A stretch of DNA of 64,000 nt from Actinomycetota bacterium (GTDB lineage: Bacteria; Actinomycetota; Geothermincolia; Fen-727; Anoxymicrobiaceae), in the NCBI GenBank assembly GCA_018831265.1, contig JAHJCO010000026.1:1-64000 (forward strand). Reading direction: 5' to 3'. The position numbers were made by a program, and so were the translations under genes. The notes under the pieces are model-generated. The model saw only the letters and a program-made list of their open reading frames with translations, had not been told where the DNA came from and did no database searches. Below, piece after piece: positions 1-64,000 of the stretch. Each line of letters opens with the position of its first letter. Position 1 is the first letter of the stretch.

Positions 1-7
1 CGGGGCG

Positions 8-604
8 ATGCCCCCGCCGCCTGCGCAGGGCGTGGTGCCGACCCCTCCACCGGGCATGCCGCCGCCCGCCCCCGGGGCGATGCCTCCACCGGCGCCGGGG
101 GCCATGCCTCCACCCCCCGGCGGTCCGCAACCCCCTCCGCCGGGGATGCCGCAGATGATGCCCCCCGGACCCGCCGCGCCTCCAAAGGCGAAGAAGGGGA
201 TGAGCAAGGGGCTGAAGATCGGCTGCCTTATCGGGGTGATCGCGGTCCTGCTGATAATCGCCCTGGTGGTCGTTCTCGTGGTGGTGTTTGTGGGTGTGCT
301 CTCCAAGCCGGCCGACGTGGCCAACAACTACATGAAGTACCTGGACGACGGGAGCGTGGCGCAGGCCTGGGAACTCCTGACCCCGGCCACTCAGCGCTCC
401 GAGACACGTTCGGGCTTCGAGGAGAAGGCCACCCTGTTCGAGGGGGAGATAACCAGGTACTTCACCTCGAACATCGAGATCTCCGGGAGCGTGGCCGAGA
501 TCCGGATGGACGTCACCTACGCGGACGGTGAGAAGGGCGTCTGGGAGTTCACGCTCCTCAAGCAGGATGGAGAGTGGAAGATCCAGAACGTAGACATCTC
601 CTAA
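8..604 (+). CDS. Proline-rich, single-pass membrane protein with DUF4878-like C-terminal domain (possibly 5' partial)
   Basis: The frame is open to the window edge before this ATG, so the true start may lie upstream. Residues 1-62 are a Pro/Gly/Met/Ala-rich low-complexity tail, followed by a basic KAKKGMSKG stretch and one long hydrophobic segment (about residues 70-98). The remaining ~100 residues resemble the small NTF2-like/DUF4878 lipoprotein fold (VANNYMKYLDDG, then a WELLTP helix and a terminal EWKIQNVDIS strand). Known proteins with this layout have a cytosolic proline-rich tail and an extracytoplasmic domain of unknown role. The TAA stop lies inside the palindromic element that follows. 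Function unknown. Confidence 0.7.
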   Translation: MPPPPAQGVVPTPPPGMPPPAPGAMPPPAPGAMPPPPGGPQPPPPGMPQMMPPGPAAPPKAKKGMSKGLKIGCLIGVIAVLLIIALVVVLVVVFVGVLSKPADVANNYMKYLDDGSVAQAWELLTPATQRSETRSGFEEKATLFEGEITRYFTSNIEISGSVAEIRMDVTYADGEKGVWEFTLLKQDGEWKIQNVDIS

Positions 605-702
605 TACGGTGCCAGGCACATTAGCCCGCAAGTATTAGTCTCAACCACAAGAGCTAATAATCCGGGCCTAATGTGCCTGGCACATTAGTGTGAAAGTATT
701 AG
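601..702. repeat. GTGCCAGGCAC-type palindromic intergenic element between convergent genes
   Basis: Long imperfect inverted repeat. A left arm GGTGCCAGGCACATTAG-CCCG (608-629) pairs with CGGG-CCTAATGTGCCTGGCAC (663-683). An outer CTAATAC (601-607) pairs with GTATTAG (696-702), and inner AGTATTAG/CTAATAA copies lie between. The stop codons of both flanking convergent genes fall within the element, so it could act as a two-way terminator although it has no T-tract. Related cores recur at 17295, 17994, 26743 and 28391. Confidence 0.7.
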
Positions 703-1901
703 TCGCACGGGTAAAAACGCTTCCTCGAGACCAGCTTCGGCGCGCCCTTGACGAACAGCTCGCCCACCATCGCGCGCGCTCGCGCCAGGTTGCGTCTGGG
801 TGTCCGGACTCCCATGGCTTCGCAGACGAGCTCGTTCAGGTGCCAGACCGGGATGACGAACGGGGTCACCTGGGTCCCCACCGAGAACAGCAGGTCGCAG
901 GAGTTGCAGTAGACCACCAGGCGGTCGGCGCGGGTGGCGCGGGCCTCGCGAAGGCGCCTGATGGTGCCCGCTGCCATGTCCAGGGGGTTGAAGCGTGCCG
1001 CCCCGTGCCCCAGACCGCAGCACAGCGACATCTCACCTGTATGCCGCATCTCGACGACCTCGCATCCCATGTGCTCGAGGATCCGGCGTGGTTTCTCGCG
1101 GAACCCGGCGCCCAGTAGCTTGGCGTGGCACGGGTCCTGGACCGTAACCTTCAGCCCGGAGAGCTTGCCCTTCACGTCCAGTGCTCCCGAGAGGACCATG
1201 TCCGCCAGCAGGTCGCCGAAGTAGCTCACCTCGAACGGGAACCTGGCGCCGAAGTAGCGCGGCAGGATGTTGGACAGCACGTTGTAGCAGGCCTGGCAGT
1301 ACGCCACCACCTCGCGAGCGGGGAACTCCGCGTAGATACCGGTCAGCCGATCGGCAACCTGCCGGACCCTCTCCAGGGCGCCCATCCGGTAGTAGACCTC
1401 TCCGCAGCACAGGTCCTGCCGCCCGAATATGGGAAGGCCCTCGAACAGCGGTGTGTCGGCCATGTAGGGAAGGATCTGCAGGTTGCACCCCGCGAACAGC
1501 GCGCGCCCCGCCAGCTCGTCGCGCTCCAGGTCGATCCACCGGGCGAGGAGGGGAGCCTCGTCGTCGGGAAGGCTACCCATCACCTTCCACCACGCGTTCT
1601 CCGGCTCGAGGGGCATCACCAGCGAGGCACGGACCGGGTACCTCTCGCGGTGCCCGCGACGGAACCAGGAGTACAGGATCAGGCCGTACGGGTTGCAGTC
1701 CCGCGGGCAGGCGGCGCTACATGACATGCAGGAGCTGCATCGGCGCAGGACCTCGTCCAGCTCGACCCCGCCGGCCAGTGCCCGCACTGCGCGCGCGGGG
1801 TCCTCGAGCCGCCGGCCGAACTCGGGGCAGGCCGCGAGGCACTCCCCACAGTAGTCGCAGGACTCGACTTCGAAAAAATCGGAGAGCTCCGGCTCGTACA
1901 C
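699..1901 (-). CDS. (Fe-S)-binding CCG-domain oxidoreductase subunit (HdrD/GlcF type)
   Basis: Probable electron-transfer subunit resembling heterodisulfide reductase HdrD or glycolate oxidase GlcF. An N-terminal ferredoxin module carries two 4Fe-4S motifs (C15, C18, C21, C25 and C55, C58, C61, C65). Two CCG domains follow, with CCG at residues 165-167 and 294-296 and trailing CxxC motifs (CQAC, CNSC); these usually bind a non-cubane or active-site cluster. Length (400 aa) is normal for the family. The start is GTG, preceded by a strong GAGGGAGGT site. It lies 10 bp after the MFS gene on the same strand, so the two are probably one transcript. The redox partner is not in the window, so substrate is unknown. 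Confidence 0.85.
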   Translation of the reverse strand: MYEPELSDFFEVESCDYCGECLAACPEFGRRLEDPARAVRALAGGVELDEVLRRCSSCMSCSAACPRDCNPYGLILYSWFRRGHRERYPVRASLVMPLEPENAWWKVMGSLPDDEAPLLARWIDLERDELAGRALFAGCNLQILPYMADTPLFEGLPIFGRQDLCCGEVYYRMGALERVRQVADRLTGIYAEFPAREVVAYCQACYNVLSNILPRYFGARFPFEVSYFGDLLADMVLSGALDVKGKLSGLKVTVQDPCHAKLLGAGFREKPRRILEHMGCEVVEMRHTGEMSLCCGLGHGAARFNPLDMAAGTIRRLREARATRADRLVVYCNSCDLLFSVGTQVTPFVIPVWHLNELVCEAMGVRTPRRNLARARAMVGELFVKGAPKLVSRKRFYPCD

Positions 1902-1911
1902 CTTACCTCCC

Positions 1912-3111
1912 TCAGATCGCGTCGGTACCGCAGGCCAGCTCGGGGCCCGCTCCGACGAGCTCGCCCCTGAGCACGATCAGGCACGCCAGCACCCCGAACA
2001 GCGGCAGGCTGATCGAGGCCATACCAACCACATAGCCCCCGAACTGGTTGGTCAATCCCACGAAATATGGGAGAACAGCCCCTCCCACGGCGCCGGCTGC
2101 CAGGAACACCGAGAACACGGCGGACGAAAGCTCGGCCGGGAACCACGCCACGTAGCCTATGAGCATGGGGTAGATACCCGAGTAGAAGAGCCCGACCAGT
2201 GGGTATATGAGCTCGGCGGCCGTCCGGGAGCCGGTCATCGGAGCGATGAGCACTGTCAGTGCCGAGGATATCGTAAGGAAGAGCAGGATGTGGTACGGAT
2301 CGACGCGTTTCGAAAGCCAGCCGCAGATCCACCGGCCGACGGTCAGCGAAGCCCACAGGGCGGTGAGCACCCAGGCACCTATGTTGGACGCCGAGTAATG
2401 GCTATCGAAAAAGCGGATTATCCACATCGAGACCGCGCTCTCGGCGGCGATGTAGAGCAGCAGCGCGACGAACAGCCCGATGAACAGCTTTCTCCGCTCC
2501 GCGAGGATGTCCCGAAGGACGCCCAGGGACAGGACGCGCACGCCTTCGAGCCGTTCCAGGTGGGCCACGGCAACCGGAACGGACAGGGGGATGATCATGA
2601 GCGCGGGCACCGCGAAGACCCAGCGCCACATCTCGGGCCGCTCTCCCATGACCAGCCTAGCGATCAGGGGGCCGGAGAGCACTCCCAGGGAAAAGAAGCC
2701 GTAGAGCAGGTTCTGCGCGCGGTGGCTGGCCTCCCCGCAGACGCGCGTCACGTATATCCCCGGGAACGCGATGAGGATGCCGTTGGCAATGCCCACCACC
2801 AGGAACAGCACCAGCAGCAACGGGTACCAGGGGCACACCGCCGAGGCAAGCAGGGAGACGCAGAGCAGCGCAGCCTGCGAGAGGGTTATCTGCTTGACGG
2901 TGAACCTCTGCATCAGCCGGGTGATGAGCAGTATGCCGACCACGCCGCCCACGAAGTAGGAGACCTGCAGCAGCCCCCCGAGGCTCTCGCGGAAGCCGAA
3001 GTATTCCATGACCTTGTGAACGGTAGAGGGGGCGAGCAGCAGGACGATGCCCGGGACTATCATGAGCGGGAAAAACGCCCCTGCTCTCCGCCAGATCCCT
3101 TCGCCTTCCAA
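1912..3111 (-). CDS. Major facilitator superfamily transporter
   Basis: Polytopic protein with about 12 hydrophobic segments; the first begins GAFFPLMIVPG and the segments end just before the C-terminus. The frame extends to an ATG at 3216, but the first ~35 residues of that form are not membrane-like. TTG at 3111 has an AAAGAGG site 4 nt upstream, so I prefer it. That start also leaves room for the divergent promoter. It is probably co-transcribed with the downstream Fe-S protein, which suggests uptake or export of the compound that protein oxidises or reduces. Substrate cannot be inferred. Confidence 0.8.
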   Translation of the reverse strand: MEGEGIWRRAGAFFPLMIVPGIVLLLAPSTVHKVMEYFGFRESLGGLLQVSYFVGGVVGILLITRLMQRFTVKQITLSQAALLCVSLLASAVCPWYPLLLVLFLVVGIANGILIAFPGIYVTRVCGEASHRAQNLLYGFFSLGVLSGPLIARLVMGERPEMWRWVFAVPALMIIPLSVPVAVAHLERLEGVRVLSLGVLRDILAERRKLFIGLFVALLLYIAAESAVSMWIIRFFDSHYSASNIGAWVLTALWASLTVGRWICGWLSKRVDPYHILLFLTISSALTVLIAPMTGSRTAAELIYPLVGLFYSGIYPMLIGYVAWFPAELSSAVFSVFLAAGAVGGAVLPYFVGLTNQFGGYVVGMASISLPLFGVLACLIVLRGELVGAGPELACGTDAI

Positions 3112-3187
3112 GCTGCCTCTTTCTCGTTCCAGGCCGGTGGCATGCGCCAGACACAACGGACATTCTACATCGTAGCCCGGGTACGCG

Positions 3188-3216
3188 TTGTGCCCCCCGG
3201 CCGGCGGGCTTAACAT
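3188..3216 (+). promoter_or_regulatory. Candidate promoter of the repeat-domain surface protein (possibly leaderless)
   Basis: TTGTGC at 3188-3193, a 17-nt spacer, then TAACAT at 3211-3216. Transcription would begin about 6-7 nt later, at or next to the ATG at 3223, and no Shine-Dalgarno site is visible. A leaderless mRNA, common in Actinobacteria, is therefore likely. Motif match only. Confidence 0.4.
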
Positions 3217-3222
3217 TAGATC

Positions 3223-4464
3223 ATGAAGAAGCGCGCAGCGGTATTACTGATCACGGCACTCCTGGTGTCCGGAGCGGCCTTCACACTGGCCCTGCCTCCC
3301 GTCGCCGTGGCCGGTCCGGCGGAGGGGGTGACCTATCTGAGGTCACGGCAGACAGAGGACGGCGGCTTCGCGGAACCGGAGAGCGAGTCGGACCCGTTCG
3401 TCACCTGCTGGGCCGTGATCGCCGGCAAGGCCGCGGGCCAGGACCCGCTTTCCTGGAAGAAGGGAGCCAACGGCCCCGGCGAGTACCTGTCCGCGGAGGC
3501 CTCCTCGATCACCGAGCTATCGGAGGTCGAGCTCCTCGCGCTGGCGCTGGCCACCGCGGGCTCCGACCCGCGCGACGTGGAGGGCACGAACCTGGTCACC
3601 ATGATCAAGGCCCACCTGGCGGACGACGGCATGATAGGGGAGACGCTGGAGGAGCACTGCTGGGGGATGATCGCGCTGGCCGCGTGCGGCGAGGCCGTCC
3701 CCGCCTCGTGCACCGAGTGGCTGGCGGGACAGCAGAGGGAGGACGGGGGCTGGGGCGACTACGACGACGAGCTGGTCCTCGCCACCTCGGTCGCGGTGGA
3801 GGCCCTGGTCGCCGGGGGCGAGGCACGGACATCCGCCGTGGACCGGGCCATGGCCCTCCTGAAGAGCAAGATAGAGCCGGACGGCGGGTTCTCGAGCGCG
3901 AGTGAGTCCTCCGATGCGCTGACGACGTCCATGGCCATTAGCGCGATAGTCGCGGCCGGAGGGAACCCGTCCTCAGCGGAGTACAGCTTCCAGGGCAACA
4001 GCCCCGCTGCGTACCTCGCCTCCCTGCAGGCCGCCGACGGCCACTACAAGCTGGACGCGGAGGACGAGATGGAGCCCGTCATGGTAACGGCCATGGCGGT
4101 CCCGGCGGCGGCGGGCAAGGCGCTTCCCCTCGGTGGGACTTCTCCCGGCACCTCTACAACCACGACGACCGGCGGCAGCCCGACGCTGGTGGAGCTGGGC
4201 AGGGTCGGGGCCTCGTCATCGGCGGCGGGATCGAGTACCACCGTGAGCCCGGGCGGGCCCGGGGTCAGCCTGAAGGTCGAGCCCGGAGCTCAGGCGGGGG
4301 CGTCGGCGACCACCGGCACCGGGCACGCCTCATTCTGGTTCTTCCTGGCGCTGTGCGGGGTCTACATTGTGGTCCTGGCGGCGGTCGCTATCGTCGTCGC
4401 CCTGGTGGCCAGGCCCCGCCATGTAACAAAAGGGTCAGACCCTCTTGTTACATTCAATCCCTGA
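3223..4464 (+). CDS. Secreted, membrane-anchored protein with prenyltransferase/squalene-cyclase-type repeats
   Basis: A signal peptide (residues 1-30, ending near PVAVAG) leads into an alpha/alpha-toroid of QxxDGG(F/W) repeats: TEDGGFAEP, REDGGWGDYDD and EPDGGFSSA. These resemble terpene cyclase, prenyltransferase and cobalamin-binding folds, but I see no cyclase DXDD catalytic motif. A Thr/Ser/Gly-rich linker (about 300-365) precedes one C-terminal membrane helix (FFLALCGVYIVVLAAVAIVV). The toroid is thus held outside the cell and more likely binds a ligand than acts as a cyclase. The last ~14 residues (from RHVTKGSDPLV) are encoded by a palindromic repeat, and the 3' end overlaps the convergent gene by 11 bp. 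Confidence 0.75.
   Translation: MKKRAAVLLITALLVSGAAFTLALPPVAVAGPAEGVTYLRSRQTEDGGFAEPESESDPFVTCWAVIAGKAAGQDPLSWKKGANGPGEYLSAEASSITELSEVELLALALATAGSDPRDVEGTNLVTMIKAHLADDGMIGETLEEHCWGMIALAACGEAVPASCTEWLAGQQREDGGWGDYDDELVLATSVAVEALVAGGEARTSAVDRAMALLKSKIEPDGGFSSASESSDALTTSMAISAIVAAGGNPSSAEYSFQGNSPAAYLASLQAADGHYKLDAEDEMEPVMVTAMAVPAAAGKALPLGGTSPGTSTTTTTGGSPTLVELGRVGASSSAAGSSTTVSPGGPGVSLKVEPGAQAGASATTGTGHASFWFFLALCGVYIVVLAAVAIVVALVARPRHVTKGSDPLVTFNP
4421..4453. repeat. 33-bp palindrome with GGGTCAGACCC core
   Basis: ATGTAACAAAA and its near-complement TCTTGTTACAT flank a perfect GGGTCAGACCC core. It lies inside the 3' end of the + strand gene and ends next to the stop codon of the - strand gene. The same 33-bp design recurs at 17994-18026. 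It may act as a terminator for the convergent pair. Confidence 0.75.
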
Positions 4465-4879
4465 ACCCGTCCCGGTTCTTCCAGAGGGTCGCGAGCGTCA
4501 GCGTTCCCATAAACACCGTCCAGAGGTTCACCACCAGCATCTGCGCGCGGTCCGAGGTCAGCGGCCGGTACTTCCCGTTCTCCAGCGAGTAGAGTATGTC
4601 CATGCAGGCCAGGAACATCAGGGCGCTGCCCGCGGCGGCTCCGGCGAAGAAGCCCTTGCGGTTCATCTTCAGTATGTTCCGCGCCGCCACCAGGCAACAG
4701 CCGATCATCCAGGAATCGGCCACCGGGAAGGCACGCTCGAACGCCTCGTCCTGCTCGGTCTCGGTCGCCTCCATCTTTCCGGCGAAGAACAGTATCCAGA
4801 AGAGCGCGGTTGCCAGGCCCGTGAAGGCCAGGAGGCCGGCCAGGACGGTCAGGGAGACAGGCCGCTTCTTTTCATCCAT
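4454..4879 (-). CDS. Small four-helix membrane protein of unknown function
   Basis: About 141 residues with four hydrophobic stretches: VSLTVLAGLLAFTGLATALF, a WMIGCCLVAARNIL stretch, FFAGAAAGSALMFLACMDIL and a C-terminal MLVVNLWTVFMGTLTLATL. I chose the ATG at 4879 because GGAGGTGA lies just upstream; the open frame reaches 4927 but that part reads through a decayed repeat. No family is recognised. It converges on the repeat-domain protein and overlaps its end. Confidence 0.65.
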   Translation of the reverse strand: MDEKKRPVSLTVLAGLLAFTGLATALFWILFFAGKMEATETEQDEAFERAFPVADSWMIGCCLVAARNILKMNRKGFFAGAAAGSALMFLACMDILYSLENGKYRPLTSDRAQMLVVNLWTVFMGTLTLATLWKNRDGFRD

Positions 4880-5059
4880 CTCGTCACCTCCGGTAAGGTC
4901 AGATCCGTGAATGTGAATATACACCATCGTGAAAGAAAACCTCAGATGAAAGAAATCCTCAGAGGTATTCTCTCACGGGGGTGTCCCCGCTCAAGGTCCG
5001 GGGCGTCCCCACTGTGATATATTCAAAAAAGCCAGGGGGATGAAGATGGAGGTCAGGCC
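4880..5059. other. Divergent intergenic region with a decayed palindromic element
   Basis: Holds the start signals of two divergent genes. AGGTCAGATCCGTGAAT at 4897-4913 matches one arm of the intact element at 24867-24940, but the second arm is missing. A GGGGTGTCCCC and a GGGGCGTCCCC half-palindrome (about 4978-5010) and a tandem pair of AAAGAAA(A)(T)CCTCAGA-like segments (4931-4962) follow. The glycyl radical gene has a weak GGGGGATGAAGATGGAGG upstream sequence. Confidence 0.4.
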
Positions 5060-7453
5060 ATGGAGGAGTCCATAGCATTGAAGCCCGAGGAGCTGTGGAA
5101 TCCGGCGTCCGGGTTGAGCGACAGGGTCGGCAGGCTCCGCGAGGAGTACGTCGAGATCGAGCAGCGTGACTTCCACAACGAGGTCATGCCCTTCACGACC
5201 GGCACCGACTGGGACCAGGTGTGGTCACCGGTTCTCTGGGGGGTGGTACCCGAGCTCATCGCCTTCAACAAGGCGTTCATGGAGAGCCTGCCCCTCGCGG
5301 CCACCAAGGTCGAGCTGCCCGACGGGTTCTGGGACGAGCCCCACGTGGTCAGGGTCGCGATGTTCTTCCGCGAGGTGGTCTCGAGGTACCTGCCGGTTCG
5401 CATACTGGACGGAGAGCTCATAGTGGGCGGCCAGTTCAACGTGGCGCTCTCTCGCGCTCACAACAAGTCCGAGGCAAGGGCCTGGCTGAAGGACACCATG
5501 AAGTGGCTGAAGGGGATAGAGAAGCTGAACTCACACGGGATGGGAAACGCCGGGGCCACGCCCGGACACCTGATCCCCGACTATCCCCGGGCGCTGGAAA
5601 CAGGGCTCAAAGGCCTGGTCGAGTACTTCGAGAGCCTGAAGGCCGACGCCGCAGGCAGGCAGCAGGAGGATCTCCTCCGCGCGCTCATCATCACCTGCGA
5701 GGCCGTGCGGGTGCTGGCCGGGCGATACGCGGACGAGGCCGAGAGGCTGGCCTCGGAGTGCGAGGATGAGGCCAGGCGCGAGGAACTCACCGAGATAGCC
5801 CGGGCATGCCGGAAAGTACCCTGGGAGCCCCCGGAGACGTTCGCCGAGGCGCTGCAGGCCCTCTGGTTCATCCACATGCTGGTGATGGTCCAGGAGTCGT
5901 ACCCCGGCCCGGGGCTGTCGCCGGGCCGTATAGACCAGTACCTCTACCCGTACTACCGGGACGACATCGAGGCCGGCCGCCTCACCCGCGAGCAGGCGAA
6001 GGAGCTCCTGGACTGCTTCTGGATCAAGCCCAACTACGCCTACGACTTCCTCTATCGCGTAGGGCGCAACAGGGGTATCACCTCGGGCTACGGCCAGCTG
6101 ATCACGGTAGGAGGGCACGGCCCCGCAGGTGAGGACGTCTCCAACGATCTGACCTGGCTGGTACTGGAGGTCATCGAGGAGATGAACCTGCTGGAGCCCA
6201 AGCCGAACGTCAGGCTGCACAGGAGCACGCCCGACGAACTGCTCAAGCGGGTCTCGGAGATGGTCGCCGGCGCCCAGGGCAGCCCGTTCCTGCTCAACTT
6301 CGACGAGAGGTCGGAGGAGGCGCTGCGCTGGCAGGGCCTGCCGGAGGAGGACCTCTGGGACTACGCGCCGGTGGGCTGCCTGGAGAACACCCTGCAGGGT
6401 AACGACCGCTCCGGTACGGTCGACGTCAACGTCAACCTCGCCAAGGCGGTCGAACTCACCCTCTTCGACGGCAAGGACCTTCAGACCGGGGACAGGCTCG
6501 GGCCCCGCACCGGGGACCCGCGCAAGTTCGAGACCTGGGAAGAGTTCAAGACCGCCTTCGAGACCCAGCTCAAGGCGCTGCTGGACACCTTCATCGACTT
6601 CTATGATTTCTCAGACTCCATCCGCGCCCGCTTCGAGCCGACCCCCTACCTCTCCGCGCTGGTGCGCGGCTGCGCGGAGTCCGGCCGGGACGTCACCAAC
6701 GCCGGCCCGGAGCACAACTACGTGACGGTGGAAGGGGTGGCCTTCGCAACGGCGGCCGACTCCATCGCCGCAATCAAGAAACTGGTCTATGAAGAGCGGC
6801 TGGTCTCCATGGACGAGCTGGTCAAGGCTATTGAGGCCAATTACGAGGGGTACGAGAAGATGCGCCAGACGCTCATCAACAAGGCGCCCAAGTACGGCAA
6901 CGACGACGACGAGGCCGACGCCATCGCGCGGTACCTGTCCCGTTTCTGGACCGAGGAGGTGTTCAAGCGGAGCACCCCCACCGGCCGCAGGTACCGGGGC
7001 GGCTACCTCTCCTGGAACTACTGGATAGCCTACGCCCCCACCACCGCCGCGACGCCCGACGGGAGGAAGAGGGGGACGTTTCTCTCCAACGGGCTCTGCC
7101 CGGTGGACGGGACGGACAGGCAGGGACCGACCGCCGTGGCGCTCTCCGTCGGCAAGCTGGGCCTCGAGACCGTCCCCAACGGTGACTCCCACACCATCAC
7201 CTTCAATCCCACGCTGCTCAAGGGAAGCGAGCGGGTGGACAAGCTGGCCTCGTACCTGCGCGCCTACGGGGAGAAGGGCGGCACGGCACTGCAGATCAAC
7301 GTGCTGGACGCCGAGACGCTGCGCAAGGCACAGGAGAAGCCCGAGGACTACAAGAACCTGCTGGTCCGGGTGACGGGGTACAACGCCTATTTCGTGATGC
7401 TCGGTCGTGAGATACAGGACGAGATAATCGCCCGGGAGTCACATGAGCTCTGA
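5060..7453 (+). CDS. Glycyl radical enzyme, PFL2/dehydratase-decarboxylase-lyase type, substrate unknown
   Basis: 797-aa member of the glycyl radical superfamily, acting anaerobically through a thiyl radical. The active-site motif is VGCLE with Cys440 and a glutamate two residues later. The radical-site motif is RVTGYNAYF with Gly773, 24 residues from the C-terminus, as usual. Family blocks HNYVTVEGVAFATAADS, ATPDGR and GNAGATPGHLIPDYP are present. The Cys-x-Glu pair fits the eliminase/decarboxylase group (diol dehydratase, choline or isethionate lyase, hydroxyproline dehydratase, arylacetate decarboxylases) rather than pyruvate formate-lyase (Cys-Cys). No microcompartment shell gene is nearby. 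The activase overlaps its 3' end by 11 bp. Confidence 0.9.
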   Translation: MEESIALKPEELWNPASGLSDRVGRLREEYVEIEQRDFHNEVMPFTTGTDWDQVWSPVLWGVVPELIAFNKAFMESLPLAATKVELPDGFWDEPHVVRVAMFFREVVSRYLPVRILDGELIVGGQFNVALSRAHNKSEARAWLKDTMKWLKGIEKLNSHGMGNAGATPGHLIPDYPRALETGLKGLVEYFESLKADAAGRQQEDLLRALIITCEAVRVLAGRYADEAERLASECEDEARREELTEIARACRKVPWEPPETFAEALQALWFIHMLVMVQESYPGPGLSPGRIDQYLYPYYRDDIEAGRLTREQAKELLDCFWIKPNYAYDFLYRVGRNRGITSGYGQLITVGGHGPAGEDVSNDLTWLVLEVIEEMNLLEPKPNVRLHRSTPDELLKRVSEMVAGAQGSPFLLNFDERSEEALRWQGLPEEDLWDYAPVGCLENTLQGNDRSGTVDVNVNLAKAVELTLFDGKDLQTGDRLGPRTGDPRKFETWEEFKTAFETQLKALLDTFIDFYDFSDSIRARFEPTPYLSALVRGCAESGRDVTNAGPEHNYVTVEGVAFATAADSIAAIKKLVYEERLVSMDELVKAIEANYEGYEKMRQTLINKAPKYGNDDDEADAIARYLSRFWTEEVFKRSTPTGRRYRGGYLSWNYWIAYAPTTAATPDGRKRGTFLSNGLCPVDGTDRQGPTAVALSVGKLGLETVPNGDSHTITFNPTLLKGSERVDKLASYLRAYGEKGGTALQINVLDAETLRKAQEKPEDYKNLLVRVTGYNAYFVMLGREIQDEIIARESHEL

Positions 7454-8396
7454 GAAGGCCCCGGCGCCCGACCCGGACTCCGGTACCGTCTTCAATATCC
7501 AGCGATTCTCCATCGAGGACGGGCCGGGGATAAGGACCACGGTGTTCATGAAGGGATGTCCCCTGCGCTGCACCTGGTGCCATAACCCCGAGGGTCTCGT
7601 CCTCAAGCCCCAGCTCATGTGGTTCGACGTGCGCTGCATCGGCGCGCGCGACTGCCTGGCCGCCTGCACCCGGGACGCGCTGGAGCTCACACGTGACGGT
7701 ATGCGAATAGACCGCGAGGCCTGCGACACCTGCGGCGACTGCGCGAAGGCTTGCCCCGCGGGGGCGCTGGAGGTGGTGGGGCGCTCCTACACGCCGGACG
7801 AGGCGTACGAGGAGGTCTACCGCGACGAGGCGTTCTACCGCAACTCCGGCGGGGGGATGACGGTGTCCGGTGGCGAGCCGACGATGCAGCCGAGGTTCGT
7901 GGCCGCACTGCTGAGGAAGTGCAGGGAGGGCGGCATCCACACCGCGCTCGATACCTGTGGATACTCCTCGCCCGAGGTACTGACCGGCCTGCTCGAGCTG
8001 GCCGACATGGCGCTGCTTGACCTGAAGGTGATGGACGAGGCGGAGCACCGCCGGCTGACCGGAGTGGACCCGGCCCCGGTGCTGGACAGCGCAAGGATCC
8101 TGGCGGGGTCCGGTAAGCCGGTATGGGTGAGGACGCCTATCATCCCCGGGTGCACCGACTCGCCTGAGAACATAGCGGCGCTCGCTTCGTTCCTGGCCGG
8201 GCTGGGGGGCGTCCAGAGATGGGACCTGCTGGCCTTCAACAACACCTGCGGGTCGAAGTACTCGAGGCTGGACATGGTCTGGGAGCTGGAGGGGGTGCCC
8301 CTGAAGACCGAGGACGAGATGGTGGAGCTGGCGGGCATCGCGGAACGGTCGGGCGTCGAGAAGGTGGCATGGTCGGGGGTGACCCGCCATGAATAA
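7443..8396 (+). CDS. Glycyl radical enzyme activating enzyme (radical SAM)
   Basis: Generates the glycyl radical on the upstream enzyme by S-adenosylmethionine cleavage. The radical-SAM motif CPLRCTWC (C39, C43, C46) follows the family GPGIRTTVFMKGC start. A ferredoxin-like insert follows, with CDTCGDCAKACP as a full 4Fe-4S motif. The other motif, CIGARDCLAAC, lacks the normal CxxC spacing, so that cluster may be altered. Other family blocks seen are SGGEPTMQ, DTCGY and DLKVMD. 317 aa, typical of the 4Fe-4S-insert activases; PFL activase lacks this insert. The translation start overlaps the lyase stop, which implies coupled translation. Confidence 0.92.
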   Translation: MSSEKAPAPDPDSGTVFNIQRFSIEDGPGIRTTVFMKGCPLRCTWCHNPEGLVLKPQLMWFDVRCIGARDCLAACTRDALELTRDGMRIDREACDTCGDCAKACPAGALEVVGRSYTPDEAYEEVYRDEAFYRNSGGGMTVSGGEPTMQPRFVAALLRKCREGGIHTALDTCGYSSPEVLTGLLELADMALLDLKVMDEAEHRRLTGVDPAPVLDSARILAGSGKPVWVRTPIIPGCTDSPENIAALASFLAGLGGVQRWDLLAFNNTCGSKYSRLDMVWELEGVPLKTEDEMVELAGIAERSGVEKVAWSGVTRHE

Positions 8397-8439
8397 ACGA
8401 CGGAATCCAAGGGGTGGCCGATCAACCTTGACTGATTCC

Positions 8440-8519
8440 GTGGGGTCGGAGGTTTGCAGTGCCGTTGGATTACGCCGATTTCGACCAGGTTACATCGTAA
8501 TGAAAACCTCCGACGCCAC
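8440..8519 (-). repeat. 80-bp GTGGCGTCGGA palindromic element, copy A
   Basis: Read on the - strand it starts GTGGCGTCGGAGG, ends CCTCCGACCCCAC, and is nearly identical over 80 bp to copy B at 17163-17242. One base in the terminal repeat (GTGGC against GTGGG) never pairs, so the element has a direction. A smaller inverted repeat CGGAATC/GATTCCG (8401-8440) adjoins it. It lies between the activase and the next gene. Confidence 0.85.
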
Positions 8520-8542
8520 TGTTCGTTCGGAAAGGAGTCACC

Positions 8543-9391
8543 ATGGAGGCTGTGACTGAGCTGGGGAAGGTCAGGCGGGCGGTCGAGCTGCCGCCGGCCG
8601 CGATGGCGATATACGAGCAGGGTGAGGTGGCAAAGTTCCTGGCTACCCTGTCGGCCGACGGCGTGCCGAACGTTGCCCTGATCGTGAGCCAGATACCCGT
8701 CGAGCCGGGGAGGGTCGCATTCGGCGAGTTCATGATGGTCAAGACCAAGGAGAACCTGGAGGCCGACCCGCGCGTCGCGAGCTTCGCCATCACAGAGAAG
8801 CTGGAGATGGCCGGTTTCAAGGGGGACTTCACGGGGTGGACCGAGGGCGGCCCCTACGAAGCGCTGATAAACAGCATCCCCTTCTTCAGGTACAACGCCT
8901 ACATGGGAATCCGTAACGTGGCGGTCCTCGACGTGCGGGAGATACTCCACCTGCCGGAGAAGGTATCCATGCTGAAGGCCGGGCTGGAGTTCGCTTCCAT
9001 GAGGACCCGCGGCCGCGTGGGCAGGGGGGAGGCGGTCGGAGGCGTGCAGGTCCCCGGCCCCGTCCGCGATAAGTTCGACGGGATCATGTCGATAAAGGTG
9101 CTGGCCTGGCGGGACTCCGACGGGTACCCGGGCATCGCCCCGCTCTTCGGGGTCATGTTTCGCACCCCGGGTGAGCTGCGCTTCAGGATCTCCGACTACA
9201 ACCGCGCCCTGGAGGCCATGAGCCCGGGCAGCCGCGTGGCGCTGAACGTGCTCACCCTTGACCTCTTGACCTACCAGGCGAAGGGCACACTGGTCAGATT
9301 CGACAGAAGCCCGGGCATGAAGGTCGGGGTCGTAAGGATCGAGGAGGTCTACTCCTCGATGCCCCCGCTGGTCGCCCAGCGCCTCGCCTAG
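8543..9391 (+). CDS. Pyridoxamine 5'-phosphate oxidase-like flavin (FMN) split-barrel protein
   Basis: Two tandem split-barrel units. The first (about residues 25-110) has EVAKFLATLSADGVPNVALI and FGEFMMVKTKENLEADPRV, the usual FMN-binding pattern. The second (about 165-275) repeats it with SIKVLAWRDSDGYPGIAPLFGV and ALNVLTLDL. This family includes PNPOx, F420-dependent reductases and haem-degrading proteins, so the flavin or F420 substrate is open. ATG has a good AAAGGAG site. It stands alone after the glycyl radical pair. Confidence 0.75.
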   Translation: MEAVTELGKVRRAVELPPAAMAIYEQGEVAKFLATLSADGVPNVALIVSQIPVEPGRVAFGEFMMVKTKENLEADPRVASFAITEKLEMAGFKGDFTGWTEGGPYEALINSIPFFRYNAYMGIRNVAVLDVREILHLPEKVSMLKAGLEFASMRTRGRVGRGEAVGGVQVPGPVRDKFDGIMSIKVLAWRDSDGYPGIAPLFGVMFRTPGELRFRISDYNRALEAMSPGSRVALNVLTLDLLTYQAKGTLVRFDRSPGMKVGVVRIEEVYSSMPPLVAQRLA

Positions 9392-9941
9392 TGGAACTTG
9401 CACGTGTGCAAGATAAGCACTATTCCCTACTAATGCGACCCACCAATCGCTCCATAGCCATTCTTAGGTCCTCACAAGAATCTGCGAGAAGAATCCAGGA
9501 ATGGTTACTCCCTTCGCACAGTAGACGAAGAACTGGTGTCAAAGACTTGAATAACAATACAAGCATCCTTATGAAAGAAACAACACAAGCAACTCCAGTA
9601 ACAGTCAGTGCAGCCTCAAACGGGCATTTGGAGCGATTTCAGTTGTTGTTGATTCGTAAGTCAACTGTTGTTGAAGATGTGATTCAAGTCTTTGACACCA
9701 GGCCTGTCTGCTGGTAGATCCCCTGATCCCATCGGCTGTACCACGATTATACATTCAACCTGCATATCCATCACGGTCGGCATTGCTGGTGGACAGCTTG
9801 TTAAAGCAGACTGATTGCGCCGTGCTACATCGAGGACAACGTTACGTTATAGTAGTCCACGCAGGCTCGCAGCCGGAAAATCGGAGGCAGTCCAGGGCCT
9901 CTTCCTGCAGGAATGCAAAAAGTGGTCTGAGGTAATCTTGC
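9392..9941. other. 550-bp AT-richer non-coding stretch
   Basis: Markedly more AT-rich than its surroundings. It holds copy 1 of the long-arm element (9474-9699), a small CTTGCAC/GTGCAAG palindrome (9397-9412) just after the upstream stop, and then ~200 bp in which I see no gene, tRNA or clear promoter. A GAGGT ribosome site precedes the next ATG. Confidence 0.5.
9474..9699. repeat. Long-arm palindromic element, copy 1
   Basis: An outer block (9535-9699, 165 bp) opens with GGTGTCAAAGACTTGAAT and closes with its exact complement, 18-bp arms. About 60 bp upstream (CAAGAATC, AGAATCCAGG, GGTTACTCC) also match copy 2 at 26791-27040. The interior is only partly self-complementary (ATCAACAACAAC/GTTGTTGATT-like runs). 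The same reading frame is open in both copies, but that follows from their lack of indels. Confidence 0.75.
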
Positions 9942-11036
9942 ATGATCGATGAAATAGAGGAGTTCGCGGCCGAGCAGGTCTACGGCAGCCTGGAGAGGCG
10001 CTACCAGGAAGGATCGTTCTCCAGGGCGTTGTGGCGCTCCATGGGGGAGATGGGCCTGCTGGGGATGACCGTTCCGCCCGAGTACGGGGGCTCGGGAGGA
10101 GGGCCGCTGGACCTCGGACGGGCTGTAGACGCGTTCGCATCGGCGAGCCTGGATATGGGCTTGACCCTCTCCTGGATAACGCACCTCGCCCTCTGCGTGA
10201 AATCCATCCAGCAGTTCGGCAGCGAGGAGCAGAAGCTGCGCTACCTTCCCAGGCTGACCTCCGGTGAGTGGGTGGGCGCCGCGGCGGTGTCTGAGCCCGA
10301 GACGGGGGCCCACCCGGCCGGGATGCGGTCCACGGCCGTCGAGACCCCCGACGGTTTCATCCTCAACGGCCACAAGATGTTCACCACGGACGGGCCGGTG
10401 GCCGACCTGATGCTGGTTATAGCCTCGACCGGCTCCGCGGGTGAGGACAAGGAGCTGTCCGCGTTCCTGGTAGAGACCACGACCCCCGGTTGCCGCTCGG
10501 AGAACATGGACCTCAACTTTCTGCGCACCTCGCCCCACGGGGATACCACCTTCGAGGACGTGATGCTCCCGCCCGACTCACTACTGGGCGCGCGGGGGGA
10601 CGGGCACAAGGCGCACAGCCGATCGGCGTTCGCCCGCGAGCGCTCGATGGTCCTCAGCGCTTTCGCCGGTTACTTCGGAGCGGCGGCGCGCCTGATCACC
10701 GGGAGCTTGCGCGCGGCGCGCCCGGGGTGGGACCTCAAAGGCGGCGAGGCGGCGTCGTTCATCCACCACATGTCCGCGCTGTCGGTCTACAGACGCCTGG
10801 CCGACGAGGTGGTCGAGGCGGCGTTCGAAGACCCGGACCGGTGGCGGGCCTCGATGGACGTGCTCATCTACATGGGGATCAGCTACGCCAAGTGGGCGCT
10901 CTGGCTGGAGGAGTTCTCCGGAAAAGAGCAGGTGCCGGTGCGCTTCCCTCTGGACGTGATACTGGCCGACGTCAAGCTGGTACTCATCGGTGAGGGGATT
11001 CTGATGAAGGAAGGCCGCAAGCGTTACCTGCAATGA
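9942..11036 (+). CDS. Acyl-CoA dehydrogenase family flavoprotein
   Basis: FAD enzyme that would oxidise an acyl-CoA to the enoyl-CoA. The N-terminal helical domain includes MGLLGMTVPPEYGG. The middle beta-domain has GAAAVSEPETG and LNGHKMFTTDGPVADL, and the C-terminal domain ends LIGEGI, where the glutamate aligns with the catalytic base of medium-chain enzymes. At 364 aa it is slightly short: the first helix is trimmed and the canonical ARG-YL ending is degenerate (KEGRKRYLQ). Start ATG with GAGGTA 9 nt upstream. No ETF or CoA-ligase gene is adjacent. Substrate unknown. Confidence 0.85.
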   Translation: MIDEIEEFAAEQVYGSLERRYQEGSFSRALWRSMGEMGLLGMTVPPEYGGSGGGPLDLGRAVDAFASASLDMGLTLSWITHLALCVKSIQQFGSEEQKLRYLPRLTSGEWVGAAAVSEPETGAHPAGMRSTAVETPDGFILNGHKMFTTDGPVADLMLVIASTGSAGEDKELSAFLVETTTPGCRSENMDLNFLRTSPHGDTTFEDVMLPPDSLLGARGDGHKAHSRSAFARERSMVLSAFAGYFGAAARLITGSLRAARPGWDLKGGEAASFIHHMSALSVYRRLADEVVEAAFEDPDRWRASMDVLIYMGISYAKWALWLEEFSGKEQVPVRFPLDVILADVKLVLIGEGILMKEGRKRYLQ

Positions 11037-11067
11037 CGTACTTGGAGCCCGGGCCCGGGAGGTGGAC

Positions 11068-12645
11068 GTGAAGAACGCGATCAAGGTAAAGGCCGACAGG
11101 GTGGTCGGCGAGATCGACCCTCGGATCTACGGGCACTTCGTCGAGAACATGGCGCGCTGCATCTATGACGGCCTGCTGCGAAACGAGAGGCCCGGCAAGC
11201 CCTCGGGCCCCTGGAAGCTGCGCGAGGAGGTCGTGGGGTGGTTCAGGGACCTCAAGCCCCCCGTGGTGCGCTGGCCCGGAGGCCTGTACGCCGACGGCTA
11301 CAACTGGCGTGACGGGATAGGCCCACTCGAGGCGCGCCCCATGCGGCGCAACCGGTACTGGTCCCGTTACGGCCCGGCGACCAGGGTCATGGACCCGAAC
11401 GCCTTCGGATCGGACGAGTTCATGCGACTCAGCCGCCAGATAGGCGCGGAGCCGTACGTGAACGTCAACCTGGGCACCGGCTCGGCCAACGAGGCGGCAC
11501 GATGGGTCGAGTACATGAACGGCGGCGCCGAGACCGTGGAGGGCAGGCGCCGCTCGGAGTACGGCCACGAGCTCACCTACGGGGTGCGGACCTGGGGAAT
11601 CGGTAACGAGATGTACGGGTTCTGGGCGCTGGGGCACATGCCGGCCGAGGAGTACGCCAGGCGCTACCTCGAGTTCGTGGACGCGATGGAGGAGGTGGAC
11701 TCCGACCTGGAGCTGGTCGCGGTCGGCGCCGACCACTACTTCTCCAACACCTGGAACCGCGAGGTGCTCTCGACCGCCGGGGACCGCGTCGGCCTGCTGT
11801 CTATCCACTGCTACCTGCCCGGGATGGAGAGGATCGGGGGGGTGGCGTTGACGCGACTTCTCAAGGGCGGCCCGGGCCTGTACTCCGCCATAGTCGCGGC
11901 GCCGCTGGAGTTCGAGCGCCGGTTGGGGGAGGCGGTCCAGGACATCAAGGCCGTCATGGGAGAGCGCGCCGAGGTACGGATCGCCTTCGACGAGTGGAAC
12001 CTGTGGTGGACACCCTGGCAGGTCCAGGTCCCCCGCTGGACCCTGCGGGACGCGCTGTTCGCCTGCGGGGTGTTCCACGCCCTGCACAGGATGAGTAACT
12101 GGGTCAGCATGGCCAATGTCGCGCAGCTGGTCAACGTCCTGGGGCTCATCCTCACCATGGGCGATCGTGCGGTCCGCACCGCGATGTACTACCCGTTCGT
12201 CCTCTACTCGCTGGCGGGTCCGACCAGGGTGCAGAGCACCTGCGAGTGCGGCTCGTTCGACTCCCCCGGGGCGGGCGGAATACCGCCGATCTCGTCCGTG
12301 CCGTACCTGGATGTGAGCGCGACCCTGAGCGGCGACGGCAAGGCCCTCACCGTGTTCGTGATAAACAGGCACCCCGGGGAGCCGGTCGACTGCTCGCTGG
12401 CGATCGATGGGTTCTCCCCTGCGGGCACGGTGGAGGAGCACGTCCTTGATGGGCCCTCTACAACAGCGCTGAACTGGTTCGCGGACGAGAAGGTAGGCAT
12501 CACCGTCAGCCGGCGGGAGACGGGGCAGGTCACGCCGCGGTGCGCCTTCCCGGCGCATTCCGCAACGGCGCTGGTGTTCAAGAAGAAGGCGCCGCCGAGG
12601 AAGGCCGCAAAGAAGAAGGCTACAGAGAAGCCTGCTGAGGAGTGA
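11068..12645 (+). CDS. Alpha-L-arabinofuranosidase, GH51 family
   Basis: Releases terminal arabinofuranosyl residues. GH51 blocks are IDPRIYGHFVENMARCIYDG, RWPGGLYADGYNWRDGIGP, the acid/base glutamate in GNEMYGF (near residue 181) and the nucleophile glutamate in AFDEWNLWW (near residue 309). The C-terminal beta domain follows. No signal peptide, so it probably acts on imported oligosaccharides or internal glycans. Two GTG starts compete (11062, 11068); the second is better spaced from GGGAGGTGG. Oddity: the last ~20 residues are Lys/Ala/Pro-rich (KKKAPPRKAAKKKATEK), a histone-H1-like tail not normal for this enzyme. The 3' end overlaps the convergent lipoprotein gene. Confidence 0.9.
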   Translation: MKNAIKVKADRVVGEIDPRIYGHFVENMARCIYDGLLRNERPGKPSGPWKLREEVVGWFRDLKPPVVRWPGGLYADGYNWRDGIGPLEARPMRRNRYWSRYGPATRVMDPNAFGSDEFMRLSRQIGAEPYVNVNLGTGSANEAARWVEYMNGGAETVEGRRRSEYGHELTYGVRTWGIGNEMYGFWALGHMPAEEYARRYLEFVDAMEEVDSDLELVAVGADHYFSNTWNREVLSTAGDRVGLLSIHCYLPGMERIGGVALTRLLKGGPGLYSAIVAAPLEFERRLGEAVQDIKAVMGERAEVRIAFDEWNLWWTPWQVQVPRWTLRDALFACGVFHALHRMSNWVSMANVAQLVNVLGLILTMGDRAVRTAMYYPFVLYSLAGPTRVQSTCECGSFDSPGAGGIPPISSVPYLDVSATLSGDGKALTVFVINRHPGEPVDCSLAIDGFSPAGTVEEHVLDGPSTTALNWFADEKVGITVSRRETGQVTPRCAFPAHSATALVFKKKAPPRKAAKKKATEKPAEE

Positions 12646-13138
12646 TCGCCACGGGGACGGCCGGCCTGACCTCGGGCAGACCCATGAAGTAGCCGTCCAC
12701 TGTGTACTCGCCGGGCGGGACGCCCTGTGTGCTCCAGCCGAGCTTGAAGACCTGGTCGTCGCCGGGCTGGAAGCCGACCGTGGTCACCACCTGGGCGAAG
12801 ACCGCCCCGCGGCCGTAGCGCCACACCTCGTTCCCACCCCGGACGAACGCCCGGAACTCGTACTCCTGGGCGGTGGGGATGACGAACTCGCGCGGCTTTC
12901 CCGACAGGTTGCGAACGGTGAGTGTCAGCGAGAACTCGCCGCCGGGCCCTACCTGCTCGGGCTGCGACCTCAGGGTCACGCTGAACCCCTGGTCCTTCTG
13001 CACGCATGTGACCATGCCTTTGCCTCGCCCGAGAACGGGCTCCTGCGGGCGGGGGGAGCACCCGACTACAGTCACGGCGATCACGATCAGTGTGACGGCT
13101 ATCGTCCCTCCGGCCCTCCGGCGCGCCTCAGACCTCAC
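12620..13138 (-). CDS. Lipoprotein with BsuPI (intracellular proteinase inhibitor-like) domain
   Basis: A hydrophobic signal (IAVTLIVIAVTVVG) ends in a lipobox-like VVGC, so Cys27 is probably lipidated. The mature part is a single BsuPI-type beta domain: FSLTLTVRNLSGKPREF, then YEFRAFVRGGNEVWRYGRG and a late GEYTVDGYF strand. The domain is named after a Bacillus protease inhibitor but mostly occurs in exported proteins of unknown role. It overlaps the convergent arabinofuranosidase by 26 bp and the downstream end of the hydrolase gene by 11 bp, so it is probably translated with that gene. Confidence 0.75.
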   Translation of the reverse strand: MRSEARRRAGGTIAVTLIVIAVTVVGCSPRPQEPVLGRGKGMVTCVQKDQGFSVTLRSQPEQVGPGGEFSLTLTVRNLSGKPREFVIPTAQEYEFRAFVRGGNEVWRYGRGAVFAQVVTTVGFQPGDDQVFKLGWSTQGVPPGEYTVDGYFMGLPEVRPAVPVAITPQQASL

Positions 13139-14015
13139 CGAGGAACTCCATTAGGTACTGGTTCACCAGCAGGGGCTGCTCCTGCTGGACCCAGTGGCTG
13201 CAGTCCGGGATATAGTGGATGAGGGGCGGCTCGGTGAAGTATGGATCGAGCCCGTAGGTGAGCTCCTTGCCCAGCGCCCGGTCCTCCTCGGCCCAGACGA
13301 TCATGGTGGGGCTGCCTATCTTCGGGAAGCCGGCGGCGATCGCCTTCGCGCGTGAGGGGGTCATCCCCCTGAAAGCGGCCCTGTAGTAGTTCATTCCCCC
13401 GGCGAGCGCCCCGGGCTGTGCCGCGGCCCTGGCGAAGGCGTCGAGGTCCGCCTCACTGAAGGCGCTCTTGTCGATCGCCCAGCCGCTGAAGGCGCGCCTG
13501 ACCTGCGCGTAGTCGAACGCGCGGAAGGCGGCCTCCGGCAGGCCGGGCAGCTGGAAGAAGAACATGTACCAGGAGCGAAGCATCTGTCGCCGGTTCGACC
13601 TCAAGTTGTTCACGAAGACGGCCGGGTGCGGCGCGTTCATCACGACCAGGCGGTCGAGCAGGTCCGGGCAGGTCGCCGCGAACGTCCAGGCCACGGCCCC
13701 ACCCCAGTCGTGGCCGACCACGTGGGCACGCTCGCAGCCGAACGCGTCTATGAGCCCGGCGACGTCACCCGTCAGCAGGTCCATGGTGTAGGACTCGACA
13801 CCGGCGGGCTTGTCGCTCAGGTTGTATCCGCGCATGTCGGGAGCGACCACCTTGAAGCGCTCGGCCAGGACCGGTATCTGGTGCCGCCAGGAGTACCAGA
13901 ATTCGGGGAATCCGTGGAGCAGGACCACCAGCGGGCCCTCTCCCTGGACCACGCAGTGAAGATTGACGCCGTTTGTCTCGACTACTTGATGCGACCAGGT
14001 TTCTTCTTGCGACAA
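13128..14015 (-). CDS. Alpha/beta hydrolase, epoxide hydrolase/haloalkane dehalogenase-like
   Basis: About 295 aa. HGFPEFWYSWR supplies the oxyanion hole, GHDWGG holds an aspartate nucleophile (about residue 103), WAEEDRALG holds the charge-relay acid and CSHWVQQEQP holds the catalytic histidine (about 274). An Asp rather than Ser nucleophile points to epoxide or haloalkane hydrolysis, not esterase activity. The frame extends to 14267, but TTG at 14015 has GAGGAGG at ideal spacing and removes a ~84-residue stretch that looks non-coding. Physiological substrate unknown. Confidence 0.85.
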   Translation of the reverse strand: MSQEETWSHQVVETNGVNLHCVVQGEGPLVVLLHGFPEFWYSWRHQIPVLAERFKVVAPDMRGYNLSDKPAGVESYTMDLLTGDVAGLIDAFGCERAHVVGHDWGGAVAWTFAATCPDLLDRLVVMNAPHPAVFVNNLRSNRRQMLRSWYMFFFQLPGLPEAAFRAFDYAQVRRAFSGWAIDKSAFSEADLDAFARAAAQPGALAGGMNYYRAAFRGMTPSRAKAIAAGFPKIGSPTMIVWAEEDRALGKELTYGLDPYFTEPPLIHYIPDCSHWVQQEQPLLVNQYLMEFLGEV

Positions 14016-14167
14016 TTGAGCCTCCTCGCGGTGATGCCCTGACGATCGTGATAGCCCAAGTGTACCATCGCGGAATCCCCCGTACGGGGGAAAACGTCTA
14101 ACAGGCGAAGTGATTCCGAGGCTCATCCGTTGTATGAGAAAAAGGAGTAGGGCCGAGAGGTAGCCAA

Positions 14168-14407
14168 ATGTCGTTTGTGATACTGATACTGCTTGCACTT
14201 TCGATAGTGGCCGCGGCCGCGGCTTTTGTATGGGCGTTCCTGGCCGACCGGCGCGAGGCTCACACACCCGGGGTGAACTCGCTGCGGTTCTACGCTCCCA
14301 GCATCGACCCCTCCAAGAGATCCATCATGCGGTACCTGGTGGTGCGCGCCGGGTGCGGCGACGAGGAGGACCAGGAGATGGCCGAGCGCTGGCTCCGCGC
14401 CAGCTAA
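14168..14407 (+). CDS. Small single-pass membrane protein, unknown
   Basis: 79 aa: an N-terminal membrane helix (about residues 3-24, VILILLALSIVAAAAAFVWA) then a charged cytosolic part containing RFYAPSIDPSKRSIMRYLVV and an acidic DEEDQEMAERW end. A GAGAGG site lies about 7 nt before the ATG. The gene is bracketed by a perfect CCCCCGTACGGGGG palindrome (14077-14090) upstream and a hairpin element downstream. No family recognised. Confidence 0.55.
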   Translation: MSFVILILLALSIVAAAAAFVWAFLADRREAHTPGVNSLRFYAPSIDPSKRSIMRYLVVRAGCGDEEDQEMAERWLRAS

Positions 14408-14409
14408 CG

Positions 14410-14466
14410 TGAGAAAACACCTCAAACCATTATTCCCATAGCCTGACCGCACCCGCCGTTTTCTCA
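14410..14466. repeat. 57-bp hairpin element with TGAGAAAAC arms
   Basis: TGAGAAAAC (14410-14418) pairs exactly with GTTTTCTCA (14458-14466) around a 39-nt interior. It follows the small membrane protein stop by 2 bp and may end that transcript, or it is another member of the palindrome set. Confidence 0.5.
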
Positions 14467-14520
14467 TATACTTAGTCGCGTCTGACGGTTGTCCGCGGAG
14501 CGTGACGCGAGGAGGTATTC

Positions 14521-15999
14521 ATGAAGGCGCTGGTGATGGGCGGCGGCATGAGCGGCCTGGCGACCGCGATAAATCTCCTGGACCTGGGTGTCGAGGTCGA
14601 GCTGATCGAGGCCGACGAGATGTTCGGGGGGCGGGCCTCCTCCTGGCTGGACGAGGACGGCGACATGATCGACAACGCCCTGCACGTCTTTTTCCCCTAC
14701 TACAAGAACCTCATGAGGTTCTTCGAGAAGATGGGCATCGCCGACAACATCGCCTGGAAGCACACCGAGTTCTACTACGCCATGCCCGGGGGGCGGAAGG
14801 CCTCGCTGCGCTTCAAGGACATACCCGCGCCGTTCCACGCCGCCTACGCCTTCGCCCATCTGTTGAAGGACTACAAGGACATCCCGCGCTGGAAGATCAT
14901 CGTGGCGGGGATGCCCATGACCTCGGGGCTGTTCATGAACATCGAGCAGCTCGACAGGCTTGACAGCATCAGCATGGCCACATTCGTGAACAAGTACGGC
15001 TCGCTGGACGGGCTCAAGCTCATGGAGCCGGGTATCAACGGGCTCACCTTCACCCCTTCCTGGGGGGTGAGCGCGAAGGTCATGCTCAACTGGGGGGTCA
15101 AGGTGTTCTCCAGCGCCAAGAACGCGCGCGTGGGGTTCGCCAACGGCGGCCTGGGAGAGATCTGGGTGGACAACTGCCTGGATTACATCAGGGGCAAGGG
15201 CGGGACGGTGGCGCTCAACCAGGCGGTGACCGCGATCAACCTGGAGGGCGGGCAGGTCACCAGCGTGGTGGTCAACGACTCGGAGGTCAAGGAGGCCGAC
15301 ATCTACATCTCGGCCATCAGCCCGTACTCACTGAGGCGGGTGCTTCCCGACGAGGCGTTCGACATGGAGTACTTCCGCGACCTCTGGCACTTCCAGCACG
15401 CGCCGTCCATGAGCCTCCAGGTGTGGTTCGACCGCAAGCTCACCGACATAGACGTGACGTTCTTCTCAACCGACTGCATCTTCAACACCTACGCGGACCT
15501 CTCCAACGTGCTGCCCCACATATTCAAGGGCGGTAGCATGTTCGAGATGGTCTTGTCACCGGCCGATCACATCCAGGGGCTGCCGGACAGGGTCATCTTC
15601 GACATAGCCATCGAGCAGATTCGAGACATCTTCCCCGAGGCCCGCGAAGCCGAGGTCCGCAAGTGGAAGGTCGTGCGCGAGCGCCAGGGCGTCTACCGCG
15701 CGTCGCCGGGCATGGAGTCGCACAGGCCGTTCCAGCGCTCGCCCGTCGACAACCTTTACCTGACCGGCGACTACACCAAGACCCACGTTTCGAGCGGGGG
15801 CATGGAGGCCGCCATCTGGAACGCCAACAAGACCGCCGAGCTCATCGCCGCCGACAGGCTGGACGAGAGCATCTCGCTCAACGTCGAGTTCGAGATCGAC
15901 GAGCCGTTCATGAAGTACATCCGCCAGATCACCGCGGGGGCGATCGCGGTGGGCGGCATCGGGGCGCTGGCGCTCATGCGCAAGATGCGCAAGAGGTGA
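14521..15999 (+). CDS. Phytoene/zeta-carotene desaturase-like FAD oxidoreductase
   Basis: 492-aa amine-oxidase/carotenoid-desaturase fold. The dinucleotide-binding start ALVMGGGMSGLATAINLLDL is followed by the FGGRASSW motif typical of desaturases. The C-terminal FAD signature is NLYLTGDYTKTHVSSGGMEA, similar to CrtP/CrtQ-type enzymes. A short hydrophobic helix (AGAIAVGGIGALALM) near the end suggests membrane attachment. No phytoene synthase or other crt gene is in the window, so an isoprenoid role is plausible but unproven. It ends 31 bp from a convergent second FAD protein. The ATG has a GAGGAGG site. Confidence 0.8.
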   Translation: MKALVMGGGMSGLATAINLLDLGVEVELIEADEMFGGRASSWLDEDGDMIDNALHVFFPYYKNLMRFFEKMGIADNIAWKHTEFYYAMPGGRKASLRFKDIPAPFHAAYAFAHLLKDYKDIPRWKIIVAGMPMTSGLFMNIEQLDRLDSISMATFVNKYGSLDGLKLMEPGINGLTFTPSWGVSAKVMLNWGVKVFSSAKNARVGFANGGLGEIWVDNCLDYIRGKGGTVALNQAVTAINLEGGQVTSVVVNDSEVKEADIYISAISPYSLRRVLPDEAFDMEYFRDLWHFQHAPSMSLQVWFDRKLTDIDVTFFSTDCIFNTYADLSNVLPHIFKGGSMFEMVLSPADHIQGLPDRVIFDIAIEQIRDIFPEAREAEVRKWKVVRERQGVYRASPGMESHRPFQRSPVDNLYLTGDYTKTHVSSGGMEAAIWNANKTAELIAADRLDESISLNVEFEIDEPFMKYIRQITAGAIAVGGIGALALMRKMRKR

Positions 16000-16012
16000 A
16001 AGGCGATGTGCC

Positions 16013-16029
16013 GGTCCGTGTAGCGGACC
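16013..16029. terminator. Hairpin between convergent genes
   Basis: GGTCCG-TGTAG-CGGACC lies in the 31-bp gap between two convergent FAD-protein genes. There is no T-tract on either side, so it is at most a weak or factor-assisted terminator. Confidence 0.35.
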
Positions 16030-16030
16030 C

Positions 16031-17116
16031 CTAAAGCGAGCAGTTGAGGTGGCCGAAGCCCGGGACGGCCATGCGGCCGGGGATGCCGCGTCCGATGCGT
16101 GAGCCCGCGCGCTCCACGTTCTTGACCCCGGCGGTCCTGATGGTCTTCTCCATCATGCCGACGTTGGGACGGATGAACCTGTACCACAGAACGTTCTTGA
16201 TATAGTAGGACTCCTTGAAGCGGCGGGTGAAGCGCGCGAAGTCGTGCTCGGCGCGAGGCCGGTCGGTGATCGCCAGGGCCGCAACCTTGCCCGTCACCAG
16301 CGCGCCGGAGATGCCGAACCACATCAGCGGGTCCATGGCCCCGGAGATGGTCCCGCAGAGCACCGCGCCGTTACAGAACAGACGCGGGTTGTCGGGCGCC
16401 TGCAGGGGGACCGCCCCCGAGACGTACTCCCAGTTGTCGTGCTCGATACCCTCGTTGCGGACCGCGAAGGCCTTGTACTTGTCGAGTGCCGCCTTGTCCA
16501 CCTCGCGGATGCTGAACAGCAGGTCGAAGTAGAAGTCGTTACAACTGGAGAAGTAGCCGTACTCGCTGATGCACTCGTCCCACCAGAGCCAGGCGTAGCT
16601 GCCCAGGTCTATCTCTCCACGCGATATCCAGCCGTACCATTTCAGGTAGGGGATGTCCAGCATCTCGTAGGCGCTCGGGATGAGACCGCACGCCAGAACG
16701 GTGTTGGGGGGAAGGCTCGCCAGGTCCTCCTTCTTGAGCGGAAAGTCGAACTCGAACTTCACACCCTCTTTGACCGCCTCGTTGTACAGCAGCGTATCCA
16801 GGCTGGTCTCGCGGTTGCCGCGCTCGACGGCGAACACCTCCCAGACCGGCAGCATCACCTTGGTCTCGTGGAAGTACGAGGGGCAGGCCTGCACCTGGTG
16901 GAACGCCGGCGCTATGTCTATGCCGATGTACTCCGAAGTCTTCACCGGGTCGAGCGGCGTCACATGCGTCGAGGGATTGTACAACTGCGACCCCCCGTAG
17001 CCCGGCTCGCGGTCCAGCACCGTGACGCTGTAACCGTCGCGCGCCAGGTTGACCGCCGCGATGAGCCCGGACATCCCCGCGCCGTATATGGTCGCCTCGT
17101 CGGTCTTCTTAGCCAT
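16031..17116 (-). CDS. FAD/NAD(P)-binding oxidoreductase, geranylgeranyl-reductase-like
   Basis: About 361 aa. The N-terminal Rossmann motif (ATIYGAGMSGLIAAVNLARD) and an acidic strand end (TVLDREPGYGGS) mark an FAD-binding domain; a later GAMDPLMWFGISGALVTGKVAA block fits the second FAD-contact motif of the GGR/aromatic hydroxylase superfamily. ATG at 17116 follows GGGAGGAGAA directly; the longer frame to 17182 enters a repeat. Substrate unknown, but the convergent desaturase-like gene suggests both act on lipids or isoprenoids. Confidence in the fold is good, in the role low. Confidence 0.7.
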   Translation of the reverse strand: MAKKTDEATIYGAGMSGLIAAVNLARDGYSVTVLDREPGYGGSQLYNPSTHVTPLDPVKTSEYIGIDIAPAFHQVQACPSYFHETKVMLPVWEVFAVERGNRETSLDTLLYNEAVKEGVKFEFDFPLKKEDLASLPPNTVLACGLIPSAYEMLDIPYLKWYGWISRGEIDLGSYAWLWWDECISEYGYFSSCNDFYFDLLFSIREVDKAALDKYKAFAVRNEGIEHDNWEYVSGAVPLQAPDNPRLFCNGAVLCGTISGAMDPLMWFGISGALVTGKVAALAITDRPRAEHDFARFTRRFKESYYIKNVLWYRFIRPNVGMMEKTIRTAGVKNVERAGSRIGRGIPGRMAVPGFGHLNCSL

Positions 17117-17162
17117 TTCTCCTCCCTTATAAGCCCGCTTGATTCTACCATTTAAATAATGA

Positions 17163-17242
17163 GTGGCGTCGGAGGTTTTCATTGCGTTCTAACCTTGTCG
17201 AAATCGGCGCATTCCAACGGCACTGCAAACCTCCGACCCCAC
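17163..17242 (+). repeat. 80-bp GTGGCGTCGGA palindromic element, copy B
   Basis: Starts GTGGCGTCGGAGG and ends CCTCCGACCCCAC. The interior is nearly the same as copy A in reverse (shared CGAAATCGGCG and CCAACGGCACTGCAAA). It lies upstream of the - strand FAD gene and ~50 bp before the next palindrome. Confidence 0.85.
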
Positions 17243-17294
17243 GGACAGCGACGTTGTCTCACTGAGGAATAGAGGGGTGGCCCCGTCATAGACT

Positions 17295-17367
17295 GGTGCC
17301 AGGCGGGATTCGATTCACCGGCGTTTATGCCGTAAGATGGATACTGAATCGAATCCCGCCTGGCACC
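17295..17367. repeat. Perfect 23-bp-arm hairpin directly upstream of the TetR gene
   Basis: A 23-base arm beginning GGTGCCAGGCGGGATTC (17295-17317) is repeated as its exact complement at 17345-17367, around a 27-nt interior. It ends 9 bp before the regulator ATG and takes the place of the ribosome-binding region. The GGTGCCAGGC tip links it to the elements at 608, 26751 and 28391. Confidence 0.8.
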
Positions 17368-17376
17368 GGATTATTC

Positions 17377-17994
17377 ATGAGAGCAGATTCGAGAGCGAAG
17401 ATACTGACGGGGGCGCAGGTCGCCTTCGCCGCGGGAGGCTACCGGGGTACGATCGTAGCCGATATCCTGCGCGAGGCCGGAGTGGCGCGCGGCACCTTCT
17501 ACCGCTACTTCCCGGGCGGCAAGTTCCAGGCGTTCGAGGCCCTGGTCACGCGGTTCTTCCGCGCATTGAGCCAGACACTGGAGGACAGCCTGAGGGCCGG
17601 GGGGATGTCCGGGTTCCTGCAGGCGACCGGGGGCGACGCGCTCACACAGACCTTCAGGCTGTACGTGGAGAACCACGGCGTGCTGTCGGTCGCTTTCGGC
17701 GAGGCTTTCGCCCTGGAGCCGAGGCTGTTCGCGATCTGGGACAACTTCGACCGCGCAGTGTATGAGCTGGTGCAGAAAGCACTGGAGGCGGCGGCGGCGG
17801 AGGGATCCATAAGGCCGGTCGATGCCTCGTTGATAGCCCGCGTTCTGGTGACGCTCTTCTACATGACTTCCTACCGTGACATCGTGGTGGGCCAGCGTGC
17901 CGAGATCGACGTTGAGTCCATGGCCGCCGAGATCCTGCGGCTCATACGCGGAGGACTCGCGCCGCAGGGGCCCGAGGAGCCCAGCGGCTGGTGA
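17377..17994 (+). CDS. TetR/AcrR family transcriptional regulator
   Basis: 205 aa. The N-terminal helix-turn-helix is recognisable (ILTGAQVAFAAGGYRGTIVA, then GVARGTFYRYFPGGKFQAFEAL); the C-terminal ligand domain is not assignable. ATG at 17377 is the only start that keeps the whole HTH while excluding the repeat; no Shine-Dalgarno site exists because the hairpin occupies that place. The stop codon abuts a second palindrome. The likely target is itself or the divergent FAD gene. Confidence 0.85.
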   Translation: MRADSRAKILTGAQVAFAAGGYRGTIVADILREAGVARGTFYRYFPGGKFQAFEALVTRFFRALSQTLEDSLRAGGMSGFLQATGGDALTQTFRLYVENHGVLSVAFGEAFALEPRLFAIWDNFDRAVYELVQKALEAAAAEGSIRPVDASLIARVLVTLFYMTSYRDIVVGQRAEIDVESMAAEILRLIRGGLAPQGPEEPSGW

Positions 17995-18026
17995 TGTAAC
18001 AAAAGTGCCAGACCCTTTTGTTACAT
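17994..18026. repeat. 33-bp palindrome, hybrid core
   Basis: ATGTAACAAAAG and CTTTTGTTACAT form an 11-12-bp stem around TGCCAGACC. The arms match the element at 4421-4453. The core is half GTGCCAGGCAC and half GGGTCAGACCC, joining the two core types. It overlaps the last base of the TetR stop and could terminate before leuS. Confidence 0.75.
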
Positions 18027-18075
18027 CGGTGCGAAACCGCCTTGTGGTATCATCGTGGCTTGCCGGAAGGAGAGC

Positions 18076-20538
18076 ATGGAAACACCCGATTACGACCACA
18101 ATGCGATAGAGAACAAGTGGGTGGAGCGCTGGGAGGCCGAGGGCGCATTCCGCGCCGCGGCCGACCCGGAGAAGCCGAAGCGTTACGTCCTGGTGATGTT
18201 CCCGTACCCCAGCGGGCCGGCCCATATGGGGCACGTGGCGAACTACTCGCTGGGTGACGTGGTCGCCCGCTACTACACGCGCATCGGCTACTCGGTGCTG
18301 CACCCCATGGGCTACGATGCGTTCGGGCTGCCGGCCGAGAACGCCGCCATCTCCGGCGGGATCCACCCCGCGCGCTGGACCCGCGACAACATAGAGCTAA
18401 TCCGCAACGACCTCAAGAGGCTGGGCTACTCCTACGACTGGAGCCGGGAGCTCTCCACCTGCGAGCCGGAGTACTACCGCTGGACCCAGTGGTTCTTCCT
18501 CAAGATGTTCGAGCGCGGCCTGGCCTACAAGGCCGACGCCACGGCCAACTGGTGCCCGGCGTGCGGGACGGTGCTGGCCAACGAGCAGGTGCTCGGCGAC
18601 GGGACATGCGAACGCTGCTCGACCTTCGTGGAGGAACGCTGGCTCAACCAGTGGTTCTTCCGCATAAAGGAGTACGCCGAGCGCCTGCTGGTGGACATGG
18701 ACCTGCTGGAGGAGTGGCCCGAGCGCGTGCTCACCATGCAGCGAAACTGGATAGGCAAGTCCCACGGCGCCGATGTCGAGTTCACCCTCGAGGCGACCGG
18801 CGAGAAGATCACCATCTACACCACCCGCCCCGATACCCTCTTCGGCGTCACCTTCTTCCTGCTGGCCCCGGAGCACCCGCTGGTAGACTGGATGGTCCAG
18901 GGAACCGAGCGCGAGGCGGAGGTCGCCGCTTTCCGCGAGCGCCTCAGCGGGCGCACCGAGTTCGAGCGCACCGCCCTGGACGCGGTCAAGGACGGGGTCT
19001 TCCTGGGCCACTACGTCACGAACCCGGTCAACGGCGAGCGGGTGCCGGTCTACACGGCCAACTTCGTGCTCTTCGAGTACGGCACGGGCGCCGTCATGGC
19101 GGTCCCGGCCCACGACCAGCGCGACTTCGAGTTCGCCCGGAAGTATGACCTGCCGGTGAGGGTGGTGATCCAGCCCCCCGACGGCGAGCTGGTGGCCGAC
19201 GAGATGACCGAGGCGTACGAGGACCCCGGCACCATGGTCGCCTCCCCCGGCTTCGACGGGACCCCCAACGAGGAAGGCAAGGCGGCCGTCTGCGACATGC
19301 TGGAGGGGAATGGGTGGGGGAGGAGGGCGGTCAACTACCGCCTGCGGGACTGGCTCATCTCCAGGCAGCGTTACTGGGGCGTGCCGATACCGATCGTCTA
19401 CTGCGAGAAGTGCGGTACGGTTCCGGTTCCCGAGGAGGACCTGCCGGTGATACTGCCGGAGGACCTGGACCTGGCCGAGGGGGGTCGCTCGCCCCTGCCG
19501 CTGGCCGAGTCGTTCTGGAGCACCACCTGCCCCGAGTGCGGCGGCCCGGCGAAGCGCGAGACCGACACCATGGACACCTTCGTTGACTCCTCCTGGTACT
19601 ACTTCAGGTACGTGAGCCCGCGCGACGACAGCCATCCGTTCGACCCCGAGGAGACCCTGTACTGGATGCCGGTGGACCAGTACATCGGGGGCATAGAGCA
19701 CGCCATCATGCACCTGCTGTACTCGCGGTTCTTCACCAAGGTGATCCACGACCTGGGCCTGATCGATTTCAAGGAGCCCTTCTCCAACCTGCTCTGCCAG
19801 GGGATGATAACGAAAGACGGGGCCAAGATGTCCAAGTCCAAGGGCAACGTGGTGACCCCCGGCGACTACATAGACCGGCTGGGCGCCGACACCCTGCGCC
19901 TCTACATCCTGTTCATGGGGCCCCCCGAGGTCCAGAAGGACTGGAGCGACGCGGGGGTCGAGGGCGCGCACCGGTTCCTGGGGCGCGTGTGGAGGATGGT
20001 CCACGAGCGATGCCTGCAGGCCGGAAGCGCCGGCGAGCCCGACCCGGTCAGGGACCGCGCTCTGCTGAGCGCCACCCACCGCACCATCATGAACGTGACC
20101 CGCGACCTGGGCGAGTTCGCCTTCAACACCGCGGTCAGCTTCATCATGGAGCTCGTGAACGCGGTCTACCAGTACACCACCGAGGGTCCTGTGAACCGCG
20201 AGGTGCTCGTCGAAGCGGTGCGAAGCGCGATAAGCCTGCTCGCGCCGTTCACCCCGTTCATCACCGAGGAGCTGTGGCGGGCGATGGGGGAGGAGGGCTC
20301 GGTCCACCAGGCTCCGTGGCCCACCTTTGACGAGGTCCTCGCCCGGCCCGAGGAGGTCACGCTCGTGGTCCAGGTAAACGGGAAGGTACGCGACAAGATC
20401 ACGGTACCCGCCGACATCTCCGAGGACGAGATGCGGCAGCGCGCGCTGGCCTCCGAGAACACGACGCGCTTTATTGGCGATAAGGCCATCCGCAAGGTCG
20501 TGGTGGTCCCCGGCAAGCTCGTCAACATCGTCATCTAA
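18076..20538 (+). CDS. leuS: Leucyl-tRNA synthetase
   Basis: Class I synthetase, about 820 aa, that charges tRNA-Leu in the cytosol. The HIGH motif appears as PYPSGPAHMGHV, the KMSKS loop as KMSKSKGN, with a CP1 editing domain between (VEFTLEATGEKITIYTTRPDTLFG and GTGAVMAVPAHDQRD). A zinc-type knuckle (CPACGT and CERCST) is also present. ATG at 18076 has GGAAGGAG upstream, preferred over an in-frame GTG at 18055. Monocistronic by appearance. Confidence 0.97.
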   Translation: METPDYDHNAIENKWVERWEAEGAFRAAADPEKPKRYVLVMFPYPSGPAHMGHVANYSLGDVVARYYTRIGYSVLHPMGYDAFGLPAENAAISGGIHPARWTRDNIELIRNDLKRLGYSYDWSRELSTCEPEYYRWTQWFFLKMFERGLAYKADATANWCPACGTVLANEQVLGDGTCERCSTFVEERWLNQWFFRIKEYAERLLVDMDLLEEWPERVLTMQRNWIGKSHGADVEFTLEATGEKITIYTTRPDTLFGVTFFLLAPEHPLVDWMVQGTEREAEVAAFRERLSGRTEFERTALDAVKDGVFLGHYVTNPVNGERVPVYTANFVLFEYGTGAVMAVPAHDQRDFEFARKYDLPVRVVIQPPDGELVADEMTEAYEDPGTMVASPGFDGTPNEEGKAAVCDMLEGNGWGRRAVNYRLRDWLISRQRYWGVPIPIVYCEKCGTVPVPEEDLPVILPEDLDLAEGGRSPLPLAESFWSTTCPECGGPAKRETDTMDTFVDSSWYYFRYVSPRDDSHPFDPEETLYWMPVDQYIGGIEHAIMHLLYSRFFTKVIHDLGLIDFKEPFSNLLCQGMITKDGAKMSKSKGNVVTPGDYIDRLGADTLRLYILFMGPPEVQKDWSDAGVEGAHRFLGRVWRMVHERCLQAGSAGEPDPVRDRALLSATHRTIMNVTRDLGEFAFNTAVSFIMELVNAVYQYTTEGPVNREVLVEAVRSAISLLAPFTPFITEELWRAMGEEGSVHQAPWPTFDEVLARPEEVTLVVQVNGKVRDKITVPADISEDEMRQRALASENTTRFIGDKAIRKVVVVPGKLVNIVI

Positions 20539-20595
20539 CATCCGCCGTTCCCCTCCTTGATATGCTTGTAATGCTTGTGCTATTGTTCATAAGCG

Positions 20596-21234
20596 ATGCA
20601 AGCAGTCAGTGACCTCGTCAAGAAAGCCGCCGGGTCGGTCGACTCACTCCTCTCCCAGGCACAGGGCCTGTCACGGTTTCAGGTCGGCGTGATCGCCGCG
20701 CTGCTGGCGCTTCTTGCGGCGGGTGCCGGCGTGTCCGTGTGGCGCTCGAGACCGAGGCCGGTGAAGATAGAAAGCGGCTCCGCGAGTGCCAGGGAGGAGC
20801 GTCCGAAGCTCACCGTGCACGTCGCAGGCGCGGTGAACAGGCCCGGGCTCTACGAGGTGGACGAGCGCTCGCGCGTCTCGGACGCGATAGAGGAGGCCGG
20901 GGGGCCTGCGCCTGGAGCCTCGCTGGACCAGCTCAACCTGGCGGCAAGGCTCAAGGACGGTCAGAAGGTGTTCGTCCCGTCGCAGCAGGTTGAGCCCCCG
21001 GCGGGACATGGCGCGAGCCAACCGTCCGGCGGCGGAACGGGCGGCCCGGTCAACATAAACACCGCCGGGGAGACCGAGCTGGAGACCCTTCCAGGAGTAG
21101 GCCCCGCCCTGGCGGCGCGGATAATCGAGTACCGTAACAGCAAGGGCCCGTTCTCCTCGGTGGACGAGCTGGACGACGTCGAGGGCATAGGCCCGGCCAG
21201 GCTCGAGTCCTTGAAGGACCTGGTCACGATATGA
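20596..21234 (+). CDS. comEA: ComEA, competence DNA-binding protein
   Basis: 212 aa. One membrane helix (VGVIAALLALLAAGAGVSVW, residues 31-50), an extracellular SLBB domain (LTVHVAGAVNRPGLYEV), a Gly/Pro linker, and a C-terminal helix-hairpin-helix pair (NINTAGETELETLPGVGP, IGPARLESLKDLV). It binds double-stranded DNA outside the membrane for delivery to ComEC. The stop overlaps the comEC start (ATGA), so the two are translationally coupled. Confidence 0.95.
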   Translation: MQAVSDLVKKAAGSVDSLLSQAQGLSRFQVGVIAALLALLAAGAGVSVWRSRPRPVKIESGSASAREERPKLTVHVAGAVNRPGLYEVDERSRVSDAIEEAGGPAPGASLDQLNLAARLKDGQKVFVPSQQVEPPAGHGASQPSGGGTGGPVNINTAGETELETLPGVGPALAARIIEYRNSKGPFSSVDELDDVEGIGPARLESLKDLVTI

Positions 21235-23504
21235 CCGGGGGCTTCTACCTTTCCTGCATGGCGGCGTACTGCCTGGGCATCCTGCTGGCGAGCCCACACT
21301 GGATCGCGGGCCCGGCGGCGGCCGGCGCCCTGTCGGTCTGCTGCATCACGACCGCGAGGATACTGCGGCCGCGCTGGACCAGGGCGTGTGCGATTCTATG
21401 TGCGATGCTCCTGCTCGGTGCACTCGGCATGGCGGGGCGGGTCTTCAGCTCGCGGAGGGCGGTGACGGCGAGGATGGCCGGTCGCCTGGTGGAGGTGCGG
21501 GGAAGCGCCGCCGGCGAATCCGTCACGGACGAAGGGGGCGCCAGGTTCTTCCTGGATGTGCGCTCGGTGCGTTCGGCGGAGGCGGAATACGAGGTCAGGG
21601 AACGGGTCGAGGTCTCCTGCGGGCCAGATACGTCGACCGGCGCGGTGTTTCCCGGCGCCGGGTTCACGGCGCGCGGAAGGCTGTCGGAGGCAGGGGATTG
21701 GCAGGCATCCAGGGGTGCGACCGCCGTGCTCGCGGTGGCCGAAGGGGGTCTGAAACGCTCGTCAGATCCGCCGCCCCTCACCGCCTCGATGATACACGGG
21801 TTCCGGGACGGTATCGCCGACGGCTACCGCGAGGTCTTCGGTCGCAGGATCGCCGGGTTCCTGGAAGGGGTAACCCTGAGCAGGCTCTCGGACATGGACC
21901 CCGCGGACGTCGAGGCCCTGCGGTCCTGCGGCCTCTCACACATCGTGGCCGTCTCCGGCTTGCACGTGGGCGCGGCCGCGGCGATCGCCCTGGGCATAGC
22001 CGCGGCGCTGCGCATCGGCAAGCGCAAGAGGTACCTTGCAGCCTGTGCCACCGGGTTCGCGGTGATGGCGATGGCGTCCTTCAGGCCCTCGGCGGCCAGG
22101 GCCTGGCTGATGGCCTGCGCCGCGGCGGCCGGGGTGATGCTCGGGCGCGACCACTATCCACTCACCGGGCTGTCGGCGGCCGGGATACTGATACTGGGTC
22201 TGAACCCGCGGGCCGTTTTCGACCCCGGGTTCAGGTTCTCCTTCTGCGCCGCGGCGGGGATAGTCATCCTGGTTTCCGGGACGAGACCGGCGGGTAAGGT
22301 CAGGTCGCTGGTGGCCGTCTGCTGCGCGGCACAGCTTGGAGTGATCCCGCTGATGCTCGCGGGCGGGGATGTCGTGCCGGTCAGCGCGCTCGCGGCGAAC
22401 ATGGTCGCCGTGCCGATGGTGGGGCCGATGCTCGTCTTCGGATGGGCGGTCTCGGCGCTGGGCCTGCTCAGCGCTCCGGCCGCAAGGCTGCTGGGAGTGA
22501 TACCGGGGACCATGGCGCGCATCGTCCTTGGCGCGGCGCACTTCTTCGCGCGCGTGCCGGGAGCCTACACGGGGGGCATCCTCCCGACCGCGGCCCTGCT
22601 CGCCTACCTGGCGGGGCTCGCGCTCCTTGTGGCCAGGATAAGGAGGGAATCGCCGATACTGGCCCCGTGCTCGCTCATCTGCTCGTCGGCGGTGGTGATG
22701 CTGCTTGCGGTACCCCTGTTCACAGGCTCCACGACCGCCACGGGGGTGACCTTCCTCGACGTCGGTCAGGGAGATGCCTGCCTGCTCAGGGGAGCGGGAG
22801 GCGCGACCGTCCTCATTGACGGAGGACCGGACGGCGACCTGCTGCTGCGGAAGCTGCGCGAGAGGGCAGTGAGCAGGGTGGACCTGGTGGTATTAAGCCA
22901 CCCCCACGCTGACCACGTCGCCGGGCTGGTGACCCTGATGGACAGGATGCCGGTCGGCAGGCTGCTCGAAGGCGGGATGACGGGGGTGCAGTCGAGCCTG
23001 TACGACAGGCTCCTCGAGAGCGCCGGGCGCAGGCGGGTCCGCCGGACGGTGGCCCGTGAAGGCCAGGTAGTGGTGGTTTCCCGAGATCTGAGCCTGCGCG
23101 TGATGCGGGGCCCGCGCGACCTACCCGAACAGCCCGAGGACCCGAACGAAGGCTCGGTCGTGGTGATGGCCGAGGTAGAGGGTCTCGAGGTCCTGCTGTG
23201 CGGTGACCTGGAGGTGGAGGGGCAACAGGAGCTGGTGGAGGCCCACCCCCGGCTGGACTGCGATGTCCTCAAGGTCTCCCACCAGGGGGCGGCGAACGCG
23301 GCATGCGACGAGCTCCTGGCCGCCACGTCACCCGAGGTGGCGGCGATATCGGTCGGGCGCGACAACAAGTACGGTCATCCGTCCGATAAGTGCCTGGGGC
23401 TCCTGCGCAAGTGGAGGGCCGCGGTGTTCCGGACCGACCGCGACGGCGATATAGTGGTGGGGCTCGACGGTGGTAGAATTGCCGTGTCCACGAGCGGGCG
23501 GTGA
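21231..23504 (+). CDS. comEC: ComEC/Rec2 DNA-uptake channel with metallo-beta-lactamase domain
   Basis: 757 aa. An N-terminal soluble OB-like part, a polytopic competence core (GLSHIVAVSGLHVGAAAAIA is the family signature) and a C-terminal MBL-fold domain (FLDVGQGDACLL, LSHPHADHVAG, ISVGRDNKYGHPS). The HxHxDH metal motif is intact, supporting nuclease degradation of one strand during import. With comEA it implies natural transformation, although pilus genes are not in the window. Followed 3 bp later by holA, a common order in Actinobacteria and Firmicutes. Confidence 0.95.
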   Translation: MTGGFYLSCMAAYCLGILLASPHWIAGPAAAGALSVCCITTARILRPRWTRACAILCAMLLLGALGMAGRVFSSRRAVTARMAGRLVEVRGSAAGESVTDEGGARFFLDVRSVRSAEAEYEVRERVEVSCGPDTSTGAVFPGAGFTARGRLSEAGDWQASRGATAVLAVAEGGLKRSSDPPPLTASMIHGFRDGIADGYREVFGRRIAGFLEGVTLSRLSDMDPADVEALRSCGLSHIVAVSGLHVGAAAAIALGIAAALRIGKRKRYLAACATGFAVMAMASFRPSAARAWLMACAAAAGVMLGRDHYPLTGLSAAGILILGLNPRAVFDPGFRFSFCAAAGIVILVSGTRPAGKVRSLVAVCCAAQLGVIPLMLAGGDVVPVSALAANMVAVPMVGPMLVFGWAVSALGLLSAPAARLLGVIPGTMARIVLGAAHFFARVPGAYTGGILPTAALLAYLAGLALLVARIRRESPILAPCSLICSSAVVMLLAVPLFTGSTTATGVTFLDVGQGDACLLRGAGGATVLIDGGPDGDLLLRKLRERAVSRVDLVVLSHPHADHVAGLVTLMDRMPVGRLLEGGMTGVQSSLYDRLLESAGRRRVRRTVAREGQVVVVSRDLSLRVMRGPRDLPEQPEDPNEGSVVVMAEVEGLEVLLCGDLEVEGQQELVEAHPRLDCDVLKVSHQGAANAACDELLAATSPEVAAISVGRDNKYGHPSDKCLGLLRKWRAAVFRTDRDGDIVVGLDGGRIAVSTSGR

Positions 23505-23507
23505 GGA

Positions 23508-24548
23508 TTGGCGAAAAAGAGCGCGGAAAAGGTCGAGGAGCTGCAGAACGTCTACTTCGTCTACGGGGACGAGGAGATGATGGTCGAGGAGGCGCTGGAA
23601 AGGCTCAAGGGCATCCTGGCCACCCAGGTGGACGCTGACTTCAACATGGAGGTGCTCGATGCTTCCGAGGTCGGGGTGGACCACGTCATAGACAGCGCCG
23701 AGACCATTCCCCTGCTCTCCCCCCGCAGGCTGGTGATCGCCAGGAACGTGGACCGACTCACCCAGCGCGACCAGTCGACGCTGGCCGAGTATCTCGACCG
23801 CCCCAACGAGGCCACCACCCTGGTCCTGGTGGCCCACATACCGAAGGCGGGCGAGCAGCGCGATCAGAAGGCCCTGAAGAAGGTCGAGGGCTCGGCCCTC
23901 TGCAAGAAGGCCGGCGAGAGGGGGCGGGTACTGAAGTTCACCATGGGGACCAGGGGCCGCCAGCAGAAGGTGACCGATTGGGTGTCCGACCAGTTCAAGC
24001 GCCGCGGCAAGCGGATCGAGCCGGCGGCGAGGGACCTGCTGATCGAGAACGTGGGTGTGGAGCTGCGTGACCTGCAGGACGCGGTCGAGCGGGTGTGCCT
24101 CTACTCGGCGGACTTCGACGTCATAAAGATCGAGCAGGTCTCGCAGGTGGTGCGGCCCGCCGCGGACCAGGGCGTCTTCGATCTCATAGACGCGGTAGCC
24201 GAGCGCCGAAGGGACATATCCCTGTACCTGCTGAACAGGCTGGTGCAGCAGGGGGAGAGCCCCCAGAGGCTTTTCAGCCTGCTGCTGGGCCAGTTCAGGC
24301 TGATAGCGCGCTGCAAGTCGCTGGCCTCCGAGCACGCCCCCGACGAGATCGCGGGGATACTGGGGGTCCCACAGTTCAGGGCCGGCAAGGCGCTCCGTCA
24401 GAGCAGGCGCTTCTCGGCCGAGAGGCTTCGCGCGGTGTTCGGAGAGTTCGCGGGGGCCCAGGTGGAGCTGCACTCCAGCAGGTACCTGGACGACCGTGAT
24501 TACCAGACTCACGTCATGGAGATGCTGATAGTGAAGGTGATCGGGTAG
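23508..24548 (+). CDS. holA: DNA polymerase III delta subunit
   Basis: 346 aa clamp-loader subunit that opens the beta clamp. The N-terminal YFVYGDEEMMVEEALERL and the IPLLSPRRLVIARNVDRL segment are typical, and a helical collar domain forms the C-terminus. The start is TTG (MAKKSAEK), 3 bp after comEC, with GTGAGGA upstream. It converges on rpsT. Confidence 0.93.
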   Translation: MAKKSAEKVEELQNVYFVYGDEEMMVEEALERLKGILATQVDADFNMEVLDASEVGVDHVIDSAETIPLLSPRRLVIARNVDRLTQRDQSTLAEYLDRPNEATTLVLVAHIPKAGEQRDQKALKKVEGSALCKKAGERGRVLKFTMGTRGRQQKVTDWVSDQFKRRGKRIEPAARDLLIENVGVELRDLQDAVERVCLYSADFDVIKIEQVSQVVRPAADQGVFDLIDAVAERRRDISLYLLNRLVQQGESPQRLFSLLLGQFRLIARCKSLASEHAPDEIAGILGVPQFRAGKALRQSRRFSAERLRAVFGEFAGAQVELHSSRYLDDRDYQTHVMEMLIVKVIG

Positions 24549-24552
24549 CGCG

Positions 24553-24816
24553 CTACGAGATGCCGTTCAGGGCGCGGGCCATGGCCGACTTCTTGTTCGC
24601 GGCCATGTTCTTGTGGATGACGCCCTTTGAGACCGCCTTGTCCAGCTCCCTGGAGGCGTCGTCGAACGTCTGGCGCGCCGAGTCCAGGTCACCCGAGGCA
24701 CTCGCGGCCTCGAACTTCTTGATCGTGGTCTTGAGGGCGGACTTGATGGAGCGGTTTCGCACACGCTGCTGCTCCGACTTGTGCATCCTCTTGACCTGCG
24801 ACTTGATGTTAGGCAT
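24553..24816 (-). CDS. rpsT: Small ribosomal subunit protein bS20
   Basis: 87 aa, basic. PNIKSQVKRMHKSEQQRVRN and KGVIHKNMAANKKSAMARAL match the S20 helix bundle that binds 16S rRNA. ATG at 24816 has GGAAGGA upstream; the longer open frame to 25050 runs through the intergenic repeat. Located convergent to holA as in many genomes and divergent from lepA. Confidence 0.96.
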   Translation of the reverse strand: MPNIKSQVKRMHKSEQQRVRNRSIKSALKTTIKKFEAASASGDLDSARQTFDDASRELDKAVSKGVIHKNMAANKKSAMARALNGIS

Positions 24817-24866
24817 AGGTCCTTCCCACTCTGAGTTCCAGGTACCGGGGAATTGTAGCACAATGA

Positions 24867-24940
24867 GGTCAGAACCGTGAATGCGAGCAGCGTCGGGTAT
24901 ACTCTGGACCTGGATGGAATTCGTATTCACGGTTCTGACC
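24867..24940. repeat. 16-bp-arm palindrome between divergent rpsT and lepA
   Basis: GGTCAGAACCGTGAAT (24867-24882) and its exact complement ATTCACGGTTCTGACC (24925-24940) enclose a 42-nt interior. It sits in the shared promoter region and ends just before the lepA ribosome site (CTGGAGGTA). A decayed half-copy lies at 4897. Confidence 0.75.
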
Positions 24941-24949
24941 CTGGAGGTA

Positions 24950-26746
24950 ATGCTGAACGCCTCACATATAAGGAACTTCTGCATAATCGCCCATATAGAC
25001 CACGGCAAGTCCACGCTTGCCGACCGTTTCCTGGAGATGACCGGCGCCATCGAGCCCGGCGAGAGGCCTCAGTTCCTCGACAGCATGGACCTCGAGCGCG
25101 AGCGCGGCATCACCATAAAGGCGCAGGCGGTGCGCCTCTCCTACGACCGGGAAGGGGTCGTCTACGAGATGAACCTCATCGACACACCCGGGCACGTCGA
25201 CTTCACCTACGAGGTCTCTCGCACGCTCGCCGCCTGCGAGGGCGCGGTCCTGCTGGTGGACGCGTCGCAGGGGGTGGAGGCCCAGACCATAGGCAACCTG
25301 AGGCTGGCCGAGGAGAACGGCCTGGCGATAATCCCGGTGGTGAACAAGATCGACCTCGGCAGCGCCGAACCCGAGAGGGTAGCCGAGGAGCTGGTCGAGA
25401 TCCTCGGTGTGACCCGCGAGGAGGTGCTGTTCTGTTCGGCCAAGACGGGGCAGGGGATCGCGGCGGTGCTCGACACCGTGGTCGAGGTCGTGCCGCCGCC
25501 GCCCCCGGACAGTGACGGGGTACCGCGGGCCCTGGTGTTCGACTCCACCTACGACCCCTACCGAGGTGTGGTCACGCTCATAAGGGTGGTCTCCGGCCGG
25601 TTCGACCAGGGCGCCGACATCCGGCTGATTGCCGCGGGCACCCGCGCCACGGTGGACTCCATCGGGTACCTGAGCCCGGAGATGGTCCCCGCCGACTCCT
25701 TGAGCACCGGCGAGGTGGGCTTTGTGGCCACCGGTATCAAGGACGTCTCGCAGATACCGGTCGGCGACACGGTGACCTCGTTCGCGGGGGGCGCCGGGAC
25801 GGCGCTGCCAGGCTACCGCGAGCCGAAGCCGGTGGTCTTCGCGGGCCTCTATCCCGTGGAGAACAACGAGCACCAGAACCTGAGAGAGGCGCTGGGCAAG
25901 CTGCGCCTCAACGACTCCTCCTTCACCTACGAGCCGGAGACATCGCAGGCCCTCGGCTTCGGGTTCCGCTGCGGTTTCCTGGGGCTGCTCCACATGGACG
26001 TGGTGCGGGAGAGGCTCGAGCGCGAGTACGACCTCGACCTGATTATCACCGCACCGAACGTGATATACCGCGTCACCGACAAGTCGGGCGGCACCTCTAC
26101 CATAGACAACCCCAGCGAGATGCCCCCGGCCAACGCCGTGGCCCGCGTAGAGGAGCCCTACGTGTCGCTGCTGATCATCACCCCCGGCGACATGGTCGGG
26201 CCGGTGATGGAGCTCTGCCAGCAGCGGCGCTGCGCCTATCACGACATGGTCTACCTCTCCTCCAACAGGGTTGAGCTTTCTTATTACATGCCGCTGGCGG
26301 AGATGGTCTCGGGATTCTACGACCAGCTCAAGAGCCGCTCCCGCGGCTACGCGTCCATGGACTACGAGCTGGCGGGGTTCAGGCCCGGCGACCTGGTCAA
26401 GCTGGAGATCCTGGTGCATGGAGAGGTCGTTGACGCTTTCTCCAGCATCGTGCCCCGCGAGCTGGCGTCCTTCCGCGGCAGGGAGCTGGCGGCCCGCCTG
26501 AAGGGGATAATCCCGCGGCAGCTCTTCGAGGTCGCCATACAGGCGTCGGTGGGAGGGCGCGTGATCGCCCGAGAGACCCTCCCCCCGAGGAGGAAGGACG
26601 TGACCGCCAAGTGCTACGGCGGCGACATCACCCGCAAGAGGAAGCTCTGGGAGAAGCAGAAGGCCGGCAAGAAGAGGATGAAGATGGTCGGCAAGGTCGA
26701 GATCCCCCAGGAAGCGTTCGTGACTATGATAAAGAGCGGCGACTAA
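24950..26746 (+). CDS. lepA: Translation elongation factor 4 (LepA)
   Basis: 598 aa ribosomal GTPase. G1 is AHIDHGKST, G3 is DTPGHVDF and G4 is NKID. The LepA-specific C-terminal domain is present (MDYELAGFRPGDLVKLEILV, CYGGDITRKRKLWEKQKAGK). ATG at 24950 matches the family N-terminus (IRNFCIIAHIDHG); GGAGGT is only 1 nt away, so initiation may be weak or use another signal. The stop codon is inside the following palindrome. Confidence 0.95.
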   Translation: MLNASHIRNFCIIAHIDHGKSTLADRFLEMTGAIEPGERPQFLDSMDLERERGITIKAQAVRLSYDREGVVYEMNLIDTPGHVDFTYEVSRTLAACEGAVLLVDASQGVEAQTIGNLRLAEENGLAIIPVVNKIDLGSAEPERVAEELVEILGVTREEVLFCSAKTGQGIAAVLDTVVEVVPPPPPDSDGVPRALVFDSTYDPYRGVVTLIRVVSGRFDQGADIRLIAAGTRATVDSIGYLSPEMVPADSLSTGEVGFVATGIKDVSQIPVGDTVTSFAGGAGTALPGYREPKPVVFAGLYPVENNEHQNLREALGKLRLNDSSFTYEPETSQALGFGFRCGFLGLLHMDVVRERLEREYDLDLIITAPNVIYRVTDKSGGTSTIDNPSEMPPANAVARVEEPYVSLLIITPGDMVGPVMELCQQRRCAYHDMVYLSSNRVELSYYMPLAEMVSGFYDQLKSRSRGYASMDYELAGFRPGDLVKLEILVHGEVVDAFSSIVPRELASFRGRELAARLKGIIPRQLFEVAIQASVGGRVIARETLPPRRKDVTAKCYGGDITRKRKLWEKQKAGKKRMKMVGKVEIPQEAFVTMIKSGD

Positions 26747-26781
26747 TAATGGTGCCAGGCACAATACCCCTGAATTATTAG
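26743..26781. repeat. GTGCCAGGCAC-type element at the lepA stop
   Basis: CTAATAAT (26743-26750) pairs with ATTATTAG (26774-26781) around GGTGCCAGGCAC. The lepA TAA stop is made from the element's first bases. Same motif set as 601-702 and 28391-28460. Confidence 0.65.
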
Positions 26782-26790
26782 GGGTCCCCG

Positions 26791-27040
26791 CAAGAATCCA
26801 TGGGTAGAATCCAGGGAACGGTTATTCCTTGTGCTTGGGAAGGCCGTAGACCGGTCCGGTCGTACCGTTGGAATCAGTGTCAAAGACTTGAATAACACTA
26901 GAAATCAACTCTTCAATAAAGCAACACAAGCAACAGGATTAACCGTCGAATCCGCTTCGACGGCATCACAGCGGCGATTTCCGTTGAGGATGATGTGTGA
27001 ATCAACTGCTGTTGCTGCTGATATTCAAGTCTTTGACACC
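26791..27040. repeat. Long-arm palindromic element, copy 2
   Basis: 26876-27040 (165 bp) opens with GTGTCAAAGACTTGAAT and closes with ATTCAAGTCTTTGACAC. The ~60 bp before it (CAAGAATCC, TAGAATCCAGGGAA, GGTTATTCC) match copy 1 at 9474. Both copies have the same 165-bp inner length. It sits in a 480-bp gene-free stretch (26747-27229); apart from this and the preceding element I see nothing coding there. Confidence 0.75.
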
Positions 27041-27229
27041 AGACCCGAGCAGGCGGAGTAGTCGTCTCCAGGAATTCCCGCTAACGGAGGGGGCCATGGG
27101 ACCGCGAGTCCATCAACCTCAATGCGCGTCCGGTGGCGGGATATACTCCACATTGGACAGTGGAACAGAAGGATTCGTTTGGACCGTTCCATCCAGAAGA
27201 CCGACGGCCGGCGATGGCGACACCTTTTA

Positions 27230-28273
27230 TCACAACTGCTGTATCGGGGCTCCGCAGTCTCCGCAGAAAATGTAGTCGGGCGTCCAGGAGGCGCTGCAGT
27301 TAGGGCAGCGAATCAGGCTGGAGTCTGAAGCGACTGGTACGGGTCCGGCGACACCGGTCGGCCGGGTTCGGGGCCGTTCACCTGTGTGATCGACGTAAGC
27401 AGGCGCGAAGTCCCGGGGCGCATAGAGGTCAGGCTGGTACTGTTGAGTGGGTTGAGCCTGCCAGGGAGCGGGAGGGGGAACGTAGGCGTACCCTTCCTGA
27501 ATCGGCTGCCTGTAGTCGCGAACCGGCTGCCGGCCTCCCCGCGTTATCAGGTAAGCGATCAATACGCCGATCAGGCCCAGGAAGAACCCCAGGCAGAAAT
27601 AACCGCCGAAACTCCGCCCGTCTTTCTGGCCCATCCTTCCGGATATGTAGCCGAAGCAGGACCCTACCGCCAGCACAACGACGAAGAAACCGACGACGAC
27701 AGGCCAGTTCACCGGGAGAACACCGGTTGCTCCCTGGACAAAAGCATCTTCTCCCTCCTCAGCACTTTCAGCTTCAGCCTTTATCTGCGCTTCAAGAGCG
27801 TTCAGGTCAGCGCCGGGCTGCAGAGCAGATCCCACCGTCTGGCTCATCTGGTTCAAGGCTGTAACGAGCGCTTCAATGCCGTTGATCATCATCGAGTGAT
27901 TGCCGGCAAATCTCGCCGGAGGCTGAATCTGCGCGAGGTCCGATTCCAGCTGCCGAAACTGTCCGATGCTGCCCTGCAGTTTCTGCTGGAAACCATGGAC
28001 CAGGCTCGCAGCCGACTGCAGGCTCGTGGTTGTCTCCAACTGCTGAGTGTACTGTTGGCTGTATGCCTCGGCTTCAGTCTGGATGGCGTTCCAGCGCGTG
28101 CGAACCGATTCGATCTGGGCCTTGTACGCTTTCTCCTCAGCAGTATCGCTGGTTCCGCACCCTGCGACGAGTGTCACTGATATGCAGAACAGGAGGACAA
28201 CGAGTAGCGCGCGTGCGACGTGACAGGCCATCCTTCGAGCCCCGGAGCCCCTGCCGCGCTTCGAACCTGGCAT
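27230..28273 (-). CDS. Lipoprotein-like protein with coiled coil, two membrane helices and a C-terminal zinc ribbon
   Basis: About 347 aa from ATG 28273. Order: an N-terminal signal with lipobox-like LVAGC; a helical, Gln/Glu-rich region (about 40-190); two hydrophobic helices (VVVGFFVVVLAVGSCFGYI and CLGFFLGLIGVLIAYLI); a Pro/Gln/Tyr-rich linker; and a zinc ribbon CPNC...CGDC at the end. If the N-terminus is lipidated outside, the helices return the chain and leave the ribbon outside too. If the signal is an uncleaved helix, the ribbon is cytosolic. No known family recognised. Flanked by repeats on both sides. Confidence 0.6.
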   Translation of the reverse strand: MPGSKRGRGSGARRMACHVARALLVVLLFCISVTLVAGCGTSDTAEEKAYKAQIESVRTRWNAIQTEAEAYSQQYTQQLETTTSLQSAASLVHGFQQKLQGSIGQFRQLESDLAQIQPPARFAGNHSMMINGIEALVTALNQMSQTVGSALQPGADLNALEAQIKAEAESAEEGEDAFVQGATGVLPVNWPVVVGFFVVVLAVGSCFGYISGRMGQKDGRSFGGYFCLGFFLGLIGVLIAYLITRGGRQPVRDYRQPIQEGYAYVPPPAPWQAQPTQQYQPDLYAPRDFAPAYVDHTGERPRTRPTGVAGPVPVASDSSLIRCPNCSASWTPDYIFCGDCGAPIQQL

Positions 28274-28390
28274 TACCGCCCCCCGATTGCCGATATGCAA
28301 TGGGATTTTACCATGGCCGTGTACAGCGAGATGCGGTCGAAAGGACTTCTCAAGTCTCTGACCCAGGGAACACAACGGTCTGCCCGGCGG

Positions 28391-28460
28391 CTAATGTGGC
28401 TGGCACATTATTAGGGGCGGAGCTAATACCTGGCGGCTAATGTGCCTGGCACCGTATTAG
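28391..28460. repeat. Paired GTGCCAGGCAC-type elements before hrcA
   Basis: CTAATGTG-GCTGG-CACATTATTAG is followed by GCTAATAC and CTAATGTGCCTGGCACCGTATTAG. The parts pair with one another as in 601-702. It ends 6 bp before the CIRCE operator, so the hrcA promoter must lie in or just after the element. Confidence 0.65.
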
Positions 28461-28466
28461 CGGATG

Positions 28467-28493
28467 TTAGCAGTCCTGGACTCTGAGTGCTAA
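28467..28493. promoter_or_regulatory. CIRCE operator (HrcA-binding site)
   Basis: TTAGCAGTC - 9 nt - GAGTGCTAA matches the CIRCE consensus (TTAGCACTC-N9-GAGTGCTAA) with one mismatch in the left arm. It lies 12 bp before the hrcA ATG, the usual place for autoregulation by HrcA. Confidence 0.9.
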
Positions 28494-28505
28494 AATCGGT
28501 TCGAG

Positions 28506-29543
28506 ATGATCAGCGAGATAGACAGGCGTAAGAAGAAGATACTGCAGGCCGTGGTGCAGAGCTTCATCCTGACCGGCAAGCCGGTCGGCTCGGGCACGGT
28601 CGCACGCATCTCCGGGCTCAAGGTCTCCAGCGCCACCATACGCAACGAGATGGGCGTGCTGGAGGACCTGGGGCTCCTCAGCCAGCCACACACCTCGGCG
28701 GGCAGGGTTCCCACGGACCTGGCCTACCGCTTCTACGTGGACATGCTCATGGATCAGCACAGGCCGTCCTCGCAGGACGCCAAGGCGGTCGAGAAGCTGT
28801 TCGAGGCCAGGAGCCGCGAGATGGAAGGGATGCTCCAGGAGGCCTCCCTGCTGCTCGGCAGGTTGACCCATACCACGGCGATGGTGTTCGCGCCGTTCAG
28901 CGCCGGAGACACCGTGAGACACGTGGACGTGGTGAGGTTCGGCGTCGGCCGGGCCATGGTGATAATCGTCACCACCAGGGGGCAGGTGGGACGCAGGCTG
29001 GTGAGCATGGACTCCGAGGTGACCGACGAGACCCTTGAGCGCGTCTCGGCGTTCCTGGACAGGGAGCTGTCAGGCAGGGGCGCGGAGGCCATCGACCCGA
29101 CGGCACTGAAGAAGAAGGCCAGGCTGCCGAAGGGTGGCGCCGCCCTGCTCCAGGTGGCCCTGGAGGTCGCCTCCGAGTACCTGGGCGCCATCGACGAGCG
29201 CGTCTACATAGGCGGCACGGCAAACATCGTCCGCGAGCTGGAGGGTGAGGGCTCCGAGTCGGTCCAGGTGCTGCTGGAGGCGCTGGAGAAGCAGTACTTC
29301 ATCCTCGACCTGTTGAAGGACCTGCTCCGTGAGGGGACGCTCACCGTGCGAATAGGTGAGGAGAACCGCCTTGCGGAGCTGCGGCGGTGCGCGTTCGTGG
29401 GCACCAGCTACCCGCTGGCGGGCGGGCTGTTCGGTTCGCTGGGTGTGGTCGGACCCGTGTACATGGACTACGGCCGTACGATCGGCGTGGTCGAGCTGAT
29501 GGCCGAGAACCTCGGCCGCCGGCTGCTGAGCTCCTCGGACTGA
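28506..29543 (+). CDS. hrcA: Heat-inducible transcription repressor HrcA
   Basis: 345 aa. The N-terminal winged helix has VSSATIRNEMGVLEDLGLL and QPHTSAGRVPTDLAYRFYV, the family signature. The C-terminal GAF-like part ends with YGRTIGVVELMAENLGRRLL. It represses heat-shock genes through CIRCE. The ATG lacks a clear Shine-Dalgarno site (ATCGGTTCGAG). Followed 14 bp later by dnaJ; grpE and dnaK are not here, so the operon is the short hrcA-dnaJ form. Confidence 0.95.
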   Translation: MISEIDRRKKKILQAVVQSFILTGKPVGSGTVARISGLKVSSATIRNEMGVLEDLGLLSQPHTSAGRVPTDLAYRFYVDMLMDQHRPSSQDAKAVEKLFEARSREMEGMLQEASLLLGRLTHTTAMVFAPFSAGDTVRHVDVVRFGVGRAMVIIVTTRGQVGRRLVSMDSEVTDETLERVSAFLDRELSGRGAEAIDPTALKKKARLPKGGAALLQVALEVASEYLGAIDERVYIGGTANIVRELEGEGSESVQVLLEALEKQYFILDLLKDLLREGTLTVRIGEENRLAELRRCAFVGTSYPLAGGLFGSLGVVGPVYMDYGRTIGVVELMAENLGRRLLSSSD

Positions 29544-29557
29544 AGCGGGGTCGCGGC

Positions 29558-30649
29558 GTGCAGAACGACATCGACAGGGACCTCTACGAGATACTCGGCG
29601 TGCACCGCGGAGCCTCCGCGGACGAGATAAAGAGGGCCTACCGGCAGCGGGCGCGCGAGTGCCATCCAGACGTCGCCCATCACGACCCGGCGGCGGAGCA
29701 CAAGTTCAAGGAGCTCACCTTCGCCTACGAGGTGCTCTCCGACGCCGACCGCAGGCGCGACTACGACGCCTACGGCCTGGAGGGCTTGAGGCGCGGCGCC
29801 GGCGTGGACTTCAACGGTTTCTCCTCCATATCCGATCTCTTCGACCTGTTCTTCGGCGGCGGCTTCGCCGGCCCGTTCTCGCGCGGGAGGGGGGGGCGGC
29901 CGGGAGGGCCGCTGCCCGGGAGGGACATGGAGGCCGTGGTGCGTATCACCCTGGAGGAGGTCGCTGACGGCACGGACAAGGAGATAGACGTCATCCGCAT
30001 GGCCACCTGCGGCGAGTGCGACGGAACGGGCCTCATGCCGGGCACTCACATGAGTGACTGCTCGCGTTGCGGCGGAAGCGGCGAGCTTCGCACCAGCAGG
30101 AAGAGCCTGCTGGGCACCTTCGTGACCTCCAGTCCGTGCCCGGGGTGCAACGGCGCGGGCAAGGTGATCGACAACCCCTGCGGCAACTGCTCCGGAGCCG
30201 GACTTGCCAGGGTCTCAGAGAAGATAAGCGTGAGCGTTCCACCCGGGGTCGAGCGGGGAGACAGGCTGGTGGTGCGCGGTAAGGGCGAGGGAGGGTTGAG
30301 AGGCGGGCGCACGGGCGACCTGTACGTGGCCGTCGACGTGGAGCCGCACCCGAGGTTCAAGAGGGAGGGGATGAACCTCCGTGCCGCTCTGAAGGTCGAC
30401 ATGGCGGACGCGGCGTTGGGCACGAGCGTCGATATGCCGTCCCTGAACGGTGATTTCCCGTTGAAGGTCCCGGCGGGAACCCAGCCGGGTGCCGTGCTGC
30501 GCGCGAAGGGGAAAGGGCTGCCGCCGCGGTACGGCGGCCGCAGGGGCGAGATGCTGGTGGACGTCGAGGTCGTGGTGCCCACCAGGCTCTCGGGCGAGGA
30601 GAAGAAGTTGCTGCAGGCCCTGCGTGACCTGGGCCGGAAGGCGCATTGA
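29558..30649 (+). CDS. dnaJ: Chaperone DnaJ
   Basis: 363 aa, type I. The J domain (DLYEILGVHRGASADEIKRA, HPD at CHPDVAH), a Gly/Phe/Arg-rich linker, four CxxCxGxG zinc repeats (CGECDGTG, CSRCGGSG, CPGCNGAG, CGNCSGAG) and the substrate-binding C-terminal domains are all seen. It stimulates DnaK. GTG at 29558 is the only start in a sensible place; the longer frame upstream overlaps hrcA out of frame. Confidence 0.95.
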   Translation: MQNDIDRDLYEILGVHRGASADEIKRAYRQRARECHPDVAHHDPAAEHKFKELTFAYEVLSDADRRRDYDAYGLEGLRRGAGVDFNGFSSISDLFDLFFGGGFAGPFSRGRGGRPGGPLPGRDMEAVVRITLEEVADGTDKEIDVIRMATCGECDGTGLMPGTHMSDCSRCGGSGELRTSRKSLLGTFVTSSPCPGCNGAGKVIDNPCGNCSGAGLARVSEKISVSVPPGVERGDRLVVRGKGEGGLRGGRTGDLYVAVDVEPHPRFKREGMNLRAALKVDMADAALGTSVDMPSLNGDFPLKVPAGTQPGAVLRAKGKGLPPRYGGRRGEMLVDVEVVVPTRLSGEEKKLLQALRDLGRKAH

Positions 30650-30686
30650 TGGGAGGTCCGCCGACCACGGACGCTCTCCGGCCGTC

Positions 30687-31463
30687 ATGACCCGGCCGTT
30701 CGCCTACGCGCCTCCGGACAGGATAGTCGAAGGCCCCGGCGGGGTGGTGCTCGAGGGTGAGGAGGCCCGGCACCTGGCGCGCTCGCTGCGCGTCCGGCCG
30801 GGGGAGACCATCATGGTTGCCGACGGGACGGGGATCGTCCACTCCGTGACCATCACAGAGGTCGAGGGGGACACAGTGCGCGGCACCTCGACCGCCCGCA
30901 GGCTCTTCGACCCACCCGTTCCCGAAATCGTGCTCTTCCAGTCAGTCTCCAGGCCGCAGAGGATGGATATCGCCGTGGCACGGTCGGCGGAGTCGGGGGT
31001 CTGTGTCCTCGTCCCGGTGACGAGCCGCCGCTCTGCCCGGATGAAGGCGGGCGCGGTCGCCGGGCGAGCCGAACGATGGCGCAGGATAGCCCTGGAGGCA
31101 TCCAAGGTCGCCCAGCGCCCCCTTCCGCTCGTGGTGGCCGAGGAGGCCGGATGGCCTCTCGACGAGAGGTCGTTCGCCCGGTGCGAGCTGCTGCTGGTCC
31201 TCTGGGAGGAGGAGAGGTCTCGATGCCTCGCCGACGCGCTGCCGACCGCGCCGCCCGCTTCGGTGGGTTTCCTGGTCGGGCCCGAGGGAGGGCTCGAGGA
31301 GGAGGAGGTCGCCGAGCTCACTTCCTTGGGGGCGCTGGCAGTGACACTGGGGGACCTGGTGTTGCGCACGGAGAGCGCGGGGGCGCACTGTGCAATGCTC
31401 GTTCGATACCACTACGGATGTCTCAGGCCCGCCGCGGCGTTCAACGAATCCGGTGAAGCATGA
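30687..31463 (+). CDS. rsmE: 16S rRNA (uracil-1498-N3)-methyltransferase
   Basis: About 258 aa SPOUT-class methyltransferase. The N-terminal PUA-like domain (GEEARHLARSLRVRPGE) and the C-terminal knot motifs LVGPEGGLEEEEV and LRTESAGAHCAMLV are characteristic. ATG at 30687 follows dnaJ by 37 bp. The stop overlaps the next start by 4 bp (ATGA). RsmE after dnaJ is a conserved order in Gram-positive bacteria. Confidence 0.93.
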   Translation: MTRPFAYAPPDRIVEGPGGVVLEGEEARHLARSLRVRPGETIMVADGTGIVHSVTITEVEGDTVRGTSTARRLFDPPVPEIVLFQSVSRPQRMDIAVARSAESGVCVLVPVTSRRSARMKAGAVAGRAERWRRIALEASKVAQRPLPLVVAEEAGWPLDERSFARCELLLVLWEEERSRCLADALPTAPPASVGFLVGPEGGLEEEEVAELTSLGALAVTLGDLVLRTESAGAHCAMLVRYHYGCLRPAAAFNESGEA

Positions 31464-32740
31464 GTGAGGCGGACACCTACCGGGTGACCACGCTCGGCTG
31501 CCGCGTCAACAGGGCGGACTCGCTCGCCATCGAGAGACAGCTTGCCGGGGCCGGGTACCGGAGGGCGGCCCCCGGTGAGGTGCCCTCGGTGTGGGTGGTG
31601 AACACCTGCGCGGTCACGGGCGAGGGGATGCGCAAGTCCCGGAAAGCGGTGCGCCGGTGCGCGGCCAGCGGCGCCAGGGTCTTTGTGACCGGGTGCGGGG
31701 TCGACTTCGACGCGGAGGCGTTCGGGGTCGAGGGCGTGGAGGCGCTGACCGGCAACGCGGGTAAGGCGGGTATCGGCGGGTCCGTAGCGCCGCCCCGGCA
31801 CGACGCGCCCGGCGTAGCCTGGGCGCCCGAGGACCTTACCAGGGTTCCGGTAAAGGTCCAGGAAGGCTGCGAGCGGCGCTGCTCGTACTGCATAGTCCCG
31901 CACGTGCGCCCGGACCCGTACAGCAGGAGCATGCGGGAAGTGCTCTCCGAGGTGCGGTCCCTCAAGGGCTCGGGGGTGGGCGAGGTGATCTTGTGCGGCA
32001 TAGACCTCGGCAGCTATCGCGACCCCGACACCGGCGCCGACCTGGCGGCGCTCGCGGAGAGGGTGCTGGAGGATGCGGCCCCCGCGTGGGTGCGGCTTAG
32101 CTCGATCGAGCTCACGGACGTGAGCGACGAGCTGGTCGAGCTCATCGCAGGGGAGCAGGGGCTCTGCCCCCACCTCCACCTGCCGCTCCAGAGCGGGGAC
32201 GAAGTTGTCCTCCGTGACATGGCCAGGAGCTATCGCCCCGACTGGTTCCTCGAGCGCCTGTCCGCCGTGAGGGAGCGCGTGCCGGGGATCAGCATTACCA
32301 CCGACGTCATGGTAGGCTTTCCCACCGAGGGCGACGAGGAGTTCGAGAACACCACCCGCCTGCTGGAGGCGATGCGCGTCTCCAGGGTCCACGTCTTCAA
32401 GTACTCACCGCGCCGGGGGACGGCGGCGCATCCCATGGGTGATCCCGTGGACCCCGCGGTCAAGCGGTCTCGAGCCCGGGTCGTTCGCGAGATCGCCGCG
32501 CGCAGCGCCCTTCGGTTTCAAGAGGGGTTGGTGGGGCGTATAATCCCTGTATTGGTAGAGGGGGAGATGCCGGGGGAGCCGGGGAGCCTGTTCACCAGGA
32601 CCCGGTGGTTCACGGGCATGGTCATCCCGACAGGGCGGCAGAGAACCGGTGAGATACTCGAGGGGGTCGCGGACGCGGTCGAGGGCGGATTGCTGAGAGG
32701 CGAGGCGGTGGTGCAGCCGCGGCGCCGGAAGGTAGGTTGA
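31460..32740 (+). CDS. mtaB: tRNA t6A37 methylthiotransferase MtaB
   Basis: 426 aa. It would convert t6A to ms2t6A at tRNA position 37. The MTTase N-terminal Cys residues are in TLGCRVNRADS, NTCAVTG and TGCGVDF, the radical-SAM motif is CERRCSYC, and a TRAM-like C-terminus follows. The GCRVN start and the rsmE-adjacent place favour MtaB over MiaB, and a separate MiaB is present at 50020. Confidence 0.92.
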   Translation: MSEADTYRVTTLGCRVNRADSLAIERQLAGAGYRRAAPGEVPSVWVVNTCAVTGEGMRKSRKAVRRCAASGARVFVTGCGVDFDAEAFGVEGVEALTGNAGKAGIGGSVAPPRHDAPGVAWAPEDLTRVPVKVQEGCERRCSYCIVPHVRPDPYSRSMREVLSEVRSLKGSGVGEVILCGIDLGSYRDPDTGADLAALAERVLEDAAPAWVRLSSIELTDVSDELVELIAGEQGLCPHLHLPLQSGDEVVLRDMARSYRPDWFLERLSAVRERVPGISITTDVMVGFPTEGDEEFENTTRLLEAMRVSRVHVFKYSPRRGTAAHPMGDPVDPAVKRSRARVVREIAARSALRFQEGLVGRIIPVLVEGEMPGEPGSLFTRTRWFTGMVIPTGRQRTGEILEGVADAVEGGLLRGEAVVQPRRRKVG

Positions 32741-32888
32741 GTGCCCCATTTCATGAGTACGGTGTCGCACCGAGAACGGCGAGGCGCCGCTCATGCAAGG
32801 CGCGCGACCGACGCGTACGCCCGTCGTACTCGGAGGGAGCGGAACGCAGCAGGTGGGGATGGATCGACGTTCGAATGCAGGCGTATTT

Positions 32889-33251
32889 ATGGAATGGGGT
32901 ACTAAGTTGGAGGACTGCCTGTTCTGCAGGATCACGCGGGGCGAGGTCGGCGCCGACATCGTCGAGGAAAAGCCGCACGCCATCGCGTTCAGGGACATCA
33001 ATCCCCAGGCGCCGGTTCACGTCCTGGTCGTACCCAGGGAGCATATCCCCTCGGTCAGCGACCTGGGTCCGGAGCACTGCGACGTTCTGGCGGACGTCTT
33101 CGCTCTCATCGGTGACATAGCCGTGAGCGAAGGGATCGCGCAGAGGGGCTACCGGGTGGTGCTGAACATAGGTGAGGAGGCCGGCCAGGCGGTCGATCAC
33201 CTGCACTTCCATATGCTCGGCGGCCGGTTCTTCTCCTGGCCGCCGGGCTGA
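32889..33251 (+). CDS. HIT-family nucleotide hydrolase
   Basis: About 120 aa. The histidine triad DHLHFHMLGG and the N-terminal DCLFCRI zinc/substrate block define an HinT-like purine nucleoside phosphoramidase. ATG 32889 and TTG 32907 are both possible; the second gives the common MEDCLFC-type N-terminus. The ~145 bp before it are open but not protein-like. Same strand as the mtaB block. Confidence 0.9.
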   Translation: MEWGTKLEDCLFCRITRGEVGADIVEEKPHAIAFRDINPQAPVHVLVVPREHIPSVSDLGPEHCDVLADVFALIGDIAVSEGIAQRGYRVVLNIGEEAGQAVDHLHFHMLGGRFFSWPPG

Positions 33252-33281
33252 GCGACCATAGAGAAAGGGGCATCGCGACCG

Positions 33282-33728
33282 ATGGACCTGAAGGCACAAG
33301 TCGGTGAAGACCTGAAGACGGCGATGAAATCCAGGGACAAGCTAAAGGTCTCCACCTTGAGGCTGCTCCTGTCCGAGATCAAGAACGCGGAGATAGCCAA
33401 GAGGGGCGAGCTGGACGAGAGCGAGACCGACGCCGTGGTCGCGCGCGAGGCGAGGAAGCGGAGAGAGGCGATCGAGGAGTTCGCGAAGGCAGGACGGCAG
33501 GACCTGGTTGACAAGGAGACCGCCGAACTGGAGATCCTGTCCGGGTTTCTGCCCGAACAGGTGCCGGAAGACGAGCTCCGTGGGCTCATCGACCAGGCGA
33601 TAGAGGAGGTGGGGGCCGCTTCCCCCAAGGACCTCGGAAAGGTCATGAGCGTCCTGATGCCCAGGGTAAAGGGAAAGGCGGACGGCAAGGCCGTGAACAG
33701 GCTGGTCCGCGAGGCCCTGGGAGGATAG
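33282..33728 (+). CDS. GatB/YqeY domain protein
   Basis: 148 aa, all helical. The family start DLKAQVGEDLKTAMKSRDK, the EREA-like KRREAIEEF block and the closing DLGKVMSVLMPRVKGKADG are clear. The domain resembles the tRNA-binding tail of GatB; the role of the stand-alone protein is unsettled. It lies between the HIT gene and phoH in a conserved run. Confidence 0.9.
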   Translation: MDLKAQVGEDLKTAMKSRDKLKVSTLRLLLSEIKNAEIAKRGELDESETDAVVAREARKRREAIEEFAKAGRQDLVDKETAELEILSGFLPEQVPEDELRGLIDQAIEEVGAASPKDLGKVMSVLMPRVKGKADGKAVNRLVREALGG

Positions 33729-33749
33729 ACGGCCCGCGAGGAATCCCAC

Positions 33750-34745
33750 TTGAACCAGGACATCTCAGAGGTAAAGATCGTAGTCCCCCACAACCAGCCC
33801 ATGGTCTCGCTGCTGGGCCAGGAGGACCGTTTCCTGAAGGTCGTAGAGGACGAGTTCACCTGCCGCATAGTCGCCAGGGGCAACGAGATAGACATCCGGG
33901 GTGAGCCGGGTGAGACCGAGAGGTGTACCCGGCTGTTCGAGGAGCTGATCGAGATACTCGAGGAGGGTATGGTCATCACCCCCGAGAACCTGGACGTGGC
34001 CATCGACATGGTCAAGCGGGGCGAGAAGATACGCCCCACCGACATCTTCCGCGAGGCGGTGCTCACCGCGAGGGGCAAGATCATCCGGCCGAAGACGATG
34101 GGGCAGAAGCGCTACGTGGAGCTGATGCGCAAGTCCACCATCGTATTCTCCATAGGGCCCGCCGGGACCGGAAAGACCTACCTGGCGCTGGCCTATGCCG
34201 TGCAGTGCCTGCTGGACCGCAAGGTGGACCGCCTGATACTGACCCGTCCGGCGGTCGAGGCGGGCGAGAAGCTCGGTTTTCTGCCCGGTGACCTGTACCA
34301 GAAAGTCGACCCCTACCTGCGCCCGCTCTACGACGCGCTCTACGAGATGCTGGGAGCCGACCGCTTCCACCGGCTGATGGAGCAGGGCATCATCGAGGTC
34401 GCACCGCTTGCCTTCATGCGCGGCCGGACCCTGAACGACTCCTTCATCATCCTCGACGAGGCTCAGAACACCAGCCCGGAGCAGATGAAGATGTTCCTGA
34501 CCCGTCTGGGATTCGGGAGCCGGGCGGTCATCACCGGGGATATCACGCAGGTCGATCTTCCCAAGGAATCGGTCTCGGGGCTGAGACAGGTCCGCGAGAT
34601 ACTCGAGGAGATCGAAGGCGTGTCCTTCCTCACCCTGGACGCCCGCGACGTGGTCCGGCACAAGATCGTCCAGCAGATAGTCGAGGCGTACAAGGAGTAC
34701 GAAGCCCTCAAGAAAGGGACGGAAGGGCCGGACCGGAAGAGATGA
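33750..34745 (+). CDS. PhoH-family ATPase
   Basis: 331 aa. An N-terminal KH-like part, then a P-loop ATPase with Walker A GPAGTGKTY and Walker B SFIILDEAQN. PhoH proteins are implicated in RNA metabolism and ribosome maturation, and the adjacent ybeY supports that. Start TTG at 33750. The stop overlaps the pgpH start by 4 bp. Confidence 0.92.
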   Translation: MNQDISEVKIVVPHNQPMVSLLGQEDRFLKVVEDEFTCRIVARGNEIDIRGEPGETERCTRLFEELIEILEEGMVITPENLDVAIDMVKRGEKIRPTDIFREAVLTARGKIIRPKTMGQKRYVELMRKSTIVFSIGPAGTGKTYLALAYAVQCLLDRKVDRLILTRPAVEAGEKLGFLPGDLYQKVDPYLRPLYDALYEMLGADRFHRLMEQGIIEVAPLAFMRGRTLNDSFIILDEAQNTSPEQMKMFLTRLGFGSRAVITGDITQVDLPKESVSGLRQVREILEEIEGVSFLTLDARDVVRHKIVQQIVEAYKEYEALKKGTEGPDRKR

Positions 34746-36868
34746 GAACCCGCAAGAGATACCTCGACGCGGTCGATCGCTTGAGGACCCGCATGCGCCG
34801 CACCAGCGTCTCCACCCGGCGCAGGGTGGTGGCGGCGGTCCTGCTGGTACTCGTTACCGTGATACTCTCCATCGAGATATCCCCGTTCGGTTACCTGGTT
34901 GTGGCCGGGAAACCCGCCAGGCGCGCCATCTACGCTCCCAGGACCGTACAGTACATCGACGAGAAGAAGACCGGCGAGGAGAGGGACGCGGCCGCCGCCG
35001 CCGTCGAGGACGTCTACAGGGTCGACCCGGCGGTGGCCAACAAGGTATCCGACAACATCAGGGGCTTATTCGACGTCATCGAGAACGCCGCCGCCCAGCC
35101 GCTGCCGCCCGAGCAGAAGCTGGAAGCCGTGCAGATCCCGTACCCGGTGACCACCGATACGGTCGAGGCCCTGCTGGCCATGGATCCGGAGCAGCGCGTC
35201 GCGGTCGAGAACAGCGCACTCGAGCTGGCGGCTGGCGTGATGCTGGAGAACGTCACCGGTGAGAACCTGAGCGACAATATCGGGAAGCTGATGGCTATCA
35301 CCGGGACCGGGCAGCAGGCCGCGCAGGTGGCGGCCGCCTTTCTGGAGGTCAACGCCGTGCGGGACTCAGCCGATACCGAGAGGCGCAGGGAGGCCGCGCG
35401 GGAAGCGGTGAAACCGGTCATCACCACCAAGCTGCAGGGTGAGGTCATCATCAACAAGGGTGAGACCGTGACAGCCGAGCAGTTGGACCTGCTCAGGAGG
35501 CTCGGGTTCCAGAGGCCCGTCTTCACCCCGCTCAACGTGCTCTATACCCTGGTGTTCAGCATACTGTTGCTGGGCGCCGTCGCGATGTTCCTCGCCAAGT
35601 ACCGACGCGTGGTGTACCAGAGCCCGGGGCTGCTGTCGCTGCTGGGCTCACAGGTGGTGGTCTATGCCCTGGCCGCCAGGCTGATAACGGTCGCCGCGAG
35701 CAACTGGTCGCCGGTCTGGGGGTACCTCATGCCCGCGGCCGCGGTCGCAATCATCACCGCGGTGCTCTTCGATACCGGCGTAGCACTGGTGATCGTCGCG
35801 GTATGCTCTCTTGTCACAGGCGTGGTGACCTCGGGCAACTTCACCCTTGTCGCGGTGGCGCTCCTGGGAGGGTTCTTCCCGAGCCTGATCGTATCCAGGA
35901 CCTCCACCAGGCATCAGCTCCGCAGGGCCAGCCTGTACACCGCCTTCTGGGTGGCGGCGGTGGCGTTCGGGGCGAGCGCCCTCACCCAGCTCAACGCGGA
36001 CCTGCTGATAAACGCCGGGGTCGGCTTCATCAACGGGGCGGTCTGTGGGGTGGTGGCCATGGGCGCCCTGCCTTTCCTGGAGACGACCTTCCGGGTCACG
36101 ACCAACACCTGGCTGCTGGAGCTCGCCTCACCGGAGCAGGAGCTGCTCAAGGATCTCTCGGCCAGGGCCCCCGGAACGTACTCGCACAGCGTGATGGTGG
36201 CTAACCTCGCCGAGGCGGCCGCGAGGGAGGTCGGGAGCGACACCCTGATGGCCAGGGTCGCCGCCTACTACCACGACGTGGGCAAGATGAAGAGGCCGCA
36301 GTTCTTCGTGGAGAACCAGCAGGAGGGCGTGAACGCACACGAGGGGCTCAGCCCGAACCTGAGCGCACTGATAATCACCTCGCACGTCAGGGACGGCGTG
36401 GAGATGCTCCAGGCCGAACACATCCCCCCGGACCTGGTCGAGATAGTGCGGGAGCACCACGGGACCAGCATGGTCCGCTACTTCTACGAGAAGGCGATGG
36501 ACCAGGATACCCACGAGGACGTGGAGGAGAGCCGCTTCCGGTATCACTTCCCCAAACCGCACCGGAGGACGGCGGGCATACTCATGCTGGCCGACTCCGT
36601 GGAGGCGACCGCCCGCACGCTCGACAAGCCCAGCGCGGCCACGATCGAGCAGATGGTGAGCAGGATAATCGACGGCAAGATGGCCGACGGTCAGCTCGAC
36701 GACTGCGAGCTCACCTACAGCGACCTGACAAGGATAAAGGCCGCGTTCTCCCGTATTCTCATTGGCGCCTACCACCCGAGGGTGGACTACCCACAGACCA
36801 CGGCCGCGGGAGGTGAGAGAAGCGATACGCGTAAAGCTGGCGGGTCGGCCGCTGGTCAGTCGGCGTGA
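34742..36868 (+). CDS. 7TM-HD domain phosphohydrolase (PgpH-type c-di-AMP phosphodiesterase)
   Basis: 708 aa. One N-terminal helix, an extracellular 7TMR-HDED domain (to about 265), seven membrane helices, then a cytosolic HD domain with YYHDVGKMKRP and a later TAGILMLADSVEA block. In Listeria and other Gram-positives this family degrades c-di-AMP. The phoH-pgpH-ybeY order is conserved. Overlaps phoH by 4 bp and ybeY by 56 bp. Confidence 0.92.
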   Translation: MRTRKRYLDAVDRLRTRMRRTSVSTRRRVVAAVLLVLVTVILSIEISPFGYLVVAGKPARRAIYAPRTVQYIDEKKTGEERDAAAAAVEDVYRVDPAVANKVSDNIRGLFDVIENAAAQPLPPEQKLEAVQIPYPVTTDTVEALLAMDPEQRVAVENSALELAAGVMLENVTGENLSDNIGKLMAITGTGQQAAQVAAAFLEVNAVRDSADTERRREAAREAVKPVITTKLQGEVIINKGETVTAEQLDLLRRLGFQRPVFTPLNVLYTLVFSILLLGAVAMFLAKYRRVVYQSPGLLSLLGSQVVVYALAARLITVAASNWSPVWGYLMPAAAVAIITAVLFDTGVALVIVAVCSLVTGVVTSGNFTLVAVALLGGFFPSLIVSRTSTRHQLRRASLYTAFWVAAVAFGASALTQLNADLLINAGVGFINGAVCGVVAMGALPFLETTFRVTTNTWLLELASPEQELLKDLSARAPGTYSHSVMVANLAEAAAREVGSDTLMARVAAYYHDVGKMKRPQFFVENQQEGVNAHEGLSPNLSALIITSHVRDGVEMLQAEHIPPDLVEIVREHHGTSMVRYFYEKAMDQDTHEDVEESRFRYHFPKPHRRTAGILMLADSVEATARTLDKPSAATIEQMVSRIIDGKMADGQLDDCELTYSDLTRIKAAFSRILIGAYHPRVDYPQTTAAGGERSDTRKAGGSAAGQSA

Positions 36869-37268
36869 GGCATCGGCCTTGAGGCGGACGCTCCGGCGGG
36901 CCGCCCGGGACCTGGTACCCGGCGATGGGTACGAGGTCAGCATCGCCCTGGTGGACGAGCCCGAGATGGCCCGGCTGAACGAGATGTACCGGGGAGACCC
37001 GGTGCCGACCGACGTGCTGTCGTTCCCGCAACTGGCGCCGGGGGAGGAGGCGGGCCCGGCACAGGGATTGCTGGGGGACGTTGTGGTCTGCGTGCCCGTT
37101 GCGGCCCGGCAGGCGGGGGAGAGGGGGGAGACCCTGCTGCAGGAGATGGAGGTCCTCGCGGTGCACGGACTCCTCCACCTCCTTGGTTACGAAGACGAGA
37201 CACCGGCCGGCGCCTCGGAGATGGCGACCATGGAAAACGACATCCTGGGTAGAACTACCAGTATGTAG
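36813..37268 (+). CDS. ybeY: Endoribonuclease/rRNA maturation factor YbeY with altered third metal ligand
   Basis: About 151 aa, involved in 16S rRNA 3'-end processing and 70S quality control. Family blocks EMARLNEMYRG, TDVLSFPQ and GDVVVC are present. The metal site reads HGLLHLLGYEDE: the first two histidines are kept, but the third His of HGxLHLxGYDH is replaced by acidic residues. GTG at 36813 is the best start that keeps the N-terminal strand; it overlaps pgpH. Confidence 0.88.
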   Translation: MREAIRVKLAGRPLVSRREASALRRTLRRAARDLVPGDGYEVSIALVDEPEMARLNEMYRGDPVPTDVLSFPQLAPGEEAGPAQGLLGDVVVCVPVAARQAGERGETLLQEMEVLAVHGLLHLLGYEDETPAGASEMATMENDILGRTTSM

Positions 37269-37286
37269 TGACAGCGGGGAGAGAAG

Positions 37287-38567
37287 ATGGCGATTGCCCT
37301 TGGAATAGCAGCCCTGGTGGCGCTGGTCGCGATAGCCGCGTACCTTGCCGCGAGCGAGACCGCGTTGATGCGGGTCAGCCGGATCAGGGTACGGTTCCTT
37401 GCGGACAAGAAGGTGCGACGGGCCGACAGGCTGGAGAAGCTCATTGAGGACCCGGACCGCTTCCTTCCCGGGCTGCTGCTGCTGACCCTCCTGGTGCAGC
37501 TCAGCAGCGCCTCGCTGGCTACCTGGGTGACCACCAGGCTGACGGGGAGCGCAGGCCTGGGGGTGATCGTCGGTACCGTGGTGATTACCGTCTTCATGTT
37601 CCTCTTCGGAGAGCTGGTACCCAAGGCGTGGGCAAGCCACGAGTCCGAGAAGGTGGCGCTCGGTGTCAGCGGGTCCATGACGTGGCTGAGCAGGGTGCTC
37701 AGGCCGCTGGCGCTCGTCTTCCAGTACACCGCCAGGGGGATCCTCGGGCTCTTCAGCCGCGAGGCTCTGCACGGCGAGATAATCGTACGCGACGAGGGCG
37801 AGATCAAGGCGATGGTGACAGCGGCCGAGGAACACGACGTCATCGAGGAGGAGGAGAAGGACATGATCCACTCCGTCTTCGAGTTCGGTGACACCATGGT
37901 CCGCGAGGTGATGGTACCCAGGCCCGACATGATCACGTTGCCGTCCGACGCGACTGTGAAGGACGCGCTGGCCCTGACCATCGAGCACGGTTACTCCCGT
38001 ATCCCGGTATACGAGGGTGAGCTGGACAACGTAAAGGGAGTGCTGTACGCAAAGGACCTGATGCAGCACCTGCAGCAGAGCCGCCTGGACGTCCCCGTGC
38101 GCGGCCTGGTCCGCGACGCGTTCATCGTCCCGGAGACAAAGGTCCTCAGCGACCTGCTCAAGGAGCTGCAGAGACGCAAGGTCCATATCGCGATCGTGGT
38201 GGACGAGTACGGCACGGTTGCCGGCCTCGCGACCATCGAGGACCTGCTGGAGGAGATAGTCGGTGAGATCTTCGACGAGTTCGACCGCGAGGTCAGCCTG
38301 GTGGACAAGCTTGCCGCCGGGATGTACAGGGTGGACGCGAGGCTCACCATAGGCGACCTGAACGAGATACTGCAGATAGAGCTCCCCGAGGAGGAGGGGG
38401 TGGACACGGTGGGAGGCCTGGTGCTCAAGGCGCTGGGGCACCTGCCGGAGCCCGGCGAGAGCCTGGACCTCGGCGGGATCCACATGGTGGTGGAGAAGCT
38501 TCGCAACAACCGCATCTCCAAGGTGATGATGGAGTTGCCCCCCGAAGAAAAGCCTCCGAGCCGATAA
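37287..38567 (+). CDS. CNNM/CorC (HlyC) family transporter with CBS domains
   Basis: 426 aa. An N-terminal DUF21 membrane domain (about 1-180, with AASETALMRVS), a CBS pair (MVPRPDMITLP, YSRIPVYEG, VVDEYGTVAGLATIEDLLEE) and a C-terminal CorC_HlyC domain (YRVDARLTIGDLNEIL). Members mediate Mg2+ or Co2+ efflux. It follows ybeY, a widespread arrangement. The ATG has a GGGGAGAG site. Confidence 0.92.
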   Translation: MAIALGIAALVALVAIAAYLAASETALMRVSRIRVRFLADKKVRRADRLEKLIEDPDRFLPGLLLLTLLVQLSSASLATWVTTRLTGSAGLGVIVGTVVITVFMFLFGELVPKAWASHESEKVALGVSGSMTWLSRVLRPLALVFQYTARGILGLFSREALHGEIIVRDEGEIKAMVTAAEEHDVIEEEEKDMIHSVFEFGDTMVREVMVPRPDMITLPSDATVKDALALTIEHGYSRIPVYEGELDNVKGVLYAKDLMQHLQQSRLDVPVRGLVRDAFIVPETKVLSDLLKELQRRKVHIAIVVDEYGTVAGLATIEDLLEEIVGEIFDEFDREVSLVDKLAAGMYRVDARLTIGDLNEILQIELPEEEGVDTVGGLVLKALGHLPEPGESLDLGGIHMVVEKLRNNRISKVMMELPPEEKPPSR

Positions 38568-38573
38568 CCCGGG

Positions 38574-39377
38574 ATGCTTCAGACCACGCGGCGTGACGGG
38601 CTGTCGATCATCTCCGCTCCCGGCCTTCAGGCCGAGTGCGGCGTAACGGTCGCCTTCACCGACAGGGTCGGCGGGGCGGGCGCGCCGCCGTTCGAGAGCC
38701 TGAACCTGTCGTTCAACGTCGGCGACGATCACACGGTCGTACTCGAGAACCGCCTGGAGGTGGCGGGAGCGCTCGGGTTCCCGCTCGCGCGCTGGGTGCT
38801 CGGCCGGCAGGTCCACGGGGTCGGGGTGAGCAGCGTGGGGTCCCTGGAGGCGGCGAGGGGCGCTTTCGATCAGGCCTCGGCCATGCCGGGGACGGACGCG
38901 CTGGTGACCGCGGAAGAGGGACTGCTGGTCGGAGTGCTGGTGGCCGATTGCCTGCCCGTGCTCATGGTGGCTCCGGCCGGGCGCTGCGTCGCGGCGGTGC
39001 ATGCGGGATGGCGGGGAGTAGCCCGTGGCATCGCGCCGCGCGCGCTGCTGGCGCTCGCCGGGAGGGCCGGGTGCCGGCCGGCCGATGTCCGGGTGTTCGT
39101 GGGGCCCCACATCAGGTCCTGCTGCATGCAGGTCGACGATTCGCTGGCCGTCGAGTTCGCGCGGCGTTTCGGGGAAGGCTGCCTCGTTCGGGGCGAAGCG
39201 GGAGTGAGGCTCGACCTGGAGAGGGCCTGCCTGTCCGCCCTGTACGGCCTGGGAGTCGACGAGGACAACGTGGAGAGCGCCGGTGAGTGCACCGTGTGCG
39301 GCGAAGCCTACTTCTCCCACCGTCGCGACGGGGGGACCACGGGCCGGCAGGCCGGCTTCGTGGGCATAGTGCGCTGA
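38574..39377 (+). CDS. pgeF: Peptidoglycan editing factor PgeF (laccase-domain)
   Basis: 267 aa. Conserved metal/active-site blocks are ADCLPVLM, HAGWRGVARG and GPHIRSCCMQV, with YFSHRRDGGTTGRQAG at the end. The family removes mis-incorporated residues from cytosolic peptidoglycan precursors and also shows purine nucleoside activity. It precedes yggS-sepF in the usual division cluster, here interrupted by acyP and repeats. Confidence 0.92.
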   Translation: MLQTTRRDGLSIISAPGLQAECGVTVAFTDRVGGAGAPPFESLNLSFNVGDDHTVVLENRLEVAGALGFPLARWVLGRQVHGVGVSSVGSLEAARGAFDQASAMPGTDALVTAEEGLLVGVLVADCLPVLMVAPAGRCVAAVHAGWRGVARGIAPRALLALAGRAGCRPADVRVFVGPHIRSCCMQVDDSLAVEFARRFGEGCLVRGEAGVRLDLERACLSALYGLGVDEDNVESAGECTVCGEAYFSHRRDGGTTGRQAGFVGIVR

Positions 39378-39397
39378 CGCACCGGGGGGGTGGCGTC

Positions 39398-39676
39398 ATG
39401 GAAGAAACCGCGAGGGCGCGTGTAACAGTGACCGGGAGGGTCCAGGGCGTCTTCTTCCGCGCGGAGACCAGGGGGCAGGCGCGGCGCCTGGGTCTGGTGG
39501 GATGGGTGCGCAACCGTCCCGACGGTTCGGTGGAAGCGGTGTTCGAGGGAGAGCGTCCCCTGGTGGAGAGGGCGGTCGAATGGGCCGGGAACGGCCCGCC
39601 CGCCGCCCGGGTCGATTCCGTAGACGTCCGATGGGAGGAACCGGCGGGTGACGCAGGCTTCGAGGTCAGGTACTAG
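39398..39676 (+). CDS. Acylphosphatase
   Basis: 92 aa. VTGRVQGVFFRAETRGQARR holds the catalytic arginine and GWVRNRPDGSVEAVFEG holds the catalytic asparagine. It hydrolyses acyl phosphates such as carbamoyl or acetyl phosphate. ATG at 39398 follows a G-rich ribosome site (ACCGGGGGGG). Confidence 0.93.
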   Translation: MEETARARVTVTGRVQGVFFRAETRGQARRLGLVGWVRNRPDGSVEAVFEGERPLVERAVEWAGNGPPAARVDSVDVRWEEPAGDAGFEVRY

Positions 39677-39756
39677 AGTGAAAGTCTACCTCAGACCAAA
39701 ACTTTCATCAGCGTTTGGTTGCGGAGACGCGGGGATGCGGCAGTCTGTAATATGGA

Positions 39757-39835
39757 GTGGCGTCGGACAATTGCACGCGTTGACTCCGATCGAAGCGATG
39801 AGGGGCATTGAGCGCGCGCAAATGTCCGACCCCAC
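39757..39835 (+). repeat. 79-bp GTGGCGTCGGA palindromic element, copy C
   Basis: Same termini (GTGGCGTCGGA / TCCGACCCCAC) as copies A, B and D, but the interior (CAATTGCACGCGTTGACTCC) belongs to a second subfamily shared with copy E at 43444. The 56 bp leading into it (39712-39767) are repeated before copy D. Confidence 0.85.
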
Positions 39836-39889
39836 GGTTGTAGACGTTTGGTTGCGGAGACGCGGGGATGTGGCAGTCTGTAATATGGA

Positions 39890-39969
39890 GTGGCGTCGGA
39901 CGATTTCGTTGCGTTATGACCTGATCGAAATAGACATGGTCCAACGGCACCGCAAACGTCCGACCCCAC
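39890..39969 (+). repeat. 80-bp GTGGCGTCGGA palindromic element, copy D
   Basis: Interior resembles copies A and B (GTTGCGTTATGACCTG, CGAAATAGAC, CCAACGGCACCGCAAA). It is preceded by a 56-bp segment (39845-39900) that repeats 39712-39767 with one difference. Together with copy C it fills the 347-bp acyP-yggS gap (39677-40023), in which I see no gene. Confidence 0.85.
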
Positions 39970-40023
39970 GGTCATCGACGTCGGGTTGCTGGTACTCCAG
40001 TATGTAGCGTGAAGGGATAGTTC

Positions 40024-40722
40024 TTGAGTGAAGCGAAAGATATCAGAGAGCAGATAAGGGTAAACGTCCTCGACGTGCGCCGGCGTATCCGTGATGCAGC
40101 GATGCGGGCCGGGCGGCGGGAGGATGACGTTATCCTGCTGGCCGCCAGCAAGAACAGGACGGTCGGCGAGATAATCGCGGCGGCGGAGGCGGGGGTCGCG
40201 GCTTTCGGAGAAAACCGCGTCCAGGAGATGCTCTCGAAGATGCCGCAAGCGGCGGGGCTGGACTGGCAGTTCATCGGCCACCTGCAGCGCAACAAGGCCA
40301 GGCAGGTGGTCGGCCGGGTCAGCCTGATCCACTCGGTGGATAGCGTCAGGCTGGCATCCGAGATCAGCGGCAGAGCGTGTGCGGCTGGATCGAGGCAGAG
40401 GGTCCTCTTCCAGGTCAGCCTGGCGGGCGAGGAGAGCAAGGCGGGATTCCTTCCCGGTGAGCTGGAGGGCGCGCTGGAGGAAGCGGCGGGGCTGGAAGGG
40501 CTGGTGGTGGTGGGCCTGTCCACCATAGCGCCACTGGCAGATGAACCGGAGGAAGTACGCTGGGTATTTCGGGAACTGAGAGAACTGGCCGTCGGTCTCG
40601 GGGGCGGATCGGGACCGCTGAGCCTGTCGATGGGGATGACGAACGATTTCGAGGTGGCGGTGGAGGAAGGGTCGACGATTGTCCGGATAGGGACCGCCCT
40701 GTTCGGGCCGCGCCTCGAGTAG
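40024..40722 (+). CDS. YggS/PLPBP pyridoxal-phosphate homeostasis protein
   Basis: 232 aa, a fold-III PLP barrel without known catalysis that buffers PLP. ILLAASKNRTV carries the PLP lysine; FGENRVQEML, QFIGHLQRNKAR and LSMGMTNDFEVAVEEGSTIV are signatures. Start TTG at 40024 with AAGGGA upstream. Next to sepF as in most Gram-positive bacteria. Confidence 0.93.
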   Translation: MSEAKDIREQIRVNVLDVRRRIRDAAMRAGRREDDVILLAASKNRTVGEIIAAAEAGVAAFGENRVQEMLSKMPQAAGLDWQFIGHLQRNKARQVVGRVSLIHSVDSVRLASEISGRACAAGSRQRVLFQVSLAGEESKAGFLPGELEGALEEAAGLEGLVVVGLSTIAPLADEPEEVRWVFRELRELAVGLGGGSGPLSLSMGMTNDFEVAVEEGSTIVRIGTALFGPRLE

Positions 40723-40775
40723 CAGACCGGCGCGCGGGGCGTACGCGCGAGGCGAAAGGCAAGGAGGTCGAGCAG

Positions 40776-41213
40776 ATGCCCGGTTTCTGGGGCAGGGTCG
40801 CCGAGTGGTTGGGACTCAAGGAGCCCGACGAGTTCAGCGAGATGCGCGCACGGGAGGAGGCGGTGGAGGAGATATCCGACAGGGTACCCCGCAGGAGGGG
40901 GACCGAGAGGATACTCCAGCCGGTTCCCGAGAGCACGGCCCGCGTTCACGTCATCGAGCCGAAGAGCTTCAACGACGCCGAGCAGATCGGGGCGAAGTTC
41001 AAGAACGACACCCCCGTCATCGTGAACCTGCAGAGCATCGACCGCGAGCTCGCCAAGCGCCTCATCGATTTCGTCAGCGGGCTCACCTACGGCCTTGACG
41101 GAGGTATACAGCGCGTTGCCGAGATGGTCTTCCTGCTGACCCCGGCCAACATCGAGGTCTCGGCGGAGGACCGCAAATGGATGCGTGAAAAAGGATTCTT
41201 CAACCAGTTTTGA
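40776..41213 (+). CDS. sepF: Cell division protein SepF
   Basis: 145 aa. The N-terminal amphipathic start (MPGFWGRVAEWLGL) would tether to the membrane; the C-terminal core contains KSFNDAEQIGAKFKND, PVIVNLQSID and RLIDFVSGLTYGLDG. It anchors FtsZ in organisms lacking FtsA, such as Actinobacteria. ATG has GGAGGTCGAG upstream. Confidence 0.95.
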   Translation: MPGFWGRVAEWLGLKEPDEFSEMRAREEAVEEISDRVPRRRGTERILQPVPESTARVHVIEPKSFNDAEQIGAKFKNDTPVIVNLQSIDRELAKRLIDFVSGLTYGLDGGIQRVAEMVFLLTPANIEVSAEDRKWMREKGFFNQF

Positions 41214-41231
41214 GTCGGGCTTTCCGGTGAG

Positions 41232-42041
41232 GTGAAGTTGGCAGAGGTCGCGCTGATAGGCGCCGGCAACATGGGCGCCGCCATGCTCAGGGGCTGGCTG
41301 GAATCGGGCGCGTTGACGCGTGAGCAGGTCGTAATAGCCGACAGGGACGCCGACAGGGGCGAGACGGTGGCCCGTGACCTCGGTGTCGAGCTGGCGACGG
41401 ACGGTGCCGGCGCGGTTTCCGGAGCGCGGATCGTCTTCCTAGCGGTCAAGCCACAGGACGCGCCGGCGGCACTGGAGGACATATCCGGATCGATGTCGGC
41501 GCGCAAGGTCCTGGTCTCGATAGCCGCCGGCCTCACCATCGGGGCTATACGAAAGAGGCTGGGGGAGGGGCCCTCGGTGGTAAGGGTGATGCCCAACATG
41601 GGCGCGCAGGTGGGCTCGGCGGCGTCCGGCTACACCCTCGATCCCGGGCCGGAAGGGTTCGAGTTCGACGACGTGATCCGGCTCCTGGAGGCGTTCGGCG
41701 TCGCCGTGCAGGTCCCGGAAGAGCAGATGGACCTGGTCACCGCGCTGAGCGGCAGCGGGCCCGCGTACTTCTTCCTGATGGTCGAGGCGCTCGAGGAGGC
41801 GGGGCGCAGTCGGGGCATGGACCCGTACGTGGCGCGCCTGCTGGCCAGGGAAACCCTGTGGGGAGCGGCCGGCGTCCTGAAGAAGACGGAGCGGGAGGCC
41901 GCCGAGCTGCGCCAGGCGGTCAGCTCGCCGGGCGGCACTACGCTGGCGGCGCTCGGGGAGATGGAGCGGGCGGGATTCGTCCAGATGATCGACCGCGCGG
42001 TCGAGGCGGCCCGGAAGAGGGCCGGGGAGCTCAGCAGCTAG
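41232..42041 (+). CDS. proC: Pyrroline-5-carboxylate reductase
   Basis: 269 aa. The Rossmann start IGAGNMGAAMLRGW, VRVMPNMGAQVGSAASG and the C-terminal SGSGPAYFFLMVEALEEAG and SSPGGTTLAALGEME are diagnostic. It makes proline from P5C with NAD(P)H. GTG 41232 or TTG 41238 may be the start. Sits between sepF and divIVA as is usual. Confidence 0.95.
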   Translation: MKLAEVALIGAGNMGAAMLRGWLESGALTREQVVIADRDADRGETVARDLGVELATDGAGAVSGARIVFLAVKPQDAPAALEDISGSMSARKVLVSIAAGLTIGAIRKRLGEGPSVVRVMPNMGAQVGSAASGYTLDPGPEGFEFDDVIRLLEAFGVAVQVPEEQMDLVTALSGSGPAYFFLMVEALEEAGRSRGMDPYVARLLARETLWGAAGVLKKTEREAAELRQAVSSPGGTTLAALGEMERAGFVQMIDRAVEAARKRAGELSS

Positions 42042-42080
42042 GTCCACCAAGACGGTTCTAGAGGACGGAGGTAGGGGCTC

Positions 42081-43136
42081 ATGGCATTGACTCCTATGGA
42101 TATCCATCACAAGGAGTTCAAGACCCAGCGTTTCAACGGCTACAACGAGGAGGAGGTTGACTCCTTCCTCGACATGATAGCCGACGAGCTGGAGAGGATG
42201 ATCCAGGAGGGCGTCGACCTCAGGCAGCAGCAGGAGCACCTCACCCGCAGACTCGCCGAGTTCGAGGAGATGCAGTCATCCCTGCAGAGCGCGCTCCTGG
42301 CCGCGACCAAGTCCGCCGAGGCTATGAAGGAGCAGGCCCGGCAGGAGTCCGACGCCATGACGGCCAAGGCCCAGGAGGAGGCCGACGGGCTCATCCGCAG
42401 CGCGCAGGAGCAGGCGCGGCAGATGATGCTACGCGCCCAGAACGAGCGCCAGAAGATGGAGAGGGAGAACGGCAAGCTCGCCGAGCTTCGCAAGCGCTAT
42501 CTCCTCACCATACGGGAGTATGCCAACGAGCACCTCCGCCAGGTGACCGACTGGGAGTCGCGCGACATAGGCGAGACACCCCTGGAGGAACCGCCCGTGG
42601 ATGAGCCGGCCGGAGATGAGCCCGCGCCACCGCTGCTGGTGGAGACGCCTCCGGTACAGCCCACCGTGAGCGAGCCCGCTCCACAGACTCCACCGGTGAT
42701 GGAGCTCCCGGCTCCGGCGCCGGCGGAGCCACAGCCCATACCGGAGGCGCCGCCCGCCGCGCCGCCGCCCACCGAGGCGGCCGCTCCGTTGCCGTCGGAG
42801 CCGCCCACCCAACCGCCGGTGGAAGCAGCCGCGCCCGCGCCCGTCAGCGCGGAGCCGGCGCCCGCACCCGTCGAGCCACCGGCAGTCGTGCGCGGGGCGT
42901 CCCGGGTGCCGCACGTGAAGATGCCGGACGAGCAGCCCGGCCGTCCGGCGCCGGAGCCCGGGAGGGTCAGCGCGGGGCCGAAGGTCGAGGCTCAACCCAG
43001 CCTGGTGGACGAGGTGCTGGCGATCGACGGAGGAGAGGATATCTACAGCGAGTTCCTCGAAGGGGAACCGGATGAGCAGGAGAAGGGGCGCAAAGGCAGG
43101 CGCGAGAAGAAGGATAAGCATTTCTTCTGGGAGTGA
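42081..43136 (+). CDS. DivIVA-domain protein (Wag31-like) with proline-rich tail
   Basis: 351 aa. N-terminal DivIVA lipid-binding motif (MDIHHKEFKTQRFNGYNEEE) and a long coiled coil to about residue 150. A Pro/Ala/Glu-rich disordered stretch (about 170-290) follows, and the end is basic with a KHFFWE terminus. DivIVA recruits cell-envelope machinery to poles and septa. The extended P/A tail is much longer than in firmicute DivIVA and resembles actinobacterial forms. ATG with GGAGGTAGGGG. Confidence 0.92.
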   Translation: MALTPMDIHHKEFKTQRFNGYNEEEVDSFLDMIADELERMIQEGVDLRQQQEHLTRRLAEFEEMQSSLQSALLAATKSAEAMKEQARQESDAMTAKAQEEADGLIRSAQEQARQMMLRAQNERQKMERENGKLAELRKRYLLTIREYANEHLRQVTDWESRDIGETPLEEPPVDEPAGDEPAPPLLVETPPVQPTVSEPAPQTPPVMELPAPAPAEPQPIPEAPPAAPPPTEAAAPLPSEPPTQPPVEAAAPAPVSAEPAPAPVEPPAVVRGASRVPHVKMPDEQPGRPAPEPGRVSAGPKVEAQPSLVDEVLAIDGGEDIYSEFLEGEPDEQEKGRKGRREKKDKHFFWE

Positions 43137-43155
43137 GGTCCGGGGCGGCGGAGAC

Positions 43156-43187
43156 GAGCCGGGCTATTCCACGAGCCCGGCTCTTTG
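43156..43187 (+). terminator. Rho-independent terminator candidate after divIVA
   Basis: GAGCCGGGCT - 8 nt - AGCCCGGCTC forms a perfect 10-bp stem followed by TTT. The T-tract is short, so strength is uncertain. It lies 20 bp after the divIVA stop. Confidence 0.6.
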
Positions 43188-43205
43188 CATACCGGGGTGT
43201 TGGAT

Positions 43206-43436
43206 ATGGGCTCGAGGGTCGTAAAGGTGAGGGCGGTGCCCAGGTCGCGCCGGCCGGGGGTGGAGGAGTGTCCCGACGGCTCGCTGCGTGTCAGCGTCCC
43301 GGGGGCGCCTGAGAAGGGCCGGGCCAACAAGCAGGTCGTCCAGTACGTGGCCGAGCACTTCGGCGTGCCGCGCGGGTCGGTGAGCATCATGAGCGGCCAG
43401 GGCTCCAGGGATAAGCTGCTGCGCATCGAGGAATGA
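43206..43436 (+). CDS. DUF167 (YggU) family protein
   Basis: 76 aa. KVRAVPRSRRPGVEE, SVPGAPEKGRANKQVVQYVA and SIMSGQGSRDKLLRI match the DUF167 fold, which often follows yggS-sepF-divIVA. Function unknown. ATG at 43206 is preferred over TTG and GTG codons just upstream. The stop is 8 bp before palindrome E. Confidence 0.88.
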   Translation: MGSRVVKVRAVPRSRRPGVEECPDGSLRVSVPGAPEKGRANKQVVQYVAEHFGVPRGSVSIMSGQGSRDKLLRIEE

Positions 43437-43443
43437 ATATGGA

Positions 43444-43522
43444 GGGGCGTCAGACAATTGCACGCGTTGACTCCAATCGAAGTGCTGACGGGAATTGAGC
43501 GCGTGCAAGTGTCTGACCCCCC
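43444..43522 (+). repeat. 79-bp palindromic element, copy E (variant termini)
   Basis: Termini GGGGCGTCAGA / TCTGACCCCCC differ from copies A-D at the same position in both arms (G-A change compensated by C-T), so base pairing is kept. The interior matches copy C (CAATTGCACGCGTTGACTCC, ATTGAGCGCG). Confidence 0.85.
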
Positions 43523-43601
43523 GTTCGTCCAGGGGTCGGTCTGCCGGATGCGCTAGGTGTTGCTTGTAATGCTTATGGTTTGGTGGTAGACTGTTGCCGG
43601 C

Positions 43602-44186
43602 ATGAAAGAGGTAAGCGAGAATCCCCTGAGATTGTTCACAGGGATAGCCCTGCCTGATGCGGTCCGGGCGTTCGTAGCGCGGGTCGCCCGCAGCCTTTCC
43701 GGGGAGATCGAGGGCGTCCGCTGGGTCCCGGACGAGAACCTGCACGTCACGCTCAAATTCCTGGGCGACTGCGATCCCGCCTCGGTTGGCGATGTACTCG
43801 CGGCGATGGAAGTCGCCCGGGGGCACCTGCCGTTCCACCTCGATATCGGGGGCATGGGCGCTTTCCCGTCACAGGCGTCCGCTAGAATACTATGGGTGGG
43901 CGCCGTAGATCCTTCGGGCAGGGCCGCCCTGCTGTTCGCGGACCTGGAGAAGGCCCTGCGACGGCTGGGGTTCGCCCGGGACAAGCGGCCCTACCGGCCC
44001 CACGTGACGATCGGACGGGCGAGGCGGTCCGCCATACGACTGCCTGAAGGAATCGGAGACCGATTCGCTGAAGTCTTGCCTTTGGAGGTACGCGGAATAA
44101 CCTTGTACCGGAGCAGACTGTCGAGTTCGGGCGCCACTTACGAGATCCTGGGCCGTGTGGGCACGGGTGACGAGACTGGAGGTTGA
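43602..44186 (+). CDS. thpR: RNA 2',3'-cyclic phosphodiesterase (2'-5' RNA ligase family)
   Basis: 194 aa. The two HxTx catalytic motifs are HVTLKFLG and HVTIGRAR, with [16 protein letters not shown] at the start. It hydrolyses 2',3'-cyclic phosphates on RNA ends. Often located before recA in Actinobacteria; here the stop lies in the recA ribosome site. Confidence 0.9.
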
Positions 44187-44191
44187 GCCTG

Positions 44192-45274
44192 TTGGAGAAG
44201 GAAAAGTCACTGGAGATGGCCCTGATGCAGATCGAGCGCCAGTTCGGGCGGGGTTCGATAATGAAGCTGGGGGCGGAGGCGGACCGCATGGCGGTCGAGG
44301 TTATCCCGACCGGCTCGCTGTCACTGGACATCGCGCTCGGGGTGGGCGGGCTGCCCAGGGGCCGCGTGGTAGAGGTGTTCGGGCCCGAGTCCAGCGGCAA
44401 GACCACGGTCGCCCTTCAGGTCATCGCGCAGGCCCAGCGGCGTGGAGGCGTCGGGGCGTTCATCGACGCCGAGAACGCGCTCGACCCGCAGTACGCGCGC
44501 GCGCTGGGGGTGAACATCGACGAGCTGCTCATAAGTCAGCCCGATACCGGCGAGCAGGGCCTCGAGATCACCGAGTTGCTGGTGCGCAGCGCCGCGGTCG
44601 ACGTCATAGTCATCGACTCGGTAGCCGCACTGGTGCCGAGGGCTGAGATAGAGGGCGACATAGGTGACTCCCACGTTGGGCTCCAGGCGCGGCTGATGTC
44701 GCAGGCGCTTCGCAAGCTCTCCAGCGCGATAAGCCGATCGCGTACGGTCGCCATATTCATAAACCAGCTCCGCGAAAAGATCGGGGTTATGTTCGGTAAT
44801 CCCGAGGTCACCCCCGGGGGCAGAGCGCTGAAGTTCTACTCCTCGGTGCGGCTGGACCTCCGCAAGATCGACACCATCAAGAAGGGCACCGAAATGGTGG
44901 GCAACAGGGTTCGGGCCAGGGTGGTCAAGAACAAGGTCGCGCCCCCGTTCAGGAACGCGGAGTTCGACATCATGTACGGCGAGGGCATATCGCTCGAGGG
45001 TGACATCCTCGACCTGGGGGTGGAGCACACCATCGTGAAGAAGAGCGGCGCGTGGTACATGTTCGAGGAGGAGCAGCTCGGGCAGGGGCGCGAGAACGCG
45101 AAGACGTTCCTTGCCGAGCACCGGGACATGTCGGAGCGCATCGAGGGCATGATCCGCGAGTCGGTCGGCATCGTTACCCGCGGGTCGGGGCCCCCCGCCG
45201 AGGAGCCCCCGCCAGAGGCGCCGCCGAAGGCGGCGTCGAAGCGAGCGGGAGGCAAGGGCGCTGCCGCACAGTGA
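44192..45274 (+). CDS. recA: Recombinase RecA
   Basis: About 360 aa. Walker [32 protein letters not shown], the L1/L2 DNA loops and the MAW-type segments are intact. The C-terminal tail is Pro/Ala/Lys-rich instead of acidic. TTG at 44192 has GGAGG at 9 nt; TTG at 44183 directly abuts GGAGG and is less likely. No SOS box is evident because thpR runs straight into it. Confidence 0.97.
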
Positions 45275-45755
45275 AGAGGGCGCCGACGAATTCGAGCATG
45301 CGCTGGCCAGGGCACTGCGTTTTATTGAGTACCGCCCCAGGAGCTCGGGCGAACTCCGTGCGAGGCTCGAGAGGTGGGGCTACGGCGACGATGAAGCCCG
45401 GCGGCTCGTCGAGCACCTCACCGAGCGCGGGATCCTGGACGACCGTCAGTTCGCCCTTCAGTTCGTGGACGAGCTGGTGACCAAGGGTTTCGGGCTCAGG
45501 AGGGTCCGCTCGGAGCTGGTCCGAAAGCGCCTCGACCGGGAGTTGATCGACCAGGCACTGGAGGGTTACCCCCACGACGAGGAGTACGATCGCGCGCGCG
45601 AGATGGCCGCTTCGCGCCTCGCACGGACGAACCGCACAGGGCCGGATACGGAGAAAAAGCTGGTCGACTACCTCCTGCGAAGGGGGTTCTCGGCCCGGGA
45701 GGCACGCCGGGCATGCCGCAGCCTTTGCGATGTTGACACCGAAATATGGCAATAA
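45261..45755 (+). CDS. recX: RecX regulatory protein with a non-standard start
   Basis: About 164 aa, modulates RecA filaments. The reading frame preserves all three RecX repeats: [38 protein letters not shown] with [12 protein letters not shown], and [20 protein letters not shown]. No ATG, GTG or TTG opens the frame before the first repeat. The best initiator is CTG at 45261, with GGGAGG 8 nt upstream, overlapping recA by 14 bp. An internal GTG (45465) would remove half the protein. Confidence 0.8.
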
Positions 45756-45899
45756 TACAATTGAATCAGGCAAAAAAGGCGCGATTTCGGCGTTCGAGAT
45801 AGATTTCGAAACGGGGATCGAGACTTTGAAGATGATGAGCTCGAACAGGTGATAGGGAGCTTCAAGCACCTCTGATTCGAGCTGTTCTCTTTAATAGCC

Positions 45900-45924
45900 G
45901 CCGGGCTTTGCCCGGCCTTTTTTT
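45900..45924 (+). terminator. Strong rho-independent terminator after recX
   Basis: GCCGGGC-TTT-GCCCGGC followed by CTTTTTTT. The ~140 bp between recX and this hairpin have no start-bearing frame I can support and may be 3' UTR. It separates recA-recX from rny. Confidence 0.9.
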
Positions 45925-45945
45925 ATAGACAGGGGGTTGAACTGA

Positions 45946-47481
45946 ATGGTCATAAGCATTGTCATCGGGGTGGCGGCCGCGGTGGTCGGAGTGGCCTGCG
46001 GTTTCGTGCTCAGGAAGTACATCGGGGAAGCAAGGGTGTCGACCGCTGAGACCAGGGCGCGGAAGATCCTGGAGGACGCCGAGCGTGAGGCGGAGAACCT
46101 CAAGCGCGAGGCCGAGGTCGAGCGCAAGGAGACGGTGATCACCCTGCGCTCGGAGGCGGAGCGTGAGCTGAAGAGCAAGAGAAGTGAGATGCAGCGCCAG
46201 GAGCGCAGGTTGAGCCAGCGCGAGGAGACGCTGGAGGCGAAGGAGGGCGAGGCCGAGAAACGCGAGAAGCGGATAACCTCCTGGGAGGAGCACCTGAAAT
46301 CGCAGGAGTCGAAGCTCATGAAGGCCGCGGCCGAGCAAAAACGGCTGGTGGAGAAGGTGGCGCGCATGAGCGTGAACGAGGCCAAGGAGTATCTGCTGCA
46401 GAGCATAAGCGAGGACGTCAAGCGGGAGAGCGCCGTCTTCATAAAGGAGGAGGAAGCGCAGGCGCGTGAGGAGGCCGACAAGCGGGCGCGGAAGATAATC
46501 TCACTGGCGATCCAGCGGTGCGCCTCCGAGCACGTCGCCGAGACCACGGTATCGGTGGTGCCGCTTCCCACCGACGAGATGAAGGGCCGGATAATCGGCC
46601 GCGAGGGCCGTAACATCCGCACGTTCGAGAACCTGACCGGGATCAACCTCATCATCGACGACACACCGGAGGCGGTCATCCTCTCCAGCTTCGATCCGGT
46701 TCGCAGGGAGATCGCCAGGCTCACGCTGGAGAAGTTGATCAGCGACGGCCGTATCCAGCCTGCACGGATCGAGGAGATGTACGAGAAGTCCAAGGCCGAG
46801 GTCGAGAACGAGATCAGGGAGGCCGGCGAGGAGGCCGCCTTCGAGGTCGGCCTGCACAACCTGAACAAGGAACTGGTCCGCGCGCTGGGACGCCTCAAGT
46901 TCAGGACCTCCTACGGGCAGAACGTGCTGATGCACTCCCTCGAGGTTTCGCACCTGTCCGGGATCATGGCCGCCGAGCTGGGGCTGGACGTCAAGCTCCC
47001 CAGGAGGGCGGGCCTGCTTCACGATATCGGTAAGGCGATAGACCACGAGGTGGAAGGCTCGCACGCGCTGATAGGGGCGGAGTTGGCCAAGAGGCTGAGT
47101 GAGAGTAACCTGGTATGCCACGCCGTGGAAGCGCACCACGGAGAGGTGGAGGTGAGGACCATCGAGGCCGTCCTGGTCCAGGCGGCCGACGCGATATCAG
47201 CCGCCAGGCCGGGAGCCCGCAGGGAGACCCTGGAGAGCTACATCAAGAGGCTCGAGAAACTCGAGACCCTGGCCGATTCCTTCCCCGGGGTGGAGAAGGC
47301 TTATGCCATGCAGGCCGGTCGTGAGATCCGCATCATGGTCCAGCCGGAGTCGGTGGACGACGATGGCAGCGTGGCGCTCGCCCGGGACATCCGCAAGGAG
47401 GTCGAGGAGCAGCTCGACTACCCGGGGCAGATCAAGGTCATGGTGATCCGGGAGACCCGGGTCGTCGAGTATGCGAAGTAA
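45946..47481 (+). CDS. rny: Ribonuclease Y
   Basis: 511 aa. An N-terminal membrane helix ([20 protein letters not shown]), a long coiled coil (to about 200), a KH domain ([17 protein letters not shown]) and an HD domain ([12 protein letters not shown]) in family order. It starts mRNA decay at the membrane. recA-recX-rny is a conserved order in Gram-positive bacteria. Confidence 0.96.
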
Positions 47482-47529
47482 GCCGGTACGGACCCCGGCG
47501 GGCTTCGCGAGAAGATCCTGAAGACGACC

Positions 47530-48618
47530 ATGGACAGTGGCACGACAAAGCCCGATACTCTCGAGTTCGTGAGCCGCGTCACGGACGCGGCACTGCTCCG
47601 CATAGAGGAGAAACTCCCCCACGGATTCGTGCGTCTGAAGGTTGCCGAGGCGGAGAGGCGCCAGGCGCAACACGACATACGTTCTGTGGAGGACATCGTG
47701 AGCGAGCTTGTGAGGAACTCGCGAGACGCGGGTGCCTCACACGTGCTGGTCGCTTTCCAGAAGGAAAAGAACCGCTTCCGCAGGGTGACCGTCCTCGATG
47801 ACGGCTGCGGCATCCCCCCGGATATGCACGAGGTCGTGTTCGAGCCCCGCGTCACCTCCAAGAGCGACGACTTCGAGGAGGACTGCTTCGGGGTACACGG
47901 GCGCGGCATGGCCCTGTTCTCGATAAGGTCGCGGTGCCAGGAGGCGCATATCAACTGGTCGGTGCCCGGCATCGGGACATCCATAAGCGCCGTTATCGAC
48001 ACCGAAGTGGTCGGCGAGCGCGCCGACCAGGCGACCATTCCGGTGCTCGTCGACGGCGATGGGGGGAAGGTCGTCGGAACCGGGCCTCACAACGTGCTGC
48101 GTGCCCTTCTGGAGCTGTCCGTGGACAGGGAAGGGACCACCTACTACATGGGGTCTTTCGCCGAGATGCTGGCGACCGCGCGGGGGCTCGGGCGGGGCGG
48201 CTCGCCGGGGATCTGGAGCGAGCTGGCATCGCCCGATGACGCCAGGCTGCTGGCCGAACTGTGCACCGGTACCTTCGGGCTGAAGGTCTCGGAGAGGAAC
48301 GCCTATCGAGTCCTCGGTGGAGAGATCGCAGCGGTGACCGACGTGCACTGTATGGCCGGGATGGATGATCAGATTGGGACCGGGCGGCCGGAGGGCACCG
48401 CCGGCGAGGCGGTTCCACGGCGCCGGGCCGCCTCCAACCGCGGACGACTTCGCTGCATATCGGGCGAGCACCTGGAGCGGATAGGGGAGGACGCCCGCCA
48501 GGCGGCCGACCGCGTCCTCGAGGGTTACTACCTGAAGTCGACCGGTCCGCCCAGGGTGCGCAGGGGGAAAGGAAAGCTGACCGTGACGTTCTTCGTGAGC
48601 GAGGAGGACGAGCCCTGA
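47530..48618 (+). CDS. Stand-alone GHKL (HSP90/MutL/histidine-kinase-type) ATPase
   Basis: 362 aa. The N-box ELVRNSRDAGASHV, the G1 box VTVLDDGCGIPPDMHEVVF and the G2-like GVHGRGMALFSIRSRC show an ATP-binding GHKL fold, closest in look to MutL/HSP90. No phospho-acceptor histidine box, MutL C-terminal domain or membrane helix is seen. The second half (about 190-345) matches nothing I know. Located between rny and a TM protein before miaB, a place held by housekeeping genes, so a conserved lineage-specific role is likely but unknown. Confidence 0.75.
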   Translation: MDSGTTKPDTLEFVSRVTDAALLRIEEKLPHGFVRLKVAEAERRQAQHDIRSVEDIVSELVRNSRDAGASHVLVAFQKEKNRFRRVTVLDDGCGIPPDMHEVVFEPRVTSKSDDFEEDCFGVHGRGMALFSIRSRCQEAHINWSVPGIGTSISAVIDTEVVGERADQATIPVLVDGDGGKVVGTGPHNVLRALLELSVDREGTTYYMGSFAEMLATARGLGRGGSPGIWSELASPDDARLLAELCTGTFGLKVSERNAYRVLGGEIAAVTDVHCMAGMDDQIGTGRPEGTAGEAVPRRRAASNRGRLRCISGEHLERIGEDARQAADRVLEGYYLKSTGPPRVRRGKGKLTVTFFVSEEDEP

Positions 48619-48661
48619 GCGCGGGCCGGAGCGGGCTCCGACCCGCGCCAGGGGAGCGCCC

Positions 48662-49573
48662 ATGAGAAAAGCCATACTCATAACGCTGATAGTGGTGATA
48701 GTGCTGACCGCCGGAGCGATCGCGTTCCTGGTCTATCGATCGTACGAGCACGGCAGGCAGGTCAAGGAGTACAAGGCGGCGCTCAAGGCCGACTGGAAGA
48801 AGATCAGCGAACGGTCGTCCGAGGTGGCCGCGGCGCTTGACCGGGTCTCCACACCCGGGGATCTGCAGGCGGTCGCGAATGCCACCTCGGAGTTCAGCGA
48901 ACAGCTCGCCGAGGTAAGCGGGCGCTCGCAGAGGGCCAGGGCGCCGGCCGGCTACGGTGAGCTGTCTGAGAAGGAGACCCAGGTGCTCAAGGACCTCGGG
49001 TCGTACGCGGACATGCTGGACGAACTCGCCTTGAAGGCGGACGAGAACACCATCAAGCAGAGCAGGGGGACACTGGAGTACCGCGCGGGCAAGGCGAAGA
49101 GCGACTTCTCCGACTTCGTGGCGAAGTCGGGGTTTCTGCAGCAGGAGATCGGGGAGGATTTCTTCAGGGGCGGCGCGGGCCTGGAGGCCGCATACGCGGG
49201 CGAAGACCTGGCCAGCGAGCAGAGCAGGCAGGAGGTCTACGACGTCATGAGCGCCACCCTGACCGCCGACGTGAAAGACCACGACTACGCGACCGTCTAT
49301 TCCCTGCTCTCCACACGGCTGCACACGGGCTTCGACTACTACAAGATGACGCGTGAGCGGATGATCGACTACTGGCCCAAGGCGTGGGGAGAGAACAAGC
49401 CCGTGGACTTCTTCGTGAGCAGGCGCGACATGGAGTTCCCGGACGCGAACACCGCGGTGGTCAAGGTGATCGCCTATTTGGACGGCGCTCCACCGGTGAT
49501 CGAGCAGGTACGGCTGGTCCGGGAGCCTTCCGGCTGGCTGGTGGACAGCTACCCATTCACCGGCTTCCTGTAG
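48662..49573 (+). CDS. Single-pass membrane protein with coiled-coil and NTF2-like C-terminal domain
   Basis: 303 aa. One N-terminal helix (ILITLIVVIVLTAGAIAFLV), a charged helical region (about 30-175) and a C-terminal part (YATVYSLLSTRLHTGF, ANTAVVKVIAYLDGAPP, GWLVDSYPF) like DUF4878/NTF2-type lipoprotein domains. Most of the protein would be outside the membrane. The C-terminal domain resembles that of the gene at 8-604. Function unknown. Confidence 0.7.
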   Translation: MRKAILITLIVVIVLTAGAIAFLVYRSYEHGRQVKEYKAALKADWKKISERSSEVAAALDRVSTPGDLQAVANATSEFSEQLAEVSGRSQRARAPAGYGELSEKETQVLKDLGSYADMLDELALKADENTIKQSRGTLEYRAGKAKSDFSDFVAKSGFLQQEIGEDFFRGGAGLEAAYAGEDLASEQSRQEVYDVMSATLTADVKDHDYATVYSLLSTRLHTGFDYYKMTRERMIDYWPKAWGENKPVDFFVSRRDMEFPDANTAVVKVIAYLDGAPPVIEQVRLVREPSGWLVDSYPFTGFL

Positions 49574-49641
49574 CCGCGCGCTGTCGGATTCAACACCGTT
49601 GTTCTAGAATGTATGCGCCTTGTCGATGAGGAGGAACGGCG

Positions 49642-50019
49642 ATGGCCCTCAAGATACTTCAGATTGTCGGAGCGGCGGCGGTGGTGATCATCGTCGCGCT
49701 GATGATCCCCGTGCTGTTGAGGCTCAGGAGGACGGTGGACGAGGTGGGGCAGATCGTCTCCGAGAGCCGCCCGCAGACCGTGACTCTGCTGAGCAAGGCC
49801 AACGCGACTCTCGACAGTATGAACAGGGAACTCGAGAACATCGAGGAGGTGACCGGGGAGACCCAGGTGTTGGTCGACAAGGTCACCGAGGCCTCGGTCG
49901 CCGTGGAGCGGGCGATAAAATCTCCTCTGACCAGGATAGGCTTCATAGGCGTCGGCGCGGCCGCTACCGGGTTCATGGTGAAACGGAGGCTTCGCAAGGA
50001 CTTCCTGCCCGGGCAGTGA
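49642..50019 (+). CDS. DUF948-like membrane protein
   Basis: 125 aa. An N-terminal helix (VGAAAVVIIVALMIPVLLRL) is followed by an amphipathic coiled region (TVDEVGQIVSESRPQT to VEKAI-type) and a hydrophobic C-terminal stretch ending in basic residues. The layout fits DUF948 general-stress-like proteins. It lies directly before miaB with its stop adjoining the TTG start. Role unknown. Confidence 0.65.
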   Translation: MALKILQIVGAAAVVIIVALMIPVLLRLRRTVDEVGQIVSESRPQTVTLLSKANATLDSMNRELENIEEVTGETQVLVDKVTEASVAVERAIKSPLTRIGFIGVGAAATGFMVKRRLRKDFLPGQ

Positions 50020-51369
50020 TTGTCTGTGTCCCCCGTCGGACCCCCCCGCAGATACTTCATCCGGACTTTCGGATGCCAGATGAACCTGCACGACTCGGAA
50101 CACGTGGCCGGCGTGCTCGATGCGGCGGGGCTCGAGCCCAGCGAGAGCCTTGATGACGCGCAGCTTGTTGTCTTCAACACCTGCTGCGTGAGAAAGAGCG
50201 CCGAGGACCGCTTCTGGGGAAACCTTGTCTCGGTCTCGGCGGATGCCGCCCGGAGCGGCCGGGTGGTCGCGGTTTGCGGCTGCATCGCCGAGCGCTACGG
50301 AGTGGAGATCCTGACGAGGTTTCCCGGCGTGTCGCTGGTATTCGGGATGGACCGCCTGGAGTCTCTGCCCGAGATGCTGGCGCGCTGCACCCGGAGTCCC
50401 CTTATCGACCTCGGCGATGCGGGAACGGCTTGTATAGACCACCTGCCTTCGCGCGCCGCGTGCGACTCGCACGCCTGGGTACCGGTAAGCCACGGTTGCG
50501 ACAACAACTGCGCCTACTGCGTGGTCCCGCTGGTGAGGGGCCCGGAGAGAAATCGCGCAACCGGAGACATACTCGAAGAGGTGCGGCGGCTGGCCGCCTG
50601 CGGAGTCATCGAGGTGACGCTGCTGGGGCAGAACGTCAACTCCTGGCGCGGGGAGCCAGCGGAGACCTTCGCGGGCCTGCTGCAACAGATAGCGGAGGTG
50701 CCGGGCGTTTCAAGGGTGAAGTTCGAGACCTCGCATCCCAGGGACCTGGACGACCGCATCCTCGAGGTAATGGCCGGTACGCCGCAGGTGTGCGAGTACC
50801 TGCACCTGCCGGTGCAATCGGGTTCCGACGCCGTACTGTCGGCCATGGGTCGCGGATACGGTCGAGAGTTCTACCTTCAGCGCTTGGCGCTCGCCCGTGA
50901 GCTGGTCGACGATATCTCCATTACAACCGACGTGATGGTGGGGTTCCCAGGCGAGAGCGAGAAAGACCACGCCGACACCGTGGACCTGCTTCGCCGGGCA
51001 AGGTTCGACGCCGCGTATCTTTTCTTGTACAGTCGCAGGGATGGGACACGCGCGGCAGAAATGGGCAAAGAGGTACCTCGCCAGGTTGCGCGGCGACGGT
51101 TTGCCGAGCTCAGCATCCTCCAGGAGGAGATCACACACACCGCGCTGGAGGGCATGGTCTCGAGCCGCAGGGAGGTGCTCCTGGAGGGACGGGCCCGCCG
51201 GGGTCCGCTGCTCTCAGGAAGGGCCAGGGGGCACCAGGTGGTCCTGGTGGAGCCCGGAGCCTGCAGGGACGGTTCACTGGTCGAGGTATCGATCACCGGA
51301 GCCGGAAGGCACACGTTGAGGGGCCGGGTTGAGAAGGTCCTGAGGCCGGGAGGAGTGAGCGGAGCATGA
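50020..51369 (+). CDS. miaB: tRNA-2-methylthio-N6-dimethylallyladenosine synthase
   Basis: 449 aa radical-SAM methylthiotransferase that makes ms2i6A37. N-terminal cluster cysteines are in FGCQMNLHDSE, NTCCVRK and VCGCIAE; the radical-SAM motif is CDNNCAYC; a C-terminal TRAM domain follows. GCQMN marks MiaB as opposed to MtaB. Start TTG, possibly GTG six bases later. Overlaps the next gene by 4 bp. Confidence 0.94.
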   Translation: MSVSPVGPPRRYFIRTFGCQMNLHDSEHVAGVLDAAGLEPSESLDDAQLVVFNTCCVRKSAEDRFWGNLVSVSADAARSGRVVAVCGCIAERYGVEILTRFPGVSLVFGMDRLESLPEMLARCTRSPLIDLGDAGTACIDHLPSRAACDSHAWVPVSHGCDNNCAYCVVPLVRGPERNRATGDILEEVRRLAACGVIEVTLLGQNVNSWRGEPAETFAGLLQQIAEVPGVSRVKFETSHPRDLDDRILEVMAGTPQVCEYLHLPVQSGSDAVLSAMGRGYGREFYLQRLALARELVDDISITTDVMVGFPGESEKDHADTVDLLRRARFDAAYLFLYSRRDGTRAAEMGKEVPRQVARRRFAELSILQEEITHTALEGMVSSRREVLLEGRARRGPLLSGRARGHQVVLVEPGACRDGSLVEVSITGAGRHTLRGRVEKVLRPGGVSGA

Positions 51370-51896
51370 GCGTATTCGAGGAAAAGAGCGCACTGCTGAT
51401 CGCGGACATGATCTACGATTTCGTGGATCCCGAGGGCAAGCTGTACGTGCCCGGAATAGAGCGGATAATCGAGCCCATCGCCACGCTGATCGAGGAGGCC
51501 AGGGCCTCTCGAATACCGGTCATCTACCTGGACGACGCGCATGACGTCGACGACGCGGAGTTCGCCCAGTGGCCTCCGCACGCCATCCAGGGCACACCCG
51601 GCGCGCAGGTGATAGACCGCCTGGCGCCGGCCGAGGGAGACCACGTCCTGGAGAAGAAGAGGTACTCGGCTTTCTACGGGACCGGCCTCGAGGAGCTGCT
51701 GGAGCGCCTCGGGGTCGAGCACCTGGTGGTGACGGGCACCGTCACAAATATATGCGTGCTCGTATCGACCATTGAGGGTCTGATGCGGGGATACCGGGTG
51801 ACGGTGCCGAGGGACGCCGTACACGCTCTCACCGAGCAGGACAACGATATCGCACTCGACCAGATAGAGAGGGTTTTCGGCGGGAAGGTCGTCTAG
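51366..51896 (+). CDS. Isochorismatase-fold cysteine hydrolase, probable nicotinamidase
   Basis: 176 aa. The triad is Asp14 (LIADMIYDF), Lys97 (EKKRYSAFYGT) and Cys130 (GTVTNICV). A metal-site pattern with His59 and WPPHAIQGT (His72) resembles PncA nicotinamidases. It would convert nicotinamide to nicotinate. The next gene, nicotinate phosphoribosyltransferase, uses that product, which supports the assignment. PncA itself is the best guess; other amidases of the fold are possible. Confidence 0.8.
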   Translation: MSVFEEKSALLIADMIYDFVDPEGKLYVPGIERIIEPIATLIEEARASRIPVIYLDDAHDVDDAEFAQWPPHAIQGTPGAQVIDRLAPAEGDHVLEKKRYSAFYGTGLEELLERLGVEHLVVTGTVTNICVLVSTIEGLMRGYRVTVPRDAVHALTEQDNDIALDQIERVFGGKVV

Positions 51897-51915
51897 GGAG
51901 GATGGAGGTGCGGCA

Positions 51916-53079
51916 GTGGGCTTTCAGGTAGCGTCAGACGAGTCTATCAAGAACGGCGCGATCACCGACGTGTACTTCGAGCGGGTATCCGAGGCCCTGC
52001 GCCGCCGCGGCATAAACCCGTTTGTGGAGATGGAGGTGCGTGCGTCCGGCCTGCCGCTGAACTGGCAATGGGCCCTGTTCGCGGGCCTTGAGGAGGTCCT
52101 GGAGCTGGCGGAGGGGCTCGAGGCCGACCTTTTCGCCATGGAGGAGGGCGAGGTCTTCTACCCCGGTGAGCCGGTGTTGAGGATGAGCGGCCGCTACCTC
52201 GATTTCGGCGTATACGAGACGGCGGTGCTCGGGCTGATATGCCAGGCGTCGGGAATCGCGACCAACGCGGCGCGCTGCAGGATGGCTGCGGGCGAGAGGA
52301 CGCTCATCAGCTTCGGGGCCAGGAGGATGCACCCGGCGCTGGCACCGATGATAGAGCGCAACGCCTACATAGGAGGCTGCGACGGCGTGGCCGTGGTGGA
52401 GAGCGCCAGACGCCTGGGGATCGAGCCATCCGGGACCATGTCACACACCCTCATACTCTGCGCCCGCGACGAGCGGACGGCCTACGAGGCATTCGACGAG
52501 GCCATGGGGCCCGAGGTGAAGCGCATCGCGCTGATCGACACCTTCCAGGACGAGAAGTTCGGTGCCCTCTACGCGGCGGAGGTCCTGGGCGACCGTCTCT
52601 TCGGGGTCAGGCTCGATACGCCCGGTTCCAGGCGGGGCGATTTCCTGAAGATCATGCAGGAGGTACGCTGGGAACTGGACATCCGCGGTTTCGCAGACGT
52701 GGGGTTGTTCATCTCAGGCGACATCAACGAGGACAGGATACTCGAGTACAACTGCGTGGCCGACGCCTACGGGGTAGGCACGCACATCAGCAACTCGCGC
52801 GTGGTCAACTTCGCCATGGACATCGTCCAGGTCGAGCGCGTCCCGCTGGCCAAGAGGGGCAAGACCTCCGGCGTCAAGCAGGTCTGGTCCTGCCCCGACG
52901 ACGGTTGCCGGGTGATGGCGCTGGTCTCTGACGGACCCCGGGAGTGTCCCGTCTGTGGCAGGGCCATGAGCGCGTTGATGTCCGAGCGGATCCGGTCCGG
53001 GGAGATCGTATCGCCCGGACCTCCTCCCGCCGAGATACGGGCCGGGGTGCTCCGGCGCCTGTCGGGGCTCGAACTGTAG
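51916..53079 (+). CDS. Nicotinate phosphoribosyltransferase, archaeal-type with zinc knuckle
   Basis: 387 aa, makes nicotinate mononucleotide in NAD salvage. Family blocks are TDVYFERVSEALRRRGINP, SGIATNAARCRMAA, SFGARRMHPALAP and FADVGLFISGDINE. The C-terminal zinc element is CPDDGCR...CPVCG, as in Thermoplasma-type enzymes. GTG start with GATGGAGGTG. Follows the nicotinamidase by 19 bp, so both steps are made together. Confidence 0.88.
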   Translation: MGFQVASDESIKNGAITDVYFERVSEALRRRGINPFVEMEVRASGLPLNWQWALFAGLEEVLELAEGLEADLFAMEEGEVFYPGEPVLRMSGRYLDFGVYETAVLGLICQASGIATNAARCRMAAGERTLISFGARRMHPALAPMIERNAYIGGCDGVAVVESARRLGIEPSGTMSHTLILCARDERTAYEAFDEAMGPEVKRIALIDTFQDEKFGALYAAEVLGDRLFGVRLDTPGSRRGDFLKIMQEVRWELDIRGFADVGLFISGDINEDRILEYNCVADAYGVGTHISNSRVVNFAMDIVQVERVPLAKRGKTSGVKQVWSCPDDGCRVMALVSDGPRECPVCGRAMSALMSERIRSGEIVSPGPPPAEIRAGVLRRLSGLEL

Positions 53080-53080
53080 G

Positions 53081-53869
53081 GTGAAGGGCCCCCGCGAAAC
53101 CTGGCGCTTCATCGACGATGGAGCGAGGCGCGGCAAGGTAAACATGGCCCGCGACGAGGCACTGGCCTTGTGCGCCGGGCCGGCCTCCACTCCGACCTTG
53201 AGGGTCTACAGGTTCGACCCGGCCGCAGTGACACTGGGACGCTCACAGCCTTTGCCCGGCCTTATCGATCTCGGGGCCTGCCGCTCGCGCGGCGTGGAAC
53301 TGGTGAAGAGGCCGACCGGCGGGCTCGCCATACTCCACCTCGACGATTTCACCTATAGCTTTACGGCCGGCACGGAGCCCTCACCCTGGGTGAGGGAGAG
53401 CGTCTTTCAGACCGTGGCATCCGGGTTGACCGAAGCGCTGCGCCTGATGGGCATCGGGTGCCGGACCGTGAGCCACCCCGCGTCCGCCCGCCCGGACGCA
53501 ACCTGGTGCCTCGAAGGGGGCTACGGAGTGGATCTGGAGTGCGCGGGCGGCAAGATATGCGGCAGCGCGCAGCGCCTGTACCGCCGCTCCGTGCTCCAGC
53601 ACGGATCGCTGTTTCTCATCGACCGGGGGGACGTCCTGGAGGAGCTGACCGGCCCGGGTTCGCTGGCCGGGTACGGCCGGCCCGCGTCTCTTTTCGGGCA
53701 GCTCTCACGGACCGTGAGCTGGGAAGAGGTCCGCGATGCCTTCAAGCAGGGTTTCGCGGCTGCGCTTGGTATAGAGCTATCAGAGGATCGTCTCGGTGAG
53801 GAGGAGGAGAGGGTCTCGGAGGGGTTGCTGCGCGATAGGTACGGAGCCCCCGGGTGGTCCTGGCCCTGA
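53081..53869 (+). CDS. Lipoate/octanoate ligase-family protein, LipM-like octanoyltransferase
   Basis: 262 aa. KRPTGGLAILHLDDFTYSF is the substrate loop, GGKICGSAQR holds the catalytic lysine (Lys158) and LQHGSLFL follows. A cysteine at 143 lies where LipM has its acyl-thioester nucleophile, favouring octanoyl-ACP:GcvH transferase over ATP-dependent LplA. GTG start directly after the previous stop. Without lipA or GcvH in the window the assignment is tentative. Confidence 0.75.
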   Translation: MKGPRETWRFIDDGARRGKVNMARDEALALCAGPASTPTLRVYRFDPAAVTLGRSQPLPGLIDLGACRSRGVELVKRPTGGLAILHLDDFTYSFTAGTEPSPWVRESVFQTVASGLTEALRLMGIGCRTVSHPASARPDATWCLEGGYGVDLECAGGKICGSAQRLYRRSVLQHGSLFLIDRGDVLEELTGPGSLAGYGRPASLFGQLSRTVSWEEVRDAFKQGFAAALGIELSEDRLGEEEERVSEGLLRDRYGAPGWSWP

Positions 53870-53925
53870 GGAATCCCGAGGCGTAAGCTTGTGATAATAT
53901 ACATCAGAGGCGTGGAGGGGATATC

Positions 53926-54186
53926 GTGAGCGACAAGGAAGTCGAGCGCAACGTGAGGTCCTCGACCGTGGAGGGCATCCGTACGCCGGGACAGCGGCAT
54001 TTGGGCGCCGTGGGGGAGTCGCACGGCGCACCGGACCACGATCGGCGGCAGGCGGAGAAGAGCAAGAGAGACCTGCTGGAGAAGTTTCGTCGGCGGGAGC
54101 AGAAGAGGCGGCTGGATAGCGCACAAGAGGGGGAACCGGTTGAGCCAGGAAAGCCCGCCGGAGGAGACGCGGGCGACGACACCTAA
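53926..54186 (+). CDS. Small hydrophilic protein, unknown
   Basis: 86 aa, highly charged, Arg/Glu/Asp/Gly-rich with a basic helix (QAEKSKRDLLEKFRRREQKR). GTG start with GGAGGGG 5 nt upstream. No family recognised; likely disordered apart from the helix. It overlaps the next small frame by 47 bp and leads into the garA gene. Confidence 0.5.
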   Translation: MSDKEVERNVRSSTVEGIRTPGQRHLGAVGESHGAPDHDRRQAEKSKRDLLEKFRRREQKRRLDSAQEGEPVEPGKPAGGDAGDDT

Positions 54187-54358
54187 CAGGCTCTACGTGG
54201 AGTTCTCCGAGCTGTCCTCCAAGCAGAGGGGAGCGGTGATGGGGGTCCTGAAGGATGTCGGTTTCGCCCCCGGTGAGATACAGGAACTCGTGGTCGTCCT
54301 GCCCCGGGACAGTTTCCCGACCGGGACGGCGGGGACGATTAGAGACAAGCGGAAGTGA
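54140..54358 (+). CDS. Small protein upstream of garA, unknown
   Basis: 72 aa from a TTG start with GGGGGAACC upstream. The middle part (LYVEFSELSSKQRGAVMGVL) looks like a folded alpha/beta unit; the end is basic. It ends 3 bp before the FHA gene, so it is probably translated with it. No family recognised. Confidence 0.5.
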   Translation: MSQESPPEETRATTPNRLYVEFSELSSKQRGAVMGVLKDVGFAPGEIQELVVVLPRDSFPTGTAGTIRDKRK

Positions 54359-54361
54359 TCG

Positions 54362-54832
54362 ATGTTCTGTCCTGTGTGTGGTACGAACAACCCCGAAGAT
54401 GCCCTCTATTGCTCGCAGTGCGGGGCCTATCTCGGGGATGCCGGTCAGCAGGGTGAGACCACTATCACGCTGACGCCGGTCGAGGCCGAGGTTGAGCAGG
54501 AGGAGGAGATACAGGTCCCCGAGGAGGAGATGGCGGCAGGCGCGGCGATGCTGGTCGTGAAGCGCGGACCGAGCGCCGGGACGAGGTTCGTCCTGACCAA
54601 AGACATGAACACGGCGGGCAGGCATCCGGAGAGCGATATCTTCCTGGATGACATCACGGTCTCGCGCAGGCACGCGGAGATCGCCCGAAACGTGGCCGGG
54701 GAGTTCCGCATCACCGACATGGGCAGCCTGAACGGTACCTACGTCAACAAGTTGAGGGTCGAAGAGGCCGATCTCTCGAGCGGCGACGAGATACAGATCG
54801 GCAAGTTCAGGCTCATATTCTTCTGCAAGTGA
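54362..54832 (+). CDS. FHA-domain protein, GarA/OdhI-like, with N-terminal zinc ribbon
   Basis: 156 aa. A zinc ribbon (C3, C6, C17, C20) is followed by GETTITLTPVE, which resembles the ETT phospho-switch of GarA/OdhI (Thr33, Thr34), an acidic linker, and an FHA domain (about 62-156: NTAGRHPESDIFLDD, VSRRHAEI, LNGTYVNKLRV). In Mycobacterium and Corynebacterium, PknB/PknG phosphorylation of this motif controls 2-oxoglutarate metabolism. The extra ribbon is absent there. Next to ftsR, as in M. tuberculosis (Rv1827-Rv1828). Confidence 0.88.
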   Translation: MFCPVCGTNNPEDALYCSQCGAYLGDAGQQGETTITLTPVEAEVEQEEEIQVPEEEMAAGAAMLVVKRGPSAGTRFVLTKDMNTAGRHPESDIFLDDITVSRRHAEIARNVAGEFRITDMGSLNGTYVNKLRVEEADLSSGDEIQIGKFRLIFFCK

Positions 54833-54842
54833 CCCGCAGGTG

Positions 54843-54891
54843 TTGACAGCGGGCCGCATATTCAGCATATTTAAGTCTCAAGGCTAGACTT
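54843..54891 (+). promoter_or_regulatory. Promoter and candidate operator of the ftsR gene
   Basis: TTGACA (54843-54848), 17 nt, then CATATT (54866-54871). Just after it, AAGTCT-CAAGGCT-AGACTT (54873-54891) is a perfect 6-bp inverted repeat with 7-nt spacing overlapping the start of transcription. A MerR-type dimer or another repressor could bind there. Confidence 0.55.
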
Positions 54892-54922
54892 CTAGTTCAG
54901 AGTTTACTACCGGGAGCCGGTT

Positions 54923-55828
54923 ATGCCTGCTGAAGAGAAGAAGTACGGTATAGGTGAGATACAGGAAATCCTCAATAAGGAGTTCCCCGACATCACCATC
55001 AGCAAGATACGTTTTCTCGAAAAGGAAGGCCTGATAAATCCCGAGCGGACCGCGAGCGGCTACCGGAAGTACAGCAAGGCGAACATAACGCAGCTGAGCT
55101 ATATACTTAGACTTCAACGTGAGGAATATCTTCCTCTATCCGTCATAAAAAAGAAGATGCTGGACCTTAAATCCGGAAAGGTCGTGGCGGGAGACCTCAC
55201 GGTCATGTCGGGCCAGGGTACTGATCCGGCAATGATCGGGGCCGTACCCGTATCACTGGACCTGGCCCCATCCAAGACCGGTCTGGCGATCGAGACCATA
55301 CGCGAGCTGGTGGAGTACGGCATCGTGTCCGTGAGTGAGGGGCCGGAAGGCAAGTACTTCCCGGCGGAGGAGGTCAAGGTACTCGGGCTGGCGAAGCAGT
55401 TCTTCCGCTACGGGGTCGAGCCCAGGCACCTCAGGATGTTCACCCAGTTCGTGAGCCGTGAGGCCTCGTTTATCGAGCAGGTCGTCAGGCCGCAGCTTCA
55501 GCACAAGGATCCCAACACCAAGAGAAGCGCCATAAAGGACCTGGAGAACCTCATGGCGCTGTCCCAGACCTTCAATCAGGTCCTGCTCAGGAACGCGCTT
55601 GCATCCTACCTGCCGAGGCCCGCCTCGTTCGAGATGGACGAAGGGGAAGAGGAGGGGATGCCCCAGGCGACAACGAGCGCCCCGCGGCAGGCCGAGCAGC
55701 CGGGCGGCCAGGTGGGGATGACGGTTCCCTCGCCTGGGCCGGAGCAGGCGGGCGGGGTTCCACCCGCTGCGACTCCCGGCCGGCCCACCGGGCCGGAGAT
55801 GTTCCCGGAGGATTCTCCCGGGGATTGA
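54923..55828 (+). CDS. MerR-family regulator FtsR-like
   Basis: 301 aa. A MerR winged helix (IGEIQEILNKEFPDITISKI, RFLEKEGLINPERTASGYRK) and a second wHTH-like part (TGLAIETIRELVEYGIVSVS). The C-terminal ~70 residues are Pro/Gly/Gln-rich and disordered. The garA-adjacent place matches FtsR of Corynebacterium (Rv1828 of M. tuberculosis), which activates ftsZ. ATG; upstream GGGAGCCGG is a weak ribosome site. Confidence 0.88.
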   Translation: MPAEEKKYGIGEIQEILNKEFPDITISKIRFLEKEGLINPERTASGYRKYSKANITQLSYILRLQREEYLPLSVIKKKMLDLKSGKVVAGDLTVMSGQGTDPAMIGAVPVSLDLAPSKTGLAIETIRELVEYGIVSVSEGPEGKYFPAEEVKVLGLAKQFFRYGVEPRHLRMFTQFVSREASFIEQVVRPQLQHKDPNTKRSAIKDLENLMALSQTFNQVLLRNALASYLPRPASFEMDEGEEEGMPQATTSAPRQAEQPGGQVGMTVPSPGPEQAGGVPPAATPGRPTGPEMFPEDSPGD

Positions 55829-55934
55829 CGCCTTTTACGCCACGCGGGCGCCGGAGGCGGGGCCCAGAGAGCGATGATATAATCGGACTGTTGTGCTTAC
55901 CTGCTGAGACGGGGAAGCGTGAGTGAACGGCCAG

Positions 55935-56018
55935 ATGTCCGAAACTGACAAACCTGGACAACCACATAGACAGGGGCGGGAAAGCTCTCCCGGCGGGGAG
56001 GTTATCGCCTTGACCTGA
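55935..56018 (+). CDS. Candidate 27-codon leader peptide upstream of the Mg2+ operon
   Basis: ATG opens a short frame encoding MSETDKPGQPHRQG and onward to a TGA at 56016-56018, ending before the terminator. The peptide is acidic then Pro-rich at its N-terminus, as in the MgtL leader that senses Mg2+ by ribosome destabilisation. No good ribosome site precedes it. A second tiny frame (GTG 55919 to TGA 55948) overlaps. Speculative. Confidence 0.25.
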   Translation: MSETDKPGQPHRQGRESSPGGEVIALT

Positions 56019-56045
56019 TACGTGGGAGCGGGCGCGTGCTGGAAA

Positions 56046-56067
56046 GCCCTCTTCTGAGGGTTTTTTT
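56046..56067 (+). terminator. Attenuator terminator before the MgtE-like gene
   Basis: CCCTC-TTCT-GAGGG followed by seven T residues. It lies 24 bp before the ATG at 56092, too close to be the end of the previous gene alone (217 bp away), so it most likely controls read-through into the operon. Confidence 0.8.
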
Positions 56068-56091
56068 CGTGCCCGGAAAAGGGGGTGCCTG

Positions 56092-57894
56092 ATGCCGCAC
56101 CTCAGCACGATGCTGGGCAACAGGGTGGTCGATGCGACGGGCGCCGATGTCGGGCGCCTGTCGGACGTCGTCGTGGCTCCCGGGACCCGATTCCCCGTGG
56201 TGCGGGGCATCATGATCGACCAAAGACGGGCGACAACCAGGCGCCGCCTCTTCGTCCCATACGAGGACATCCGCTCACTGGAGGACCGCGAGGTCGTAAT
56301 CGATCGGATGGTGGAAGAAGCGGCCCCCCATCCAGGAGACGTCTTCCTGGCGCGAGACCTGCTGGACAAGCAGATAGTGGACATGGACGGCTACAAGATC
56401 GTCCGCGTCTCGGACATCAGGCTCTCGCGGACCGGGAGGCAGACCAGGGTCATCGGGGCGGACGTCGGCGGACTGGCGTTACTGCGGAGACTGGGCCTCG
56501 GCTCGCTGGCGGACAGGCTCTCCGGACGGGGAGCGGGATTCGGCGACTCCGTCGTGCCCTGGAACCTCGTGTCACCCGTCCAGCCGATGCCCTACGACGT
56601 CCGATTGCGCGTGCCGTACCGCGAGTACCTCGAGATACACCCCAGTGACATCGCGGACATCATAGAGCAGCTGGACGTCGACCAGAGGGCCAAGGTCCTC
56701 GCCCTCGTCGATGACCCCAAGGCCGCGGAGGTGCTTTCCCAGGTGCTGCCGGGAATGCGCCCGTCCGTGGCCGAGTCCATAAGCGACGAACGACTGTCCG
56801 ACCTGCTGGAGATAATGCCACCGGACGAGGCGGCCGACATCCTGGGCTCTCTGCCCAGGCGAAAGGCCGAGGCGCTGCTGTCCCTGATGGGGATTCGGGA
56901 GGCGTCGGTGGTCTCGGAGCTGCTAGGCTACGAGCCCCACACCGCCGGCGGAAGGATGACCACCGAGTTCGTGGCCATACCGTACTCCCTGAGCGCGGCG
57001 GAGGCTATCGATCACCTGAGGGTGATAGGGGAGGAGGCCGAGACCATCTACTACGTGTACGTGGTCGATTCGGAGGGCCACCTCTCGGGCGTGCTGTCGC
57101 TGCGGGACCTTCTTCGTGCCGGCTCCGGGAAGACGATCGGGGACCTGATGAGCCGCGACCTGATAACGTCGGAGCTCCAGGACGACCAGGAGTTGGTGGC
57201 CGACAGGCTGTCCCGGTACAACCTCCTGGCGCTGCCCGTGGTGGACGACGACCACGTCCTCAAGGGGATAGTGACCGTCGACGACGCCATAGACGTCATC
57301 CGCGAGGAGACGGGTGAGGATTACTCGCAGGTCACCGGGGTGCCGTTCGCCGGTGGGGGCACGCCGCTGGGGGGCGCGTCCGACGCACGCCGGTGGGCGG
57401 TCACCGCGATGACCTTCCTGGGGGGCATCGTGGCCACCGCGCTGTTCGGCGTCTTCAGAAGAGAGTTCGTCGCCGCGCTGGCGCTGGTCTACTTCATACC
57501 GCTGGCCTTGCGGGCCTCGCACGACGTATCGGTGTGGTCGCTCGCGGAGACCGTGGGGCTGCTTGGAGCCGGCAAGGCAAGGGGGCCGGTTGTGAGAAGG
57601 ACGTTCGCCCGCGAGTACCTGTATGCCCTGGCTGCCGCGTTGCTGATAAGCGTGCTGGGATTCACGGCAGGGCTGGTCTGGACCGGGTACAGCCGGTCCG
57701 CGCTCGCCGCCTCGGTAGGCCTTTTCGTTGGAATAAGCGCGGCGGGAGTGCTGGGAGCGCTGGTGCCGGTGGTGCTCTCACGGGTGAGGACGGACCCCGC
57801 CGTGGCGCCCGGGCGGCTGCTCGGCGTCCTGGTGATGGCGGCTTCCATGGTCTCTTTCCTGATCGTGAGCGGGCTGATGGTCGGAGCGTGGTGA
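56092..57894 (+). CDS. MgtE-like protein with two PRC barrels, MgtE_N, CBS pair and a degenerate transport domain
   Basis: 600 aa. Order: PRC barrel 1 (about 1-75), PRC barrel 2 (about 80-165), MgtE_N superhelix (about 180-280: IHPSDIADIIEQLD, MPPDEAADILGSLPRRKAEAL), CBS pair (about 285-410) and ~5 membrane helices. In MgtE channels a GGNAGxQ stretch and a TM5 aspartate line the pore. Here the matching places read IPLALRASHDVSVWS and LLGVLVMAASMVSF, so both are lost. It may sense Mg2+ without conducting it. ATG with GGGGGTG. NRAMP gene 12 bp downstream. Confidence 0.85.
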   Translation: MPHLSTMLGNRVVDATGADVGRLSDVVVAPGTRFPVVRGIMIDQRRATTRRRLFVPYEDIRSLEDREVVIDRMVEEAAPHPGDVFLARDLLDKQIVDMDGYKIVRVSDIRLSRTGRQTRVIGADVGGLALLRRLGLGSLADRLSGRGAGFGDSVVPWNLVSPVQPMPYDVRLRVPYREYLEIHPSDIADIIEQLDVDQRAKVLALVDDPKAAEVLSQVLPGMRPSVAESISDERLSDLLEIMPPDEAADILGSLPRRKAEALLSLMGIREASVVSELLGYEPHTAGGRMTTEFVAIPYSLSAAEAIDHLRVIGEEAETIYYVYVVDSEGHLSGVLSLRDLLRAGSGKTIGDLMSRDLITSELQDDQELVADRLSRYNLLALPVVDDDHVLKGIVTVDDAIDVIREETGEDYSQVTGVPFAGGGTPLGGASDARRWAVTAMTFLGGIVATALFGVFRREFVAALALVYFIPLALRASHDVSVWSLAETVGLLGAGKARGPVVRRTFAREYLYALAAALLISVLGFTAGLVWTGYSRSALAASVGLFVGISAAGVLGALVPVVLSRVRTDPAVAPGRLLGVLVMAASMVSFLIVSGLMVGAW

Positions 57895-57906
57895 CAGGGT
57901 AAGCAG

Positions 57907-59178
57907 ATGCAGAAGACAGTGAAGAGCCGCAGACTGACCAGGACCAACCTGCTGATGCTGCTGGGCGTGCTGGGGCCCGGCATCATCGTGGCCATGGTCG
58001 ACAACGACGCCGGCGGTATAACCACCTACTCGGTGGCCGGCGCGCGCTTCGGGTACTCGATCCTCTGGATACTGATCCCGACCGCGGTACTTCTCTTCAT
58101 GGTCCAGGAGATGAACGCGCGCATGGGGATCGTCACCGGCAAGGGCCTCGCCGCCCTCATACGCGAGCGCTTCTCATTCAGGCTGACCGCGGCCATCATG
58201 CTGGCGGTGCTCGTAGCCAACTTCGGCAACGCCGTATCCAACTTCGCGGGCATAGCTGCGAGCTCTCAGCTGTTCGGGTTGAACAAGTTCGTGGCCGTCC
58301 CCGTGGCGGCGGTCGGGATCTGGTTCGTCGTGCTCAAGGGGAGCTACAAGGCCGTGGAGAAGGTGTTCCTGCTGGTGAGCCTCGTCTACGTCGCCTACAT
58401 CATCTCGGCATTCCTCGCACACCCCGACTGGTCCGAGGTCGCCCGCGGAGCATTCGTGCCCAGCGGGCAGTTGAACGCCGCCTACGCGGTGATGGTGGTG
58501 ACCCTGGTGGGGACCACCATCGCGCCCTGGATGCAGTTCTACCAGCAGGCCTCGGTTGTGGACAAGGGGCTCAAGTCGGACCAGCTCTGGTTCGAGAGGA
58601 TCGACACCGGGATAGGGACGGTGCTTCTGACCGTGGCCGCCGCGGCCATCGTGATCTGCTGCGCGGCCGCGTTCTTCAACAAGCCGGGGGTCGGCGCGAC
58701 GCAGATAACCTCGGCAGAGCAGGCCGCCCAGGCGCTGGCGCCGGTCGCGGGCAAGTACGCCTCCTACCTGTTCGCCTTCGGCCTGCTCTGCGCTTCCATC
58801 TTCGCGGCGTCGATCCTGCCGCTCTCCACGGCCTACACCGTGTGCGAAGCGTTCGGCTGGGAGGCGGGAATCGATCGGACCTTCGCCGAGGCGCCGCGCT
58901 TCTACGGTGTCTACACCGCGTTCATCGCCGGGGGAGCCGCGTTCATCCTGGTACCGGGAATGCCGCTGATCACGGTGATGCTGCTGTCACAGACAGCGAA
59001 CGGGCTGCTTCTGCCGGTGGTGCTGACATGCATGCTCAAGGTCATCAGGGACAGGGATATCATGGGCGACCACGTCAACGGGGACGTCTACAATACGATC
59101 GCCTGGGCGGCGGTGGCGGTGCTCTACGTGCTGGATATCTGGCTGGTAGCCGCGACCTTGCTCGGGGCGGGGAGATGA
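57907..59178 (+). CDS. NRAMP-related Mg2+ transporter (NRMT-like, SLC11 family)
   Basis: 423 aa, about 11 membrane helices. The TM1 DPGN metal motif of NRAMP is replaced by DNDAG (residues 32-36, in VDNDAGGITTYS). The TM6 MPH motif is replaced by APW (206-208), removing the methionine that selects Mn2+/Fe2+. Loss of that methionine is the hallmark of NRAMP-related Mg2+ transporters described from Actinobacteria such as Eggerthella. Co-transcribed with the MgtE-like gene and a PRC protein. Confidence 0.88.
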   Translation: MQKTVKSRRLTRTNLLMLLGVLGPGIIVAMVDNDAGGITTYSVAGARFGYSILWILIPTAVLLFMVQEMNARMGIVTGKGLAALIRERFSFRLTAAIMLAVLVANFGNAVSNFAGIAASSQLFGLNKFVAVPVAAVGIWFVVLKGSYKAVEKVFLLVSLVYVAYIISAFLAHPDWSEVARGAFVPSGQLNAAYAVMVVTLVGTTIAPWMQFYQQASVVDKGLKSDQLWFERIDTGIGTVLLTVAAAAIVICCAAAFFNKPGVGATQITSAEQAAQALAPVAGKYASYLFAFGLLCASIFAASILPLSTAYTVCEAFGWEAGIDRTFAEAPRFYGVYTAFIAGGAAFILVPGMPLITVMLLSQTANGLLLPVVLTCMLKVIRDRDIMGDHVNGDVYNTIAWAAVAVLYVLDIWLVAATLLGAGR

Positions 59179-59191
59179 CAGGAGGCCGGCA

Positions 59192-59782
59192 TTGGATCCA
59201 GTAGAACCGATCGGGCTTCGACAGATATTGAAGCTCAAGGTGTTCGACTCCGACGGCAAGCACATAGGGCACGTCCAGGACCTGGCCATCGAGCGCCGAC
59301 TGGATGTACCGCGGGCGTGCTGCCTGGGAGTACACATGCTGTGGACGGACCACGTCGGGGATGTGAAGCTGGTGCGGAGGGTGGAGGACATTGTGGTACT
59401 GGTACCCTGGAGCCAGGTCGCCCGGTTCGACGAGGACGAGTTCGCCCTGGCCTCCGAGCACCTCGCGTTGCCGGTCGAGAGCGCGGGCGGGCGCTGGCTC
59501 CTGCGAGGGGACGTGTTGAACAAACAGATGGTCGATCCCCACGGAAACCGCATCCAGCGTGTCGACGACGTCCTGCTGGGCGCGTATGAAGGCGGCTTGC
59601 GAGTGGTGGGGCTCGAGGTGAGCAAGGGCCTGATGATAACCAGCTCGACCATGAGGCGCTACGTGGCCGTGCTGAGAAGGAAGCACTTCAGCAGGCAGGA
59701 TTCCGACGTCATCCCCTGGGAGGCCGTCTCCCGCATCGAGGAGGACGCCATAGTGCTGGGCGAGGAGGTCCGGCTTGGCTGA
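59192..59782 (+). CDS. Double PRC-barrel protein
   Basis: 196 aa. Two PRC units (about 8-85: LRQILKLKVFDSDGKHIGHV; about 100-190: LLRGDVLNKQMVDPHGNRI). The second resembles the N-terminal barrels of the MgtE-like protein (LARDLLDKQIVDMDGYKIV). Soluble, with no membrane helix. TTG start with AGGAGG 6 nt upstream, 13 bp after the transporter. It probably pairs with the MgtE-like protein as part of the Mg2+ module. Confidence 0.8.
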   Translation: MDPVEPIGLRQILKLKVFDSDGKHIGHVQDLAIERRLDVPRACCLGVHMLWTDHVGDVKLVRRVEDIVVLVPWSQVARFDEDEFALASEHLALPVESAGGRWLLRGDVLNKQMVDPHGNRIQRVDDVLLGAYEGGLRVVGLEVSKGLMITSSTMRRYVAVLRRKHFSRQDSDVIPWEAVSRIEEDAIVLGEEVRLG

Positions 59783-59811
59783 GTATGAGTGCACCGCGCG
59801 GGGCCGTGCCG

Positions 59812-59896
59812 TGCTATACTCATTGGGTCCGCCAGCGGGTGGAGCCAGGAGCTTTTCGAAAAGCGGCCGCGCCGGGAGGTGCCCGGTGGTGGCCGC
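59812..59896 (+). promoter_or_regulatory. Extended -10 promoter and structured 5' leader of dacA-like gene
   Basis: TGCTATACT (59812-59820) is an extended -10. The leader then holds a GCTTTTCGAAAAGC palindrome (59851-59864) and a nested stem GCGGCC...CCGGG-AGGTG-CCCGG...GGCCGC (59863-59896). The rest to 59989 is GC-rich with further short repeats. No known riboswitch recognised. Confidence 0.45.
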
Positions 59897-59989
59897 TCGG
59901 CGTTATGGGCGTCTGAGCGGCACGGACTCGTATGAGCCTGGGTGGCAGAGGGCATGAGGGCCCGTGACGGCCGGAGACGGTAAACAGAG

Positions 59990-61324
59990 TTGAACAAGAG
60001 AGTATACACAGAAGATAACGTCAAGAGGACGGCGAGGCCGCAGCGACACCGGCATCGTCGCAGACCTGAAAGGAGCACCGGGGCTCGTCACGTCAGGACG
60101 GTCGCCCTGGTCCTGGCCGTCGTCCTCCTGGCCCTGTACGGTGTATCCTGCCTGATAACCGCTTCCCAGGCTCACGTGTGGCCGCTGTTCGTCAAGAAGA
60201 CCACCACCGTCAACGGGCCCGCCGGTGAGAAGGTCTCCCCCCCGGGCACCTGGGCGACCGCGGCCGTCCTTGCCGACGTCGAGAGCGGGCACGTCCTGTA
60301 CGAGAAGAACGCCCACGTGAAGCTGCCGATGGCGAGCGTGACCAAGATGCTCACCGCCCTGGTGGTCAGGGACAAGATGAAGCTGGAGGACACGATCGCC
60401 GCCAGCCCCGAGGCGGCGGCCGTGGGAGAGATGGAGATTGGCCTGGTCGCGGGTCAGAGCTACACCGTCGACAGCCTCTTGTGGTCGCTGATGGTCGCTT
60501 CGGCGAACGACTCGGCCTACGCGCTCGCGCTCCACATAGGCGGCTCGATCCCGGGCTTCGCCGAGCTCATGAACCAGAAGGCGAGGGCGATCGGCGCGGT
60601 GGAAAGCAACTTCACCAACCCCCACGGCCTCGACGAGCCGAACCATTACTCGACCGCGTACGACCTCGCGGTGATAGGGCGCCAGCTGCTGGCGGACCCG
60701 GTTCTGGCCGAGATGGTGTCATGTTCGCGACACGAGATCTCCTGGCCGGGCTCTCCGACCCCGGTGCTGGTGGTGGGTCACAACGAGTTCCTCGCGGCGT
60801 ATCCCGGCGCGAACGGAATAAAGACGGGCTATACCCAGGACGCGGGGATGTGCCTGGCGGCCAGCGCGACTCGAGACGGGGAGTCCCTGGTCGCCGTGGT
60901 TCTCAACAGCGAGCACAGGGCGGAGGACGTGAGCGCCCTGTTCAACTACGGGTTCTCCCAGGCCGAGAAGATCGTGCTGATGAAGGCGGACGAGGACCTG
61001 GGCCGCTGCAGGGTCAGCGCCTTCCCCCGGCGCTACACCGACGTGAGGCCGGACAAGGAGCTGGCGGTGCTTTCACTGAAGGGGTCGGGGGACGTTTTCG
61101 GGGTGACCACCGTCGTGCAGCGCGAGGCCAGGGCGCCGGTTGAGAAGGGGCAGAAGCTGGGGGACATCGACTGCACCCTGAACGGAAACCCGCTGTACAG
61201 ACAGAGCGCCCTGGCCACCCGCTCGGTCGACGGCGAGACGCCGCCGGGGGTGCTCGCGGCGTTCCTCTGGTACTCTCTGTGCTGGTTGGGTCGGATCCTC
61301 TCAGCGCCGTTCAGGATATTGTAA
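59990..61324 (+). CDS. D-alanyl-D-alanine carboxypeptidase (PBP5/DacA family)
   Basis: 444 aa. One N-terminal helix after an Arg-rich cytosolic start (VRTVALVLAVVLLALYGVSC). Serine-hydrolase motifs are SVTK (ASVTKMLTAL), SAN (VASANDSAYA) and KTG (NGIKTGYT). A C-terminal beta domain follows, with a final hydrophobic helix. It trims stem peptides outside the membrane. TTG start. Confidence 0.93.
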   Translation: MNKRVYTEDNVKRTARPQRHRHRRRPERSTGARHVRTVALVLAVVLLALYGVSCLITASQAHVWPLFVKKTTTVNGPAGEKVSPPGTWATAAVLADVESGHVLYEKNAHVKLPMASVTKMLTALVVRDKMKLEDTIAASPEAAAVGEMEIGLVAGQSYTVDSLLWSLMVASANDSAYALALHIGGSIPGFAELMNQKARAIGAVESNFTNPHGLDEPNHYSTAYDLAVIGRQLLADPVLAEMVSCSRHEISWPGSPTPVLVVGHNEFLAAYPGANGIKTGYTQDAGMCLAASATRDGESLVAVVLNSEHRAEDVSALFNYGFSQAEKIVLMKADEDLGRCRVSAFPRRYTDVRPDKELAVLSLKGSGDVFGVTTVVQREARAPVEKGQKLGDIDCTLNGNPLYRQSALATRSVDGETPPGVLAAFLWYSLCWLGRILSAPFRIL

Positions 61325-61366
61325 GAAACGGGGGGCTCCGCGCCTTCAAAGGGTGCGTACGCGCAC

Positions 61367-61435
61367 CTCCAACCACACGAAATACAGTGTTATCAAGCAC
61401 AATTTCGCGCGTTTGACCTGCCCAAGTGGTTGGAG
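61367..61435. repeat. 10-bp-arm palindrome before the nuclease-domain gene
   Basis: CTCCAACCAC (61367-61376) and GTGGTTGGAG (61426-61435) are exact complements around a 49-nt interior that contains an internal CGAAAT/ATTTCG pair. It ends 12 bp before the ATG. Confidence 0.6.
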
Positions 61436-61447
61436 TATAAAGGACCC

Positions 61448-61921
61448 ATGATGCACAAAATGACCATTGTCGGGGTAAGGATAGAGCTACCGGCCAATCA
61501 GCCCATAGTCCTGTTGCAGGAGGAGGAGGGTGACCGGTTCCTGCCTATCTGGATAGGCAGCTTCGAGGCCACCGCGATCGCCTTCGCCCTCCAGGGGGTC
61601 GAGACGCCGCGACCCATGACGCACGACCTGTTCAAGAACGTGCTCGACGACCTGTCGGTGGGCATGGAGCAGGTGGTCATCAGTGACCTGATAGACGGCA
61701 CCTTCTACGCGGAGATCACGTTCGAGCTCAACGGGGCCCGGCACCAGATGAGCGCGCGACCCTCCGACGCGATAGCACTGGCGGTCCGTATGGAGGTGCC
61801 CGTGTTCGCCGAGGACAAGGTGCTCGACGAGGCGGGCATTCCCATGGAGGCTCCGGAGGAGGACGAGATCGAGAGGTTCCGCGACTTCCTCGACCACGTG
61901 GAGCCCAAGGATTTCCTCTAG
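61448..61921 (+). CDS. Bifunctional nuclease (BFN/DUF151) family protein
   Basis: About 157 aa. VRIELPANQPIVLLQEEEGD, LPIWIGSFEATAIAFALQGV, PMTHDLFKNVLDDL and ARPSDAIALAVRMEVPVFA are the family blocks. In M. tuberculosis the homologue (Rv1829) directly follows garA-ftsR; here the Mg2+ module and carboxypeptidase lie between. ATG 61448 or 61451, AAAGGA upstream. Confidence 0.92.
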   Translation: MMHKMTIVGVRIELPANQPIVLLQEEEGDRFLPIWIGSFEATAIAFALQGVETPRPMTHDLFKNVLDDLSVGMEQVVISDLIDGTFYAEITFELNGARHQMSARPSDAIALAVRMEVPVFAEDKVLDEAGIPMEAPEEDEIERFRDFLDHVEPKDFL

Positions 61922-61993
61922 ACCGGATGGCACCGGCGGGCCGATCGCGCCCACGGGGGGACGAGTGCACTCTTCATTCACGGTGATATTCTG

Positions 61994-63010
61994 ATGCGCG
62001 GCAGGCGAAGTCCCTACTGGCACATACGGACGGCGCTGCTCATATTCCTCGGCATAATCATGATCGGCACCATCGGGTACATGATCATCGAGAGGATCGG
62101 TTTCTGGGATTCTCTCTACATGACGGTCATCACCGTCTCAACGGTGGGTTACCGCGAGGTAGTTCTCCCGTCCCGGGCGGGAGAGATCTTTACCATGTTG
62201 CTCATCATCAGCGGGCTCGCCACGGTGGTCTATGTAACGACCAGCGTGGTGGAACTGCTCCTGGAGGGCAGGATCTTGGAGATGATGGGGAGGCGAAGGA
62301 TATTGCGTGAGCTCCAGGACATCAGCGGGCACTGCATAATCTGCGGCTACGGCCGGGTCGGCAAGCAGATAGCGACCGAGTGCCAGGCGCGAGGGACCTC
62401 TGTGGTCATCATCGAGAAGGAGAAGGCCGAGGCGGAGAAGAGCATCAACGACGGCTTCATCACCGTGACGGGTGACGCGGCGGAGGAGACCGTGCTCATG
62501 AAGGCCGGCCTGGAGAGGGCCAGCGGCCTGGTCACGGCGGTCTCCAGCGACGCGGACAACCTGTTTGTGACGATGACCGCGAGGATGATCCGGCCCGACG
62601 TGTTCATAGTGGGCCGGTGCAACTCCGAGGACACCGAGTCAAAGCTGTACCGCGCCGGCGCCGACCGGGCGATCTCACCCCACAACGTCGGCGGCAGGAG
62701 GATGGCGGCGCTGGTGCTCAAACCGCTGGTGTGCGATTTCCTCGACGTAGTGACCCACGGAGAACTGGTCGAGCTGACTCTCGAGGACATCCATGTGGAG
62801 CCCGGCTCGGCGGTCGTCGGACGCTCCATCAGGGACGTCCTGGTAGACGAGCTCAGAAGCGTCGGGATACTCGGCATGAAGAGGCCGAAGCGTGATTTCG
62901 TGATCAATCCCAGGGGTGACACCGTGCTTGACTCCGGCGACATCCTGATAGTACAGGGCTCCGCCGAGCAGATCAGCGCCCTGAAGAACGTCACCCGCGC
63001 CAAGCGATAA
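61994..63010 (+). CDS. Two-helix potassium channel with RCK (TrkA) domains
   Basis: 338 aa. TM1 (ALLIFLGIIMIGTIGYMII), a pore loop with TVSTVGYREV, TM2 (EIFTMLLIISGLATVVYVTT), an RCK N-domain with the Rossmann motif CGYGRVGKQIA, and a TrkA_C domain. The filter reads TVGYR where classic channels have TVGYG, so selectivity may differ. No N-terminal voltage sensor. Confidence 0.9.
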   Translation: MRGRRSPYWHIRTALLIFLGIIMIGTIGYMIIERIGFWDSLYMTVITVSTVGYREVVLPSRAGEIFTMLLIISGLATVVYVTTSVVELLLEGRILEMMGRRRILRELQDISGHCIICGYGRVGKQIATECQARGTSVVIIEKEKAEAEKSINDGFITVTGDAAEETVLMKAGLERASGLVTAVSSDADNLFVTMTARMIRPDVFIVGRCNSEDTESKLYRAGADRAISPHNVGGRRMAALVLKPLVCDFLDVVTHGELVELTLEDIHVEPGSAVVGRSIRDVLVDELRSVGILGMKRPKRDFVINPRGDTVLDSGDILIVQGSAEQISALKNVTRAKR

Positions 63011-63083
63011 CCACAAATGCCCCATTAACTAACAGTACCATCATTAACAACATAACTCCCTAAAATAACTCTACCATCAATAG

Positions 63084-63112
63084 TTGAATTATCTAGACAA
63101 TAGTGCTAAATT
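63084..63112 (+). promoter_or_regulatory. Candidate promoter in an AT-rich gap
   Basis: TTGAAT (63084-63089), 17 nt, TAAATT (63107-63112). It lies in a 180-bp AT-rich gap after the K+ channel gene and would start transcripts about 70 bp before the RlpA-like gene. Confidence 0.5.
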
Positions 63113-63189
63113 GTAAACGATGTTCAGGTATAGACAAGGGCACGGAGTCTAGACTTCCCGTAGCAGTCGAGGTTTAGGTGAGGAGGGCA

Positions 63190-64000
63190 GTGAGAGGCGA
63201 GCGGCCGGGAATCGCGACAAGGGCACTCACCGTGGCGTTCGTTACGGCCGGTCTCCTGCTCGTGCCCGCGTGCGCGGCCGCGCAGACCACCGACGATATC
63301 AACGCGCAGTACGATACCGCACGGCGCCTGGAGGGGGAGATAGCGCAGCTCGAGTCACGGCTGGCCGTGGTCCAGGCGGACTGGGTGGCCATCGCCCAGA
63401 GGCTCCAGGAGATCGAGAAAAGGATCGTGACCTGCTACATGGAGATCGATGCGGCGGAGATAGAGCTTGAGAGCAGCAAGCGCCGCCTGAACGCCAACCT
63501 CCGGACGCTGTACCAGGAGGGCAGGAGCCAGACGCTGATCGATCTGTTCGGAAGCGAGGACATCTCCGATTTCCTCGTCCGGTGCGACAACCTGCTCGAC
63601 TCGACCCGCGGCCAGGAGGAGTTCATCAAGGAGATCTCCGCCAGGAGGAAGAGGCTGCTCGACTGGCAGGACAAGCTGATCGAGTACAAGAAGGAGGCCG
63701 GCCGCCTGGCCAGGGCCACCGGAGCCGCCGAGCTGCAGGCGCTGCTCGAGGCCAAGCGACGCGAGCTCGCCGACCTGAACGCCTCGCTGGTGTCGTTGTC
63801 GATCCCCATAACCCGCGCCCCGACCCCCAACACCTTCAGCCCCGGCCGCGTCTACTCCAAGCCCGACGAGGACGCGTTCGTTCGCACGGGGCAGATAATG
63901 TCGGGGTACGCGAGCTGGTACGGAAACGAGTTCAACGGCAAGCCGACGGCCAGCGGCGAGGTGTTCGATCAGTACGCGTTCACCTGCGCGCACAAGACGC
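63190..64000 (+). CDS. Secreted coiled-coil protein with RlpA-like (DPBB) domain, cut by the window end
   Basis: The frame is open from GTG 63190 (GAGGAGGG upstream) to the window edge, so the 3' end is missing. A signal peptide (ALTVAFVTAGLLLVPACAAA), a PcsB-like coiled coil (about 35-205) and the start of a double-psi beta-barrel (SGYASWYGNEFNGKPTASGE, then CAHKT) are seen. RlpA-type barrels cleave or bind peptidoglycan; joined to a coiled coil they resemble septal or stationary-phase cell-wall hydrolases. Identity of the C-terminus cannot be stated. Confidence 0.85.
   Translation, partial: MRGERPGIATRALTVAFVTAGLLLVPACAAAQTTDDINAQYDTARRLEGEIAQLESRLAVVQADWVAIAQRLQEIEKRIVTCYMEIDAAEIELESSKRRLNANLRTLYQEGRSQTLIDLFGSEDISDFLVRCDNLLDSTRGQEEFIKEISARRKRLLDWQDKLIEYKKEAGRLARATGAAELQALLEAKRRELADLNASLVSLSIPITRAPTPNTFSPGRVYSKPDEDAFVRTGQIMSGYASWYGNEFNGKPTASGEVFDQYAFTCAHKT

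What the first reader, a model, noticed from the sequence alone, without database searches (positions are those of the whole stretch)
56092..59782. MgtE homologue with a dead pore co-expressed with an NRMT Mg2+ transporter
The MgtE-like protein keeps the Mg2+-sensing MgtE_N and CBS domains and gains two PRC barrels, but has lost GGNAG-Q and the TM5 aspartate needed for conduction. The next gene is an NRAMP with DNDAG and APW in place of DPGN and MPH, the NRMT pattern. A double-PRC protein follows. I infer a repurposed MgtE sensor that gates or stabilises the NRMT, a sensor-transporter complex not described to my knowledge.
Basis: partly seen in the sequence, partly recalled or inferred. Interest (0 to 1): 0.66.

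Follow-up and report, generated by a model that had tools for sequence, protein, structure and literature searches.

The report
Pore-dead MgtE sensor paired with NRMT
A bacterial magnesium channel has lost its pore but kept its magnesium-sensing parts, and it travels with a different magnesium importer that it probably switches on and off; the pairing was noticed in 2014, but this membrane-embedded, pore-dead form, its spread and its RNA switch appear undescribed.

Summary
Window 56092-57894 encodes PRC-PRC-MgtE_N-CBS-CBS plus five TM helices of MgtE fold, without GGNxxxQ and without the TM5 aspartate (Asp432). The next gene is a genuine NRMT, followed by a double-PRC gene.

What seems new:
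(1) In Actinomycetota this partner is a full-length, pore-dead MgtE. Asp432 is lost in 37/37 sequences. Mg2+-site acids E255, E258 and D259 are invariant, and the TM domain is under purifying selection.
(2) It tracks NRMT: 28/28 genomes of the class, although on separate contigs in 18. The PRC module and NRMT also co-occur phylum-wide.
(3) In its clade the dead TM is trimmed to one helix (the Eggerthella-type partner) or replaced by a live MgtA-type pump.
(4) In five relatives the neighbouring NRAMP has also lost the metal-binding aspartate that is reported as universal.
(5) The operon has an unrecognised leader-peptide attenuator, conserved in 11/11 genomes of the order.

Best reading: a Mg2+-sensing, non-conducting regulatory subunit of NRMT. 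Physical interaction is inferred, not shown.

The parts
55878..55883 (+). TATAAT, possible -10 box of the operon promoter (no good -35)
   Evidence: read from the sequence; the consensus scan found no full promoter, so weak
55935..56018 (+). leader ORF, 27 codons: MSETDKPGQPHRQGRESSPGGEVIALT
   Evidence: homologous ATG and a 27-31 codon ORF in 11/11 genomes of the order; divergence by codon position 0.28/0.34/0.51
55993..56004 (+). purine block, possible antiterminator strand, 21 nt before the leader stop
   Evidence: 7-9 bp complementarity to the terminator 5' arm in 11/11, -9.9 to -16.2 kcal/mol
56047..56067 (+). intrinsic terminator CCCTC-TTCT-GAGGG-T7, 24 nt before the MgtE-like start codon
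   Evidence: sequence; conserved in all 11 leaders
56092..57894 (+). pore-dead MgtE-like protein: PRC-PRC-MgtE_N-CBS-CBS-plug helix-5 TM (600 aa)
56101..56583 (+). two PRC-barrel domains (aa 4-164)
   Evidence: Pfam PRC aa 4-74; second copy from match to the downstream PRC protein and model strands
56635..57336 (+). MgtE_N, CBS pair and plug helix (aa 182-415), Mg2+-site acids retained except D226 to N
57385..57888 (+). degenerate MgtE TM domain (aa 432-599); R474 and D478 at filter positions 325 and 329, R575 for Pro425, M582 for Asp432
57907..59178 (+). NRMT, Nramp-related Mg2+ transporter (DAGG...TTIAPW)
   Evidence: 7qia E=7e-111; motif and tree
59192..59782 (+). double-PRC protein (PRC2), usual neighbour of Geothermincolia NRMTs with an intact site
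   Evidence: Pfam PRC; beside NRMT in most relatives

Best explanation
The first gene encodes a former MgtE Mg2+ channel turned into a non-conducting, Mg2+-sensing membrane subunit. When cytosolic Mg2+ is high, the MgtE_N, CBS and plug-helix acids bind Mg2+ and the dimer compacts as in MgtE; the movement is passed, through the PRC domains and/or the dead TM bundle, to the NRMT importer and lowers its uptake. At low Mg2+ the sensor relaxes and NRMT works. Shown here: domain make-up, loss of the conduction residues, retention of the sensor residues, purifying selection on the TM part, tracking of NRMT. Inferred: direct contact, the sign of the effect, the role of PRC. In the window's order the operon is probably also controlled by a translation-coupled attenuator: a ribosome that finishes the leader ORF hides the antiterminator and transcription stops; early release favours read-through. 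That Mg2+ is its signal is a guess from the acidic leader peptide and the MgtL/MgtQ precedents.
For: Sensor acids: D91, D95, D247, D250, E216, E255, E258, D259 in 27/27 and D214 in 26/27, against Asp432 in 0/27; D432 (Mg1) mutation abolishes conduction and the cytosolic sites Mg2-Mg7 contribute to closure (PMC5882242). Own conserved TM signature: R325 27/27, E359 27/27, D329 and R425 24/27; TM dN/dS 0.11-0.21 in eight of nine pairs. MgtE fold by Foldseek (2zy9, 1.8e-25; cytosolic domain TM-score 0.85). Co-occurrence 28/28 in the class; 58 of 63 NRMT genomes have the PRC module versus 10 of 184 without NRMT, odds ratio 202 (not corrected for kinship). Adjacency in 95/111 NRMT-type loci but 1/7 DPxG NRAMPs. 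Two genomes fuse the same module to an MgtA-type pump (TIGR01524, 1077 bits), nested in the same clade (99/90).
Against: No contact data: no complex could be predicted or measured. NRMTs work without the partner: Ca_c0685 rescued without it, and co-expressing the A. capsulatum fragment did not improve rescue (PMC4072509); EleNRMT was purified alone. MgtE-like gene and NRMT are unlinked in 18/28 genomes of the class. Five relatives pair the protein with an NRAMP that lacks the binding Asp, which cannot easily be a regulated Mg2+ importer. Co-occurrence counts are phylogenetically dependent. No Rfam Mg2+ riboswitch in the window.
Confidence: 0.6

Rival explanations
1. It is a Mg2+-dependent regulator with another main output (cell envelope, another transporter or a signalling partner); proximity to NRMT is secondary.
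For: The gene sits in a conserved cluster (FHA, MerR, MgtE-like, D-Ala-D-Ala carboxypeptidase, BFN nuclease, K+ channel) with or without NRMT. PRC-N-CBS proteins exist without NRMT in some Actinomycetota (10 genomes). One lineage carries it with an Asp-less NRAMP.
Against: Class-wide co-occurrence with NRMT despite separate loci; tight adjacency across many phyla.
Confidence: 0.17
2. It heterodimerises with the genome's live MgtE and acts as its regulatory or dominant-negative partner.
For: MgtE is a dimer, and a 448-aa MgtE with intact GGN and Asp is in the same genome (L062).
Against: G011 has a live MgtE (L067) but neither the dead form nor NRMT, and G012 is alike by search: it tracks NRMT, not MgtE. 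Wide relatives sit next to NRMT.
Confidence: 0.08
3. It still conducts, with a re-made selectivity site (Asp/Glu at position 329).
For: Asn329 to Asp in 24/27 and Asp or Glu in 7 of the 10 outside-class sequences; Q333 and Pro425 kept in L229.
Against: Asp432 lost in all 37; an invariant Arg at 325 in the class and Arg425 in 24/27 put positive charge on the pore helices; several groups keep none of these residues.
Confidence: 0.1
4. The TM domain is a decaying relic and only the cytosolic part matters, as in the soluble partners.
For: Soluble partners in other phyla lack TM; the Eggerthella-type partner keeps one helix.
Against: TM dN/dS 0.11-0.21 in most pairs, new invariant residues, plug-helix acids kept wherever TM is kept and lost where it is lost.
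Confidence: 0.05

Closest known systems
NrmT-associated MgtE cytoplasmic-domain gene (Shin et al. 2014, PMC4072509)
   Same: Same neighbour relation to NRMT and the same MgtE_N-CBS sensor; feedback regulation already proposed there.
   Different: The 2014 report describes a fragment homologous only to the cytoplasmic domain and does not mention PRC or TM parts. Here the partner keeps five TM helices with a dead pore and all plug-helix acids.
MgtE Mg2+ channel (T. thermophilus MgtE, 2zy9)
   Same: Fold, domain order N-CBS-plug-TM, Mg2+-site acids.
   Different: GGNxxxQ, Pro425 and Asp432 lost; Arg and Asp in the filter region; two PRC domains in front.
EleNRMT (7qia, PMC8806188)
   Same: Window NRAMP has the same DxxG-TxxA site, Gln on helix 10, about 47% identity.
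   Different: No difference in the binding-site signature. An E. lenta-like genome (NRMT 95.5% identical) has a one-TM partner next door.
MgtL/MgtQ-type leader peptides
   Same: Short upstream ORF with acidic residues near its start, upstream of Mg2+ transport genes (PMC8092293).
   Different: Unrelated sequence; control by a terminator/antiterminator is predicted only; Mg2+ response untested.

Membership tests
NRMT (SLC11) | DxxG in helix 1 and TxxA/T in helix 6 | tested here: met
   NDAGG and TTIAPW in the window; 22/22 class sequences with Asp
NRMT (SLC11) | groups with characterised NRMTs | tested here: met
   7qia is by far the best PDB hit, 7e-111 against 3e-26 for the best MntH
NRMT (SLC11) | transports Mg2+ | not testable with these tools
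   needs uptake assay; the A. capsulatum homologue rescued Mn2+ import instead
MgtE channel | MgtE_N and CBS with Mg2+-site acids | tested here: met
MgtE channel | Asp432 on TM5 | tested here: not met
   Met in the window, 0/27 in the class, 0/10 outside
MgtE channel | GGNxxxQ filter region on TM2 | tested here: not met
   SHDVSVW
MgtE channel | five-TM MgtE fold | tested here: met
   AlphaFold model and Foldseek to 2zy9; pTM only 0.46, TM part less certain
NrmT-associated MgtE-like partner (Shin 2014) | gene with MgtE_N-CBS beside NRMT | tested here: met
Mg2+ attenuator leader | conserved leader ORF plus terminator and antiterminator | tested here: met
   11/11 genomes of the order
Mg2+ attenuator leader | responds to Mg2+ | not testable with these tools
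   needs reporter assay
M-box riboswitch | Rfam RF00380 match upstream | tested here: not met
   none in the window; present before the soluble partner in L058 (141 bits)

The most novel reading that the evidence does not exclude
A pore-dead channel serves as a membrane-embedded regulatory subunit of an unrelated transporter fold (MgtE sensor on a LeuT-fold NRMT). In one sublineage both partners have lost their metal-binding residues and form a pseudo-transporter pair that senses, rather than moves, Mg2+. In the window's order a new leader-peptide attenuator controls the operon.
Probability: 0.35. Interest if true: 0.8.

Novelty: new variant of a known kind. Interest (0 to 1): 0.62.

Why it matters
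How NRMT uptake is held in check is unknown, since it is not coupled to protons and Mg2+ must not overfill the cell. A conserved partner whose sensor residues are known from MgtE makes the question directly testable, including for an NRMT with a solved structure whose close relative has a one-TM partner next door. It is also a clear case of a channel recycled as a regulator, with intermediate states (five TM, one TM, none, pump fusion) still living. Automatic annotation calls some of these dead proteins 'magnesium transporter' (L044, 287 bits against a cut-off of 232.75), which misleads genome-based Mg2+ models.

Tried and rejected
One search used an out-of-frame query by mistake; only its statement that the class holds 31 genomes is used. 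Takeda 2014 is not held. A fused read-through of the two genes is in frame, but was not folded: the tool returns no coordinates or interface scores, so it could not test contact. Rfam, also at permissive threshold, gives nothing credible for the leader. The leader model finds no other copy beyond weak matches, so no regulon could be used to name its signal. The leader is absent before MgtE-like genes elsewhere in the class and before NRMT-PRC2 loci, so it is not the general link between the genes. One- and two-TM counts include hydropathy false positives in CBS domains; only L237, L239, L240 and L264 end in a true C-terminal helix. The Fisher value ignores kinship. The grouping of Asp-less NRAMPs with EleNRMT rests on a long branch. 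The fusion's place was unsure in the first tree (80/49) and clear in the second (99/90).

Full report
WHAT IS THERE. Three same-strand genes with gaps of 12 and 13 nt: a 600-aa protein (PRC, PRC, MgtE_N, CBS, CBS, TM), a 423-aa NRAMP and a 196-aa double-PRC protein. The lineage is Candidatus Geothermincolia (Actinomycetota), judged from named relatives such as Geothermincola and Solincola. The collection holds 31 genomes of this class, all of which were searched.

THE MgtE-LIKE PROTEIN. The cytosolic part and TM domain align end to end with MgtE (TIGR00400 228.7 bits, just below its cut-off of 232.75; 2yvx 4e-49). An AlphaFold model (pLDDT 81.7, pTM 0.46) has the five MgtE helices and the plug helix; its best PDB match is MgtE. 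In T. thermophilus numbering, GGN-TG-NQ and Asp432 are gone, while Asp91, Asp95, Asp214, Glu216, Asp247, Asp250, Glu255, Glu258 and Asp259 are kept in 26-27 of 27 class members; Asp226 is Asn. Roles of these sites are from PMC5882242: Asp432 mutants do not conduct; the others bind the Mg2+ that closes the channel. The TM part is not drifting: it has its own invariant Arg325, mostly Asp329 and Arg425, and dN/dS of 0.11-0.21 in eight of nine pairs (the ninth, 0.34, is window against G001), against 0.04-0.14 for the sensor.

THE NRAMP. It is an NRMT by motif, PDB match and tree.

HOW FAR THE PAIR GOES. In the class all 28 genomes with the long form have one NRAMP of this kind and the three without it have none. 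Adjacent in 10 (5 with intact NRMT and, where visible, PRC2; 5 with an Asp-less NRAMP and no PRC2), separate in 18, where NRMT usually sits beside PRC2. Across named genomes and the phylum, 95 of 111 NRMT-type loci have an MgtE_N-CBS partner within 1.5 kb, often with a 4-nt overlap or a gap under 30 nt, against 1 of 7 DPxG NRAMPs. Most partners are soluble PRC-PRC-N-CBS proteins of about 420 aa, the 'fragment' of Shin et al. 2014. Ten loci outside the class have the long form, all pore-dead, with E255, E258 and D259 kept in 10/10; by open-frame length about 15 genomes in four families outside the class have it. Soluble partners have lost the plug-helix acids.

EVOLUTION. On the N-CBS tree the long forms make one Actinomycetota clade (91/90), apart from soluble partners (97/85) and true MgtEs (90/69). 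Inside it a one-TM form (100/99), found next to NRMTs 83-95% identical to EleNRMT, and a fusion to an MgtA-type P-type ATPase (L059, L060) are nested. So within this clade the dead TM was probably ancestral, then trimmed or swapped for a live pump; this direction is an inference from nesting. The fusion is the best hint that the module controls Mg2+ importers.

A SECOND DEAD PARTNER. In G002, G007, G008, G009 and G010 the NRAMP beside the long form has Gly for the binding Asp (5/5, against Asp in 51/51 others), with Thr224, Ala227, Gln379 and Gly58 kept; they form one clade (100) at 55-76% mutual identity. The literature calls this Asp universal and D55A strongly impaired (PMC8806188). Whether they transport anything is open.

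THE LEADER. Upstream of the operon, in 11/11 genomes of the order that carry the gene and nowhere else convincingly, lies a leader with a 27-31 codon ORF (start M-x-[DE]-[STN]-[DG]), a purine block 15-21 nt before its stop and a terminator 28-37 nt after it; the block can pair with the terminator's 5' arm. Codon third positions vary most. This looks like a translation-coupled attenuator. A Mg2+ link is suggested only by context and by MgtQ, where acidic codons 2 and 5 matter (PMC8092293). The soluble partner in L058 has an M-box riboswitch instead.

MECHANISM. See best explanation. Direct contact and sign of regulation are inferred. Known experiments show NRMT can work without the partner, so the partner would tune rather than enable.

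VERDICT. Observation right; idea largely anticipated in 2014; the pore-dead membrane form, its breadth, its intermediates, the Asp-less partner and the attenuator are new to the searched literature, which covers only open-licence papers.

Noticed in passing
window 55878-56070: Leader ORF, antiterminator-like block and terminator before the MgtE-like gene, conserved in 11/11 genomes of the order that carry the gene; no Rfam family.
   Followed up: partly
L034:3026-4267, L036:9415-10653, L038:9103-10350, L039:10022-11263, L040:2375-3676: NRAMPs beside the pore-dead MgtE that lack the binding-site Asp (NGASG, VGASG or IGASG) reported as universal in SLC11, other site residues kept.
   Followed up: partly
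L059:3778-7731 and L060:3090-7043: 1317-aa fusion of PRC-PRC-MgtE_N-CBS to an MgtA-type Mg2+ P-type ATPase; found in two of 247 genomes.
   Followed up: partly
L237, L239, L240, L264: Partners next to NRMTs 83-95% identical to EleNRMT are PRC-PRC-N-CBS with a single C-terminal TM helix.
   Followed up: partly
L063:5317-6351 (own genome, contig C30): 344-aa MgtE relative without most of the N domain: ADSVGTQ instead of GGNxxxQ, but TM5 Asp kept; possibly another partly degenerate MgtE.
   Followed up: no
L044:8299-10107: Pore-dead protein scores above the NCBIfam TIGR00400 'magnesium transporter' cut-off (287 against 232.75), so automatic annotation would mislabel it.
   Followed up: yes
L249:3531-4445: 304-aa PRC-containing protein without MgtE_N-CBS match, overlapping a DPxG NRAMP gene; an independent PRC-NRAMP pairing.
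   Followed up: no
L058:8100-8276: M-box riboswitch directly before a soluble PRC-MgtE_N-CBS and NRMT operon in another actinomycete.
   Followed up: yes
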